Source: Prochlorococcus sp. AG-402-N08
Lineage (GTDB): Bacteria; Cyanobacteriota; Cyanobacteriia; PCC-6307; Cyanobiaceae
DNA length: 64,000 bases
Assembly (NCBI GenBank): GCA_003216535.1
Contig: QCIS01000003.1
Coordinates: 95,263-159,262, forward strand
Reading direction: 5' to 3'
How positions within the stretch are numbered: position 1 is the first letter of the stretch; every line of letters starts with the position of its first letter. The notes under the pieces are model-generated. The model searched no databases. It saw only the letters and a program-made list of their open reading frames with translations, and was not told the DNA's origin. A program made the translations under genes and the position numbers. Of this stretch, positions 1-64,000 are shown piece after piece.

Positions 1-876
1 CTAAAGAAAAATAAAAATAAATGCATAATTGCTATATCTGGAAACGAAATTATTGGTTATTTGAATATTTTTCCTTTAAACAAAAAAGAGACTTGCTTAA
101 AAATATCTAAGCCCAAGTTAATTAACAGCGAGTATTCTTTAACAGTTAAACAATTAACTTTAGGATTGATAAAAAAATCTATATCAATAAAAGACATCAA
201 AACTTCAAGTTGGATAATTAACGCTGATATAAACAATAATGACCTAATATCAACTGCAAGAGAATTAGGCTTTCAACCCTTAGGAGAGATAATACTTTGG
301 GATGGTTGTTATCTAAATAAATCTATAAAGCAAAATACCCATGGCTATGAATTAATTAATGAATTCCAAAATATTAATAAACAAAATATATCGAAAATAG
401 TGAATTTCATAAGATCAAATCAATCTCCCTTAATAAGAAATACTTTAGATTTTGATCAAGAAGACATTCTTAAAAGAAATAACTCTAAAAGTGGTGCCCT
501 AATATATGAAAATTCTGTTTTATGTACAATTTTAAAAGATGTAAATTATCAAAACGAAGAAATTTATACTTTAACTATAAGTAGATATTGGGATAAGAGA
601 TTCAATTCTATTTTAAAAGAATTTATAAAAAGATTTTTCGAAAAATCTCCTGTTTCATATTTAAAAACCTATAAAGAAAATTCTCAATTAAATCTTTTTC
701 TTGAAGAATGTAATCTCAAAGAAAAAAATCAAGAAATTATTCTTATTAGGAATACAATAATTAAAAATGAAGCAAAACAAGTAAATAAAATAAATCAATC
801 TTTGGAATCAATCTTTGAGAAATTAAGTCCACAAGGTAATCCATATCCATCTCCTTTTCCATTAAAAACAAAGTGA
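1..876 (+). CDS. Conserved cyanobacterial hypothetical protein, possibly GNAT-like; 5' truncated by window edge
   Basis: Reading frame is open from base 1 ([27 protein letters not shown]...), so the TTG at 61 is probably not the true start. The 'I.G.EIIGYL' stretch resembles GNAT strand motifs, which is weak evidence. Confidence 0.6.
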
Positions 877-1334
877 AATTTTGCAAACCAAAACCCAAAT
901 CAATTTTGAGTTTGGATATAGGGACCAAAAGAATAGGATTAGCTTATTGTGATCCCCTATGCATAACATCAAATATACTTCCAGCAGTAAATAGATTTGA
1001 AAATCATCAAGAAATTAAAATCATTAGAAATCATATAAATGAATTAAATTTGACTGGTTTTATTGTGGGTATTCCACTTGATGAGGAAGGTCAAATGACC
1101 ACTCAAGCTATTAATTGTAAAAAATACGGTCAATTACTTTCAAATGAATTAAAGCTTCCATTTTCTTACGTCAACGAACATAGTTCAACTTGGGAATCTT
1201 CAAATAGATTTGGAATAAAAAAAGACAAATCTGGTTTGATTGATAGTTTCTCAGCAAAAATAATACTAGAACAATGGATCGAAGAAGGTCCTGAATTAGA
1301 AGAATTAGCTGGTAAACGTCAGATAAAATATTAG
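873..1334 (+). CDS. ruvX: YqgF/RuvX family putative Holliday junction resolvase / pre-16S rRNA nuclease
   Basis: [16 protein letters not shown] motif plus [12 protein letters not shown] and [11 protein letters not shown] start overlapping the upstream stop. Confidence 0.88.
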
Positions 1335-1360
1335 TATTAAAAAGGATAGATAATTTTTAA

Positions 1361-1897
1361 ATGAAAGAAACCAACTCAAATGATAATTATGATGCACAGA
1401 CTCTAATATTAAATGACGCAAATGGAAACGAGCTATTTTGTTATCTTGAACAATTAGTAAGTGTTGAAGGAAAAGAATATGCTTTATTAACTCCGGTTGA
1501 TACTCCAGTAAGTCTTTTCAAGATAAATGAAAAAGATGAACCTGAACTAATTGAGAAAATAGACAAAAATGAACAAATACTAAAAAATGCTGAAGCGGTT
1601 CTTCAAGAACATGATTTAAGACTTATTAGATCCGCGGTTACATTAACAGTATCAGGAGAACTTGAAGAACCAATTTACGATGAATTAGAAGAAGATTATG
1701 TTGATGATGATACTGAGAGTTATGAATTACTTGTCAACTTTAATCTTTTTGACCAAGAATATGGATTATATATTCCACTAGATCCTTTTTTTGTTGTGGG
1801 TAAATTAAAAGATAAAGGGGCCTTATTAGTTGAAGATGATGAGTTCGATAAAATTCAACCTTTAATTGAAACTGAGCTTGAAAAAAGTAGTTCTTAA
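1361..1897 (+). CDS. DUF3727-type conserved cyanobacterial protein
   Basis: ORF with acidic composition; 'LILNDANGNELFCYLEQLVSVEGKEYALLTPVDTPV' is typical of this family; lies between ruvX and yqeG. Confidence 0.7.
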   Translation: MKETNSNDNYDAQTLILNDANGNELFCYLEQLVSVEGKEYALLTPVDTPVSLFKINEKDEPELIEKIDKNEQILKNAEAVLQEHDLRLIRSAVTLTVSGELEEPIYDELEEDYVDDDTESYELLVNFNLFDQEYGLYIPLDPFFVVGKLKDKGALLVEDDEFDKIQPLIETELEKSSS

Positions 1898-1902
1898 AAT
1901 AA

Positions 1903-2397
1903 ATGAGATCTATCCTAAAAGTTAATTGGGATTCAAATTTACCAATATATGCGATTTCTCAATCTGAGTTGCAAAAAAATGGAATTCATTCTTTATTGCT
2001 AGACGTGGATGGGACTCTATTAAATAGAAAATCAAATATGATCCCAAAATCAGTAAAAAATTGGATAATAGAATCTAAAAAACTTTTCTCCTTATATCTA
2101 ATAAGTAATAATCCATCAAAAAAAAGAATCGCAAAAATAGCGAAAGAATTAAATTTAAGGTACAAATACAATGCATCAAAACCAGGAAAAAAAGTAACTT
2201 TGTCTGCTCTCAAAGAAATTGGCAGTGAGCCAAAAAATATAGCCATTATTGGCGACAGAATTTTTACAGATATTATTGTTGGGAACAGATGTAATATAAA
2301 AACAATATTAGTTAAGCGATTAAATAAAAATGGCTTGCCTATAAAATTTAACTTAACTTTGACAATAGAAAGATTAATTTCTTATTTTATAAAATGA
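1903..2397 (+). CDS. YqeG family HAD-IIIA phosphatase
   Basis: HAD motif [18 protein letters not shown], and [14 protein letters not shown]. Confidence 0.85.
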
Positions 2398-3476
2398 AAA
2401 CTTGGGTTATAAAGATTGGGACTAGTATTTTAAGAGGAACAGATGAAACATCTACAGAAGAAGTTATTGAAACCCTTTCTAGATCCTTTACAAATTTCCT
2501 TTCAAAAGGAAACAAATTAATTTTAGTAACTAGTGGAGCCGTTGGATTAGGTTGCCAAAAATTAAATATTAAAACGAGACCAAATGATTTAAGTACCCTT
2601 CAAGCCACTGCTGCAGTAGGTCAAGTTAATTTAATGTCCTTGTACGATAAAGTATTTAATAAATTAGGTCACAATATTGCTCAAATTTTAATAACTAAAG
2701 CTGATTTCAATTCACGAGAATCCTTTAATAACGCTTCTAAAACTTTAAAAAAATTAATCGATTTGAATGTTATTCCAATAGTAAATGAAAATGACACCGT
2801 AGCAAATGAAGAGCTTAAATATGGAGATAATGATACCCTCTCTGCTTTAGTTGCCTTAGCTATAAATGCTAACAAGCTTATTTTATTAACCGATATTGAA
2901 AATCTATATTCAGAAGATCCACGTAATAATAAAGATGCTCAACCTATTAAAGAAGTTCATAATAGTGAATTAAAAGAAATTAAAGATAAAAATTTTCAAA
3001 ATTCAAATAATGAATGGGGAACAGGAGGAATTTCTACAAAATTAATTTCTGCAGAAATAGCAACAAAAGGAGGAGTAGAAGTCCAACTAGTTGATGGAAC
3101 TAATAAAAAAAATTTAATTGAAATTTTTAATGATAATAAAATTGGAACTTTATTTTTTCCAGTAGAAAAACCTATAGGAAGCAAAAAAAGTTGGCTTTCA
3201 CATGCAATTCAAACCGTAGGTAAAATCACTTTAGATGACGGGGCTTCTTTTGCAATTAAAAAAAAAGGTGCCTCACTTTTAGTAGTTGGTGTTAAGAATG
3301 TAGAAGGAAACTTTACGGTTAATCAGGCAGTTAAAATCGTAAATACAAATAATAAAGAAGTTGCAAAAGGTTTAGTATCAATAAGTAGCGACAAATTAAG
3401 AAGTATCTTAAATAATAAAGAAAATAACAACTCCTCGATAATTGTCGTACACAGAGATGTTCTTGCTCTCTCTTAG
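2394..3476 (+). CDS. proB: Glutamate 5-kinase
   Basis: [28 protein letters not shown]...FGDNDTLSA-like motif; C-terminal PUA-like region; ATGA overlap with yqeG. Confidence 0.93.
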
Positions 3477-3495
3477 AAAAAATTAAAACTGAAAA

Positions 3496-4530
3496 ATGCT
3501 TTTGAGTAATTTAGTTGATCTAATAAAAAAAGGAAATTCAAATTTTATTAGTGCTAATATTTTTGAAGATTTAAATATAGAGGATGCTGCCTCATTAGAT
3601 GATGCAGTTAACCATCAAATATCTTTTTTAGAGGAAAATAATATCCTTAAAGAAAAATTAGATCAAACTAAAGCATCAGTAATAATAACTACTAACAATG
3701 ATGAAATCGTTAGTATCCTTAAGAAACTCAATATATCAAACATAATCGTTAAAAATCCAAGAATTGCATTTGCAGAAGTATTGGATTGTTTATATAAAAC
3801 TATCAATTTCAAAGCAGGAATTCACGCTTCAGCTGTTATAGATAAAACAGCAATAATTGGAGCAGATTGTCATATTGGACCTAATGTCTATATTGGAGAA
3901 AATACTGTAATTGGTGACAATAATCATATTCTTCCTGGATCATCAATTTTAGGCAATGTTCGAATAGGAGATAATAATATAATTCATCCAAATTGTGTTA
4001 TTTATGAAAATACCACTATAAATAATAATTGTGTAATTAATTCAAATTCTGTAATTGGATCTGAGGGATTTGGTTTTATTCCAAAAGATGGCAAATGGGT
4101 AAAGATGCCTCAAAAAGGTGGTGTAAAAATAATGAGTTTTGTAGAAATTGGAACGAATTGTTGTATTGATAGACCCGCAGTAGGATTTACTTTTATTGAT
4201 GAGGGAACAAAGTTGGATAATTTAGTACAAGTAGGACATGGAGTTAAGATTGGTAAGAATTGCGCATTTGCAGCTCAAGTTGGTATCGCTGGAGGAGCAA
4301 ATATTGGAGATGGTGTTATTTTGGCAGGACAAGTAGGCGTCAATAATAGAGTAAAAGTAGGGAATAATGTCATAGCGAGTTCAAAATGCGGGATCCATTG
4401 TGACATAGAAGATGGCAAGATAATTAGTGGTTTCCCCGCGATGGAAAATAAATCATGGCTAAGGAGTTCAAGTATTTTTAAAAAATTACCAGCATTAGCA
4501 AAAAAACTTAGACAATTAGACAATCAATAA
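3496..4530 (+). CDS. lpxD: UDP-3-O-(3-hydroxymyristoyl)glucosamine N-acyltransferase
   Basis: Left-handed beta-helix hexapeptide repeats; NSVIGSEGFGFIP and CCIDRP...TKLDNLVQVGHGVKIGKNC. Confidence 0.92.
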   Translation: MLLSNLVDLIKKGNSNFISANIFEDLNIEDAASLDDAVNHQISFLEENNILKEKLDQTKASVIITTNNDEIVSILKKLNISNIIVKNPRIAFAEVLDCLYKTINFKAGIHASAVIDKTAIIGADCHIGPNVYIGENTVIGDNNHILPGSSILGNVRIGDNNIIHPNCVIYENTTINNNCVINSNSVIGSEGFGFIPKDGKWVKMPQKGGVKIMSFVEIGTNCCIDRPAVGFTFIDEGTKLDNLVQVGHGVKIGKNCAFAAQVGIAGGANIGDGVILAGQVGVNNRVKVGNNVIASSKCGIHCDIEDGKIISGFPAMENKSWLRSSSIFKKLPALAKKLRQLDNQ

Positions 4531-4558
4531 TTTATTGTTCTATTAAACAAAAATTTAA

Positions 4559-5632
4559 ATGAAGAAATATAAGATTGTTTTATTGTCAGGAGACGGAATT
4601 GGACCAGAGATTTCAGAAGTTTCAAAAAAAGTTTTAAAAATGCTTTCAAAAAAACATAATTTCGATATTGAAATTATTGAAAAATTATTTGGAGGGATAG
4701 CTTATGAAAAATATGGGACTCCTGCTCCAGATGAGACACTAAATCAATGCAAAAAAAGTGATGCTGTACTTTTAGCATGTGTTGGAGGTATTAAATATGA
4801 CTCTCTTTCAAGAGAATTAAGACCAGAAAGTGGGTTACTAAAGTTAAGATCTGCCCTAAACCTTTTCGCAAATATCAGGCCAGTCAAAATAAGAAAATCT
4901 CTCTTAGATGCAAGTACATTAAAAAAAGAAATCGTTGAGAATGTAGATCTTATTGTTGTAAGAGAATTAATAGGGGGTATTTATTTTGGGAACCCAAGAG
5001 GACATATAACAAATATAAAAATCCCAAAAGCTTTTAATACTATGGTTTATAATTCGGCCGAAATAGAAAGAATCACTGAAATAGCAATAAAAATTGCTAA
5101 CCAAAGAAATAAAAAAATATGTTCTGTTGATAAATCAAACGTTCTTGAGGTTAGTCAATTGTGGAGAGATACAGTTTTAAATATCACCTCAAAAGATAAA
5201 AAAATATCACTAAGCAATATGTACGTTGATAATGCAGCAATGCAATTAGTAAGAGATCCTGGTCAATTTGATGTGATTTTAACTAGTAATTTATTTGGTG
5301 ATATTTTAAGCGATTTAGCCGCAATGTTAACAGGTTCTATTGGTATGCTTCCATCTGCTTCTCTAAACAATAATGGGCCAGGGGTTTTTGAACCTGTTCA
5401 TGGTTCGGCTCCTGATATAGCTGGTAAAAACATGGCAAATCCTATTGCGATGCTTTTATCCTCTTCCATGATGTTAAGAATTGGATTAAATGAAGAAGAA
5501 GCCGCAGAAAATTTAGAAACTGCTATTGATAAAGTTTTATCAAACGGATATAGAACAGCAGATTTAGCTGATGGGTCTTCTGAAGTTTTATCTTGCAGTG
5601 AAATCGGAGAAAAAATAATAGATGAAATTTAA
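4559..5632 (+). CDS. leuB: 3-isopropylmalate dehydrogenase
   Basis: LLSGDGIGPEI, VRELIGGIYFG, NLFGDILSDLAAMLTGSIGMLPSASL, EPVHGSAPDIAGK. Confidence 0.94.
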   Translation: MKKYKIVLLSGDGIGPEISEVSKKVLKMLSKKHNFDIEIIEKLFGGIAYEKYGTPAPDETLNQCKKSDAVLLACVGGIKYDSLSRELRPESGLLKLRSALNLFANIRPVKIRKSLLDASTLKKEIVENVDLIVVRELIGGIYFGNPRGHITNIKIPKAFNTMVYNSAEIERITEIAIKIANQRNKKICSVDKSNVLEVSQLWRDTVLNITSKDKKISLSNMYVDNAAMQLVRDPGQFDVILTSNLFGDILSDLAAMLTGSIGMLPSASLNNNGPGVFEPVHGSAPDIAGKNMANPIAMLLSSSMMLRIGLNEEEAAENLETAIDKVLSNGYRTADLADGSSEVLSCSEIGEKIIDEI

Positions 5633-5721
5633 AAAAAAATTAATAAATAAAAAAATATTTTCAAGTAAAACATAAAGTTGGCATATGACCTGTCAGAATC
5701 ATTAGATATTGTTTTTAAAAA

Positions 5722-6621
5722 ATGTCAAAACGTCATCCAGTAGTCGCTGTAACAGGATCTTCAGGAGCAGGAACAAGTACTGTAAAAAGAGCCTTTGAGC
5801 ATATTTTTGCAAGAGAAGATATTGTTCCCGCAGTTGTAGAAGGTGATAGTTATCATAGGTTTGAAAGAATGCCTATGAAAAAAGCTATGGCAGAGGCTCT
5901 TTCAAAAGGCGAAAATTTTTCTCACTTTGGCCCAGAGGCTAATCTTTTTGACAAGCTAGAAGAACTTTTTAAAATCTATGGTGAAACTGGTGGAGGGAAG
6001 AAAAGATATTATCTACATAGTCCTGAAGAAGCGGAAGAACATAATATAAGACTTGGGACATCCTTAGAACCGGGACAATTTACTCCATGGGAAGATATTC
6101 CTGAGGAAACAGACGTACTTTTTTATGAGGGGTTACATGGTGGAGTGGAAGGCGATGGATACAATGTGGCATCTTATGCTGATTTACTTGTTGGCGTTGT
6201 TCCGATAACAAATTTAGAGTGGATTCAAAAAATCCATAGAGATAACGCAGAAAGAGGTTACTCAGCTGAAACCATTGTGGATACTATATTGAGAAGAATG
6301 CCTGATTATATAAATCACATTTGTCCACAATTCAGCAAAACAGATATTAATTTCCAAAGAATTCCCACAATTGACACTTCCAATCCTTTCATATGCAGGA
6401 ATATTCCAACTCCTGATGAGAGCTTTGTGATCATACATTTCAGAAAAGGTGCAAGAGAGAAATGGGGTATTGATTTTCAATACTTGCTTGGAATGATTCA
6501 CGATTCATTTATGTCAAGTCCAACCAGCATCGTTGTAAATGGCGGGAAAATGGGTTTCGCAATGGAACTTATTCTTACTCCAATAATTCATAAAATGATT
6601 GAGGAGAAAAATAAAGGATAA
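5722..6621 (+). CDS. prk: Phosphoribulokinase
   Basis: P-loop VTGSSGAGTSTVKRAF, VEGDSYHRFER, FYEGLHGG; matches the Calvin-cycle enzyme. Confidence 0.94.
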   Translation: MSKRHPVVAVTGSSGAGTSTVKRAFEHIFAREDIVPAVVEGDSYHRFERMPMKKAMAEALSKGENFSHFGPEANLFDKLEELFKIYGETGGGKKRYYLHSPEEAEEHNIRLGTSLEPGQFTPWEDIPEETDVLFYEGLHGGVEGDGYNVASYADLLVGVVPITNLEWIQKIHRDNAERGYSAETIVDTILRRMPDYINHICPQFSKTDINFQRIPTIDTSNPFICRNIPTPDESFVIIHFRKGAREKWGIDFQYLLGMIHDSFMSSPTSIVVNGGKMGFAMELILTPIIHKMIEEKNKG

Positions 6622-6763
6622 CTTAGTTTTCTAGAATCAACTCAAATTCTTATATTTTTTCTAATGATTAAGGAGTTTCTAATCTATAAAATCTCAAATA
6701 TTTATATATCTTTCTTGATAAAAGTACCTTACTTAGATTTAAATAGAAAAAACAGGTAACGTT

Positions 6764-7645
6764 GTGTCATTAATCGACTGGTTTGCCGCAAGGCGTAAAG
6801 ATCAATTTGTTGGGAAAGTTTCACAAGATAATGACGAGGGAGATGGTTTGTGGGTTAAATGTTCCGAATGTTCGCAAGTAGCCTATAGAAAAGACTTAAT
6901 TTCAAATTTCAATGTTTGTAGTAATTGTGGCCACCATAATAGAATTAATAGCGATGAAAGGATAAATATAATTGCTGATAAAAATTCATTCAAAGAGTTT
7001 GATAGTTCACTAAGTCCTACAGATCCTTTAGGTTTTAAAGATAGAAGGTCTTATGCTGATCGAATTAAAGAAAGTCAAGCAGGTACAGGTTTAAGAGATG
7101 GAGTGGTAACAGGCATCTGTTCTGTAAATTCCATGCCTTTAGCATTAGCTGTTATGGATTTTAGATTTATGGGAGGATCAATGGGTTCAGTAGTTGGTGA
7201 AAAAATTACAAGAATAATTGAGAGAGCAACATTAGAAAATTTTCCAATTCTTATTGTTTGCGCATCAGGCGGAGCAAGGATGCAAGAAGGCATGTTAAGT
7301 CTCATGCAAATGGCAAAAATATCTGGAGCACTAAAAAAACATAAAGAAAAAAATCTTCTATATATGCCCTTATTAACTCATCCAACCACTGGGGGAGTAA
7401 CAGCAAGCTTTGCAATGTTAGGTGATTTAATTTTGGCGGAACCTAAAGCTCTTATTGGATTTGCTGGAAGAAGGGTTATAGAACAAACTTTAAGAGAAAA
7501 ATTACCAGATAATTTTCAAACAGCTGAATATCTGCTTGAACATGGTTTTGTTGATGTAATTGTTAAAAGGAAAGATCTCAAGGATACTCTTACTAAAATT
7601 TTAAAAATTCATGGTGTAAAAGAACTTGCAAAAGCAAATATATAA
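6764..7645 (+). CDS. accD: Acetyl-CoA carboxylase carboxyltransferase beta subunit
   Basis: Zinc ribbon C-x2-C...C-x2-C at the N-terminus; [36 protein letters not shown] start. Confidence 0.93.
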
Positions 7646-7646
7646 A

Positions 7647-8039
7647 ATGAGAATTATTTCAAATTTCTTTTATTTTTCTTTAAGCCTTTTATTTTTTATT
7701 TTAAATTTTTCTTCCTACTCATATGCAATAGGAAATGTTGACTGGGTCCTCCTAAAAGAGAATAATGAAGGAAGAGAATGGCTTGATAAAGGGAGTATTA
7801 AATCGCTTCCAAATGGTGAAATAAGTGTGTTAACAAAGTTCTTTAAAAATCCAACTAATTCTGATGATAATGGAGAGTTATCACTTTATGTAATGAGAAT
7901 TAATTGCGATGAAAAAAAGTTCAAAGATACTTCAATAAATGGAATTCCTAAATTCAATTCAAAATGGCAGACTTCTAATAATGATGAACTTATAGATGTT
8001 GTTATTGAAAATAGCTGTTCAGAGTTTATTAATAAATAA
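7647..8039 (+). CDS. Conserved hypothetical exported protein
   Basis: N-terminal hydrophobic signal sequence MRIISNFFYFSLSLLFFILNFSSYSYA; ATG at 7647 is preferred over the track start at 7626. Confidence 0.65.
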   Translation: MRIISNFFYFSLSLLFFILNFSSYSYAIGNVDWVLLKENNEGREWLDKGSIKSLPNGEISVLTKFFKNPTNSDDNGELSLYVMRINCDEKKFKDTSINGIPKFNSKWQTSNNDELIDVVIENSCSEFINK

Positions 8040-8041
8040 GA

Positions 8042-9139
8042 ATGAATACTAAAAATAAAAAATTAAAAATAGCAATCGCTGGACTTGGGTTTGGTAAAAA
8101 AGTTCATTTAGAGGCACTAAAAGAGTCAGATTATTTAAAGCCTGTAGCTATTTATCATTACGAGAAAAAGCAAAAATCGATTTTAGAGAAAGAAATGGGA
8201 CTAGAGTTTTTTTATAATTGGGAAGACTTAGTTAAATCTCCAGAAATTGATGGAATTATTATTGCTACTCCTCCTGAATCAAGATTTAAATTAGCAAAAC
8301 AAGCGCTTGAGAATAATAAAAATTTGCTATTGGAAAAACCCGTTGCAATATCGTCCTCTGAAATAGAAGAGCTTCAGAGAATATCTTTGATTAATAACTT
8401 AAGCGTATGTGTTGATTTCGAATATAGAGCAGTACCCCTTTTTCTTCAAACAAAAAAACTTATTAATGAACAAATTTTAGGAGATATATATTTAGTCAAA
8501 TTAGATTGGTTAATGGGCAGTAGATCCGATCCTAAAAGAGCTTGGAATTGGTATTCTTTGGGAGAAAAAGGTGGAGGAGTTATTGGCGCCTTAGGTACTC
8601 ATGCATTTGATATGTTGAATTGGTTTTTTGGAGAATCAATAAATGTATCTGGTAAGTTAGCAACATCAATCAAAAAAAGACCTTTACCTAATTCATCTGA
8701 TTTAAAAGATGTTACTAGCGAGGATGTTTGTCTCGCTAATTTAGAAATATCAAACTACAGCTCCAATCTTATTCCATGTCAGGTATCATTATCATCGATT
8801 TCTAAAAACGGAAGAGGATTTAGTTTAGAAATATATGGAAGCGAAGGTTCACTTATTCTTAAAAGCGAAAACCAAAAAGATTATGTCCATGGTTTTAATT
8901 TGAAATATTCAAACAAAGAAAATAAAATACAAAATTTAACTGCAGATTTAAGTTTTAATTTTGAAAAAACATGGACTGATGGGAGAATAGCTCCAATTTT
9001 GAGAATTCAAAATTTATGGGCTGAGAGTATTTTTAATAAAACACCTATCATTCCAGGATTATGCGAAGGACTTGCTAGTCATAAAGTTTGCGAAGCCATA
9101 AGAGAATCTTCGAAAAGCGGATTAAGAATCAAAATTTAA
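8042..9139 (+). CDS. Gfo/Idh/MocA family NAD(P)-dependent oxidoreductase
   Basis: IAGLGFGKKVHLEAL Rossmann motif; IIIATPPESRF; LLEKPVAIS. Confidence 0.88.
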   Translation: MNTKNKKLKIAIAGLGFGKKVHLEALKESDYLKPVAIYHYEKKQKSILEKEMGLEFFYNWEDLVKSPEIDGIIIATPPESRFKLAKQALENNKNLLLEKPVAISSSEIEELQRISLINNLSVCVDFEYRAVPLFLQTKKLINEQILGDIYLVKLDWLMGSRSDPKRAWNWYSLGEKGGGVIGALGTHAFDMLNWFFGESINVSGKLATSIKKRPLPNSSDLKDVTSEDVCLANLEISNYSSNLIPCQVSLSSISKNGRGFSLEIYGSEGSLILKSENQKDYVHGFNLKYSNKENKIQNLTADLSFNFEKTWTDGRIAPILRIQNLWAESIFNKTPIIPGLCEGLASHKVCEAIRESSKSGLRIKI

Positions 9140-9243
9140 GGCTATAACACTTATATGTAGCAATTATCACTCGATAAAGTATTGGATTGATTTTATTTTT
9201 TCTTCATATTCTGGAAAAATCAATTGAACTGATTTATTAAAGA

Positions 9244-10311
9244 ATGGCTTTAAATTATTACAAAAATGAGCTAAAAGAAAACGCTCAATTATTAGCTTCT
9301 AAAGGAAAAGGAATATTAGCAGTAGATGAATCCACTAAAACAGTAGGTAAAAGACTCGCTGGAATTGGAGTTGAGAATACTGAAGACAATAGGAAAGCAT
9401 ATAGAGGAATGCTTTTTACGACAGAAGGTCTTGGTAAATATATAAGTGGAGCAATCCTATTCGAAGAAACTCTTTATCAGAATCACCAAGATGGTGAGTC
9501 AATGGTTAAGAAACTAAATGATTTAGGTATTATTCCAGGTATAAAGGTCGATAAAGGTCTAAATCCACTTCCTGGAGGAGGGGATGTAGAAACTTTTTGC
9601 TCTGGCCTAGATGGGTTAGTTGAAAGAGCCGCAAAATATTATGAACAAGGTGCAAGATTTGCAAAGTGGAGAGCAGTTCTGCAAATTACAAATGATGGTT
9701 GCCCTTCAAAACTATCAATTCAAGAAAATGCTTGGGGATTAGCAAGGTATGCAAGATCAGTTCAAGAATCTGGCTTGGTACCAATTATTGAACCTGAAAT
9801 CTTAATGGACGGCGATCATACTATTGAAAAAACTGCCGAAGTCCAAGAAGAGGTAATAAAGCAGGTTTATATTGCCTGTCAAGCTAATGGAGTTTTTCTA
9901 GAAGGAACTCTATTAAAACCCTCTATGACAGTCAATGGAGCAGATTGTCCAACAAAGGCTGATCCTATGAAAGTTGCTGAAATGACAATCAGAACTATGG
10001 AAAGATGCGTTCCTGCATCTGTTCCTGGAATAGTTTTCCTATCAGGAGGGTTAAGTGAAGAAGCTGCTTCTGTTTATTTAAATAATATGAACACTCTTTA
10101 CAGGAAAGCTTTATGGAATGTTTCATTCTCCTATGGAAGAGCATTACAGCATTCATGCTTAAAGTCTTGGAAAGGAAGCGACGTTGAAGAAGGTCAAAAA
10201 GCGTTATTAGCAAGAGCTCAAGCAAACTCTGAAGCTTCAAAAGGTTCCTATGTAGCAGGATCTCAACCTTCATCTGATGAGCAATTGTTTGTAGCAGGCT
10301 ACAATTACTAA
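9244..10311 (+). CDS. Fructose-bisphosphate aldolase class I
   Basis: GKGILAVDESTKTVGKRL, GARFAKWRAVL, VPIIEPEILMDGDH, LEGTLLKPSM: class I (Schiff-base) FBA signatures. Confidence 0.93.
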   Translation: MALNYYKNELKENAQLLASKGKGILAVDESTKTVGKRLAGIGVENTEDNRKAYRGMLFTTEGLGKYISGAILFEETLYQNHQDGESMVKKLNDLGIIPGIKVDKGLNPLPGGGDVETFCSGLDGLVERAAKYYEQGARFAKWRAVLQITNDGCPSKLSIQENAWGLARYARSVQESGLVPIIEPEILMDGDHTIEKTAEVQEEVIKQVYIACQANGVFLEGTLLKPSMTVNGADCPTKADPMKVAEMTIRTMERCVPASVPGIVFLSGGLSEEAASVYLNNMNTLYRKALWNVSFSYGRALQHSCLKSWKGSDVEEGQKALLARAQANSEASKGSYVAGSQPSSDEQLFVAGYNY

Positions 10312-10457
10312 CTAAATAATTCTAAAAATATACTCTGGGTCATAAAATTAGTTTCTTTAATTTAGTATTTTGTATATCTAATGACGTGACATTTGATACC
10401 TCTTTATACTAAACTCGCTGAAACATGTGCTTTTATAGCATTTAACTTATTTTAATT

Positions 10458-11531
10458 ATGGCCCTCGTTCCACTAAGACTACTTTTAGATCACGCTGCTG
10501 AGAATGGTTACGGTATTCCAGCTTTCAATGTTAATAACCTTGAGCAAGTTCAAGCAATCATGGAAGCAGCATATGAAACAGATAGTCCTGTTATCCTCCA
10601 AGCTTCAAGAGGGGCAAGAAATTATGCAGGAGAAATTTTCCTACGTCATCTAATACTTGCAGCTACAGAAACATATCCTAATATCCCAGTAGTAATGCAC
10701 CAAGACCATGGTAATGAGCCATCAACATGCTATTCAGCAGCAATAAATGGTTTCACATCAGTAATGATGGATGGTTCTCTAGAGGCAGATGCAAAAACAC
10801 CCGCTAGTTACGAATATAATGTTGCAGTTACAAAAAAAGTAGTAGATTTTGCTCATTCAGTTGGAGTTAGTGTTGAAGGAGAATTAGGTTGCTTAGGTTC
10901 ATTAGAAACAGGGAAAGGTGAAGCAGAAGATGGTCATGGATTTGAAGGTGAACTTTCTACAGATATGCTTTTGACTGATCCTGAAGAAGCGGCAGATTTT
11001 GTTGCTAAAACAAAAGTTGATGCATTAGCTATTGCTATAGGTACAAGTCATGGTGCATATAAATTCACAAGGAAGCCTACAGGAGAAGTTCTCGCAATAA
11101 GCAGAATTGCTGAAATCCATAAAGCACTTCCAAATACACATCTTGTAATGCATGGATCTAGTTCAGTGCCTCAGGAATGGTTGGATATTATTAACAAATA
11201 TGGTGGTGAAATTCCTCAAACATATGGTGTTCCTGTTGAAGAGATTCAAGAGGGAATAAGAAATGGAGTTAGGAAAGTCAACATTGATACTGATAACAGA
11301 CTTGCTTTCACTGCCGCGGTAAGAGAGGCAGCATTTGCTGACAAGGCAAACTTTGACCCAAGACATTTCAACAAACCTGCAAGAAAATACATGAAGCAAG
11401 TTTGTCTTGACAGATACAAGCAGTTCTGGTGCGAAGGTCAAGCAAGTAAGATCAAGCAAAACAGCACCAATTACTTTGCTGATCTTTATGCTAAAGGTGA
11501 TTTAGATCCAAAAGTAAAAGTTACTGTTTAA
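10458..11531 (+). CDS. fba: Fructose-bisphosphate aldolase class II
   Basis: [41 protein letters not shown]: class II zinc aldolase signatures. Confidence 0.94.
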
Positions 11532-11548
11532 TTAATAACTGAATCAAA

Positions 11549-11584
11549 CAAAAAAAGACCTCCAAAATTGGGGGTCTTTTTTTA
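11549..11584. terminator. Probable bidirectional Rho-independent terminator between fba and purQ
   Basis: AAAAAAGACCTCCAAAATTGGGGGTCTTTTTTT: about 8-bp stem (AGACCTCC/GGGGGTCT with one G-T pair), flanked by A-tract and T-tract, between convergent genes. Confidence 0.85.
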
Positions 11585-12247
11585 TTTCAATATTAATGAT
11601 TTTAATGTAAAGAGACCATCAGTTCCACCAATTGTCTCGTCACATGCTCGCTCTGGATGAGGCATTAAACCTAAAACATTTCCCTTTCCATTAGTTATGC
11701 CTGCGATATCGAATGAGGATCCATTAGGATTATTTTTATATCTCAAAGCGATCAATTCATTATCTATAAGTTTTTTTAAAGTATCAGAATCACAATGATA
11801 TCTTCCTTCCCCATGAGCTATTGGCAACTTAATAGTTTGTTTTTCATCTCCATTATTAAACCAACCTCCTTTTGAAGAAACAATATCAAGTTCAACATCA
11901 TCACAGATGAAATTAAGATTTTTATTTGCAACAAGAGCGCCAGGCAAAAAGCCTGATTCTGTTAAAATTTGAAACCCATTACAAATTCCTAAAACTCTTT
12001 TTCCACTTTTAACAAACTCATCCAAGGCATTTATTAATGGAGAGAATCTCGCAATTGCTCCGCATCTTAAATAATCACCATAGCTAAATCCTCCAGGTAA
12101 AACTATTGCATCTACATCGCTTAAATCTGAAGACTCATGCCACAAGTATTTTGTTCTTATGTCTAAACAACCCTCCAATGCCCATGAAACATCACGATCA
12201 CAATTAGAACCTGGGAAAACAACAATTCCTACAGTAAAATTATCCAT
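11582..12247 (-). CDS. purQ: Phosphoribosylformylglycinamidine synthase, glutaminase subunit
   Basis: [42 protein letters not shown]. Confidence 0.93.
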
Positions 12248-12248
12248 C

Positions 12249-12503
12249 TTATAATTTTTCTAGTGAATACTCATAATCTTCAATGACCGTATTTGCGAAT
12301 AACCTATAACACAATAAATCAATTTTTTCTCTTACTTCGTTTTCCCCATTACCTTCTATTTTTACTTCAATCATTTTTCCTATACGTAGTGATTTTATTC
12401 CCTCGGCTCCAAGTTTTATAGAAGCAGATTTGGTAGCTTCTCCTGCTGGATCTAAAACTGAGGGTCTTAGTCTTACAAAAACTTTTACAGCAAATTGGTC
12501 CAA
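12249..12503 (-). CDS. purS: Phosphoribosylformylglycinamidine synthase, PurS subunit
   Basis: [11 protein letters not shown]...[10 protein letters not shown]...[12 protein letters not shown]; immediately upstream of purQ. Confidence 0.9.
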
Positions 12504-12600
12504 TTAAAAATTAATTTCTATTAGAAGATTAGTTTAAAATTTAATAAAAAGTACTCTTAATTAATAAACGAATATTTTTATCTTAAGGCTTTCTGAATTA

Positions 12601-12765
12601 TTAAATGTTTATGTAGCCTTTACCAAAACAAACGAAGCAAGTTCTTCTTGAATTTTCAGGTGTTTTAAAATTTCCTGACCCTCCACATTTAGAACATTTA
12701 ATTTTATCAATAGAAATTGCATCATCAGAGATAATTTCTTTTAAAGCAATTTTTGAATTTTTCAT
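12601..12765 (-). CDS. Small (54 aa) DnaJ-zinc-finger-like protein; not in ORF track
   Basis: My translation of the minus strand: MKNSKIALKEIISDDAISIDKIKCSKCGGSGNFKTPENSRRTCFVCFGKGYINI*; carries CxxCxGxG and CxxCxGxG-like pairs. Confidence 0.75.
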   Translation of the reverse strand: MKNSKIALKEIISDDAISIDKIKCSKCGGSGNFKTPENSRRTCFVCFGKGYINI

Positions 12766-12811
12766 TTAGGACTTTTAACTCTACTAAATATCCCGACAGG
12801 CTACTATAAAA

Positions 12812-13876
12812 TCAAATCCTTATTTTTGGGTCACTTAAAATCTTAAATTTCTCTTTAATTTTTTTATTCAAAATTTTTATCGATTTCTCATCGAAGGAAA
12901 TAATAACTAATTCAAGACCAGCATTATCTTTTGGTCTCCAACAATGAACTGGAGCCTCTTCAAACCAAGTATTAATTTTTTTTCCAACTATTTGTATTTG
13001 TAAAGGCAATAATTTATTTGGTATCCATATTCGTCCTTTTATTCGAAGAATGTTTAATTCATCCAAAATTTTTGACATCTCTTTTTCAAAGTCATTTTTT
13101 TCAAGGAAATAATTTAATTTAATTGAATCTGATACAAGCTCAACATGATTATGATCATGTTCTTCAGTTAAAAATTCTTTATAAGTCTCTTTTTTAAATT
13201 TAAAATCAAAAACGTAATTTAAATCAATTTTGCCATTTTTGGATTTGAGGACTGGCACATATGAGTTTAGACTTGCCTTGATTTTGTTTTTTACAAAGTC
13301 AAATTGATCATCATTTAAGATGTCTGATCTAGAGACTAAAACGATATCAGAGACTTCAAGTTGTTCCTCAAAAAGTTCTTCAATAGAGGCGTTGTGATTA
13401 ATTCTATCTGTTTCATTATATTGTTTTGTTATTTCATTTAGATCATTAATTGGTGAACCATTAAGCATTGACTCTCCATTAACGATACCAACTACATTAT
13501 CAAGGTAGATAGAAGACCTAATTTCAGGCCAGTTAAGTGCTTGAATTAAGGGAATTGGTAGTGCCAAGCCACTTGTTTCGATAATTATTGATTCAATAGG
13601 AGGATTAAATTCGAGAAGAGCTTTTATTGATGGAACAAAATCATCTTGAACAGTACAACATAAACATCCATTATTTAATTCGATTACGCATTCTTCTTCC
13701 GTTTCATAACATCTATCGCAACTTTTAATCAAATCACCGTCAATTCCAACATCACCAAATTCATTGATTATTAAACCGAATTTTTTATTACTCTCCCTTA
13801 ACAAATATCTAAGAAAAGTTGTTTTACCGGAACCAAGAAAACCGGAAACAACTATTACTGGTATTTTGTTTTTCAT
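12812..13876 (-). CDS. CobW/COG0523 family GTPase (putative metal chaperone)
   Basis: SGFLGSGKTTFL P-loop; NNGCLCCTV metal motif; ETSGLALP; His-rich EEHDHNHVE segment. Confidence 0.9.
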   Translation of the reverse strand: MKNKIPVIVVSGFLGSGKTTFLRYLLRESNKKFGLIINEFGDVGIDGDLIKSCDRCYETEEECVIELNNGCLCCTVQDDFVPSIKALLEFNPPIESIIIETSGLALPIPLIQALNWPEIRSSIYLDNVVGIVNGESMLNGSPINDLNEITKQYNETDRINHNASIEELFEEQLEVSDIVLVSRSDILNDDQFDFVKNKIKASLNSYVPVLKSKNGKIDLNYVFDFKFKKETYKEFLTEEHDHNHVELVSDSIKLNYFLEKNDFEKEMSKILDELNILRIKGRIWIPNKLLPLQIQIVGKKINTWFEEAPVHCWRPKDNAGLELVIISFDEKSIKILNKKIKEKFKILSDPKIRI

Positions 13877-13885
13877 ACTTAATGA

Positions 13886-14398
13886 TTAACAACCTAGGCT
13901 ATATTCTGTACTTTCTCCTGTAGTACTATTTTTGCCATTAGCAATCGCGCATAATTGTTTTTGTTGTGTTCGACTAAGAACAGCATCAGTAAAATCTGCA
14001 CCATCTATTTTTGCTCCTTCAAAATTACTCTCCATTAATAAAGCATTTGTAAAATTAACATCCGAAAGATCTGCATCTGTAAAGTCTGTTGCATAAGCTA
14101 GTGCATCTCTTAAATTGGCTCCAGTAAACTTTGAGTTTTGCAATTTACTATTATTGAATACCGCGCCTTCTAAATTACTTTCACTGAAATTAAACCCATT
14201 TAAATCAAACTTAACGTATTCGTTACCGCTTAAATCTTGACCATGCATATCTGGTTCTAAATTAAGGTCTTGTTGGTTTCTAATTTCAGGAGGTCTTTTA
14301 GCCCATGCAGAATTTACAGAATTAAAAAATAAAATCCCAACGAATAACAAAGTAATTAATGCATTCTTTAGATAGGGGAAAACAATTGATTTAATCAT
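13886..14398 (-). CDS. Pentapeptide-repeat protein with N-terminal signal/TM segment
   Basis: Repeats of type A(D/N)Lxx (SNLEGAVFNNSKLQNSKFTGANLRDALAYATDFTDADLSDVNF); hydrophobic N-terminus ending NSAWA. Confidence 0.87.
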   Translation of the reverse strand: MIKSIVFPYLKNALITLLFVGILFFNSVNSAWAKRPPEIRNQQDLNLEPDMHGQDLSGNEYVKFDLNGFNFSESNLEGAVFNNSKLQNSKFTGANLRDALAYATDFTDADLSDVNFTNALLMESNFEGAKIDGADFTDAVLSRTQQKQLCAIANGKNSTTGESTEYSLGC

Positions 14399-14461
14399 AA
14401 TAAGACTGTATTTTAGAACTTAAGTATTTAAAGTTTGTAAGAGTATCTTAAAGGAAAATAT

Positions 14462-15079
14462 ATGGCAATGTCACTAAAGGTTATTGTTCCTCCTCATCCA
14501 TTAATAAAACATTGGCTTTCAATATTGCGAGAAAAAAATACTCCAAATATTTTGTACTCAACAGGATACGAACAATTAGGAAAATGGCTCACATATGAAG
14601 CATTACGGAACTGGTTGCCATATAAAAAAGAAATAGTAAATACTGATAATGGGAACGCAGATGGATTCTTTATTAATAATGATTATCCAATAAAAGTTCT
14701 CGCAATGTTACCCGAAGGGTTATCTCTTTGGTTTGGATCTAAAGAAGTAATTCCTAATTCAACCCTCTCATTAGGAGAACTTCCTAAAACTATTGAATTA
14801 AATGAAGGAGTTATATTTTATTCGGAACAGATAACGACAAGATCAGCAACATTAGAAACTTTAATTAAATTAAAGGAATTAGGTGTTGATTCAAATAGGA
14901 TTATTTTAATAACTGCTATTTGCTCAAATAAAGGGTTAAATGAAATTGCGAAATCATTCCCTAATCAGATAATTTACACTTCTTGCATCGATGAGGAAGA
15001 CGAAAAAACAAAATTATTAGTACCGGGTATTGGGAATCCTTTATCGAGGTTAAGTACTATATTTCAAGATAAGAACTAA
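14462..15079 (+). CDS. upp: Uracil phosphoribosyltransferase
   Basis: VIVPPHPLIKHWLSILR...GKWLTYEALRNWLP; divergent form known in picocyanobacteria. Confidence 0.75.
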   Translation: MAMSLKVIVPPHPLIKHWLSILREKNTPNILYSTGYEQLGKWLTYEALRNWLPYKKEIVNTDNGNADGFFINNDYPIKVLAMLPEGLSLWFGSKEVIPNSTLSLGELPKTIELNEGVIFYSEQITTRSATLETLIKLKELGVDSNRIILITAICSNKGLNEIAKSFPNQIIYTSCIDEEDEKTKLLVPGIGNPLSRLSTIFQDKN

Positions 15080-15108
15080 TATATAATGTAGGAGTAAATA
15101 TTTTACCA

Positions 15109-15399
15109 ATGTCTGAATACAGAGATTCGTCTTCAAATAATCTTTTATCATTAATAAGCGGTGCTTTTATTGGAGCAGCTGGTCTAGCTTGGTGGTTAAT
15201 ATCCGAAGCAGACAAAAGAAAAGAGGAAAAAAAACAAAAAGCAATGATGTATTCCTCCAGAATTCAAGATGGATCTGAAGCAATTGATTCAGATGAAAAC
15301 ATAAATGAAGTTGAAGGAGAGAATTTGGAGAAGAAAGTTGAGCAACTTAATTCTGCAATTGCTGATGTGAGGAAGCAACTTGAAGAGTTGGGGCAATAG
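15109..15399 (+). CDS. Conserved hypothetical membrane-anchored protein
   Basis: N-terminal TM segment LISGAFIGAAGLAWWLI, then charged coiled-coil-like tail. Confidence 0.65.
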   Translation: MSEYRDSSSNNLLSLISGAFIGAAGLAWWLISEADKRKEEKKQKAMMYSSRIQDGSEAIDSDENINEVEGENLEKKVEQLNSAIADVRKQLEELGQ

Positions 15400-15423
15400 A
15401 ATAAAAAAGGTTCTCAAATAAGT

Positions 15424-17097
15424 ATGAATAAACTCAGATCATCTGCAATAACCCAAGGTGTGCAAAGATCTCCTAACAGATCTATGTTAAGAGCTGTTGG
15501 ATTTAATGATGAAGATTTTAATAAACCTATTATTGGAGTTGCAAATGGATACAGCACCATAACACCATGCAATATGGGTTTAAATAAGTTAGCTCTCAGA
15601 GCTGAAGAGTCAATAAAAAGATCCGGTGCGATGCCTCAAATGTTTGGAACGATTACAGTAAGTGATGGCATTTCTATGGGAACAGAGGGCATGAAATATT
15701 CCCTAGTTTCAAGAGAAGTTATTGCTGATTCAATAGAAACAGCCTGTAATGCTCAGAGTATGGACGGAGTGCTTGCCATAGGTGGATGTGACAAAAATAT
15801 GCCAGGTGCCATGATAGCAATTGCAAGAATGAATATCCCCTCAATTTTCATTTATGGAGGGACAATTAAACCTGGGAAATTACATGGAGAAGATCTTACT
15901 GTTGTTAGTGCATTTGAAGCTGTTGGACAATTAACATCAGGCAAAATTAATGAAGAAAGGCTTATCCAAGTTGAAAAAAATTGTATCCCTGGTGCTGGTA
16001 GTTGTGGAGGGATGTTTACAGCTAATACAATGTCTGCGGTTATTGAAGTATTAGGTTTAAGTCTTCCTCACAGTTCAACTATGGCTGCTGAAGATCTTGA
16101 AAAAGAACTAAGTGCAGATAAAAGTGCTGAGATTTTAGTCTCTGCGATAGAAAAAGATATAAGACCTTTAGACCTAATGACTAAGAAAGCATTTGAAAAT
16201 GCAATATCAGTCATTATGGCAATTGGAGGTTCAACAAATGCGGTGTTGCACATCTTAGCTATCGCAAATACTTCAGGAATAGATATCAACATTAATGATT
16301 TTGAGAGAATAAGACAAAAAGTACCTGTTATTTGTGACCTTAAACCGAGTGGGAAATATGTGACAGTGGACCTTCATAACGCAGGCGGGATTCCACAAGT
16401 AATGAAAATACTTTTGAATGCAGGATTAATTCATGGTGAATGTAAAAACATTGAAGGCAAAACCATTGCAGAATACTTACAGAATATTCCAGATAAGCCT
16501 CCAACAAATCAAAATGTTATAAGAGAGATAGATGACCCTCTTTATAAAAAAGGACATCTCGCAATTTTAAAAGGTAACTTAGCAAGCGAAGGTTCTGTAG
16601 CAAAAATTAGCGGAGTAAAAAACCCTGTATTAACAGGTCCAGCAAAGATTTTTGAAAGTGAAGAGGATTGTTTAAAATCGATATTAAATAACGATATCAA
16701 AGCTGGTGATGTTGTTGTTATTAGAAACGAAGGGCCTGTGGGAGGTCCAGGCATGAGAGAAATGTTAGCCCCAACATCTGCAATTGTTGGTCAAGGTCTC
16801 GGAGAGAAGGTGGCTTTAATTACTGATGGCAGATTTAGCGGTGGTACCTATGGTCTGGTTGTGGGTCACATAGCTCCAGAGGCTGCTGTAGGCGGAAATA
16901 TTGCCCTAATAAAAGAAGGTGATTTAATTACTGTAGATGCTGTAAAACAACTAATTGAAGTTGATTTATCTGAAAAAGAATTAGAAAAAAGAAAAAATGA
17001 TTGGATAAAGCCTACACAAAAATACAAAAGAGGAATTCTTTCAAAATATTCGAGAATCGTAAGCACATCAAGTTTAGGGGCTGTTACTGATTTATAA
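15424..17097 (+). CDS. ilvD: Dihydroxy-acid dehydratase
   Basis: [57 protein letters not shown]. Confidence 0.95.
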
Positions 17098-17118
17098 ATC
17101 AGCTCAAATTTTATTTTC

Positions 17119-17502
17119 TTAATCAATAAAACTTTTTATCCTATTTGCTAAATTTTCCAATCTAGCGCTGTATTTTGGTGAGTTGCATTTTTTTCCATTA
17201 TTACTATCCATCCATAATGTTTTAACTCCACACCATAATATTGGTTCATCAGGAAAATTAAGCTTAGAGATAACTAAAACCAACTCTTTATTTGATTTAA
17301 AAAGTTCTAATTCAAGATCATAAATTTCTAATCTTTTACCTTCTTTATCTCGACATAAGATATTAACCGTCAAATCAATATCCTCTTCGAATTCGTATTC
17401 ACCATTTATCTTTACGACAGAATGAACAAAAGGTTTATTTGTTAAATCTGCTGACTTAGCGATTAAGCTCTCTATATTTTTAGGTGAATTTTCAAATAAC
17501 AC
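17119..17502 (-). CDS. Conserved hypothetical protein
   Basis: 127-aa ORF overlapping the upstream CIA30-like gene by 11 nt in the same direction. Confidence 0.55.
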   Translation of the reverse strand: MLFENSPKNIESLIAKSADLTNKPFVHSVVKINGEYEFEEDIDLTVNILCRDKEGKRLEIYDLELELFKSNKELVLVISKLNFPDEPILWCGVKTLWMDSNNGKKCNSPKYSARLENLANRIKSFID

Positions 17503-18040
17503 TTATTGATTTAATTAAAACTTTTATTGAACCCTGTTTAAACTCATTATTAAGTAATCCATCATCACCAAACTTAGAATGTAGTAGTTGCAATCTTTTA
17601 ATTTTAGATGGCTTGAATTTAAATGGAAAACGTACTTTATTAGCTCTTACTGAAGGTTTTAGCTCATCAAAAGGAATCTGAACATTTGTTGTTCCGAATT
17701 TTTTTGTTGGGAATGATTTAATCCACCTTAGTCCGCCTGGAATAAATTCGGTAAGTCCTAGGAAAGCATCTTCACAAGCGACAGCAAATTTAAAAGTTCT
17801 TCCTTGTCCATCAATATTTAATTCAAAGGATGAATACTCAGATACATTTAAGGAAGGTTTATATATAGACGATCTACAACTAACAAATCCTCCTGCTTTC
17901 TCGACAATATTACCCTTCAATAACAAACCAGAATTTGAAATTTCACAAAAAGCTGAACTTGATCCGCCCATAACAGTATCATTTAATGTTTTCCAACCTT
18001 CGAACTCCTTTTTCTGGAATAAAAATTTTTTCTTACTCAT
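17492..18040 (-). CDS. CIA30 family protein (complex I intermediate-associated protein 30-like)
   Basis: WKTLNDTVMGGSSSAFCEIS...GFVSCRS...FKFAVAC motifs. Confidence 0.85.
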   Translation of the reverse strand: MSKKKFLFQKKEFEGWKTLNDTVMGGSSSAFCEISNSGLLLKGNIVEKAGGFVSCRSSIYKPSLNVSEYSSFELNIDGQGRTFKFAVACEDAFLGLTEFIPGGLRWIKSFPTKKFGTTNVQIPFDELKPSVRANKVRFPFKFKPSKIKRLQLLHSKFGDDGLLNNEFKQGSIKVLIKSISVI

Positions 18041-18070
18041 TGAACAATTTAAATTATTATTAGACTTTAA

Positions 18071-18808
18071 CTAAATTTCTAATTCTTTTGCTGATTCTTG
18101 ATCACAAAAGATTGAAATTTGATTAATAGATTTTATTAATTTTGATGGAGTTCTATCAAGAGACTCTTTTTCATCTAATAACCTCTCAAGAGCAATTCTT
18201 TTATTGGCTCCACTAACTAAAAATACTATCTTTGATGAGGCTGAAAGGACCTTTGGAGTTAATGAAATTCTTTTTAATCCTTTACCTTCATTAAAAATTA
18301 CAAAATCATCTACATTATTATTTTTTTGATAAGGAAATAGCGAAGCTGTATGACCATCGTCTCCAAGACCTAATAAAGTTAAATCAAAGGAGGGAGGGTT
18401 TGATCCGCATTTTTCAAATAATTTAGAAATAAATTGATTTTTTATAGCTTCATCATCAGCATTTAAATCATTGAAAATTTCATAAAAAAAAGATTTAGAT
18501 CCAAAATTAGTTAACAATGAATTTTTCAACATTAACGAGTTACTTAATTCTGAATTTGGATCAACACATCTTTCATCTCCTAAAAAGACATCAACCATAT
18601 CCCATCTAAGATCACTTTTTGATAAAAGCTTATACACAGATTTAGGAGTTGAACCTCCACTGACACAAAATTTGAATCTATCTTTCTTTTTTAAAGTATG
18701 AAAAATATGGCTTTCAATAAACTTAAAAACCGCTGTTGATAGTTCTAACTTGTCTTTATATATTTTTATGGTGTATCCATTTTTGACCTTTTCAATCATT
18801 TCATCCAT
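18071..18808 (-). CDS. pgl: 6-phosphogluconolactonase
   Basis: FCVSGGSTPKSVYKLL, VFLGDERCV, LTLLGLGDDGHTASLFP. Confidence 0.92.
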   Translation of the reverse strand: MDEMIEKVKNGYTIKIYKDKLELSTAVFKFIESHIFHTLKKKDRFKFCVSGGSTPKSVYKLLSKSDLRWDMVDVFLGDERCVDPNSELSNSLMLKNSLLTNFGSKSFFYEIFNDLNADDEAIKNQFISKLFEKCGSNPPSFDLTLLGLGDDGHTASLFPYQKNNNVDDFVIFNEGKGLKRISLTPKVLSASSKIVFLVSGANKRIALERLLDEKESLDRTPSKLIKSINQISIFCDQESAKELEI

Positions 18809-20214
18809 TCAGTATGAAAACTACCTTCCTTATCAATTCTTTCATATGTATGTGAGCCAAAACAGTCTCTCATTGCCTGAACAAGATTCTGAGGAAGTCT
18901 ATTAGTTCTATAACTATTCAGATAATCTAAAGTACTTGATAGACATGGGACTGGTATACCAGCTTTTGTGGATAAAGAAACTACTTTAGCTAAGTTATCT
19001 AATCTTGTCGCAATTTCATTATTGAACCAATCATCAAAAATTAAATTTTTTAGATTAGGGTCTTTGTTATAAGCATCTTGAATTTTACTTAATAATTTTG
19101 ATCTAATTATGCAACCACCTTTCCATATTTGAGCAACTGACGGCATATTCAAACCATAGTTATAAACTGCAGATGCTTCTCTTAAAATGTCCATACCTTG
19201 GGCATAGCTAGCAATTGTGGCAAGGACTACAGCATCAAATAAAGGTTTCATCCCATCAGATATATTGCCTAAATCAAAATCCTCTATCTCTTTAGATGGA
19301 ATAGTTTTTTCAATCTCACTACGTTGCTCTTTTAAAGAACTCATTACTCTTGCATTTAAAGATGCATAAATAGTTGGGACTGATACGCCCAGCTCTAAAG
19401 CACTTACAACAGTCCATAAACCAGTACCTTTCTGGCCAGCTTTATCTAATATTTTCTCAACAACATCATCTCCAGTTATCTCATCTTTTGTATTTAGACA
19501 TATCTCTGTTATCTCAACAAGATAAGAAGCTAATTCATCAGTATTATTCCAAATACCAAATACCTCTGACATCTGCTGACCATTCATACCTTTGACTCTC
19601 TTCATAAGGTCATAAGCTTCTGCGAGTATTTGTTCAATGCCATATTCAATTCCGTTGTGAACAGTTTTTACAAAATGACCTGAGCCTCCAGGTCCAACAT
19701 ATGCAACACATGGTCCATCTTCAACTTTGGCAGCCATTTTTGTTAATAAGCTTTCTATTGCATCATATGAAGCCTTAGTCCCGCCAGGCATCATACTTGG
19801 CCCTTCTAAAGCTCCTTTGGCACCGCCTGAGACTCCCATTCCAATGTATCCAAAACTTTTACTTTCAAGAGTATTTACCCTTCTTTCTGTATCTTTAAAT
19901 TGAGAATTACCACCATCTATTAATAAATCTCCTTCCTCGAGATATCCAGAGATATTGTCTATGACAGCATCTGTTGCTGGTCCAGCTTTTACCATCATCA
20001 GAATTCTTCTAGGTCTCTCTAGCTTATTAACAAATTCTTGAAGAGTTTCAGCTCCCTCTATATTCTTCCCAAGGCCACGACCTTGTAAAAATTCTTCGGT
20101 TTTTGAGTAAGTCCTATTAAAAACTACACTAGAAAATCCATTTCTCTCTGCGTTAAGAACTAAATTTTCGCCCATAACACCAAGACCTACTAAACCAAAA
20201 TGTGCCTTGGACAT
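18796..20214 (-). CDS. gnd: 6-phosphogluconate dehydrogenase (decarboxylating)
   Basis: FGLVGLGVMGENLVLNAERNGF, LIDGGNSQFKDTERR, GMGVSGGAKGALEGPSMMPGG. Confidence 0.95.
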   Translation of the reverse strand: MSKAHFGLVGLGVMGENLVLNAERNGFSSVVFNRTYSKTEEFLQGRGLGKNIEGAETLQEFVNKLERPRRILMMVKAGPATDAVIDNISGYLEEGDLLIDGGNSQFKDTERRVNTLESKSFGYIGMGVSGGAKGALEGPSMMPGGTKASYDAIESLLTKMAAKVEDGPCVAYVGPGGSGHFVKTVHNGIEYGIEQILAEAYDLMKRVKGMNGQQMSEVFGIWNNTDELASYLVEITEICLNTKDEITGDDVVEKILDKAGQKGTGLWTVVSALELGVSVPTIYASLNARVMSSLKEQRSEIEKTIPSKEIEDFDLGNISDGMKPLFDAVVLATIASYAQGMDILREASAVYNYGLNMPSVAQIWKGGCIIRSKLLSKIQDAYNKDPNLKNLIFDDWFNNEIATRLDNLAKVVSLSTKAGIPVPCLSSTLDYLNSYRTNRLPQNLVQAMRDCFGSHTYERIDKEGSFHTEWMK

Positions 20215-20309
20215 AAAAAATTAAAAAACTCAATAAATATAGTTTGCCTGCAACTTAAAAAAATTGCTCAAAAAAAATACTTATGTCAGCGAAAAATGAT
20301 CGAAAAGAT

Positions 20310-21605
20310 TTAAATAATAGTTCCGTTTGCAATAGTTGCATTTTTAACTACTACAACAATTCCATTTCTGATATAAAAGCCTAATTCCGGCTTATCTGCT
20401 TCTTCTACTCGATCTTTATTAATGATCACGACATTATCACCAATTCTTGTATTCTTATCAAGAATTGCTCTTTTTACAGTAGTCCCTTCACCTACTCCAA
20501 GAGGCGTTCCGCCTCCTTTTCTTAATTCAATCCTCTCTTCAGGCGATTCAAAGAAATCGGCACCCATAACAAGAGTATCCTCAAGAACAGAATCACTTTC
20601 AATCCTGCTTCTGACGCCTAAAACACAATGTAAAATACTGCATGACTTCAAGATTGTACCTTCACAGACTATTGAATCAGTAATTTGAGCATCTACAAGT
20701 TTAGAAGGGGGGAGATATCTAGGTCTTGTATAAATTGGAAATTTTTCATCATAAAAACTAAATGGAGGTTTTGGTTGCTCAGTCAATGCAAGGTTTGACT
20801 CAAAGAATGCCCCAATGGTACCGATATCTTCCCAATAATCATCGAATACATAACTTTTAAGAGTATCGCTCCTATTGAGGGCTTCAGGAATTATGTCCTT
20901 ACCAAAATCAGTATAATTAGGGAATTTATTTAGAAGATCGAAAAGAGTATTTCTGCTAAAAACGTAAATACCCATTGAGGCTAGATAAGGTTTTTCGGCA
21001 GCTGAATCTTTACTTAATCCAAATTTTGAAGTATCTACTGCCATCGCCTTCAACTTCTCGCCAGTAGGTTTTTCACTAAATTCTTTTATGTTTCCTACGT
21101 CGTCCGTTCTCATGAGACCAAAACCTTCTGCTTGAGCTTCATCAACAGGCAATGCTGCAACTGTTAAATCAGCACCATTATCTCTATGATGTTGAACAAA
21201 TAAACTGTAGTCCATTCTGTAGAGTTGATCACCTGACAATATTAAATATTCATCAACATCCCATTCTTGGAATAACCATTGGTATTTTCTTACAGCATCA
21301 GCAGTGCCTTCAAACCACTTTGGACTATCAGGAGTCTGTTGCGCTGCTAATACCTCCACGAATCCCTGTCCAAAAGGTCCATTTAAATTGTAGGTTCTTC
21401 CTATATGTCTATTCAAAGATGCACTATTGAACTGAGTCAGTACGTACATTTTTTCAATACCTGAATTAATACAATTACTAATTGGGATATCTATTAATCG
21501 ATACTTACCTGCCAATGGAACAGCAGGTTTAGCCCTCATTTTTGTTAAAGGGTAAAGTCTAGAACCTTTTCCTCCTCCGAGGATTATGGCCAACACACGC
21601 TTCAT
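20310..21605 (-). CDS. glgC: Glucose-1-phosphate adenylyltransferase
   Basis: [45 protein letters not shown]. Confidence 0.95.
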
Positions 21606-21735
21606 TCAATCTAATGGAGGTAGATATACAACTATTTAAAGTAACTGATTGTGGGCAGATTTAGAAATAGAAATGGTCACTTTACGAAGGTATTTCGATA
21701 AATCACTAGAAAAACTTAATATAAATCGAAAAAAG

Positions 21736-23046
21736 TTAGTTATTTTTATCCTCTTCTACCAAAGAAAACAATTTTTCAACGATTTTCAAAGAAACTTGTC
21801 TTTCTTCTCTTGATTGAGGACTTCTCAACTTGGTGACCGGCGTATGAAGTATTTTATTAATTATTCCTTTAGTCAGAGCTTCCACAACTTTTCTTTCTCG
21901 AGCCGAAAAATCTGGTCCCATTCTGCTAAGTGCTTTTTGCAATTCCTCTTTTCTAATTAACTCCAAATCTGATCTAAGTTTATTAATTACTGGAACGGCC
22001 TCTAAACTTGCCCACCATTCTAGAAAAATGATCCTTTCTTCTTCTACTAAGTATTCCGCTTCCTTTGCTATTTTCTGTCTAAATTCTTGATTTCTTGAAA
22101 CGACCTCTTGTAAGTCATCAACATCAAATGATTTTACAAATTCATGTTGTTTGACATCATTAGATATATTTCTCGGTACACCAATATCAATAAATTTTAG
22201 TCTATTATTCAAATTTATTTTTTCAATTTTTGTGAGATCAATAATTGGCTCTTCAGAAGCAGTACTGGTAAAAACAAGCGAAGATAATGATATGTTTTCT
22301 TCTAATTCGTTTAACCCTCTACAAACAATCTCTAAGTCAGGGAAGTCTTGAGCAAGATTTAATGCTCTATCAATATTTCTATTTAAAAGGATAAGTTTAT
22401 GACATCCTTTTGATTTTAAATGAGTTATTAAAAGCCTACTCATTCGTCCGGCGCCAACGACAAGAACGTTCTCTGATTCCAAACTTACAAGAGTATCCAA
22501 ACCCTTTTCTTGTCCAATTTTTAATTGAGCTAGTTCTACCGCTGCTGAACTAATTGACACAGCTCCAGTTCCTAAATTTGTTTCGGATCTTACTTTTTTA
22601 CCTGTACTAACTGATTGAGTTAATAATCTATTAAGAATTGGTCCAGTAGATTGATTCTCTTGACCTAATCTCATCATTTTTTTTACCTGCGAAAGGATTT
22701 GCCCTTCCCCTAAAACGAGGCTATCGAGTCCTGCCGATACTTTCATCAAATGCAAAACTGCTTCTTCCTGTCTAAAGCAAAAAAGATGTGGATTTAAATC
22801 TTCAAAAATAATTCCAGAATATTCTGATATGAATTCTTTAATAGATGAAATTCCAGTATTTTTATCCTTTACTAGCGCATATATTTCCAGCCTATTACAT
22901 GTACTTAAAATTGACACCTCTAATACATCAGAGAGAGCTTTTAATGCTTTCAATGACTCTGTTATGGATTGGTCAGGAATACTTAACTTCTCACGCACTT
23001 CGACAGGTGCCGTGCGATGACTCAGTCCGACGACAACAATATGCAT
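21736..23046 (-). CDS. hemA: Glutamyl-tRNA reductase
   Basis: VGLSHRTAPVEVREKL, ILSTCNRLEIYA, LGEGQILSQVKK. Confidence 0.94.
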   Translation of the reverse strand: MHIVVVGLSHRTAPVEVREKLSIPDQSITESLKALKALSDVLEVSILSTCNRLEIYALVKDKNTGISSIKEFISEYSGIIFEDLNPHLFCFRQEEAVLHLMKVSAGLDSLVLGEGQILSQVKKMMRLGQENQSTGPILNRLLTQSVSTGKKVRSETNLGTGAVSISSAAVELAQLKIGQEKGLDTLVSLESENVLVVGAGRMSRLLITHLKSKGCHKLILLNRNIDRALNLAQDFPDLEIVCRGLNELEENISLSSLVFTSTASEEPIIDLTKIEKINLNNRLKFIDIGVPRNISNDVKQHEFVKSFDVDDLQEVVSRNQEFRQKIAKEAEYLVEEERIIFLEWWASLEAVPVINKLRSDLELIRKEELQKALSRMGPDFSARERKVVEALTKGIINKILHTPVTKLRSPQSREERQVSLKIVEKLFSLVEEDKNN

Positions 23047-23064
23047 AAAATCAAAAGTGAATTT

Positions 23065-24066
23065 TTAAAGGCTGATACTCTTAGCACCATCTTTTATATG
23101 GACAGTATTTGTGAACCTTGCAGTACTATCTAATGTACTAATAACTAGGCTACTAGTTCTAACACAATCCCTTTCAAATTTAACTCCGTCAAATAATAAT
23201 CCATCAGTTATTCCGCTTCCAGCGAAAACAACATTTTCTCCCGATGCCAATTCATTCGCTTCATAGATTTTATCTATATCTGTTATGCCCATTTCATTAA
23301 GACGTTTTATATTTCCTTCTTTTGTGTAATCAGCCCATTCAGAAGTTTGAGCGATTGCTGGATCATAAACTAGTTGTCCTTGAAAGTGTCCGCCGAGAGC
23401 TCTCATTGCAGCGGCTGAAATAACACCCTCTGGAGCTGCACCTATACCCATCAAGCAATGTGTTCCAGTACCTGCAAAACCACATGCAATCGCAGCTTGA
23501 ACATCACCATCAGAAATCGGTTGTACTTTTGCACCACATCCTCGAATCTCTTTAATTAAATCTTTATGCCTAGTTCTATCCATTACAACTACAGTAAGCT
23601 CATCAATAGAAAGGCCCAAGCAATCACTTAGTATCTTCAAGTTTTCAGTAGCTGAATTTCTAATATCTACTTTACCTTTGGCTGCAGGAGGCGCTGCTAA
23701 TTTGTTCATGTAAAAATCAGGCGCATTGAAAAGACCACCCGAATCAGAGGCAGCTAAAACCGCCATAGAGCCTCTTTGATTATTCGCACAAAGATTTGTT
23801 CCTTCACAAGGATCTACTGCAAAGTCAACCCCTGGACCATTTCCACTACCAACCTCTTCACCTATATAAAGCATAGGTGCTTCATCTCTTTCACCTTCTC
23901 CAATAACAATTTTTCCTTTCATTTCAATTTTGCCCATTCGCAATCTCATTGCTTCTACAGCTGCAGCATCAGCTTCATCTTTTTGACCAAGTCCTGTTAG
24001 TTTTGCTGAGGCAATAGCTGCTTGCTCGACAACTTCGAGAATTTCTTGAATTAAAGTTTGATTCAC
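23065..24066 (-). CDS. glpX: Class II fructose-1,6-/sedoheptulose-1,7-bisphosphatase
   Basis: [58 protein letters not shown]. Confidence 0.94.
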
Positions 24067-24107
24067 AATTAAATTTTGAGGATTTTCTTAAAGGTTTTGA
24101 GTATGAT

Positions 24108-24134
24108 CTCATAAAAAATGTCATTTTTTATGAG
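24108..24134. promoter_or_regulatory. Perfect 12-bp inverted repeat between divergent glpX and rpe; candidate operator or leader hairpin
   Basis: CTCATAAAAAAT-GTC-ATTTTTTATGAG; the arms are exact reverse complements. Confidence 0.6.
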
Positions 24135-24253
24135 AATTATTATGCTAGTAAGCTTTTTTTAACTCTTTACAGGTGATACTTTATCAGGCCGTGACTTGAA
24201 ATTAGGAATAAACAACTAAATATAGTATCTTTATTAAATATTTTAAAAATTAA

Positions 24254-25012
24254 ATGACTAAGCCAAATCAAACAATTTTAGCTGGTGTTAATAGACCAAT
24301 TCAAATAATTCCTTCAGTTTTACCAGCAGATTGGGCAAATATGGGGGCATGTGTGAAAGAGCTAGAAGAAGCTGGCGTAGATAGAATTCAATTTGATGTA
24401 ATGGATGGGAATTTCGTGCCAAATCTTACATTCGGTCCTGAAATGATTGCGGCATGCAGGAAATATTGCAATGTCCCTTTTGAAACTCAATTAATGGTGA
24501 GTCAATACAATTGTGAAACCATGCTTGAATCTTATGTAAACGCTACAAAGGGAGCGAATGGTGAACCAGGAGTAGTAATAGCTCATGCCGAAGCAAATAT
24601 TCATTTGCATAGAGTTCTCGGAAGAATAAGAGATTTAGGAGGATCTCCTTCTGTTGCATTAAACCCTCATACTCCTTTTGAAATTATTAAAAACATTATG
24701 GATATGGTTGATCATGTTTTAGTTATGACAGTTAATCCAGGCTTTGGTGGACAAGCTTACATACCAACAATGCTTAATAAAATCAGAGAAATAAGAAACT
24801 TTGTTATTGAAAAAAACTTAAATGTCGACATTGAAGTTGATGGGGGAATAAAAGCAAATTGGACTATTTCACAATGTGCAGATGCTGGAGCTAATTGTTT
24901 TATTGCAGGTAGTGGAATGTTTGCTTACCCAACATTAAAAGAGGGATGTGATGACTTGAGAAAAGTTGCACAAGAAGCTCAAAAGGGGAATGTTCTTTCT
25001 GAACCTCAATAA
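24254..25012 (+). CDS. rpe: Ribulose-phosphate 3-epimerase
   Basis: IIPSVLPADWANMG, FDVMDGNFVPNLTFGPE, VMTVNPGFGGQAYI, EVDGGIK. Confidence 0.95.
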   Translation: MTKPNQTILAGVNRPIQIIPSVLPADWANMGACVKELEEAGVDRIQFDVMDGNFVPNLTFGPEMIAACRKYCNVPFETQLMVSQYNCETMLESYVNATKGANGEPGVVIAHAEANIHLHRVLGRIRDLGGSPSVALNPHTPFEIIKNIMDMVDHVLVMTVNPGFGGQAYIPTMLNKIREIRNFVIEKNLNVDIEVDGGIKANWTISQCADAGANCFIAGSGMFAYPTLKEGCDDLRKVAQEAQKGNVLSEPQ

Positions 25013-25033
25013 ATATTCTGGGAGATCAACAAA

Positions 25034-25963
25034 TCACCCAAATATCCAGCCATAACTATGTAACCCTATTCCTAAGAAATTAACTCCTAAATAACATACT
25101 AAAACTACTAAAAAGCCTGTAGATGCTAATAATGCTGGTCTACGTCCTTGCCAACCCTTGCTTATTCTCATATGCAGATAAGCGGCATAAAATAACCATG
25201 AGATAAATGCCCATGTTTCTTTTGGATCCCAACTCCACCATGTGCCCCAAGCCTCATTAGCCCAGACAGCACCTGAAATCAAACCAAGAGTTAAAAGAAC
25301 AAAGCCGATTAATATAGAACGATAACTTAATGTATCTAATTCTTCTGAATGAGAAAATTCAATAGGTTCAACTAAATCATTTACAGGATAGCTATTTGAA
25401 ATTATAAATCCTCCTATACCTGTAGAACTACTTCTAATTTGAAGCGGCTTATTTTTATTAATAAACAAAACGGACATTGAAAGTAAAGAACCTATTATTA
25501 ATGCTGCATAACTAAGCATTACGACACTAACATGCATTACTAACCAACTAGATCTTAAAGCTGGAACCAAGTTGGATGATAATTTTAAATCGTCAGGCAA
25601 TACAAAACAAGCAAAGGCCACAGTCATTAACTCAATAGGTATGGCAATTGAGGGAATTATTGGAGATTGATATTCCCTTTCAATCAATAGTTGGCCCATC
25701 GTGATCCCCCAAGTAAGGAAATAAAGAGATTCATACAAATTACTAATAGGAAAGTGTCCAGAAATTGACCACCTAAAAAGTAATTGTAATGTTATTAATA
25801 AATTCACAAAAATTGTAAGGAGTTTTAAAGTGAAAGAAGATTTTTTTTTGAAAACTGCAACTAAAGATATTGGTAAGTTAACCAATAAAAAATAAAAGAC
25901 TAAAAGACCTAATACTGAAACTGGGTCGAATATTAAATTTTTAAAAAGATTATCTAGTATCAT
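25034..25963 (-). CDS. ccsA: Cytochrome c biogenesis protein CcsA (ycf5-like)
   Basis: Multi-pass membrane protein with tryptophan-rich WGTWWSWDPKETWAFISW heme-handling motif. Confidence 0.9.
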   Translation of the reverse strand: MILDNLFKNLIFDPVSVLGLLVFYFLLVNLPISLVAVFKKKSSFTLKLLTIFVNLLITLQLLFRWSISGHFPISNLYESLYFLTWGITMGQLLIEREYQSPIIPSIAIPIELMTVAFACFVLPDDLKLSSNLVPALRSSWLVMHVSVVMLSYAALIIGSLLSMSVLFINKNKPLQIRSSSTGIGGFIISNSYPVNDLVEPIEFSHSEELDTLSYRSILIGFVLLTLGLISGAVWANEAWGTWWSWDPKETWAFISWLFYAAYLHMRISKGWQGRRPALLASTGFLVVLVCYLGVNFLGIGLHSYGWIFG

Positions 25964-26075
25964 CCAAGAAATTTATCCAGTTTTAATATTTTATGACAAA
26001 CAAATAATAATTTAAATTATTCCTATATGAATAAATATTTAATAATTAAGTTTTAATTTATTTTGTAAAAAGATT

Positions 26076-26819
26076 TCAAAGTTTGAAATTATCTCCCAAA
26101 TAATACTTCTTGACTATTGGATTATCAGCTAATTCACTTGATGGTCCGTTTGCTAAAATTTGACCTTCACTTAATACATATGATTTGTTAGTAATTAAGA
26201 GGGTTTCCCTTACATTATGGTCTGTAATAAGAATCCCTACTCCGTCACTACTTAATTTAAGAATTAGTTTCTTTAAATCATTAACAGCTAGAGGATCGAT
26301 CCCTGCAAATGGCTCGTCTAACAACAAATATTTAGGTCCTTTTCTACCTACAGAGAGAGCCCTGGCTATTTCACACCTCCTCCTTTCTCCTCCTGAAAGT
26401 TGATAACCATAATTATCAACAAAATTATTCAAATTAAATTCATGAATAAGTTGTTCTCTTCTATTTCTAATTGCCGCTTTACTATAAGAAGAATATTGCA
26501 AAGCCAAATCTATATTATCTTTAACAGTTAGGTCTCTAAATATACTCGCTTCTTGAGTCAAATAACCCAACCCAAGTTTTGATCTATTTGGAAGAGGAAG
26601 ATTAGTTATATTTTTACCATCCATTAAAATTTTCCCTTTATCAGGTTTTATATTCCCAACTGCAAGATTAAAAGTGGAAGTTTTCCCTGCACCATTAGGT
26701 CCCATCAAACCTACAACTTCCCCAGGATTTACAGTTATGGAAACATCATTTACGATTAATCTCCCTTTAATCGAAAGGGATACATTATGAATTTTTAGGT
26801 TCATTTTCATTGAGATCAA
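26076..26819 (-). CDS. lptB: LPS export ABC transporter ATP-binding protein (LptB-like)
   Basis: GLMGPNGAGKTSTF Walker A, YLTQEASIFRDLTV, LSGGERRRCEIARAL, LLLDEPFAGIDPLAV. Confidence 0.87.
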   Translation of the reverse strand: MISMKMNLKIHNVSLSIKGRLIVNDVSITVNPGEVVGLMGPNGAGKTSTFNLAVGNIKPDKGKILMDGKNITNLPLPNRSKLGLGYLTQEASIFRDLTVKDNIDLALQYSSYSKAAIRNRREQLIHEFNLNNFVDNYGYQLSGGERRRCEIARALSVGRKGPKYLLLDEPFAGIDPLAVNDLKKLILKLSSDGVGILITDHNVRETLLITNKSYVLSEGQILANGPSSELADNPIVKKYYLGDNFKL

Positions 26820-26893
26820 TTAGTTTTCTTTTTTTTAGAAAAATGAAATATAAAATAATATTAATTTAATTGAAGACAAAGATAAATTCATAT

Positions 26894-27265
26894 TTATTGA
26901 AGAGGTTTCAAAAAAGGCTTATCGCTCTCATTTATTAACTCTTTATACTGTAATTTCCTTAATAAATCTTCCAAAGATCGGCAGAAGGATTCAAGATCAA
27001 TCCCTAAATTAATCTTGGTTCTAGTTTTTATTCTACCTAAACCCTCGCCAAGCAAAATAGTTGCTCCATTTAAATTTCCCTTACTTAAGTGAAACTGAGA
27101 AACAGATACTTGTAAAATTCCTTGGATAACTTGTCTTTCGTCACCATCAACCGAATTCCATATTTCTTCAAAAGCATCATGAGCCTCATACCATTCATGA
27201 TTGTTAAAAAGATTTAAAGCATTAAAAAGGGAATCTTTAAAACTATTTGTACTTTCTTCATTCAT
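26894..27265 (-). CDS. DUF309 domain protein
   Basis: FNNHEWYEAHDAFEEIWNSVDGDERQVIQGILQVSVSQFHLSKGN. Confidence 0.85.
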   Translation of the reverse strand: MNEESTNSFKDSLFNALNLFNNHEWYEAHDAFEEIWNSVDGDERQVIQGILQVSVSQFHLSKGNLNGATILLGEGLGRIKTRTKINLGIDLESFCRSLEDLLRKLQYKELINESDKPFLKPLQ

Positions 27266-27273
27266 GAAACTAA

Positions 27274-29073
27274 TTATTTATTTTTTTTCTTTTTATTTAT
27301 TTTTCTCATTCTTATTGAATCAGGTGTTACCTCAAGCATTTCATCTGGACCAATATATTCGAGTGCTCTTTCAAGAGTAATATCTACTGGTGACTGCAAA
27401 GTATCAAGTTCTTCTGCCCCTGCAGACCTCATATTAGTCAACTGCTTAGTTTTACATATATTCAACTCAAGATCTTGAGGTCGATTATTCTCTCCAATTA
27501 TCATTCCCTTATAAACTTTAACTCCAGGTTTAATGAAATAGACTCCTCTATCTTCAGCATTCTTCAATGCATAAAATGTAGCCACACCCTCTTCAAAAGC
27601 TATAAGGACACCATTTCTCCTAGTCTCAAAATCACCTGTTTTGGGTTTATATTCATAAAAAGAGTGACTCATGATACCTTCACCTCTTGTTATTCGAACA
27701 AATTCACCACGAAATCCGATTAATCCTCTTGATGGTACAAGAAATTCTAATTGGGTTCTTCCATCTGAACTTGTCTGCATGTTTTTCATCTCCGCCTTTC
27801 TCGATCCAAGTCTTTCTATACACGAACCAACGGCTAATTCAGGCACATCTAGGACCAAAGTCTCTATAGGCTCACATTCAACATTATCAATTTCTCTAAA
27901 AATCACTTGAGGTTGTGAGATTTGAAATTCGAACCCTTCTCTTCTCATAGTTTCAATCAAAATACCTAAATGTAATTCTCCTCTTCCTGAAACTGAAAAC
28001 CTATCAGGAGAATCAGTTTCTTCGACCCTTAGGGCAACATTTGTTAGAAGTTCCCTTTCCAATCTATTTTTTAATTGTCTACTAGTAACGAATTTCCCTT
28101 CTTTCCCCGCAAATGGAGAATCGTTAACAACAAAAGTCATATTTAAGGTAGGTTCATCAACTTTGATTAAAGGAAGTGGATGAGGAGAATCGGGACATGC
28201 TATGGTCTCACCAATATTGACGTCATCGAAACCAGAAACGGCAACAATATCTCCTGCGAAAGCTTCATTTATATCAATCCTTTGTAATCCTTCGAATCCT
28301 AAAAGTTTACTAACCTTACCTTTAATAGTTTTTCCATTTTCTTTAATTAAACTAGCTTGTTGACCATTTTTTATAGTTCCATTATGAATTTTCCCAATTA
28401 CAATTCTGCCTAAGAAATCAGAATAGTCCAACGTTGTAATTTGTAGCTGAAGAGGCTTATTTTCATCACCTACTGGAGGTGGAACATGTCTGATAATAGC
28501 TTCAAAAAGAGGCATCATATTTTCACTATTAAATTCCATCTCTTCTTTTGCGAAACCAGATAGACCGCTTCCAAAAAGATAAGGGAAATCACATTGATCA
28601 TCATCAGCTCCTAATTCTAAAAACAAATCCAATACCTTATCAATTGCTATTTCTGGTACTACTCTTGGTCTATCAATTTTATTTACAAAAACTATCGGCC
28701 TAAGTCCTTTTTCTAATGCTTTTTTTAAAACAAATCTTGTCTGAGGCATAGGCCCCTCATTTGCATCAACGATAAGCAGACAACCATCAACCATTCCCAA
28801 AACTCTCTCGACTTCTCCTCCAAAATCTGCATGTCCTGGTGTATCTATGATATTAATTCTGGTATCTTTGTAGTTAACTGCAGTATTTTTTGAGAGTATT
28901 GTTATTCCTCTTTCTCTTTCAAGATCATTTGAATCCATTACGCATGTGGGAATGACTTCATTGTCTCTAAATATTCCTGATTGAGATAATAATGCATCTA
29001 CAAGAGTTGTCTTCCCATGATCAACGTGGGCAATAATTGCAACATTCCTAATTTCTTTTACCGAAGATGACAT
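27274..29073 (-). CDS. typA: Translational GTPase TypA/BipA
   Basis: [40 protein letters not shown]-terminal BipA-type region. Confidence 0.95.
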
Positions 29074-29203
29074 TTATAGAATTTATATAAATAGTAGTTT
29101 GACTTTATTAAGGCTAACTCAAAGAATGCTTATTATGAAAATTTTCTCTTTAAGACTTTGAAAAACATAATTATATTTGATAACTTTTTTTAATAAATTA
29201 GAT

Positions 29204-29917
29204 TCATAATTTTCTATTTGAACTTTCAAAAATTTTTAAAGCTTCAATTGATCCCTCATATCTCCAATGCCAAGGTTCATAATCTATATATTTATTATCT
29301 TTGGTGAACGATAACTTAAAGTGAAATTTAGTTGCATTCTTTATTAACCATTTGAAAGCGCCCGTATTTTCGAATTCGGTCTCAAAGTCTGTTTCTCTTT
29401 GAGTAGAATCACCAATGTCAATGGCAAAACCAGTACTATGTTCAGAATATCCTGGGGGTGCTGAAACTCTAGCTCTTTCTGCCGCTTCTTGATTTCTGAT
29501 AGATTTTAAAGAATAGAAGATTTCGTTTTGCAAATTTATTGATCTATAACCACTCAGAAAAACTAAGTATATCCCATCCTTTTTTGCTTCTTCTCTCATC
29601 TTTAATAGAGAATCACGCATATCAATATGAACTTCAATATTGGGCTCAATTAAAACTAGTTTCTCCTTAGGAATTTCCGTATAAGGTAAATGGCCCAAAA
29701 TTCTATGCTCGTGATTTCTCTGCGCATAAATATTAAGAATGCTAAGAGATCCTATTTCTAAATTTCTTAATAATTGCAATGCAAATATAGAAAAAAGAAG
29801 GAGAAGAAATGGAGAAAATATTAATAATTTTTTTAAAAATATAGAGTTAGAATTATTTAAGTGTGTTCTTTTGGCTAGAGGTATATCAAATTGATTTATA
29901 TCTTTATTCTGTTCCAA
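29204..29917 (-). CDS. VanY-type D-alanyl-D-alanine carboxypeptidase, membrane-anchored
   Basis: FLSGYRSINLQNEIF, PPGYSEHSTGFAIDIGD, EPWHWRYEG; N-terminal TM segment. Confidence 0.88.
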   Translation of the reverse strand: MEQNKDINQFDIPLAKRTHLNNSNSIFLKKLLIFSPFLLLLFSIFALQLLRNLEIGSLSILNIYAQRNHEHRILGHLPYTEIPKEKLVLIEPNIEVHIDMRDSLLKMREEAKKDGIYLVFLSGYRSINLQNEIFYSLKSIRNQEAAERARVSAPPGYSEHSTGFAIDIGDSTQRETDFETEFENTGAFKWLIKNATKFHFKLSFTKDNKYIDYEPWHWRYEGSIEALKIFESSNRKL

Positions 29918-30029
29918 TATTTAAAAGTCAATTTGGAAAACATATTTCGATATTAACTATTATTTTAAGAAATGCACTTTTATAAGCAAAAAAGATGTAG
30001 CTTTTAAATACACTATTATTTTTTTTCGT

Positions 30030-31370
30030 ATGTTGAGGGTAGCTGTTATTGGAGGAGGTCCAAGTGGTTCATGTGCTGCAGAAATACTTGCTAAAGCTGG
30101 GATAAAGACTTGGCTCTTTGAAAGAAAATTAGACAACGCGAAACCATGTGGAGGGGCTATTCCTCTTTGCATGGTAGAAGAATTTGATTTACCTGAGTCA
30201 ATTATTGATAGAAAAGTAAGGCATATGAGAATGATATCTCCATCAAATAGAGAGGTAGATATAAGTCTAGATAGAGTTTATGGGAAAAGCGATAATGAGT
30301 TTATTGGGATGTGTAGAAGAGAAGTTATGGATGCTTTTATGCGTAATAGAGCATCTGATCTTGGGGCCACACTAATCAATGGATTAGTTACTTCTATTGA
30401 TACTGGTAATAATAATCAAGGGCCATATAAACTCTCCTATTCAGATTTTACGAACGGAGATAAAAAAGGAGAACTTAAGGAGCTTACTGTTGACCTTTTA
30501 ATAGGAGCTGATGGAGCCAACAGTAGAGTAGCAAAAGCAATGGATGCGGGTGATTACAAAGTTGCTATTGCATTTCAGGAGAGAATTAAACTACCTAAAG
30601 AAGAAATGAGTTACTACGAAGATCTTGCTGAAATGTATGTCGGCACTGATGTTTCTCCAGATTTTTATGGGTGGGTATTTCCTAAATATGATCATGTTGC
30701 AGTTGGGACTGGAACCATGCAAAAGAATCAGTCATTAATCAAAGGACTTCAAGAGGGAGTAAGAAATAGGGCAAAGAAAAGACTTGTTAATGGTGAAGTA
30801 ATAAAGGTAGAAGCACATCCTATACCCGAACATCCAAGGCCTCGCAGAGTTGTCGGAAGAATGGCACTAGTAGGTGATGCTGCTGGCTACGTTACAAAAA
30901 GTTCTGGTGAAGGAATATATTTTGCTGCCAAAAGTGGACGAATGTGCGCAGAAGAAATCGTTGAAGCATCAAAAAATGGACAAGAGATTCCATCAGAAAA
31001 AGATTTAAAAAATTATCTAAAAAAATGGGATAAAAAATATGGCACGACTTATAAAGTACTAGAAATCCTTCAAAATATTTTCTATAGAAATGATTCCGCT
31101 AGAGAAGCGTTTGTTGAGATGTGTGATGACATGGATGTACAAAGACTTACTTTTGATAGCTACTTATATAAAAGGGTTGTCTCAATGAAACCACTTCAAC
31201 AACTTAAGATTACGATGCTGACACTTGGATCAATTTTAAGGGGTAAAGCTTTAGCGCCTTTAAAATATAAGCCTGTTGATAGTGCTGTTAGAGAAGATAA
31301 AGAAGTAAAAAAAATGCTAGAGAATTATTCAATTAAGGGCGGAATTAAAGTTAAAACTACAAAAGTGTAA
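30030..31370 (+). CDS. chlP: Geranylgeranyl reductase
   Basis: VAVIGGGPSGSCAAEILAKAGI, KPCGGAIPLCMVEEF, LVGDAAGYVTKSSGEGIYFAAKSGRM. Confidence 0.93.
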   Translation: MLRVAVIGGGPSGSCAAEILAKAGIKTWLFERKLDNAKPCGGAIPLCMVEEFDLPESIIDRKVRHMRMISPSNREVDISLDRVYGKSDNEFIGMCRREVMDAFMRNRASDLGATLINGLVTSIDTGNNNQGPYKLSYSDFTNGDKKGELKELTVDLLIGADGANSRVAKAMDAGDYKVAIAFQERIKLPKEEMSYYEDLAEMYVGTDVSPDFYGWVFPKYDHVAVGTGTMQKNQSLIKGLQEGVRNRAKKRLVNGEVIKVEAHPIPEHPRPRRVVGRMALVGDAAGYVTKSSGEGIYFAAKSGRMCAEEIVEASKNGQEIPSEKDLKNYLKKWDKKYGTTYKVLEILQNIFYRNDSAREAFVEMCDDMDVQRLTFDSYLYKRVVSMKPLQQLKITMLTLGSILRGKALAPLKYKPVDSAVREDKEVKKMLENYSIKGGIKVKTTKV

Positions 31371-33513
31371 AGTCTACAATTTTTAGAGAGTAATTTCTTA
31401 TAACACCAAGTAAATTTAGTCGGTTTTCTCTTATTTTACTATCCTCAGACATTACTAAAACTCCTATTTCATTATCGAACAATCCCTCAAGATTTTTGGC
31501 GTTAATTTCAAACAAATTCATAAGTTTTAAATAATTCCAATCGTCTTTGGCAAATAGTCCCTCTAATTCCTCAATAAATTCAAAGACTTTTAACTCACAT
31601 TGTTTTTCAAATAGTTCTTGATTTATATATCCTTCTTTAGAAAGAACATCTTTATTTAAGTTCCCACTATCAGCTAGTTTGCTAACTCTTGAAATTATTT
31701 TTCGAATTTTATCAAAAGATCCTTTTTCTTTATAAAAAGAAACAGCTTCGATTCTATTTTTTAGATCTTTAATATTCAAAATTCTTTTTTTAAAAAATTC
31801 ATCAGAAGAGCAAATTGCTCTAATTAGTTCTTTATCTATAGCTATTTCTTCAAGATGACTTTCAATTCTCTGAAATAAGAATTCAATTAAATCCTCAAAA
31901 ACTTTCTTTTGTATAAAATTCAAATTTGGTAATGAGGTTTTCCAATATTCAATAAGTTCTTCAAATAAGTTTTCTATAGAAAAATCCAGTTCAAAATTCC
32001 ATATAATTTTAACCACACCGTTTAAATTTCTTCTCAATGCATAAGGATCAGATGAACCACTTGGACGTTTACCCGAAATAAATATGCTTATTAAGGTTTC
32101 AAGTTTATCTGCAACAGAAACTATTGCACCATATTTTGTAGAAGGAATGTCATCTTTATAAGAAGAGGGTAAATAATGTTCTGCCACAGCTAAGCAAACT
32201 TCTTCACTATATCCTTCATATTTAAGATATTTACCACCCATTATTCCTTGCAACTCTGGAAATTCGTAAACAATCTCGCTACATAAATCATTTTTACAGA
32301 AATTAGCAGCTTCAATAATTTTCTCATCATCTAAAAACTCGTCATTTAAATATTTCAAAACTTTTGAAGCAATAAACTTGATTCTCTCTACTCTCTGGAA
32401 AACATTACCCAACCCTTTTAAATACGAAACAGATTTAAGTTTTTCATTCCTTTCTCTTGAAGAAACCTTTTTATCACTTTCTACAAAAAATTTCGCATCA
32501 GAGAATCTTGCCTTTAATACTTTCTCATTGCCCTTAGCAATAATATTATTAGACTCTTGAAGACCATTAGAAATTAATAAAAAATTTGTGCTAATTATTT
32601 TTTCAGAACTTAAATCTAATTTAGAAAAGCTATTACCTTTTTGTAAGAGCGGTATATACCTTTGATGACTTTTCATTACCATTGAAAGAACCTCAAAAGG
32701 TAAGTCAAGAAATTCTTCATCAAATTTTCCTGTAATTACATTTGGGAATTCAACTAAATCACTTAGTTCATTAAGTAATTCCTCTGAAAGATCAGGCTTT
32801 AAATTTAATGTCTCAGAGGATTTATTTATAAAATTTGTAATTTTTTCTTTCCTTTCTTCCCGTTTTACAAATACTCCATTTTTAGCCAATATTTCGAAAT
32901 AATTATCAGGACTATTAATTTCAATTACTTTATCAATAAGTCTATGACTTTTTGATAAATTTCCTACTACGATTTTAGGATCACATTCATCTAAATTGAA
33001 ATCAAGAATTTCATTATTATAGATAGAGACGAGCCACCTTATAGGCCTAGAAAATTTAAAGTTGCCATTACCCCATTTCATGAATCTTGGGCCTTGCAAA
33101 CTCTTTATTACTTTTGGAATTATTAGAGATAATGAAATCCTTGTAGATTCGCCCTTAAGAACTTTTTTCCCAAAAACGAACCCTCCCTTTTCTGTATTTT
33201 CTATTTCCAGATCATCTACATCTATACCTAAACTATTAGCAAACCCTACAGCTGCTTTTGTAGGAGTTCCGTTGACAAATGCTGAAGAAGCTTTTGGACC
33301 TTTTCTAATTATCATCTCATCTTCGCCCTGATCAACTAATCCTTCTAAAAGCAATACAATTCTTCTAGGAGTAGATGTACAATAAATTTTTTCGAATTTG
33401 ATAAGTTTCTTATCAAACTCAAATTCTATTTGAGATTTAAATTGATTAAGAACAGAGTGAGAAAAGTTTGCTGGCAACTCTTCAGTTCCTATCTCAAGTA
33501 AATATTTAGACAA
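31357..33513 (-). CDS. glyS: Glycine--tRNA ligase beta subunit
   Basis: YLLEIGTEELPANF; TPRRI; GPRFMKWG...FSRPIRWLVS; HQRYIPL; C-terminal DALR-like region. Confidence 0.93.
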   Translation of the reverse strand: MSKYLLEIGTEELPANFSHSVLNQFKSQIEFEFDKKLIKFEKIYCTSTPRRIVLLLEGLVDQGEDEMIIRKGPKASSAFVNGTPTKAAVGFANSLGIDVDDLEIENTEKGGFVFGKKVLKGESTRISLSLIIPKVIKSLQGPRFMKWGNGNFKFSRPIRWLVSIYNNEILDFNLDECDPKIVVGNLSKSHRLIDKVIEINSPDNYFEILAKNGVFVKREERKEKITNFINKSSETLNLKPDLSEELLNELSDLVEFPNVITGKFDEEFLDLPFEVLSMVMKSHQRYIPLLQKGNSFSKLDLSSEKIISTNFLLISNGLQESNNIIAKGNEKVLKARFSDAKFFVESDKKVSSRERNEKLKSVSYLKGLGNVFQRVERIKFIASKVLKYLNDEFLDDEKIIEAANFCKNDLCSEIVYEFPELQGIMGGKYLKYEGYSEEVCLAVAEHYLPSSYKDDIPSTKYGAIVSVADKLETLISIFISGKRPSGSSDPYALRRNLNGVVKIIWNFELDFSIENLFEELIEYWKTSLPNLNFIQKKVFEDLIEFLFQRIESHLEEIAIDKELIRAICSSDEFFKKRILNIKDLKNRIEAVSFYKEKGSFDKIRKIISRVSKLADSGNLNKDVLSKEGYINQELFEKQCELKVFEFIEELEGLFAKDDWNYLKLMNLFEINAKNLEGLFDNEIGVLVMSEDSKIRENRLNLLGVIRNYSLKIVDFTLL

Positions 33514-33600
33514 GAAAAAATTATGGCTATTACAACTATAATTTACTACCGGTTAAATAAGCTTTTCGCTAATGTATAAAAAGAGATATTTTTTGGTCCG

Positions 33601-35391
33601 TTGATCAAGGTTGAGAAAGTAAAAAAGAAAAAAGAGATTTCTAATGAAGAGCCTGTTTGTTTGGCAAACGGACTTGAGGTTTCAAAATTTGAGAAATTCA
33701 AAGAAGGTAGCGAATTTCTAAAAGAACCACTTGCAACTGAATTAAAAAATGAAAGTGATCATTTTACTAATGATGCTGTTCAGTTGTTAAAATTCCATGG
33801 AAGTTACCAACAAGACAATAGGGAGAATAGAAAAAAGGGGAAAGGTAAAGATTGGCAAATGATGCTCAGGTTAAGAAGTCCCGGAGGAGAAATACCTGGG
33901 AAACTTTTCTTATCTTTAGATGAATTATCCGACAAGCTAGGGAATGGAACTCTCAGGGCCACAACTAGACAAGCTTTTCAAATGCATGGAATAAGAAAAG
34001 ATAACTTGAAAGAAGTTATTCAAACAATAGTTTCTGCAATGGGTTCGACGTTAGCAGCTTGTGGTGACATAAATAGGAATGTTATGGCTCCAGCCGCGCC
34101 ATTCGAAAAGCCTGAATATAAAATAGCCAGAGCTTTAGCCATCAAAGTTGCTGATTTATTAACCCCAGTAGCTGGTCAAGGAACTTTTTTAGAGCTTTGG
34201 GCTGATGGAGATTTGGAATACAAAATTAAACCAGATAAAGAAATCCAAGAGAATAGAAAATTACAATTTAATGAACATGTTTTTAGTGGTATAAAAAAAG
34301 AACCTCTATATGGATCAACTTACCTCCCAAGAAAGTTTAAATGTGCTGTTACAGTACCAGGTGATAATTCTGTTGACCTCCTTACCAATGATATTGGTAT
34401 AGTTGCATTCACTTCAAAAGAAGGAGAATTCGAGGGGTGCAATTTTTACATAGGGGGAGGAATGGGAAGAACTCATAATAATGAAGAAACATTTGCAAGG
34501 ATTGCAGATCCACTTGGATATGTAGAAAAGGACGACATTTATGAATTAATACAAAGTATTGTTGCTATTCAAAGAGACTTTGGTGATCGGAAGTCAAGGA
34601 AAAATTCAAGAATGAAGTACCTTTTGCATAGGAAAGGCATTAAATGGTTTAAAAAAATACTTGTAGATAAGTATTTCAAAAAAGAAATTAAGTCTCTTAG
34701 AAAAGAACCAAAGAATAAATTAATAGATTATTTAGGATGGCATAAACAAAATGAGGACTACTATTTTGTTGGATTGCCTTTGCTATCAGGAAGGCTTTAT
34801 GGTGAGAAGAAATCCTTAATAAGAGATATTGTTAAAAAATATAATCTTGATTTAAGACTTACTCCAAACCAAGATATCTTACTTTGCAATATTTCTAATA
34901 AACATAAACTTGATGTTAAAAAGGCATTATCAAAAATTGGATACGAAAATTTAAATGAAATTAATGAAATTCAAAGACATGCCCTAGCTTGTCCTGCACT
35001 TCCACTTTGTGGACTTGCTATGACAGAAGCTGAGAGAATCTTACCAAGCGTGCTATCAAGAATCGATGATTTAATAAAAAGTTTAAATATTAAAAAATCA
35101 ATTTTATATAGGATGACAGGCTGTCCCAACGGATGTACAAGACCTTATATGGCTGAATTAGCACTTGTAGGAAGTGGACAAAATAAATACCAATTATGGT
35201 TGGGTGGAAGTAAAAACCTTCAAAGATTAGCTAAGCCATACTTACAACGAATGGATTTGGACGATTTAGAAAAAACTTTAAAACCATTATTAATTCATTG
35301 GAAAGAAAACCATTCAGAATTAGATTTTGGAGACTTTATAGATATTCAAAGTGAATCATTGATAATTAATTTACTAAATGACATTCAATAG
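33601..35391 (+). CDS. sir: Ferredoxin-sulfite reductase
   Basis: Siroheme/4Fe-4S motifs CPALPLCGLAMTEAER and TGCPNGCTRPYMAEL; LRATTRQAFQMHG. TTG start in the track; exact start uncertain. Confidence 0.92.
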   Translation: MIKVEKVKKKKEISNEEPVCLANGLEVSKFEKFKEGSEFLKEPLATELKNESDHFTNDAVQLLKFHGSYQQDNRENRKKGKGKDWQMMLRLRSPGGEIPGKLFLSLDELSDKLGNGTLRATTRQAFQMHGIRKDNLKEVIQTIVSAMGSTLAACGDINRNVMAPAAPFEKPEYKIARALAIKVADLLTPVAGQGTFLELWADGDLEYKIKPDKEIQENRKLQFNEHVFSGIKKEPLYGSTYLPRKFKCAVTVPGDNSVDLLTNDIGIVAFTSKEGEFEGCNFYIGGGMGRTHNNEETFARIADPLGYVEKDDIYELIQSIVAIQRDFGDRKSRKNSRMKYLLHRKGIKWFKKILVDKYFKKEIKSLRKEPKNKLIDYLGWHKQNEDYYFVGLPLLSGRLYGEKKSLIRDIVKKYNLDLRLTPNQDILLCNISNKHKLDVKKALSKIGYENLNEINEIQRHALACPALPLCGLAMTEAERILPSVLSRIDDLIKSLNIKKSILYRMTGCPNGCTRPYMAELALVGSGQNKYQLWLGGSKNLQRLAKPYLQRMDLDDLEKTLKPLLIHWKENHSELDFGDFIDIQSESLIINLLNDIQ

Positions 35392-35394
35392 AAT

Positions 35395-36078
35395 TTAAAT
35401 TTTTCCATAAATGGCATTTTCTTTTTTATTTTTCCAAGCCCATAATTGATCACCATAACTAAAATGCCACCATTCATTTGGATGTTGAGCAAAACCAAAT
35501 TTATTCATAATTTCCCTTAATAAATTTCTTCTACTATTCCAAATAATTGCTTCTTCATTCTTCATTTTTGCATAAAAATCAGGCTTTGAAGTCTCATCCA
35601 GTTGATCGACTGTGCTTCCCATTTCAACAAGATTTCCGTCTTTATCTAATAAACAAACATCCAATGCACCCCCAGTTGAATGAGGTGGAGGACACCTAGA
35701 GTCTTGAGAAGGATATGCCCAAAATTTTTCAACTTTTTTTAAAATAGATGGATAAGATTTTATACTTTTAAAAGAAGCATAAATATCCGATTTTTCACAC
35801 TCTAATAAAAATGCCCTTTTAAACATAAATTCCTGTACTTCTAAAGGTCGCCAACTGTCATAAATTAAAAGGTAAAAATTATTCTTTAATATCAAATATT
35901 CATTTACTTTTACTAATCTATTGACGACTTCTTCTCTTAATTTCCAAATGGAATTTTTATCTTTGTAAGGGGCTCCTAATTGAAAGTAAGGGTGCGGATC
36001 TAAAAAATTTAAGTGGCTAGGAATAGCTATTAATTTATCTCCATTATCTTTAATTGGTATTTTATTCCAAATTTTCAA
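35395..36078 (-). CDS. VanX/DdpX-like D-alanyl-D-alanine dipeptidase
   Basis: IYDSWRPLEVQEF, HSTGGALDVCLLDKDG, NEWWHFSYGDQLWAW. Confidence 0.87.
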   Translation of the reverse strand: MKIWNKIPIKDNGDKLIAIPSHLNFLDPHPYFQLGAPYKDKNSIWKLREEVVNRLVKVNEYLILKNNFYLLIYDSWRPLEVQEFMFKRAFLLECEKSDIYASFKSIKSYPSILKKVEKFWAYPSQDSRCPPPHSTGGALDVCLLDKDGNLVEMGSTVDQLDETSKPDFYAKMKNEEAIIWNSRRNLLREIMNKFGFAQHPNEWWHFSYGDQLWAWKNKKENAIYGKI

Positions 36079-36135
36079 TTGAAATTTATAATTGTTTTAT
36101 AGTGGCATATATATAAAAAATTACAATAATAATTT

Positions 36136-38592
36136 TCAATTCAAGAAATCATGAATGAATTTATTATCAGAATTATCAATAAGTATATTCCTTAAAACAA
36201 TATTTTCTCTTAAATCAGGATCATCACTAACAATCTTAATGGCCTCATCACGAGCCTTCTCAATAAGAAATTTATTGTTTGGTAAATTGTCCAGTACAAA
36301 ATCAGGCAATCCAGATTGTCTATATCCTAAAATCTGGCCTGGTCCTCTAAACTCCAAGTCTTTTTCGGCAATATAAAAGCCATCATTAGATTTTTTTAAA
36401 ACACATAGTCGCTTGTTATCTAATCCATTTTTATCGGATGTTACCAGATAACAAAAAGATTTAGTTGATCCCCTACCAACTCTCCCTCTCAATTGATGTA
36501 GCTGAGACAACCCAAATCTTTCTGAATTATAAATAATCATAATTGTGGCGTTAGGCACATCAATGCCAACCTCAATTACAGTGGTTGAAACCAATATATT
36601 AATTTCATTCTTTAAAAAAGCATTAATCACTTCATTCTTTTCTTGTGAACTTAATTTGCCATGTAATAATCCAACTTTTTTATTAAAAAATACCTCTTCT
36701 GATAAATGTTTGAATGTTTTCTTTGCAGAACTTAAATTCATTTTTTCTGAATCTTCTATAAGTGGCAAAATTACATAAGCTTGCCTTCCCTTATTGATCT
36801 CAACTTCAACAATCTTGAACAAGTTAGTTAAATCATCTTCTGAAATTATATTTGTAGTTATAGGAACTCTCCCAGGTGGGAGTTCTGTAATTTGGCTTAC
36901 ATCTAAATCACCATAAATAGAAAGCGCAAGAGTTCTTGGAATTGGTGTTGCTGTCATTGATAACAAGTTAGTATTTTCTCCTTTATTAAGTAATCTATTT
37001 CTTTGAGTAACTCCAAACCTATGTTGTTCATCTATTACGACCATCCCTAATGAATTAAAGATGACTTTATCCTCAAATAATGCATGAGTACCTACGAGGA
37101 TATCAACTAATCCATTGTTCAAATTCGAAAGTATTTCTTTTCTCTTTTTTTGAGGAGTATTACCAGTAAGAAGTTCGATAGAGACTAAAAGTGGATTCAA
37201 ATATTTTATTAAATTTTTATAATGTTGTTCTGCTAATACCTCAGTAGGAACCATAAAAGCACCTTGCAGATTTTTTTCAATAACAATTAAAAGAGATGCT
37301 ATTGCAATTATAGTTTTACCGCTTCCCACATCACCCTGAAGCAATCTAGACATTGGTACGGCATTAGATAAATCTTTCTTAATTTCATTTAAAACATTGA
37401 ATTGAGATTTTGTTAATTCAAAAGGAAAAGCATTTAGAAATTCTTTCAGTAAAGATTTCTTTTGAGGTAATTGTTGAGCAATAACATTTTTTTTTGTCTT
37501 TCTTTTTCTAAGTAGGAACTTTATTTGCAGTAAGAGCAACTCATCAAAAACCAAACGTTTTTTTGACTCAATAAGTGCCTGTTGAGTTGGTGGAAAATGA
37601 ATATTAATCAAAGATTCGCTTTTGGATAATAAAGATAATGAATCAAGCTGCTTTTTATTTAAAATTTCTGGATATTGCTTTGAATAAATTAGTACCTTTT
37701 TCATGAGTTTTATAAAACTCATATTTGATAACGCTTCAGCTAATGAATACAAGGGTAATATTTTTCCTGAAAAAATAAAATTATCATTGTTATCCTTAAG
37801 AATTTCAATCTGCGGATCTACAAAAGTTTTTCCATACTCTGTCAATTTAACCTTACCGGAAATTGCTAATTTGGTGCCAATAGCATACAAAGATTTTTGA
37901 GATGCGAAGAAGGAATAAGATCTAAATCTTCTTCCTAAAAAAAATTTTGTAACCTTTATTGAAGACGTTTCATCAGAAACTACAAAGTTCATTATTGATA
38001 AATTACTATTCTTTTTACTTTTATGAATATAAAATCTTTTAATATTTGCGATGCACGTATATAAATTATCTGGTTTTAAATTAATTATTTTAACTCTATT
38101 TGTATAGTCTAGATATGTTCGTGGGAAATAATTAATTAGATCTTTTATATAAAAAATCCCTAATTCATTAAGCTTATTTTTATAAACTTTTCCCACATTT
38201 TTTATTAATGAAATATCAGAATCAAAAGACAAATTTGAATTAGCTTTATTCAGAATAACTTTATTAGAAATATTATTAAAACTTTCTAGTTCTAAAGTTT
38301 TACCAAGTTTATAAAGACTTTTTCTGGTATCTATAATTAACCTTTTTCTTTGATTATTATCTAACTTATTATATTCATTATATTTTTTAGAAAATTCATT
38401 AAATATCCTCAAATATTCGTTTGAGAGATTTAGATTATCTAATTTTGTCAATGATTCATACAAATAATCATTAAAAAATTTTTCTCTTCCTAAGGTATTG
38501 CTAAATTTGTTTTCAGTTTCTATAGTTAGAGACTTTTGAAGAGGTCTTATCCAATCTTTAATTAATTTATTATTGTTACCGTTAATAGTCAA
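36136..38592 (-). CDS. recG: ATP-dependent DNA helicase RecG
   Basis: LLQGDVGSGKTIIAIASL, VIDEQHRFGVTQRNRL, SMTATPIPRTLALSIYGDLDVS, QLRGRVGRG. Confidence 0.95.
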   Translation of the reverse strand: MTINGNNNKLIKDWIRPLQKSLTIETENKFSNTLGREKFFNDYLYESLTKLDNLNLSNEYLRIFNEFSKKYNEYNKLDNNQRKRLIIDTRKSLYKLGKTLELESFNNISNKVILNKANSNLSFDSDISLIKNVGKVYKNKLNELGIFYIKDLINYFPRTYLDYTNRVKIINLKPDNLYTCIANIKRFYIHKSKKNSNLSIMNFVVSDETSSIKVTKFFLGRRFRSYSFFASQKSLYAIGTKLAISGKVKLTEYGKTFVDPQIEILKDNNDNFIFSGKILPLYSLAEALSNMSFIKLMKKVLIYSKQYPEILNKKQLDSLSLLSKSESLINIHFPPTQQALIESKKRLVFDELLLLQIKFLLRKRKTKKNVIAQQLPQKKSLLKEFLNAFPFELTKSQFNVLNEIKKDLSNAVPMSRLLQGDVGSGKTIIAIASLLIVIEKNLQGAFMVPTEVLAEQHYKNLIKYLNPLLVSIELLTGNTPQKKRKEILSNLNNGLVDILVGTHALFEDKVIFNSLGMVVIDEQHRFGVTQRNRLLNKGENTNLLSMTATPIPRTLALSIYGDLDVSQITELPPGRVPITTNIISEDDLTNLFKIVEVEINKGRQAYVILPLIEDSEKMNLSSAKKTFKHLSEEVFFNKKVGLLHGKLSSQEKNEVINAFLKNEINILVSTTVIEVGIDVPNATIMIIYNSERFGLSQLHQLRGRVGRGSTKSFCYLVTSDKNGLDNKRLCVLKKSNDGFYIAEKDLEFRGPGQILGYRQSGLPDFVLDNLPNNKFLIEKARDEAIKIVSDDPDLRENIVLRNILIDNSDNKFIHDFLN

Positions 38593-38614
38593 AGCTGAAA
38601 AAAGATTTATTTTT

Positions 38615-39763
38615 TCAACGTATCCTATTCAAAGATATTTCTTTTTGCCTCCAGTATGTCTCTTTTTTAATCAAACGTTGAAATTGATTTTTTAGCTCAT
38701 TTATTTTATTCCTTTTAATAGAAAGATTTAAATTTTTAAACTCTAACTCTACTTTAGATATATTAAAGAAAAAAATACTAGGAGGTTCATCTTCTTTTAA
38801 TGATGGTTGATTTACATTAAATTCGAAAATAATAACGAAAGGATGTGGATGTTTTATCATCAATTTTTTGCTAACTAAATACTCAAAGGAATCTTTAGAT
38901 ATAATCTTTTTTATTAAATTTGCCTTAAATAATTCTTGGTTAATCTTGTATGAAAGATTCAATAGTAAATTTTCTAATGACTTGTCTATTAAATCAAAAT
39001 TATTCAGACTTTGATATTTAGGTGAAATATCCATTTTATTAATATTGTCTTTTTCTGAATGTCTTAGTTTTTCAACCTTTGACTCTTCTATTAATTCAAT
39101 TAGGGAGGAAATAAGTTGTTTTTCAACTCCTAAATTTTCAATAATATTTTCATGAGATAAATAATTATTATGGTCATTATAATCTAAATCAAGTGATACG
39201 AATTTCTCATTATGATCAGCTTTATAATATTCAGAAGTATTAGAAATATCTTTACTAATCTGGAATTGAATAGGATCTTTTAATTTAAAATCATCTTCAT
39301 ATTGAAATTTGTCTTTTTGGTCATCCTTTATTTTTGCAGAACTACCTACTAGACTTTTAAAATTAAGTTCCTTAATTCTGTTTTTTTCAATTTGATTTAT
39401 TTTTAATTGTTCTACTGTTAATAAAGGCAAATTGGTATAAATAAGATTTCTTATTTTTCTTTCAAAGAGACAAAAAAATTCTTTTTTATTTAAGGAATTA
39501 TCATTAAATGATGAGTAATTATATATTTCATTAAGCCCTTTTTCTACAGAAATATAAAGAAGATCTCTTACGAGATTAAGATAACATTCATATTCCTTAT
39601 ATATATTTCTAATTAATCTTCTTTTTTGTATTTCTGCTCTCTTTAATTGAGAATTAAATTTATCTATATTTACAAAATTATTCAAATTATTCAAGGAACT
39701 AGTTTGATTTGATTGATGCAACCTCTTCAGCAAAGTCCATCTGATTTTTTTCGATACCTTCAC
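38615..39763 (-). CDS. Conserved hypothetical picocyanobacterial protein
   Basis: 382-aa ORF between recG and tsf. The annotated N-terminus overlaps tsf by about 65 nt, so the true start may lie further downstream. Confidence 0.6.
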
Positions 39764-40355
39764 CCAAGGTATATCTTGTAAAGCGTCTTACTTTGATATT
39801 TTCTCCAATTTTTGCAGCTGCTTGTTTAACAAGATCCTCAACAGTAAGAGAACTATCTTTAATATAAGGTTGTGCAAGCAAAACCAGCTCATTAAGTCTT
39901 TTAGCTATTCTCCCTTCAACTATTTTTTCTTTAATTTGTTCTGGTTTCCCTGATAAATCATCTCTCCCCATTTCAATCTGCTTTTCTTTCTCTACTACAT
40001 CTTCTGGAATTTCATCAATTGTGACATACTCAACATTTGGGCAAGCTGCTACCTGCATTGAGACATCCTTCAACAGAGATTGAAATATATCACCTCTAGC
40101 AACGAAATCAGTTTCACAATTTAACTCTATTAGAACTCCCACTCTTGATCCAGTATGTATATAACTACCAATTGAACCTTCAGCTGCAACTCTACCCGAT
40201 TTTTTTTCAGCACTAGCTATACCTTTCTTTCTTAACCATTCCAAGGCTTTATCGACATTTCCGTCAGTTTCGTTAAGTGCTTTTTTGCAATCCATCATTC
40301 CTGCACCAGTCTTGTCTCTAAGATCTTTTACAAGTTTTGCTGTAATGTTTCCCAT
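39699..40355 (-). CDS. tsf: Elongation factor Ts
   Basis: [28 protein letters not shown]. Confidence 0.95.
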
Positions 40356-40398
40356 TTGGAGTAATAAAAATAGTAATTAGTAAGTTTTAAATTAGAAT

Positions 40399-41103
40399 TT
40401 AATTGTTTCTTTCTGCATTAGAACCCTTTCTGCCTTCATTTATAGCATCTGCAAGTCTTCCTAAAATAAGTTGCACAGATCTAACGGCATCATCGTTACA
40501 TGGAATAGGAACTTCACACAAATCTGGGTCGCAGTTTGTATCCAACATTGATACCAGTGAGATGTCTAATTTCCTGGCTTCAAGTACCGCATTAGATTCT
40601 CTTCTCTGATCAACTAAAACAACTACGTCAGGTAATCTTCTCATGCCCTTAAGACCGCCTAAGTATTTTTGTAATCTTTCAAGTTCTCTCCTTAAAACTG
40701 CAGCTTCTTTTTTAGGTCTCATTGCTATTGAACCACTACTTTCCATTCTTTCCAAATCTTTTAATCTTTCGATCCTGGCTTTCATTGTTGTCCAGTTAGT
40801 CAACATCCCTCCTAGCCATCTTTGATTTACATATGCAGCTCCGCATCTAGTAGCTTCTTGAGCTACTACATCTGATGCTTGTTTTTTTGTACCTACGAAT
40901 AGGAAACGTTTACCACTTTTTGCAGCATTTCTGGTCCATTTATACGCATTGTTCATACACAATGCCGTTTTTACCAGATCAATAATATGAACTCCATTTC
41001 TAGCACAATATATATACTTAGACATCTTGGGATTCCAACGTCTAGTTTGATGCCCAAAATGAGCACCAGCTTCCATCATTTCAGATAGTGATACAACTGC
41101 CAT
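40399..41103 (-). CDS. rpsB: 30S ribosomal protein S2
   Basis: [40 protein letters not shown]; upstream of tsf. Confidence 0.95.
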
Positions 41104-41116
41104 AATTTAAAAAAGG

Positions 41117-41180
41117 GTTTCGGGTTAGCCTCCATCTGACGGGGAATTTATATTAATAAATCACCCGAAACTGTCAGATG
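41117..41180 (-). ncRNA. Candidate H-type pseudoknot in the rpsB 5' leader (possible S2 autoregulatory element)
   Basis: On the minus strand: CATCTGAC (41180-41173), GTTTCGGGT (41171-41163), GTCAGATG (41140-41133), ACCCGAAAC (41125-41117). Two perfect complementary pairs of 8 and 9 bp, interleaved. Confidence 0.7.
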
Positions 41181-41199
41181 TGTGGATTTAATTTCAAAT

Positions 41200-41208
41200 A
41201 TTCTAGCA
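41200..41208 (-). promoter_or_regulatory. Candidate extended -10 promoter for rpsB-tsf
   Basis: Minus strand TTGCTAGAAT contains TGnTAGAAT (extended -10-like), about 20 nt upstream of the pseudoknot. Confidence 0.45.
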
Positions 41209-41233
41209 AGTGATGTGTATTTCTAAAAGTTTT

Positions 41234-42151
41234 TTATCTTGATTTAGTTAACTGTTTTATGTAAATCATATTCAGAGGAATCCTAAGTATCTCAAGTGCT
41301 AGTCTATTTCTTTTTATGTTTACTAGAAATCTTAATAAAGGAAGGATTCTATCAATACTAATTAGTCCGCCCAAGCAAAGAATATGCCAAAGTAAATTAT
41401 GCAAAGGGGTTAATTGAATCATAAATCTAACCCTTAAATTTGGATGTTTTTTATAAAACACTAAAGCCATTTTTGCCCTTTCTTTTTCTTGAGTTATTAA
41501 TGAATCTATTTGTTCGCAATTAAATGGTGGATGCCAATGAAAACCTACTGCATTTGGACATTTAATTAATTTTGTTCCAATTTTTTTTAATCTTTCTCCA
41601 AGTTCTAAATCTTCCCAACCGTAAAGACTAAAAGAGGTATCAAATAAGCCTACGCTAAAAATCAATTCTTTCGATATCGCAACATTACCAGTAGCGAAGT
41701 AAGCAAAAGAAGCGTCCATCATTTTATGTTTTTCACTTTGAGGATTTAGAAAATTAGATGTATTGACCACCGAGCCATAGGTAAAACATTTTTTATCATT
41801 TTTTTTCCATGAGGCAAGTAATTTTTCTACGTGGCAATTTATAAAATTATCTAAAACGATAAGATCACTATCAATAAATATAATAATTTCATATTTTGAT
41901 TTAATTACCCCAAGATTTCTTCCCAGTGCAGGCCCACCATGTTCTTGTTGAAATAGAATTACGTGTGGGAGATTAGCTTTATTTTTATTTATCCATGAGC
42001 TTGTTTCATCAGTGGACCCATCATCAACTACTATTATTTCATAATTACTGATATTTTTATTTAATTTTTGATTCTCAAGCGCAAGGAGACATTTCTCTAA
42101 TATAGGTAATCTATTGTAAGTCGGTATAACAATACTTACATTCATGTTCAT
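41234..42151 (-). CDS. Family 2 glycosyltransferase
   Basis: SIVIPTYNRLPILEKCL, IIVVDDGSTDETS, GPALGRNLGV, FIDSDLIV. Confidence 0.92.
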   Translation of the reverse strand: MNMNVSIVIPTYNRLPILEKCLLALENQKLNKNISNYEIIVVDDGSTDETSSWINKNKANLPHVILFQQEHGGPALGRNLGVIKSKYEIIIFIDSDLIVLDNFINCHVEKLLASWKKNDKKCFTYGSVVNTSNFLNPQSEKHKMMDASFAYFATGNVAISKELIFSVGLFDTSFSLYGWEDLELGERLKKIGTKLIKCPNAVGFHWHPPFNCEQIDSLITQEKERAKMALVFYKKHPNLRVRFMIQLTPLHNLLWHILCLGGLISIDRILPLLRFLVNIKRNRLALEILRIPLNMIYIKQLTKSR

Positions 42152-42207
42152 CCCTTAAATATGCATAATATATTGGAATCCAAAAAGATAAAAATAAAAG
42201 ATATTCC

Positions 42208-42357
42208 CTAATCGGCTGCACCGCCATTATTTGCTGTACCTGTAACGTTTCCACCATCAGGTCTTCCATCAGTTCTTAATTTCCTTTTTTTGAATTTTCT
42301 AGCATAGGCTCGATTACGTTCATGCTTTTCTTTTTTTAGATTCCTTCGCTTAGACAT
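42208..42357 (-). CDS. Small basic conserved protein (49 aa); not in ORF track
   Basis: My translation: MSKRRNLKKEKHERNRAYARKFKKRKLRTDGRPDGGNVTGTANNGGAAD*; strongly basic N-terminal half. Confidence 0.65.
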   Translation of the reverse strand: MSKRRNLKKEKHERNRAYARKFKKRKLRTDGRPDGGNVTGTANNGGAAD

Positions 42358-42375
42358 AAAATTTTTAGCTTTTGA

Positions 42376-43104
42376 TTATATTAGCTCACTATGAGCACTA
42401 TATATTTTACCATCTTCCATATTTAATATCCTATCCGCCATATCAGAAATTCTTGGATCATGAGTCACCATAAGTACAGAACAATTTTGCTCTTTTGCTA
42501 GTTTTCTTAAAAGGGTTACTATTTCTCTTCCTGTGACGCTATCTAAAGCAGAAGTTGGCTCATCAGCTAATAAAAGTTTTGGGTTAGCAGATAAAGCTCG
42601 AGCAATTGCTACTCTCTGTTTTTGCCCACCAGATAAGTCATTTGGTAACTTTTTATGATGCTCCTCTAATCCTACTGCTGACAACCAATTCCGTGCTATT
42701 TCACGTCTTTGCAAATATGTTAAACCTTTTATTAAATCGGCGCCCATTTGAACATTTTGTTCTGCTGTTAAACATCTCAGAAGATTGTGACCTTGAAAAA
42801 TCATTCCAATACTTCTTCTAAGAATCTGACGCGTTTTCCTTGATGCTCCATTTAATTGATTATTTAATACAGTTAAATCCCCACTTTGGCAGGTTCTCAA
42901 GGCACCAATTAAGGTTAAAAGAGTCGTTTTACCGCATCCAGAAGGTCCTTTTAAAAGAACCAGCTCTCCTTTATCAATATTTAAATTAACGTCATTAAGA
43001 ACTTGTTTTTTATTCTCATTTTTTCCATAAAAGTGACTTAAATTATTTATTGAAACTGTTTTAAAGTTTGTAACATCGTTTTTTAATTTATTAGTTTTAA
43101 CCAT
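42376..43104 (-). CDS. devA: DevA-family ABC transporter ATP-binding protein
   Basis: LLKGPSGCGKTTLLTLIGALRTCQSG, LSGGQKQRVAIARAL, LLADEPTSALDSVTGREIV; next to devC and devB. Confidence 0.85.
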   Translation of the reverse strand: MVKTNKLKNDVTNFKTVSINNLSHFYGKNENKKQVLNDVNLNIDKGELVLLKGPSGCGKTTLLTLIGALRTCQSGDLTVLNNQLNGASRKTRQILRRSIGMIFQGHNLLRCLTAEQNVQMGADLIKGLTYLQRREIARNWLSAVGLEEHHKKLPNDLSGGQKQRVAIARALSANPKLLLADEPTSALDSVTGREIVTLLRKLAKEQNCSVLMVTHDPRISDMADRILNMEDGKIYSAHSELI

Positions 43105-43117
43105 TTATATTTAATTA

Positions 43118-44290
43118 TTAAAAAATTTCGGCAGGATCAGCGTCAACTAATTTACGCATCGCAACAGCAGCGGAACCCATACACATTAATAAAACTAATA
43201 CAAAAATTAAAATTGTTTTATCTGCATCCATAATAATTGGGAGTTTGGTAGATTTTCTTATAACTGAGTAAAGTACCTGACCAGAAAAATAAGCAGGTAA
43301 ATAACCAAATAATGCCAACAAAAAACCCTCTCTAGCTACAACAAAGAAAAGAGATTTAAGTCTATAACCCATTGCCAATAAAGTGGCATACTCTGGGAGG
43401 TGGTCTGTAACGTCACTATAAAGAATTTGATAAACAACCACACACCCTACAACGAAACCCATCAATGCTCCCAAACTAAATATAAAACCTATTGCAGTAC
43501 TATTTTTCCAATAATTCTTCTCAAATTCTATAAATTGATTTTTTGTAAGAACCCGAACATCATTTGGTAGTGAGTTATTTAATATTCTTGAAATCAATTC
43601 AGAATCAGATCCTTTTTTTAGCTTTACTAAACCAATTTCTATACTTCCAGGAGGATTAGCAGGAAAAAGTCTTAAGAAGGTTTCTCGGCTAGTTATCAAA
43701 TTACCATCTGCACCAAAAGATGGTCCCAACTCCACAAGGCCTTCAACAATTACTCTTTTCCCAGCGACCTCAGTCTCAACTTTTTTTTCTGATAAAAACC
43801 ATTCTTCTATTGGTCCAAATTCAGGTCTAGATAGTTTGTCAAAAAGAACTCTTGATGGGTTTCTCAATTTATAAGCTTTCCTTGAGAATCCATCATCTAA
43901 AAGAAGTGAATCGGAGGGATTAAAACCTAATGCAAGTATCGATCTTGTTTTAAGATTTTCGGGATTTCTCCAAAGTAAATAATTTAGATTAACTGGAGCC
44001 GTTTTTTCAACATTTTCTAATGCAAGAGTTTGAATCAACCTTCTTTTTGGGAATCCACTCATGCTTATAGAACTTTTTGATCTGGGACTTATTAAAACAA
44101 GATCAGCATCTAAAAGTTTATGAATAGTTACGCTCGTGTCAAATAACCCATCTCTGAAACCTAATTGCATAAACATCAAAATCCCTGCAAAACTTATTCC
44201 AGCTATGGCAACTGCCAGCCTTAATGGTTGCCTAGTTAATAACAACCAAGCTAATGGTATTTTTCTGAATTTTAAAAAAGAAAAACTCAT
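43118..44290 (-). CDS. devC: DevC-family ABC transporter permease
   Basis: Multi-TM protein: PLAWLLLTRQPLRLAVAIAGISFAGILMFMQLGFRDGLFD; FtsX-like C-terminal TM region. Confidence 0.88.
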   Translation of the reverse strand: MSFSFLKFRKIPLAWLLLTRQPLRLAVAIAGISFAGILMFMQLGFRDGLFDTSVTIHKLLDADLVLISPRSKSSISMSGFPKRRLIQTLALENVEKTAPVNLNYLLWRNPENLKTRSILALGFNPSDSLLLDDGFSRKAYKLRNPSRVLFDKLSRPEFGPIEEWFLSEKKVETEVAGKRVIVEGLVELGPSFGADGNLITSRETFLRLFPANPPGSIEIGLVKLKKGSDSELISRILNNSLPNDVRVLTKNQFIEFEKNYWKNSTAIGFIFSLGALMGFVVGCVVVYQILYSDVTDHLPEYATLLAMGYRLKSLFFVVAREGFLLALFGYLPAYFSGQVLYSVIRKSTKLPIIMDADKTILIFVLVLLMCMGSAAVAMRKLVDADPAEIF

Positions 44291-45204
44291 TAGGGAATAA
44301 ATTTTGCAATGACTTTCATTCCTGCATAATTTTGCACGATATCTATAGAATCTTGATCTAGTTTTACTAGTACTTCAATAATTCGTGAATCAGCGTCCCC
44401 TGTTGGATCAGTCGATAAAACTTTTCTTTGTTTTACCTGAGGACTAATCCTAATTACCTTTCCTTTAAGATTTTTTTGGAAACCACCATTCTCACTGCTC
44501 AACTCTACATTCTGAGAGATAAAGACTCTATCGATATCAGATTCATAAACCTCTATCAAAGCTTCCATTTTTTGACTAGAACCAATGTCCAAGACCCCTT
44601 CATTTTTCGGCCTCTCCCCAACTCTCGTATTTATTCCAAGGATAAACCCATCGATAGGACTCCTTAGTTTTGAATTAAATAGATCTATTTTGATATTTTT
44701 TTGTTCTCCCGTAAGGTTAATTTTCTGTTTTTGCAATTTTAATAATTCATCTTTTCTCTGAGAAAACTGTACATAAGAATACGCATCTTTGCTCAAAGCT
44801 AGCTCATACCTTTGAACTTGATCTTTCTTGAGGGCAATTTCATTATTAATATTATTGATTAGATTTTCATTTCTTTCAAGATCAGAAATTAACTTTTCTC
44901 CATTTTCAAAAATCGCGAGGATATCTCCTTTTTTTACAAAATCTCCTTCATTGACTAAAATTTCGACAACTCGAGGTGAAGAGCCAAACTGACTTATCGG
45001 AGCTGCCAATTGCCTTATCTCTCCCGAAGGAGAAAGTTGACCTAATGCGGCAACAGCTGTAATAGGAGGAATAATATCTGCAGTTATTTTCTCTTTAAAT
45101 TTTGCATTAGATTTATTATTACCAGAACAGGAAACCATCCCAAGAGATAATGGTGTTAAAAATAATAAATAAATAAATAAATTTTTAAAAATATTAAATT
45201 TCAT
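44290..45204 (-). CDS. devB: DevB/HlyD-type membrane fusion protein, putative lipoprotein
   Basis: N-terminal LSLGMVSCSG lipobox-like; ALGQLSPSGEIRQL; VNEGDFVKKGDILAIFEN; SPIDGFILGINTRVGE. Confidence 0.85.
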   Translation of the reverse strand: MKFNIFKNLFIYLLFLTPLSLGMVSCSGNNKSNAKFKEKITADIIPPITAVAALGQLSPSGEIRQLAAPISQFGSSPRVVEILVNEGDFVKKGDILAIFENGEKLISDLERNENLINNINNEIALKKDQVQRYELALSKDAYSYVQFSQRKDELLKLQKQKINLTGEQKNIKIDLFNSKLRSPIDGFILGINTRVGERPKNEGVLDIGSSQKMEALIEVYESDIDRVFISQNVELSSENGGFQKNLKGKVIRISPQVKQRKVLSTDPTGDADSRIIEVLVKLDQDSIDIVQNYAGMKVIAKFIP

Positions 45205-45929
45205 TAAAAATCGAATAGCACTTTTTCTATATATTTATTGACCCATTTTTCATCAAAATATTTTAAAAGAACCATGCTAGTTTTCTCATTTTTCATTTGT
45301 TGTACACAATAATTTTTTTGATAATCTATTCTCTCTTGAATTAATTCCTCCTTAAATTCAGGTTTAGCTTCCTTACTTAATTTGATCAAGACAGAGAGAT
45401 AATGATCAACAATCCTGCAAAAATCATTTTTTTCAGATTTACTTTTTAAAGAAGCAAAAAATACATATTTAGAGAAAATTTCCCCCCAGTTAGGAATTTC
45501 TCTCAATGAAGTGAAAGAACTTTTATCAACTTCAGAAAGAGATTTTTCGTATTTAACACCTTGATTTTGAGATGCGGGTGATAAATCAACGATGGCTGCA
45601 GAAACAATATCATTTATTTTTACTAAATCCATCCCAAAAATTGGAATATCAAACTTTGGATCAGGGAAAAAAACACAGTGTAAAATCTTAAGATTCTTTG
45701 AAAATTCTGCTACTTCAATATGTAACTTTCTAAATCCCTTTGCTTTATGAAATTCATTTTCTATATAGAGTTCTCTACCTATTTCGTTGGATATTATGTT
45801 AGTAAGATTTGGATCGACTTTTATACTCTCAAGGTTTTCGAGCATGGATCTATGATCTCTGATATTTTGTAACAAGTCCAAAATAAGAGGATCTTTTAAT
45901 TTTGTTTTAGTTAAAGATTCAGACAACAA
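45204..45929 (-). CDS. pcyA: Phycocyanobilin:ferredoxin oxidoreductase
   Basis: [11 protein letters not shown]...[22 protein letters not shown] bilin reductase signature. Confidence 0.9.
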
Positions 45930-45970
45930 GGCTAAAAAGTACCAAAATGGAGTTTAAAGAGAGGCTTTAA

Positions 45971-47239
45971 ATGAATGTAGGAGACGTTCGCTACTTTACC
46001 CATTCAAGCAAAACTAAATGTGTGTTTGTGGATAATAAAGAATTACCGCTTATAAGCATTGATATTTGGTGCAAAGCAGGTTCTTCATTTGAGGAGGTTG
46101 ATAAAAACGGAACTGCTCATTTTCTAGAGCATATGATTTTTAAAGGATCTAACAAAATAATGCCAGGTGAATTTGACTATAAAATTGAATCACTTGGCGG
46201 ATTAAGCAACGCTTCAACAGGTTACGATGATGTACATTACCACGTCCTCGTTCCACCATCTAACTTTAGAGAATCACTTGCTCTTTTGACAAATATTGTC
46301 GTTTCTCCAAATTTTAATCCTATTGAATTTACAAAAGAAAAAGGGGTGGTTATTGATGAAATAAAACAACAAAATGATCAGCCTGAAGAAAGATTATTTA
46401 ATTATTTTTTAAAAAGGGTTTGGCTAAGTCCAAATTATGCCAATTCGATTCTGGGAAATGAACATAGTATTAAAAACTTAGAGATAAATGACCTTGAGAA
46501 ATTTCATAGCAATCATTACACTACCGAAAAAATTTGTATTGCAATTGCTGGGGATCTCTCTGAAGATATTTATAAAATTTTTCAAAAAAGTGATCTATCT
46601 GAGATAAGTAAAAATCAAATTTGTAAAGATTCAAATTCAATAAATCTAAAAAAAATTAAACATTCTTTAAAAATTAGAAATGGTAGAGAGTTTATTAAGT
46701 TTGATAATTTAGAGTTTTCAAGAATATTTATGGCCTGGTTTATCCCAAACCTTAATAATCAAAAAAATATTATTGGACTTGAGATATTAGCATCACTACT
46801 CTCTGTAGGAAGAAACAGCAGGTTAGTAAAAATTTTAAGAGAAGATAGTAATCTTGTTGAATCAGTATACGTAGATGTAAACGCTGGAGAATTAGGCGGA
46901 TTATTAATACTGGAAGCAAGTTGTGAAGAAAAAGATATTTACTTAGTAGAAAAGAAAATTAATAAAATAATAGATGAAATCTCAAATTTTAAAGCCCTTA
47001 CTTTGGATGAAATAAATAAAGCTATAAATATTGTGAAAAGTAATTATATCTTTAATTTAGAAACATCCACACAGCTTTCTTCATTCTTTGGAAATGAACT
47101 GCTTTGGGGAAGAAAATCTTCAATCAATAACTTAGAAAATAATTTAAAATATTGGAACAATTTGGATAATTTCAAAGAGATCACGGAATATATAGATGGA
47201 GAAAAATTCACTTTAATTGCATCCCCTAGAAAATGTTAA
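45971..47239 (+). CDS. M16 (insulinase-type) zinc peptidase, catalytic-type subunit
   Basis: HXXEH motif in NGTAHFLEHMIFKGS; downstream glutamate region KGVVIDEIKQQNDQPEE. Confidence 0.92.
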   Translation: MNVGDVRYFTHSSKTKCVFVDNKELPLISIDIWCKAGSSFEEVDKNGTAHFLEHMIFKGSNKIMPGEFDYKIESLGGLSNASTGYDDVHYHVLVPPSNFRESLALLTNIVVSPNFNPIEFTKEKGVVIDEIKQQNDQPEERLFNYFLKRVWLSPNYANSILGNEHSIKNLEINDLEKFHSNHYTTEKICIAIAGDLSEDIYKIFQKSDLSEISKNQICKDSNSINLKKIKHSLKIRNGREFIKFDNLEFSRIFMAWFIPNLNNQKNIIGLEILASLLSVGRNSRLVKILREDSNLVESVYVDVNAGELGGLLILEASCEEKDIYLVEKKINKIIDEISNFKALTLDEINKAINIVKSNYIFNLETSTQLSSFFGNELLWGRKSSINNLENNLKYWNNLDNFKEITEYIDGEKFTLIASPRKC

Positions 47240-48450
47240 AAAGATATTTTTTAAATAATAAAAAAAGAAATTTTTCAATTGCTTCAATTTGGATTAAAGG
47301 GGGCAGTGATATGGATAGTACTCGTAAAAAAGGTATAAACAAGATCCTTTGTTCATTACTTACAAGAGGATGTGAAGGTTTTGATAATCTCACTCTTTCT
47401 GAGTATATTGAATCCTTTGGAGCAGAGTTAAATCAAGAAGTATTTGAAGATGGTATTTCAATAAGCATTAAATCCCTAAATGAATATTTCAGCAAATTAT
47501 TCCCCTTACTAGATTTAATAATTAATAAGCCAACTCTCTCGGAAATTGAATTTCAAAAAGTAAAAAAATCTTCTATTGATTTTATAAAAAAAGATAAAGA
47601 GAATCCATTCAATATCTGTTTTGAAAAATGGAGAAAAAAAGTTTACTCGAATCATCCTTATGCCTTTAACACAATTGGCAATGTAAATGATGTTACAAAG
47701 ATTACCCATAAAGATGTTTTGTGCGAGTTTAAAAATTTCAAAAGTAGAGAAATGTATTTAATTTCGAATAATCCCGAAATAAATGGCGAAAATTTTGGAA
47801 CATTAGAAAAAAATATCCTAAAAGAAAAATCAAGACGTGTACATCATAATTTAAGTCCTATGAATAGATTTGATTACATTGATAATGATTCAAATCAAAC
47901 GATAATAATGATGGGGAACCAAACTTGCTCGCGAACAAGTAATGAATATTTGCCTCTTAAGGTTTTGGAGTCATATTTATCTTATGGAATGAGCGCTGCT
48001 TTATTTAAACTTTTCAGAGAAAAACATGGTATCACTTACGATTTAGGTGTTTATTATCCTATAAGGAGTGGCAATGCCCCATTTTTAGTTTATTTATCAG
48101 TATCAAATAAACAAGCCGTTTTTGCTTTTGAACTTTTATCAACATTATGGAAAAATTTACTTTTTAATCCGTTGACTGATGCTGAAATATATTTAGCGAA
48201 AGAAAAACTTAAAGCTTCTTTTCTATTAGGAAATCAATCACTAGATGAAATTTTACAGAGAAAGATACAATTAATAAGTTATGGTATTTCACCAATTTCT
48301 GAGATCGATTTAAACTCAAATATAGAGGAAATATCTTCGTTATGTATTCTTAAATTAACTAATAAGTATTTTTCAAAACCTTTCCTGAGTATTTCTGGTA
48401 ATGAAAATATATGTTTAGAAATTTCTAATATATGGAAGAAAAATTTTTAA
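47233..48450 (+). CDS. M16-family peptidase-like protein lacking the HXXEH motif
   Basis: M16 fold-like features (LRTRG/SFGAE-type region, REKHGITYDLGVYY); the position equivalent to HXXEH reads KGINKILCSLLTRG. Confidence 0.85.
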   Translation: MLKRYFLNNKKRNFSIASIWIKGGSDMDSTRKKGINKILCSLLTRGCEGFDNLTLSEYIESFGAELNQEVFEDGISISIKSLNEYFSKLFPLLDLIINKPTLSEIEFQKVKKSSIDFIKKDKENPFNICFEKWRKKVYSNHPYAFNTIGNVNDVTKITHKDVLCEFKNFKSREMYLISNNPEINGENFGTLEKNILKEKSRRVHHNLSPMNRFDYIDNDSNQTIIMMGNQTCSRTSNEYLPLKVLESYLSYGMSAALFKLFREKHGITYDLGVYYPIRSGNAPFLVYLSVSNKQAVFAFELLSTLWKNLLFNPLTDAEIYLAKEKLKASFLLGNQSLDEILQRKIQLISYGISPISEIDLNSNIEEISSLCILKLTNKYFSKPFLSISGNENICLEISNIWKKNF

Positions 48451-48451
48451 G

Positions 48452-48661
48452 TTAGTTTTTCTCAATCTTATCAATATCGATTAAAAACGAACCTCTTCTA
48501 AACTTTACTTCAACAGTATCTGGGGATTTAATTGATAGGACTTCTCCAATTTCATCAATTGCCACTAGATCAGGTGGTCTTAACATAGGCATATTATCTG
48601 AAGTCTTCAAGTAAGAGACTGGCGCAATCAACTTAACCTTATCCTTGATCTCAAATTTCAT
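48452..48661 (-). CDS. sipA: DUF3148 / SipA-like regulatory protein
   Basis: KDKVKLIAPVSYLKTSDNMPMLRPPDLVAIDEIGEVLSIKSPDTVEVKFRRGSFLID matches my recollection of the NblS-interacting SipA family. Confidence 0.75.
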   Translation of the reverse strand: MKFEIKDKVKLIAPVSYLKTSDNMPMLRPPDLVAIDEIGEVLSIKSPDTVEVKFRRGSFLIDIDKIEKN

Positions 48662-48768
48662 TTATAAATTGGATACATTCAAGATCAGTATAAGCATAAA
48701 GTTAGAAAAAATATCAACGAAATGCACTGATTCATTCTAAGATATTAGAATTAACTTTCTACAAATTA

Positions 48769-50682
48769 ATGAATCAGAAATTTAAAACATTAATTTTATG
48801 GGCCTTACCTATACTTTTAGTAATAGCGCTTTCCTACCAATTTTTATCTTCGAACAATGTTGATTCACTTAAATCTAATGGGACTACTGTTGCACCAAGA
48901 AATTCAGCAGTAGCAAGAGTTAGTTACGGCAGATTTTTAGATTATATTAATTCAGGAAGGGTTACATCTGTTGATATTTTTGAGGGAGGCAGAAATGCAG
49001 TTATAGAGACAATAGATTCGGATTTAGATAATAAAGTTCAAAGGTTGCGTGTAGATCTTCCCGGATTAACTCCAGAACTTATAAACATTTTAAAAAATGA
49101 GGGAATCAGTTTTGATGTACATCCAGTTAAAACAGCCCCTCCTGCATTAGGAATTTTAGGTAATTTACTCTTCCCAGCTATTTTAATTGGAGGTTTAATT
49201 TTGTTAGCCAGGAGGTCAAATGGCATGCCTGGAGGCCCTGGGCAAGCAATGCAATTTGGAAAAACAAAAGCGAGATTCGCAATGGAAGCTGAAACAGGAG
49301 TTGTTTTCGATGATGTTGCAGGTGTTAATGAAGCTAAACAGGATTTACAAGAAGTTGTCACTTTTCTGAAAAAACCAGAAAAATTTACTTCTGTAGGAGC
49401 AAGGATTCCAAAAGGCGTTCTATTGGTAGGACCTCCTGGTACTGGTAAAACCCTTTTAGCAAAAGCAATTGCAGGTGAAGCAGGAGTACCATTCTTCTCA
49501 TTATCAGGTTCTGAATTTGTTGAAATGTTTGTTGGTGTTGGTGCTAGTAGAGTAAGAGACCTTTTCAAAAGAGCTAAAGATAATAGTCCTTGTTTAATTT
49601 TTATTGATGAAATAGATGCTGTCGGAAGGCAAAGAGGTGCTGGTATTGGTGGAGGTAATGATGAAAGAGAACAAACCCTCAATCAATTACTTACTGAAAT
49701 GGATGGTTTCGAAGGTAATAGTGGAATAATAATAATAGCAGCCACAAACAGGCCAGATGTTCTAGACTCAGCTCTAATGAGACCTGGAAGATTTGATAGA
49801 CAGGTAACTGTAGATGCACCTGACATAAAGGGAAGACTATCAATATTAGAAGTGCATGCTAGGAATAAGAAACTTCAAGAGGATTTAACACTTGAAAGCA
49901 TTGCAAGAAGAACTCCAGGGTTTACAGGAGCAGATTTAGCAAATCTATTAAATGAAGCTGCTATTTTAACTGCTAGGAGGAGAAAAGACTCCATCAGTAT
50001 TTCAGAAATTGATGACTCTGTAGATAGGATTGTTGCAGGAATGGAGGGTTCTCCATTGACAGATGGTAGAAGCAAAAGATTAATTGCATATCATGAGGTT
50101 GGCCATGCTCTCATAGGTTCACTAGTAAAAGCACATGATCCTGTTCAAAAAGTGACCGTCATTCCAAGAGGTCAGGCTAAGGGATTAACTTGGTTTACTC
50201 CAGACGATGAACAAACCCTTGTTAGCCGGGCTCAACTTAAGGCGAGAATTATGGGAGCTTTAGGAGGAAGAGCAGCTGAGGATGTAGTTTTTGGAAAAGG
50301 TGAAATTACAACAGGAGCGGGAGGTGATTTCCAACAAGTCGCTTCTATGGCCCGTCAAATGGTTACAAGATTTGGAATGAGTAACTTAGGTCCAATAGCT
50401 TTAGAAAGTGGTAATCAAGAAGTATTTGTTGGTAGAGATTTAATGACTAGAAGTGAAGTTTCTGATTCAATCTCTAAACAAATTGATGAAAGTGTAAGAG
50501 TTATGGTAAAAGAATGTTATAAAGAAACTTACGCTATAGTCAGCAAGAATAGAGAAGCTATGGATAAAATAGTAGATTTATTAATAGAAAAAGAAACATT
50601 AGACGGTGAAGAATTTGTAAGTATCCTTTCCAAATTCACTAAAATACCTGAGAAAGAGAGAACACCTCAATTACTAAGTTAA
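48769..50682 (+). CDS. ftsH: ATP-dependent zinc metalloprotease FtsH
   Basis: [48 protein letters not shown] zinc site. Confidence 0.96.
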
Positions 50683-51266
50683 ACTTTAATAGGTTTTTTA
50701 TCTAATACCAAATCAATTAATCCGTACTCAACGGCCTCGTTTGGAGACATATAAAAATCTCTATCTGTATCTTCTTTGATAGTGTCATAATCCTTTCCAG
50801 TTCTTTCTGATAATTCAGTATTAAGACGTTCTTTTAAGAACAAAATTTCATCTGCTTGAATTCTAATGTCACTGGCTTGTCCTCTAGCACCTCCAAGTGG
50901 TTGATGAATCATTATTCTTGAATGTCTAAGACTGCTTCTTTTACCTTTAGTACCTGCTGCCAGCAAAAATGCGCCCATACTAGCTGCCAAACCTACACAA
51001 ACCGTATGAATGTCAGGCTTAACATGTTGCATTGTGTCAAAGATGCCCAATCCATCATAGACAGATCCACCTGGTGAATTTATGTACATATAAATGTCCT
51101 TATCAGGGTCCTCTGCTTCAAGGAATAATAATTGAGCAACAATTCTATTAGCAGTTTCACTGGTAACTTGTTCTCCCAAAAAGATTATTCTCTCTCTTAA
51201 TAGTCTCGAATAAATATCAAAGACTCTTTCACTGCCACCAGATTCTTCTAATACTAAAGGGATCAT
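50679..51266 (-). CDS. clpP: ATP-dependent Clp protease proteolytic subunit
   Basis: [46 protein letters not shown]. Confidence 0.95.
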
Positions 51267-51301
51267 AATAATATTTATCTGTTTATTAGATATTAACGAT
51301 A

Positions 51302-51955
51302 TTGAGTCAACATACGCTAACCTTATTAAGGTTTACATATAAAAAATTGAAAGAAAAATTGACTGTTTCAGATAGCAAAAAATTATTTCATGAAAAATTC
51401 CCCTATGTTATTCCGGGTTTATATAAGAGAATAGTTGATGAAATGCTTGTAGAACTAAATCTTCTAAATCATCAAAATGAATTTACGCAAGATTATCTCT
51501 TTTGTGTTGGTTTAACCCAAACATTCAAAGAATTAATGAAAGGATACAAGCCTGAGAAACATTTGGTTAGCCTTTTTGAATCTTTATGCAGTTCTACAAA
51601 TTTTGAAGCGAAGGAAATTAATGAAATATCTCAAAAGTCTCAAAAAGAATTCAAGGATAAAACATCTAAAGATATTTTGAAATTATTAATAGAAAAAAGT
51701 AGTTCTAAACTTTATCCTTCAAGGATTTTGAACTTAGGAATATATACATTAATTGCAAACTCCCAAGATCTCAAAGAGAAAAATGAATCAGATCAAAATA
51801 AAATTACCTCTGATATTTTTGAGAAGCTAAGCTTATCTCCTAATAAAGCAGAAAAAGATATTGGGATTTACAAAAGCAGCCTATCAAAAATGGAACAAGC
51901 AAAAGAATTAATTGAAGAACTCAGAATTAAGGATAAGAAAAAAGAACAAAAATAA
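51302..51955 (+). CDS. thf1: Photosystem II biogenesis protein Psp29/THF1-like
   Basis: [35 protein letters not shown]...[22 protein letters not shown]. Confidence 0.88.
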
Positions 51956-51961
51956 TAATAT

Positions 51962-52102
51962 CTATTTTTTTAATCTTTTTTTATCTTTCAAAGAGACATA
52001 GGATATATAAATTACAGCTAATGTTATGAATATGAGTAAAACAAACGATGTCAAGATTAGGAATTTACTTAAATAGATTTCATAAGTTAAAAATGAAATC
52101 AT
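51962..52102 (-). CDS. Small single-TM protein (46 aa) overlapping petN by 4 bp; not in ORF track
   Basis: My translation: [46 protein letters not shown]; its ATG overlaps the petN TGA (ATGA). Confidence 0.65.
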
Positions 52103-52200
52103 ATATCAATGGATCCATCACCATTCCTTCCCCAAACAACCATGGCAATTGAAAAAGTAAAGATAGCAGCCAATGCTGCCCAACCTATTTGAAAGATCAT
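52099..52200 (-). CDS. petN: Cytochrome b6-f complex subunit PetN; not in ORF track
   Basis: My translation: [33 protein letters not shown]; matches PetN length (33 aa) and sequence character. Confidence 0.9.
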
Positions 52201-52316
52201 TAGAGTATAGTAGTTTTTATAAATATAACAGAACTTCAAAATTTTTTAATCATTTTAAAGCTAAAGTTAATTTCTCAGAAACAAAAATTTCTCAATAGAA
52301 TAAAAATAAATCGAAA

Positions 52317-52595
52317 TTGGGAAGGTTAGTTTTAAATCACAGTTCAAATATAGAAGGTCTAATTCCAATACTCCAGAAGTTAGCACTAAACATAAATATC
52401 AAGACAATAACCCCAGCCGTCATATCAAGAGCCAGGGGAAGATCTTCTAAATTGATAATTAGATTGTCAGTTAAAACCATTAACGGATATAAAGCAATAG
52501 CAAGAAAGGGTAAAACAGCCCAAGAAATTTTTATTTCAACAGACTTAAGTAAAGATGAATTAATAAAAATTATAGATATTTATAATAGAAAGTAG
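52317..52595 (+). CDS. DUF2103-type conserved protein
   Basis: GRLVLNHSSNIEGLIPILQKLA...TITPAVISRARGRS...GYKAIARKGKTAQEIFISTDLS; TTG start. Confidence 0.72.
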   Translation: MGRLVLNHSSNIEGLIPILQKLALNINIKTITPAVISRARGRSSKLIIRLSVKTINGYKAIARKGKTAQEIFISTDLSKDELIKIIDIYNRK

Positions 52596-52635
52596 TTAAA
52601 TAAAAGAAGATTAGAAAATAGTCAGGAGAAAAGCA

Positions 52636-52845
52636 ATGAAATTGGCATTAAGTTTATCTATGTTTTTTTTAGCTTATTTTTCATTTAGTAATGAAACATT
52701 CTCACTTACTGACTACCAAATAAAAAGATTTTGTACAAAGGAGAAAAGGGTGGTATCGTCATGTATAAAAAATTTACAAGAGAAAAGATCTGATCTACAA
52801 AAAGGGAAGTTTATTGAAATTCCAGTAAAACCTTACAAGCGGTGA
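52636..52845 (+). CDS. Small hypothetical exported protein
   Basis: 69-aa ORF with N-terminal hydrophobic signal MKLALSLSMFFLAYFSFSNETFS and two Cys in the mature part. Confidence 0.5.
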   Translation: MKLALSLSMFFLAYFSFSNETFSLTDYQIKRFCTKEKRVVSSCIKNLQEKRSDLQKGKFIEIPVKPYKR

Positions 52846-52858
52846 TTAGAAATTGAAT

Positions 52859-53128
52859 TTAAATTTCAAATTCTGATTCGAAAAGATTAAAAGCATTTTT
52901 ATAGTTTGTGAGAAGTTCTTCTGAATTATCACAAAATCCCTGCCGTTCATAATCTTCTTTTAATTCATCATATAAGTAAACCACTCTGTTAAAAGCGCTC
53001 ATATATTCTTTTTGTATGTCTTCATCATCGATATCATAGATTTTTGCTAATACTAATTCGACATTTTTTTTTGATGAATATATTTTTCTCTCAAAATCTT
53101 TATTTAACTTCCTTCTTTTTTTGGCCAT
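52859..53128 (-). CDS. Hypothetical protein
   Basis: 89-aa ORF (MAKKRRKLNKDFERKIYSSKKNVELVLAKIYDIDDED...) with ordinary coding character. Confidence 0.5.
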   Translation of the reverse strand: MAKKRRKLNKDFERKIYSSKKNVELVLAKIYDIDDEDIQKEYMSAFNRVVYLYDELKEDYERQGFCDNSEELLTNYKNAFNLFESEFEI

Positions 53129-53256
53129 TTAAAAATTTTAAATACAGATTAACATTACTCAAATTCATAGATAAATTAAATTAAAACTTATAAAATAAAA
53201 ATATAGTTTCCAAATCAAAATAAATCCTCTACATTCCAAATAAATCAATCGATGAT

Positions 53257-53694
53257 ATGAGTAAAAAAGAATCAACTAATCCTAAAGAGTTTAGAAACCA
53301 AAATTATGAAGCAAAGAAAATGAATACTTACGAAAACTCAAAGAAAATGAAAGATAAGGATCTTCCATGGTGGGTAGAGTTATTTTTTGTTCAAATAGGA
53401 TTACCAGATAAATTACTTTTAAAAATATTAAAAGCAAAAAAAACGTTTAAAGAATTAATTAAAAGTGATAAAAAATCAATAATAACTTTTTTGTTTATAG
53501 TAACTGCATTGGCATATTTCTATCCGGTTATTAAACATGCAAAAAACAAATTAGATTGTGAAGCGATTGCCAAAAATTATATTATTAAAAATAAAAATAC
53601 AATCGAATTTAACAAAAGGGAAATAAGAATGTTGTCTACAAATTTTTGTTATGGTGGTGAAGAAATCTATGAAATAGAAAATTTAAAAAATTAA
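53257..53694 (+). CDS. Hypothetical membrane protein
   Basis: 145-aa ORF with one TM segment (SIITFLFIVTALAYFYPVI) and a C-terminal Cys-containing domain. Confidence 0.55.
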   Translation: MSKKESTNPKEFRNQNYEAKKMNTYENSKKMKDKDLPWWVELFFVQIGLPDKLLLKILKAKKTFKELIKSDKKSIITFLFIVTALAYFYPVIKHAKNKLDCEAIAKNYIIKNKNTIEFNKREIRMLSTNFCYGGEEIYEIENLKN

Positions 53695-53775
53695 ATTTTT
53701 AATTATTATCTATTAACAACCATTCCAATATTATGATAGTTACTTGAAGTTTAATAAAGTTTAAATTTTAATCTT

Positions 53776-53952
53776 ATGACTGATATAAAACAAAAAAAAG
53801 AAAACGTTAAAATGCATTTAAAAGATTTAAGGCAAAACTTAAAGAAAATGCATTTAGAAGTTACTAAAGAATTAATATTACCGCAGCCAGATGATATAAA
53901 AAAATTGATGAATAAAATGGATAAACTATTGAAATTAATAGAATCAAAATAA
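53776..53952 (+). CDS. Small hypothetical protein (58 aa); not in ORF track
   Basis: My translation: MTDIKQKKENVKMHLKDLRQNLKKMHLEVTKELILPQPDDIKKLMNKMDKLLKLIESK*; amphipathic helix-like. Confidence 0.5.
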   Translation: MTDIKQKKENVKMHLKDLRQNLKKMHLEVTKELILPQPDDIKKLMNKMDKLLKLIESK

Positions 53953-53993
53953 ACTATAATCTAAAAAATTCGAAACCATCAAAAGTTAAAAAA

Positions 53994-54344
53994 ATGAGCA
54001 TAATAAAACAATTATCAAAAATATTTCTAATTGCAATTTTCTTGAGTTCTTGTAAAACATCAACTAATAAAGAGTTTCCCAAAAAAAATTTGGAACAGAA
54101 TTTTAATGAGAAACTTAATTCAGAAAAGAAAAGAATGGAAATAAAGTTTTCCTGTGGAGAGAATGGTATTTCAAAATACTTAGATGATGGATGGAATATT
54201 TTAAAAGAAGATTCCCAAGAAAAAATTTGTACCTGGAAATCTGTTCCTGCCACAAAAGATTGTAATATGGAAAAAGATAAAGGTTGTAAAATAACAAAGC
54301 CAGATAAGATGGGTGAAGAGAAAATTTATTTATTGGAAAAATAG
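53994..54344 (+). CDS. Hypothetical lipoprotein
   Basis: Lipobox-like IFLSSC after a hydrophobic N-terminus; ORF extends through the region. Confidence 0.55.
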   Translation: MSIIKQLSKIFLIAIFLSSCKTSTNKEFPKKNLEQNFNEKLNSEKKRMEIKFSCGENGISKYLDDGWNILKEDSQEKICTWKSVPATKDCNMEKDKGCKITKPDKMGEEKIYLLEK

Positions 54345-54349
54345 ATTAT

Positions 54350-54478
54350 ATGACTCCAAAATCAGATCAAATAGTTGATTTAATTTTTAAAAAATTAAAA
54401 AACTATAAGAATAAAAAAATATTTTTAGAAAAAGAAAATTTGAATAAATTTATTCATTCTCTTTTTAACGAAAACTGA
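54350..54478 (+). CDS. Small hypothetical ORF (42 aa); not in ORF track
   Basis: My translation: MTPKSDQIVDLIFKKLKNYKNKKIFLEKENLNKFIHSLFNEN*; starts 5 nt after the preceding stop. Confidence 0.35.
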   Translation: MTPKSDQIVDLIFKKLKNYKNKKIFLEKENLNKFIHSLFNEN

Positions 54479-54533
54479 ATGAAAGAAGTATTTAATTTAA
54501 CTGCTATAGTTAAAATGATTTTTTAATATATGC

Positions 54534-54629
54534 ATGGATAATTTTTCTTTATTAACGGTTATTTTAATAATTATTTTTATAGTAAGTCTATATTTTTTAT
54601 TTAGAGTTACTTCTAATTCAAAGAATTAG
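54534..54629 (+). CDS. Very small single-TM ORF (31 aa); not in ORF track
   Basis: My translation: MDNFSLLTVILIIIFIVSLYFLFRVTSNSKN*. Confidence 0.35.
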   Translation: MDNFSLLTVILIIIFIVSLYFLFRVTSNSKN

Positions 54630-54648
54630 AAAATATTTTTATATTATT

Positions 54649-54831
54649 TTAAATGATAGGATCATCTCTTAGTAGTAAAACTGTATGCTTGTTTAAACCA
54701 TCATTAAACCATTCCTTATATTCTGCTATAACGCACTTTTTATCTGGATTATCTAATAGATTAATTCTTTTTTTTGCATTATCTAAAGCTAATTCAATAG
54801 AGAATTTATAATCATTGGAGTTTTCTTGCAT
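54649..54831 (-). CDS. Small hypothetical protein
   Basis: 60-aa ORF MQENSNDYKFSIELALDNAKKRINLLDNPDKKCVIAEYKEWFNDGLNKHTVLLLRDDPII. Confidence 0.45.
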   Translation of the reverse strand: MQENSNDYKFSIELALDNAKKRINLLDNPDKKCVIAEYKEWFNDGLNKHTVLLLRDDPII

Positions 54832-54972
54832 AAGTTTTTATCAAATATTAGTAAAATTAAATACTTATTCTGTATTGAAAATAACAATAATAAGCGTTGA
54901 TTTGATAAGAGTATCAAGCAATACGGAAGAATTTTTAATATATTTGTGATACTTAAATTTTATTAAAATACT

Positions 54973-55167
54973 ATGTCATACGAAGCAGGCAGTAAAGAAT
55001 GTAGACATTTAATTGAAGCCAAGGAAAGCCTTCTATCAGCATTAGATGCCTTAAGCAATATTAATTCAACCGATCTAATACAAATCCAAATTAAAGAAAT
55101 TTACAATAAATTAGAACAAATGCACGATAATAGAAAAAAAATAGAATCAGCTACAAATTATCTTTGA
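54973..55167 (+). CDS. Small hypothetical helical protein
   Basis: 64-aa ORF MSYEAGSKECRHLIEAKESLLSALDALSNINSTDLIQIQIKEIYNKLEQMHDNRKKIESATNYL. Confidence 0.5.
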   Translation: MSYEAGSKECRHLIEAKESLLSALDALSNINSTDLIQIQIKEIYNKLEQMHDNRKKIESATNYL

Positions 55168-55191
55168 TTATATTCAAATTAATAAAGGTGT

Positions 55192-55389
55192 TCAATATTG
55201 GCTTTTTATCTTCCTTACCTTTTTTTCTGATAATAAATCCAATAAAGCATCAAGTTGTGCATGCACTTCCTTTGCTTCATTAAGATCTGGTAACAAATCT
55301 TCTTTTATAAGCATTTGATGCATCTCTCTAAGTTCTAACCTTATATGTCTAAGGTGAGAACATACTTCATCTATCTTAGTTGCACTCAT
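55192..55389 (-). CDS. Small hypothetical helical protein
   Basis: 65-aa ORF MSATKIDEVCSHLRHIRLELREMHQMLIKEDLLPDLNEAKEVHAQLDALLDLLSEKKVRKIKSQY. Confidence 0.5.
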   Translation of the reverse strand: MSATKIDEVCSHLRHIRLELREMHQMLIKEDLLPDLNEAKEVHAQLDALLDLLSEKKVRKIKSQY

Positions 55390-55525
55390 ATTTGCTTCAT
55401 ACTCTTTACATTATACAATATGGTCTTTTGTTGACCCACATGTTAATTTTGTTAAATTGAAAATTATTTCAAATTTAATAATTTGTCAAAATCTTTTAAA
55501 GTTAAGTTGTAGTAATTTACTCTTT

Positions 55526-55699
55526 ATGAAAAAGAAAAAATCAAAAAATAATCAAACTAATTCAAATTTAATTGATCAGAAATTAGGTCAAACAAAAAAT
55601 TCTGCAAAATTAGTACTTTTTGTATTTGGAATAGGTCCAATAATTGGCATCATATTATTTTTATATAGTAAGGGATTTTTTAATTCGCCAATTATGTAA
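55526..55699 (+). CDS. Small hypothetical TM protein
   Basis: Internal ATG at 55526 gives MKKKKSKNNQTNSNLIDQKLGQTKNSAKLVLFVFGIGPIIGIILFLYSKGFFNSPIM; more plausible than the 55457 start. Confidence 0.5.
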   Translation: MKKKKSKNNQTNSNLIDQKLGQTKNSAKLVLFVFGIGPIIGIILFLYSKGFFNSPIM

Positions 55700-55756
55700 A
55701 TCTTAATTAATGTAAATTAAATTTAAATAATTAATATAAATAAAACTTATAAAAAA

Positions 55757-55960
55757 TTATTGAAATTTTTTTAATGAAAATATCCTAAATTCAACCATTT
55801 TTCTTGCATTTTCTGGATTAGAGACTAAAAATGGATGGTCTGATAAAAGTTCAAATACCTTATCTATTTTTAATCGTAAATCATCACAATCAATTTTTTC
55901 CCATTCCTCATCAAATGACATTGCAAAGCTATCAGCATTGTCATATAGTTTATTTTTCAT
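55757..55960 (-). CDS. Small hypothetical protein
   Basis: 67-aa ORF MKNKLYDNADSFAMSFDEEWEKIDCDDLRLKIDKVFELLSDHPFLVSNPENARKMVEFRIFSLKKFQ. Confidence 0.45.
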   Translation of the reverse strand: MKNKLYDNADSFAMSFDEEWEKIDCDDLRLKIDKVFELLSDHPFLVSNPENARKMVEFRIFSLKKFQ

Positions 55961-56189
55961 AATAATTAGAATTTAAATTAATAAAATTTCAGAAATCCGA
56001 CCAAATCTGAAAGAGTAATTAGAGGAAGCATATAAAACTATCCTCATGAATATTTGAGAAATAACTTGCTATGAGTGTTCCTTAAAAATTATACTTTAAT
56101 CTCATTCTTTAAATTTTCACATAGTACTATTAATCAAAAACTGATTTGATTTGACAGAAGTGTTACAATAACGACATATGTAAAGATTC

Positions 56190-56558
56190 ATGGAAAATAA
56201 AGTTAAAAGAATAGGTTATCTACCGAGAAAAAGAGTACTTGAAATTATTGATGAAATTTCTAAGAGCGAATCTATAAGTAGATCTAAGGTAGTTGGAATA
56301 TTAGTTGAGGAAGCATTAGATGCTAGAGGTATTGCGAATTTTGGATATAGCAATATCAGTAAGTCAAATATATACAAGTCGGATAATTATAAAGATCTCC
56401 AAAATGAGAATGCCCACTTAAAAGATTCTGAAGATGAATTTGTTGATGATAGTGGCTACACAGTTTCTTCTCACAAAACTTTAGATCGCTCAATTTCTTC
56501 TGCAGATATTGAATTAGCAAATAAAATTAATATTCTTAAGGAATCTGGATTAATTTGA
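56190..56558 (+). CDS. Hypothetical protein with possible ribbon-helix-helix N-terminus
   Basis: N-terminal KRIGYLPRKRVLEIIDEISKSESISRSKVVGILVEEALDARG resembles an RHH strand-helix-helix pattern. Confidence 0.5.
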   Translation: MENKVKRIGYLPRKRVLEIIDEISKSESISRSKVVGILVEEALDARGIANFGYSNISKSNIYKSDNYKDLQNENAHLKDSEDEFVDDSGYTVSSHKTLDRSISSADIELANKINILKESGLI

Positions 56559-56689
56559 CTTACATTTAGTAATTTATTTTATTTTTAATGCATAACATTG
56601 GATCATTGTTTATTCTTAGTCAAGAATAATATTCTTTTTACATAATTCGAATATTAAATCCTTTCTAGTATTAATGTTGCAATTAAAAA

Positions 56690-58009
56690 ATGAAAGATAT
56701 TAAATGTCCGTCTTGCGGCAAAACTTTCCGAATTGATCCCAGCAGCTTTGAAGAAATACTTCTTCAGATAAAAGATGAGGAATTTCACAAACAAATAAAA
56801 GAAAGACTTCTTTTGGCTGAAGAAGATAATAAAAAAGCTTTGGAGATTTTAAGGCGCGAATTAAAAATAAAGTTAATAGAGCAAAGTCGCATTAAAGAGT
56901 CTGAGATCCAAGCTCTTGAATCTAAATTAAACATGGCTGAAGAAAAAAAAACAAATGCCCTAAATGATTTAAAAAATCAAGCAACAAATAAAATTAATTC
57001 TCTTAATATTGAATTAAACAAGTTAAAGGATGAAATTAAAAACCAGTCTGTAATTACAGAATTATCTTTAAAAAACAAAGTCAATGAAGCTGTTTCTAAT
57101 TTAGAAAAAGAAAACTCATCATTAACAAATTCCATTGAAAAGATGAGGCTTGAACATTCAATTAATGAAAAATTAATTGAAGAAAAGTTTAAAAGCAAAA
57201 TTAGTGAAAGGGACCTGACTATTCAAGAACTGAGAGAAATGAAATCTAGATTATCAACAAAGATGGTTGGGGAAACATTGGAAATCCATTGTGAAACCCA
57301 ATTTAATCTTAATCGTGCCTCTGCATTTAAAAACTCATATTTCGAAAAGGATAATGATGCTACTTCTGGAAGTAAAGGTGACTATATATTTAGAGAATTA
57401 GATGAAAATAAAACTGAAGTCGTATCTATAATGTTTGAGATGAAGAACGAAAGTTTAAATGGAACTAATAAAAGAAAAAACGAAGATTTTTTAAAAGAAT
57501 TAGATAAAGATAGAAGACAAAAATCTTGTGAATATGCAGTGCTCGTTTCGCTTCTAGAACCAGATAGTGAACTATATAATGCAGGCATAGTAGATGTTTC
57601 TCACAGATTCCCAAAGATGTATGTCATAAGACCGCAATTTTTCTTGCCGATTATTTCTCTGCTAAGAAACGCATCTATGGAAACCTTAAAATACAAATCA
57701 CAAATTGATTTAATGAAACGCGAGAATTATGACATAACTAATTTTGAAAGTACTCTTGAGCAATTTAAGAATGCAGTTGGTAAAAATGTTTCACTTGCCC
57801 AAGATAGATTTAATGATGCAATTTCAGAAATTGATAAATCAATAACCCATTTACAAAAAACTAAGGAGGCTTTAATTCTTTCAAAAAAACATCTTTTATC
57901 CGCTGGTAGCAAATCTCAAGATTTAACCGTAAAAAAATTAACTAGAAATAACCCAACTATGAAGAAAAAGTTCAATGATTTAAATAATTTCGAAGATGAA
58001 GTGGCCTAA
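56690..58009 (+). CDS. DUF2130 family protein: N-terminal zinc-finger-like CPSCGK, long coiled coil, RmuC/nuclease-like core
   Basis: IKCPSCGKTFRID; long heptad-rich region; conserved GDYIFRE...FEMKNE...NEDFLKELDKDRRQKSCEYAVLVSLLE core. Confidence 0.8.
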   Translation: MKDIKCPSCGKTFRIDPSSFEEILLQIKDEEFHKQIKERLLLAEEDNKKALEILRRELKIKLIEQSRIKESEIQALESKLNMAEEKKTNALNDLKNQATNKINSLNIELNKLKDEIKNQSVITELSLKNKVNEAVSNLEKENSSLTNSIEKMRLEHSINEKLIEEKFKSKISERDLTIQELREMKSRLSTKMVGETLEIHCETQFNLNRASAFKNSYFEKDNDATSGSKGDYIFRELDENKTEVVSIMFEMKNESLNGTNKRKNEDFLKELDKDRRQKSCEYAVLVSLLEPDSELYNAGIVDVSHRFPKMYVIRPQFFLPIISLLRNASMETLKYKSQIDLMKRENYDITNFESTLEQFKNAVGKNVSLAQDRFNDAISEIDKSITHLQKTKEALILSKKHLLSAGSKSQDLTVKKLTRNNPTMKKKFNDLNNFEDEVA

Positions 58010-58108
58010 TTAACTGAAAATTTTTTGAAATTAATAATAGTTAAAAATATATTTAATTTTTAATTTATAAATATATTATTAATAATAAATTCCATAGCAG
58101 AGAAAATA

Positions 58109-58390
58109 ATGTCTATCAACACACCAATTTTCACTATTGCCAAAGATCTTAATCTCGAAAGTAATAGAATACTATTAGCCTGCAAGAAACTTGGAATCAA
58201 CGCAAAAGGGGCTACAAAAAGACTAAATAAAGAAGAATTAGAAAAAATTAAGAGTTATTTTGAAACTGGTAAAAATGTATCAGATGAAGTTATTAATTTA
58301 AAAAAAGTTAACGCCAAAAGCAATTCAAAAAAAATTATAGAAAAAGTAAAGATAAACTATTTTGCTAATAGACTTATTCGCAAATCTTAA
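58109..58390 (+). CDS. Free-standing IF-2 N-terminal-domain-like protein
   Basis: IFTIAKDLNLESNRILLACKKLGINAKGATKRLNKEELEKIKSYF resembles the IF2_N domain; no GTPase domain follows. Confidence 0.6.
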   Translation: MSINTPIFTIAKDLNLESNRILLACKKLGINAKGATKRLNKEELEKIKSYFETGKNVSDEVINLKKVNAKSNSKKIIEKVKINYFANRLIRKS

Positions 58391-58473
58391 ATAAAACTTA
58401 TTTTTTTAATTACTTAAAAGAATAAGCCACAGAAGAAAAAAATAATAATTTATCATAAGTAAAAATACTTAAA

Positions 58474-58887
58474 ATGACCTTAAGCCAAATTTTAAACTCT
58501 CTTGAAAAATCCTGGCAAAAAGATGATATTCTTTTAAAAATAAAGAATGGGTTAGTTGCAGAAGAGATAGTTAATGAATTTCTTGCAAACAACGAGATAC
58601 AAATTAAGGAATTAAATTCTTTATTAAGACCAGAAGATATTGATTTATTAAATCAAGTAGAACAACTCTCAACTTGCGAATCTAAATTAATAAATAAGAT
58701 TAAAGATTTAAATTATTTAGAAAATAATGAAAATTATGACATAAATAATCAAAAAAAGATTTTGCCATCTAATAGAGTTTCTTTTAACAGAATTAGTTCA
58801 TTCATGATAGTTTGGAGTAACAAATTTGTAGTTATTGCTTTACTAACAATTTCAGCAATAGCTTTATCAAAACAAGCATGGGCATAA
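58474..58887 (+). CDS. Hypothetical tail-anchored membrane protein
   Basis: 137-aa ORF with a single C-terminal TM (NKFVVIALLTISAIALSKQAWA). Confidence 0.55.
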   Translation: MTLSQILNSLEKSWQKDDILLKIKNGLVAEEIVNEFLANNEIQIKELNSLLRPEDIDLLNQVEQLSTCESKLINKIKDLNYLENNENYDINNQKKILPSNRVSFNRISSFMIVWSNKFVVIALLTISAIALSKQAWA

Positions 58888-58922
58888 TTAGCTAAATTAA
58901 CTGCATTGTAAGAGATGGAGTT

Positions 58923-59909
58923 TTGAGAACTAATCAAGAAAATTTAATTAGATATAAAGATGGAAATCTTTATTGTGAACTTGCAGATATTTGGATTGAT
59001 CCAAGTAAGCCAGTAAAAAGAGCAATAATAACTCATGCTCATTTTGATCACTTTACATTTGGCTGTGAAGAATACATTTCTACTAAGGAGACTGCGATAC
59101 TTCTTAAAGAAAGAGTTGGAGATAATATAAAAATTAAGACTTTTGATTATGGAGAAGAATTCAAGATAAGTGGCATCAATATTTCTTTTCATCCTTCTGG
59201 TCACATCCTTGGATCTAGTCAAATAAGATTTATTTTTGCTGAAGAAAAATGGTTAATTTCAGGTGACTTTAAGCTTCAAAAAGATAAGACTTGCAAACAA
59301 TATGAAATAGTAAAAACTGATTATTTAATAAGCGAATGTACTTTTGGTTTGCCAATATTCAAGTGGGATGAGACTAATAAAATAGCGAATGATATTTCAA
59401 AATGGGTAACTAATTCGCCAGAAAAAACTTCTTTACTTTTCTGCTATTCACTTGGAAAAGCTCAGAGATTGTTAAATGAAATTAGCCAAACAAATTTTAA
59501 AGGTAATATTTATTCCCATGGCAGTATTTACAAAATGAACAACTGTTATAAGGAACTTGGAATTGATATTAAAGATACTACAAAAATAGAAAATAAAATA
59601 AAGATAGATGAACTTAAAGGAAGTCTAATATTATTACCGCCATCTTTAAGTAAAGGTTCTTATCTAAAAAATTTCAAAAATATTCAAACAGCTTTTGCGA
59701 GTGGATGGATGTCAATAAGAGCTCTAAGAAAAAGATCAGGATATGACAAAGGATTTATAATCTCTGATCATGCGGATTGGGATGGAATTTTGGAAGTAGT
59801 AAAAAAGTCTGAAGCAAAAAATATATATTTTCATCATGGGGATAGTGAAGCCTTAAGTAAATATTTAGTAGAAAAGGAATCAATAAATGTCCTTTTATTC
59901 GGTAAATAA
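58923..59909 (+). CDS. Ligase-associated MBL-fold exonuclease-like protein
   Basis: HxHxDH motif ITHAHFDHFTFG; HPSGHILGSSQIRF; ISDHADWDG; adjacent to the ATP-dependent ligase; TTG start. Confidence 0.85.
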   Translation: MRTNQENLIRYKDGNLYCELADIWIDPSKPVKRAIITHAHFDHFTFGCEEYISTKETAILLKERVGDNIKIKTFDYGEEFKISGINISFHPSGHILGSSQIRFIFAEEKWLISGDFKLQKDKTCKQYEIVKTDYLISECTFGLPIFKWDETNKIANDISKWVTNSPEKTSLLFCYSLGKAQRLLNEISQTNFKGNIYSHGSIYKMNNCYKELGIDIKDTTKIENKIKIDELKGSLILLPPSLSKGSYLKNFKNIQTAFASGWMSIRALRKRSGYDKGFIISDHADWDGILEVVKKSEAKNIYFHHGDSEALSKYLVEKESINVLLFGK

Positions 59910-59911
59910 AT

Positions 59912-61552
59912 ATGAGCTTAAAAAAGTTTTCAGAATTATTTGGCGATCTAGATTCAATTAATAGTACAAATAATAAAATTGAAGTTTTAAAGCATTATTT
60001 TTTATCTAATGATCCAATAGATAATTCATGGGCAATATATTTACTAACTGGAAAAAGTAATAAGAGATTTATTAGCGGAAGATATTTAAAAAATCTTTTT
60101 TCTCAAATATATGTATATCCTCAATGGTTAATTGATACATGTTATTTAAAAGTTGGTGATTCTGCTGAGGTAATAACGTTATTACTTAAAAATAAAACTA
60201 ATTCTAGAAAAAAGAAATTATCAAATATAAGTCTCAATGAATTACTAAGCGAAACAATACCTGCATTATCAAAACTTAATGAGGAGGAGAAAAATTTAGA
60301 AATTAAAAATCTTTGGGAAACATTACCTGAAGATAACCATCTAATTTTTAATAAAATTCTTACAGGGACTTTTAGAGTAGGAGTGTCTATCGGATTAATC
60401 ACAAAATCAATATCAAAACTAATTAATATTGAGGAAGAGATTATTTCTCATAGGTTGATGGGTGATTTTAAACCTTCAATTGATTCATATGAATTTTTAA
60501 TCAACAAGAATATCAATCTTCAAGAGTTAAATTCCAAACCATTTCCATTTCTTCTAGCAAATACTATTGAAGATAAAATCTTCAAAAATTCAATAAATGA
60601 ATTTCAATTTGAATGGAAATACGACGGTATAAGAATGCAATTAATTAAAAGATCAGGCAATGTTTCGTTATGGACAAGAGGGCAAGAATTAGTAAATCAA
60701 TCTTTCCCAGAATTAGTAGAGAAAATGTCACATATAAAAGATGATTGTGTTCTTGATGGGGAATTATTAGTTTGGAATTTTAAAGAACAAATTGCCTTTG
60801 ATTTTTCTTTACTTCAAAAAAGAATAAATAGAAAGTCTCCTACTAGATCAATCCAAATAAAATATCCAATTATTTTTATTGCTTATGATCTTTTAGAGAT
60901 TAATGGGAGAGATATAAGAGAAATTAAATTAGAAAATAGAAGAATTGAGTTAGAAAAATATTTTTCAAAATGGCAAATTAAGACTGAGAATAATATCTCT
61001 GATATTTTCAAAATATGTGATTTAATCTTTCCTAAAGATTGGCCTGATGCTTTAACTTATAAAGAAAAATCTCGAGAAAATAATACTGAAGGATTAATAA
61101 TTAAGAAAAAGACTTCTATATACTCCTCTGGCAGAAAGAAAGGTATTTGGTGGAAATACAAGGTTGATCCTATGCAACTGGATGCTGTTCTAATTTACGC
61201 TAAGGGCGGTAGCGGTAGAAGAGCTGGTCTGTATACAGATTACAGTTTTGCATTATGGAAAGACAAAGAATTAATTAAATTTGCAAGTGCATATTCTGGT
61301 TTAACTAATATTGAGATTAAAGAGCTAGATAAATGGATAAGAAAAAATACAATAGAAAAATTTGGTCCTGTTCGATCGTTAAAACCAGAAATGGTATTCG
61401 AAATATCTTTTGAGAAAATACAAATTTCTAAACGTCATAAGTCAGGCATAGCAGTACGATTTCCAAGAATAACAAAATGGAGAAAAGATAAAAAAATTAA
61501 TGATGCAGATAGCCTAGAGAATGCTTATGAACTAATGAAAAAAATATCATGA
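59912..61552 (+). CDS. ATP-dependent DNA ligase
   Basis: KxDG nucleotidyl-transfer motif FEWKYDGIRMQL; DGELLVW; EGLIIKKKTSIY; WWKYKVDPMQLDAVLI. Confidence 0.93.
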   Translation: MSLKKFSELFGDLDSINSTNNKIEVLKHYFLSNDPIDNSWAIYLLTGKSNKRFISGRYLKNLFSQIYVYPQWLIDTCYLKVGDSAEVITLLLKNKTNSRKKKLSNISLNELLSETIPALSKLNEEEKNLEIKNLWETLPEDNHLIFNKILTGTFRVGVSIGLITKSISKLINIEEEIISHRLMGDFKPSIDSYEFLINKNINLQELNSKPFPFLLANTIEDKIFKNSINEFQFEWKYDGIRMQLIKRSGNVSLWTRGQELVNQSFPELVEKMSHIKDDCVLDGELLVWNFKEQIAFDFSLLQKRINRKSPTRSIQIKYPIIFIAYDLLEINGRDIREIKLENRRIELEKYFSKWQIKTENNISDIFKICDLIFPKDWPDALTYKEKSRENNTEGLIIKKKTSIYSSGRKKGIWWKYKVDPMQLDAVLIYAKGGSGRRAGLYTDYSFALWKDKELIKFASAYSGLTNIEIKELDKWIRKNTIEKFGPVRSLKPEMVFEISFEKIQISKRHKSGIAVRFPRITKWRKDKKINDADSLENAYELMKKIS

Positions 61553-64000
61553 AAAATATTACGAAAAATAATAAACAAAATAATTTAAGTTCTAAAATTA
61601 AACAGTTTTTCTCCACAAATGGATGGGAGCCACTACCCTATCAGATCGAATCTTGGGAAGCATTTTTAAATGGAGAGAGTGGAATAATACAAGTGCCTAC
61701 TGGATGCGGCAAAACTTATGCTGCATTAATGGGACCTCTATCAAAGATAGAAGATCCCAAGAATAATAAAAGTGTGAATATATTATTAATAACCCCTTTA
61801 AAAGCACTAAGTAGAGATCTAAAAAATTCCATACAATTAGCAGCTTTGCATTTTAATAAAGAAATCACTGTTGAAATTAGGAACGGGGATACAACCCCAT
61901 ATGAAAAGAAAAAGCAACTAGCTAAACCACCAAATATTCTTATTACCACTCCAGAGTCTTTATCTCTTTTACTTTCTAATAAAGAATCTAATAATCTGTT
62001 CAAGGAGTTGTCATCAATAATTATTGATGAATGGCATGAATTGATGGGTAGTAAAAGAGGAAACCAGTGCGAGTTATCTTTAAGTTGGCTAAGAGGTAAT
62101 ATAAAAAATTTACAAATTTGGGCAATGTCTGCAACTATTGGAAATATTGAAGAAGCAGCAAGAGCAATAGTTGGGATGAGCGCTATTAATCCCAAAATTA
62201 TAAGTACAAATATTCAAAAAGAGATCGAAATTATAAGTGTTTTACCAGAGGAGGAAACTACCTTTCCATGGAGTGGGCATCTTGGGATTAGAAGTCATTC
62301 TTCACTATTAAAAATCCTAGATAAAAATAAAAGCACCTTATTATTCACCAATACGAGAAATCAATCTGAAAGATGGTATCAATGTCTTAAATTTTGTCTC
62401 CCAGAGATGGAAGACAAAATTGCACTTCATCACGGCTCCCTGGATAAAGAAGATAGAAAAAGAGTTGAAGAAGGGGTTAAAGACGGATTAATAAAATGGG
62501 TAGTCTGCACCAGCTCGTTAGATTTGGGAGTTGACTTCCAACCTGTAGATCAAATAGTTCAAATTGGTAGTGCAAAGAATTTAGCTAGACTTATCCAAAG
62601 AGCGGGAAGAAGTGCTCATAGACCAGGTGGAAAATCAAAAATAATTTTTATGCCTACTAATTCCTTAGAGTTATTAGAGATTAGTGCAATGAGAAGAATA
62701 ATAAAAAGTGGTATATCTGAGGAAATTAGACTTCCTGAATTATCATATGATGTGCTTCTACAACATCTAATAAGTTTGGCATGTGGAAATGGCTTTGATC
62801 CGAAAATTGAGAAAGAAAGAATTAAAAATTGCTGGAGTTATAGAAACTTAAAAGATCAAGATTGGAATTGGTGTCTTGACTTTTTAGAATATGGAGGAAA
62901 ATGTCTTAAAGCATACCCAAAATATAAAAAGATAGTTAAAGAAGAATCACAAAATAATAATGAAAACTTTAAATATTTTGTAAAAGACAAATCTTTAATA
63001 AGAATGCATAAGTTCAATATTGGGACAATTACAAGTGACAAATTTGTGAATGTCAAATATATGAAAGGTAAATCTTTAGGTAATTTAGAGGAGAATTTTG
63101 CTTCAAAATTAAATCCCGGGGATACATTTTACTTTGCCGGTAAAATGCTTCAATTTGTAAGAATCAGAGATATGATTTTATACGTTAAAAAATCAACAAA
63201 AAAAAGTTCTCTAATTCCTGCATGGGTTGGAGGTCAAATGGCAATTTCTGATCTACTTTGTGAAAGTTTGAGAAAAGAAATAGATATATGCCATAAATTA
63301 GAAAATTATGATTACTTAAATCCTGAACTCAATTCATTACATCCAATATTGAAGAAACAAAAGGTTCTTTCAAATATCCCAAAGAAAGATGAATTCCTTA
63401 TGGAAATATATAAAACCAAGGAGTTATCAAATCTTTTTGTTTTTACACTTGATGGAAAATTTGTAAATGAAGGAATTGCATTTCTATGGGCTTTGAGATT
63501 GGCAAAATTAAAACAAGCTACATTTAATATTACTGCTAATGATTTTGGATTCAGCTTAACAACCTCAGAGGATTATGATTTTTCGATAATAAAAAAAGAA
63601 GCTGATTACTTTTTGGATAACCAAAAGTTAGAAGAAGATCTAGAAAATGCAATTAATTTTTCAGAATTAACAAAACGTAGATTTAAAAATATTGCCCAAA
63701 TAAGTGGACTAGTAAATCAAAATAATCCAACCAAAACAAAAACTTCTTCTCAACTTCAAATAAGTTCAAGTCTTTTCTACGATGTCTTCACTAAATATGA
63801 AGAAGGCCATCTTTTGATAAAACAATCAAATCAAGAAGTAAAAGAATATCAATTAGAAAATAAAAGGATATCTAGATCATTAGAAAGATTAAAAAATTTA
63901 AAAATAATATTAAATGAGATAAAAACTCCAACTCCTTTTGCTTTTCCTTTATTAGTCGAGAGACTTAAAAATACTTTAAGCAATGAACCAATAGAAAAAA
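61549..64000 (+). CDS. Ligase-associated DEXH-box (Lhr-like) helicase, 3' truncated by window edge
   Basis: My translation: MKNITKNNKQ...IIQVPTGCGKTYAALMG (Walker A)...IIIDEWHELMG (DEXH)...MSATIGNIEEA...QRAGRSAHRPGG; no stop before 64000, hence absent from the track; ATGA overlap with the ligase stop. Confidence 0.9.
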   Translation, partial: MKNITKNNKQNNLSSKIKQFFSTNGWEPLPYQIESWEAFLNGESGIIQVPTGCGKTYAALMGPLSKIEDPKNNKSVNILLITPLKALSRDLKNSIQLAALHFNKEITVEIRNGDTTPYEKKKQLAKPPNILITTPESLSLLLSNKESNNLFKELSSIIIDEWHELMGSKRGNQCELSLSWLRGNIKNLQIWAMSATIGNIEEAARAIVGMSAINPKIISTNIQKEIEIISVLPEEETTFPWSGHLGIRSHSSLLKILDKNKSTLLFTNTRNQSERWYQCLKFCLPEMEDKIALHHGSLDKEDRKRVEEGVKDGLIKWVVCTSSLDLGVDFQPVDQIVQIGSAKNLARLIQRAGRSAHRPGGKSKIIFMPTNSLELLEISAMRRIIKSGISEEIRLPELSYDVLLQHLISLACGNGFDPKIEKERIKNCWSYRNLKDQDWNWCLDFLEYGGKCLKAYPKYKKIVKEESQNNNENFKYFVKDKSLIRMHKFNIGTITSDKFVNVKYMKGKSLGNLEENFASKLNPGDTFYFAGKMLQFVRIRDMILYVKKSTKKSSLIPAWVGGQMAISDLLCESLRKEIDICHKLENYDYLNPELNSLHPILKKQKVLSNIPKKDEFLMEIYKTKELSNLFVFTLDGKFVNEGIAFLWALRLAKLKQATFNITANDFGFSLTTSEDYDFSIIKKEADYFLDNQKLEEDLENAINFSELTKRRFKNIAQISGLVNQNNPTKTKTSSQLQISSSLFYDVFTKYEEGHLLIKQSNQEVKEYQLENKRISRSLERLKNLKIILNEIKTPTPFAFPLLVERLKNTLSNEPIEK

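Follow-up and report, generated by a model that had tools for sequence, protein, structure and literature searches.

The element studied here lies on the minus strand of a 64-kb window, by which we mean the whole stretch of DNA that was analysed, and is followed by rpsB, tsf and, farther along, recG. The first-pass annotation had described interleaved perfect inverted repeats of 8 and 9 bp in front of rpsB, and both their sequence and their coordinates are exactly as claimed (Table 1). The 8-bp repeat corresponds to helix P1 and the 9-bp repeat to a pseudoknot helix, and the hairpin P3 within the intervening loop varies among lineages. Seven nucleotides (GAGGCTA) separate the P1 3′ strand from the pseudoknot 3′ strand; their GAGG is about 26 nt from the rpsB ATG and thus outside the Shine-Dalgarno (SD) position, and it probably forms a conserved internal loop with the CACA/CGCA opposite. 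Elsewhere in the window, a 382-aa reading frame (38615–39763) lies between tsf and recG, its start overlapping the end of tsf, and has no NCBIfam family match. At 42376–44290 a DevA-type ATPase and a DevC permease are encoded; they belong to an ABC exporter family that takes its name from heterocysts, here in the genome of the non-heterocystous genus Prochlorococcus.

Table 1. Features of the rpsB leader and the genes that follow it, in window coordinates
Feature	Position	Strand	Basis or remark
Extended -10 TGCTAGAAT (TGnTAnnnT)	41208-41200	minus	promoter element upstream of the fold
Unpaired CACA/CGCA immediately 5′ of P1	41181..41184	minus	every distinct core has CGCA or CACA here; invariant columns
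P1 5′ strand CATCTGAC	41180-41173	minus	helix list, covariation
Pseudoknot 5′ strand GTTTCGGGT	41171-41163	minus	helix list, pairing in the 33 representatives
P3, short AT-rich hairpin ATTTAT-TAAT-ATAAAT inside the 22-nt loop	41146..41161	minus	helix list, minimum-energy fold
P1 3′ strand GTCAGATG	41140-41133	minus	CCC junction of the Syn/Pro family directly 5′
Conserved GAGG after P1 (TGGAGGC)	41129..41132	minus	invariant columns; shared with the E. coli leader (L228)
Pseudoknot 3′ strand ACCCGAAAC	41125-41117	minus	followed by 13 nt, then the rpsB ATG (41103)
rpsB, ribosomal protein S2 (uS2)	40399..41103	minus	TIGR01011, E 7.7e-98
tsf, elongation factor Ts, second gene of the operon	39699..40355	minus	TIGR00116, E 2.5e-66

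The topology of the repeats is by itself weak evidence, since 6 of 3000 dinucleotide-shuffled versions of the 131-nt leader contain an interleaved 8/9-bp pair and since the 64-kb window as a whole holds 17 such pairs, a number that would suit an origin of the repeats by chance and without function. What decides that the element is real is conservation, not topology. We gathered the sequences preceding rpsB in 80 Prochlorococcus-like contigs and in genomes sampled across both the phylum and the family, and extracted the cores with sequence anchors alone, an extraction scored on pairing having been discarded because it would select for structure. This yielded 136 of 142 leaders of the Prochlorococcus/Synechococcus (Syn/Pro) family, many of them close relatives drawn from the 34 family genera sampled, so that counts over this set call for corresponding caution, together with 58 of 61 leaders from other Cyanobacteriia. 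Those that escaped extraction were mostly incomplete, had a single anchor base changed or had a longer loop; in L144 and L123 the anchors are altered.

A covariance model (R1) built from 33 cyanobacterial sequences has exactly one match in 63 of 66 Cyanobacteriia genomes and none elsewhere in those genomes, and all 63 matches have the orientation of rpsB and lie 7–18 nt upstream of it. G082, G086 and G132, the three that gave no match, carry the variant leaders L145, L144 and L148, respectively. With default filters R1 found no match in 78 genomes from outside the class but within the phylum; with the filters off, a weak match (E 0.0019) to a shorter form of the leader appears at 308–392 of L149, from a genome of another class. 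A blastn search of a phage collection with the window leader gave no match.

Comparison of the 33 representatives shows that the six core pairs of P1 are paired in 100% of sequences and that four of the six have undergone double changes (CG/UA, UA/CG and GC/AU). Counting both helices, P1 and the pseudoknot, these sequences contain 41 double-change cells, a value reached in none of 500 shuffles and to be set against at most 9 when the partner strand is slid. The corresponding figures for 89 distinct cores are 179 and at most 37, with the P1 counts depressed by a few rows of the anchor-extracted core set that are out of register. P1 is real, proven by covariation. An origin by chance is already refuted by this covariation, and with a conserved position and covariation across about 70 genera we give it practically no weight.

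The pseudoknot helix behaves differently: its seven pairs are 98% paired in the 33 sequences and nearly invariant. Compensated forms are UGGGU/ACCCA in L144, CUACGGGU/ACCCGUAG in L145 and GGGGU/ACCCC in E. coli, and such compensations occur only in deep lineages and in comparison with E. coli. Because the strands barely vary within Cyanobacteriia, support for the helix there comes down to conserved sequence, and a single strand that binds a protein would be conserved equally. The pseudoknot is thus supported by conservation and by a few distant compensations. The first-pass annotation had named a lack of compensatory changes in homologous leaders as grounds for abandoning its fold; such changes are found for P1, and for the pseudoknot they are few and confined to distant lineages. 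RNAalifold alone returns the pseudoknot helix and omits P1, since nested folding cannot accommodate both helices, and crude energies make the pseudoknot no more than roughly equal in stability to the best nested fold.

To identify the element we compared it with known S2 leaders. The Rfam model RF00127 (t44) matches the window over its whole length with 30 bits (E 2.2e-4), a score below its gathering cut-off of 44, and in the opposite direction R1 finds the E. coli rpsB leader with 26 bits (E 6.7e-6). The conserved primary sequence, CACA ... GGGU ... UGGAGGC ... AACCC, is present. On these reciprocal matches the element is the rpsB (S2) leader, a cyanobacterial branch of the rpsB/t44 family, and the proposal that it is the cyanobacterial equivalent of the E. 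coli S2 autoregulator is borne out by a covarying fold and by homology in both search directions. RF01815 (rpsB) has no match in this genome at E 0.001. At curated cut-offs Rfam gives no match across the window, and in some other cyanobacteria RF01815 reaches 26–31 bits, under its gathering cut-off of 40. A scan of 151 genomes of the family with RF00127 under stricter filters gave no match, even in this genome, and is therefore not taken as a sign that the leader is absent. RF00127 also matches Thermotoga maritima, a control genome, whose phylum is unnamed in the rpsB-motif section of Meyer et al. 2009 (PMC2704228).

Both the type of element and its occurrence in this phylum were known before, and what is new here is lineage-specific detail. 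The rpsB motif that Meyer et al. 2009 (PMC2704228) reported from Alpha- and Gammaproteobacteria, Cyanobacteria, some Firmicutes and a few other groups is composed of P1, a variable P2/P3 and a pseudoknot between J2-3 and a 3′ extension of P1. The paper gives the pseudoknot as five base pairs and describes P2 as absent or very short in Cyanobacteria. RF01815 presumably derives from that work, the gene name being what the two share. The leader in the window resembles the motif in P1, the lack of P2, the short and variable P3, the pseudoknot between junction and 3′ extension and the location before rpsB, and differs in the length of the pseudoknot, which is 9 bp in Syn/Pro and 7 bp in most other Cyanobacteriia as opposed to five. 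With the t44 leader of E. coli it has in common CACAC..., P1, the GGGGU/ACCCC strands, GUGGAGGC and a position upstream of rpsB-tsf. The E. coli leader has 24 nt, with an SD among them, between the pseudoknot 3′ strand and the ATG; here the interval is 13 nt and lacks an SD. It is also comparable to the rplCD, rplJ and L11 operon leaders of Prochlorococcus and Synechococcus (Axmann et al. 2005, PMC1242208) as an autogenous ribosomal protein leader from cyanobacterial genome comparison, although rpsB is absent from the main text of that study.

The transcript is predicted to start at about 41193, roughly 10 nt 5′ of the conserved CACA. The extended -10 motif TGNTANNNT occurs within the 55-nt upstream stretch of 136 of 136 Syn/Pro-family leaders (7 expected) and 57 of 58 other cyanobacterial leaders (4 expected), that is, in 193 of 194 overall against about 11 expected, at a nearly fixed distance, mostly 32–36 nt before CGGGTG. 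This pattern shows that the predicted promoter and the S2-leader fold are conserved as a unit, and the near-fixed extended -10 supports the earlier suggestion that the leader begins a few nucleotides before the fold. Among the papers searched, none has a mapped rpsB transcription start for Prochlorococcus or Synechocystis.

Several features set the Syn/Pro family apart. All 43 distinct Syn/Pro cores have a 9-bp pseudoknot helix, whereas most other Cyanobacteriia keep the inner seven pairs but not the outer two. An SD-like tetramer at -20 to -4 of rpsB is found in 0 of 136 Syn/Pro leaders vs 58 of 58 leaders of other cyanobacteria. Such tetramers precede 7 of 52 window ORFs of at least 120 aa, compared with 12% of random positions; as they are no commoner before ORFs than background, the missing SD is a genome-wide trait, and this check ruled it out as a peculiarity of rpsB. 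Without an SD the pseudoknot, with its 3′ end so near the ATG, is the main structure adjoining the start codon. A CC in the P3–P1 junction, 5′ of the P1 3′ strand, is kept in 109 of 109 distinct Syn/Pro leaders. This conserved CC(C), at 41133–41144 of the window, is specific to the Syn/Pro family and can pair with the GGG of the pseudoknot, and the nested minimum-energy fold does pair the two in 86 of 109 Syn/Pro leaders vs 6 of 53 other cyanobacterial ones. The pseudoknot length, the absent SD, the near-fixed promoter distance and the CC junction seem unreported, as we found no earlier description of them.

The two pairing states are near-isoenergetic by a crude estimate, and one may ask whether the Syn/Pro leader is a two-state switch. 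In the on state GGG would pair with CC(C) beside P1 and leave the stretch before the ATG open, and in the off state, selected by S2, it would pair with the ACCC before the start codon to form the pseudoknot. We consider such a switch unlikely. A contact with a protein or within the tertiary structure would explain the conservation of the CC equally well.

As to function, a 2024 review (PMC10931766) describes repression of rpsB-tsf in E. coli by S2, aided by S1. Control there is translational, by a mechanism that is unclear, the ribosome binding site lying beyond the operator; in-cell probing found that the operator has an architecture in common with the S2 sites on 16S rRNA. By homology, S2 autoregulation through the leader is very probable in cyanobacteria too, and with high confidence we regard the element as one that acts in cis for autogenous control of the rpsB-tsf operon, in the cyanobacterial branch of rpsB/t44. 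Transcription would start about 10 nt upstream of the fold, and the leader would form P1, the small P3 hairpin and a pseudoknot of the P1–P3 junction with the stretch just before the start codon. S2 in excess over 30S subunits would bind P1 and the pseudoknot, perhaps together with S1 as in E. coli, and stabilise them; the S2-bound fold would block ribosome entry, and S2 and EF-Ts would drop together. Binding and repression by S2 in cyanobacteria are inferred, as are the block of initiation and the role of S1.

Two other modes of action were weighed against this one. The leader could act by transcription attenuation, through a terminator and antiterminator, instead of translational control, and a weak terminator-like stem was indeed called at 41180–41162. 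This stem has seven pairs, three of them GC, and overlaps P1 and the pseudoknot 5′ strand, its tail is ATTTATTAAT with no T run, and GC-rich sequence replaces the AT-rich loop in other members of the family; as control in E. coli is, moreover, translational, we think attenuation very improbable. Alternatively, the element could be a conserved enhancer of translation or a determinant of mRNA stability that does not respond to S2. The GAGG is conserved, and another recruiting element would be useful to a Syn/Pro rpsB that has no SD, but the element coexists with a normal SD in other cyanobacteria (58 of 58) and in E. coli, where regulation by S2 is known, and the SD is missing across the genome, not just at rpsB. 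We hold this explanation to be just as improbable as attenuation.

These results show the S2 leader to be an ancient control element common to Proteobacteria and Cyanobacteria. Almost all photosynthetic cyanobacteria have it, even though the curated models of Rfam fail to find it in them. The leader of Prochlorococcus, which has no SD and carries a longer pseudoknot near the start codon, is also useful in practice, as a simple system in which to study the repression of initiation by S2.
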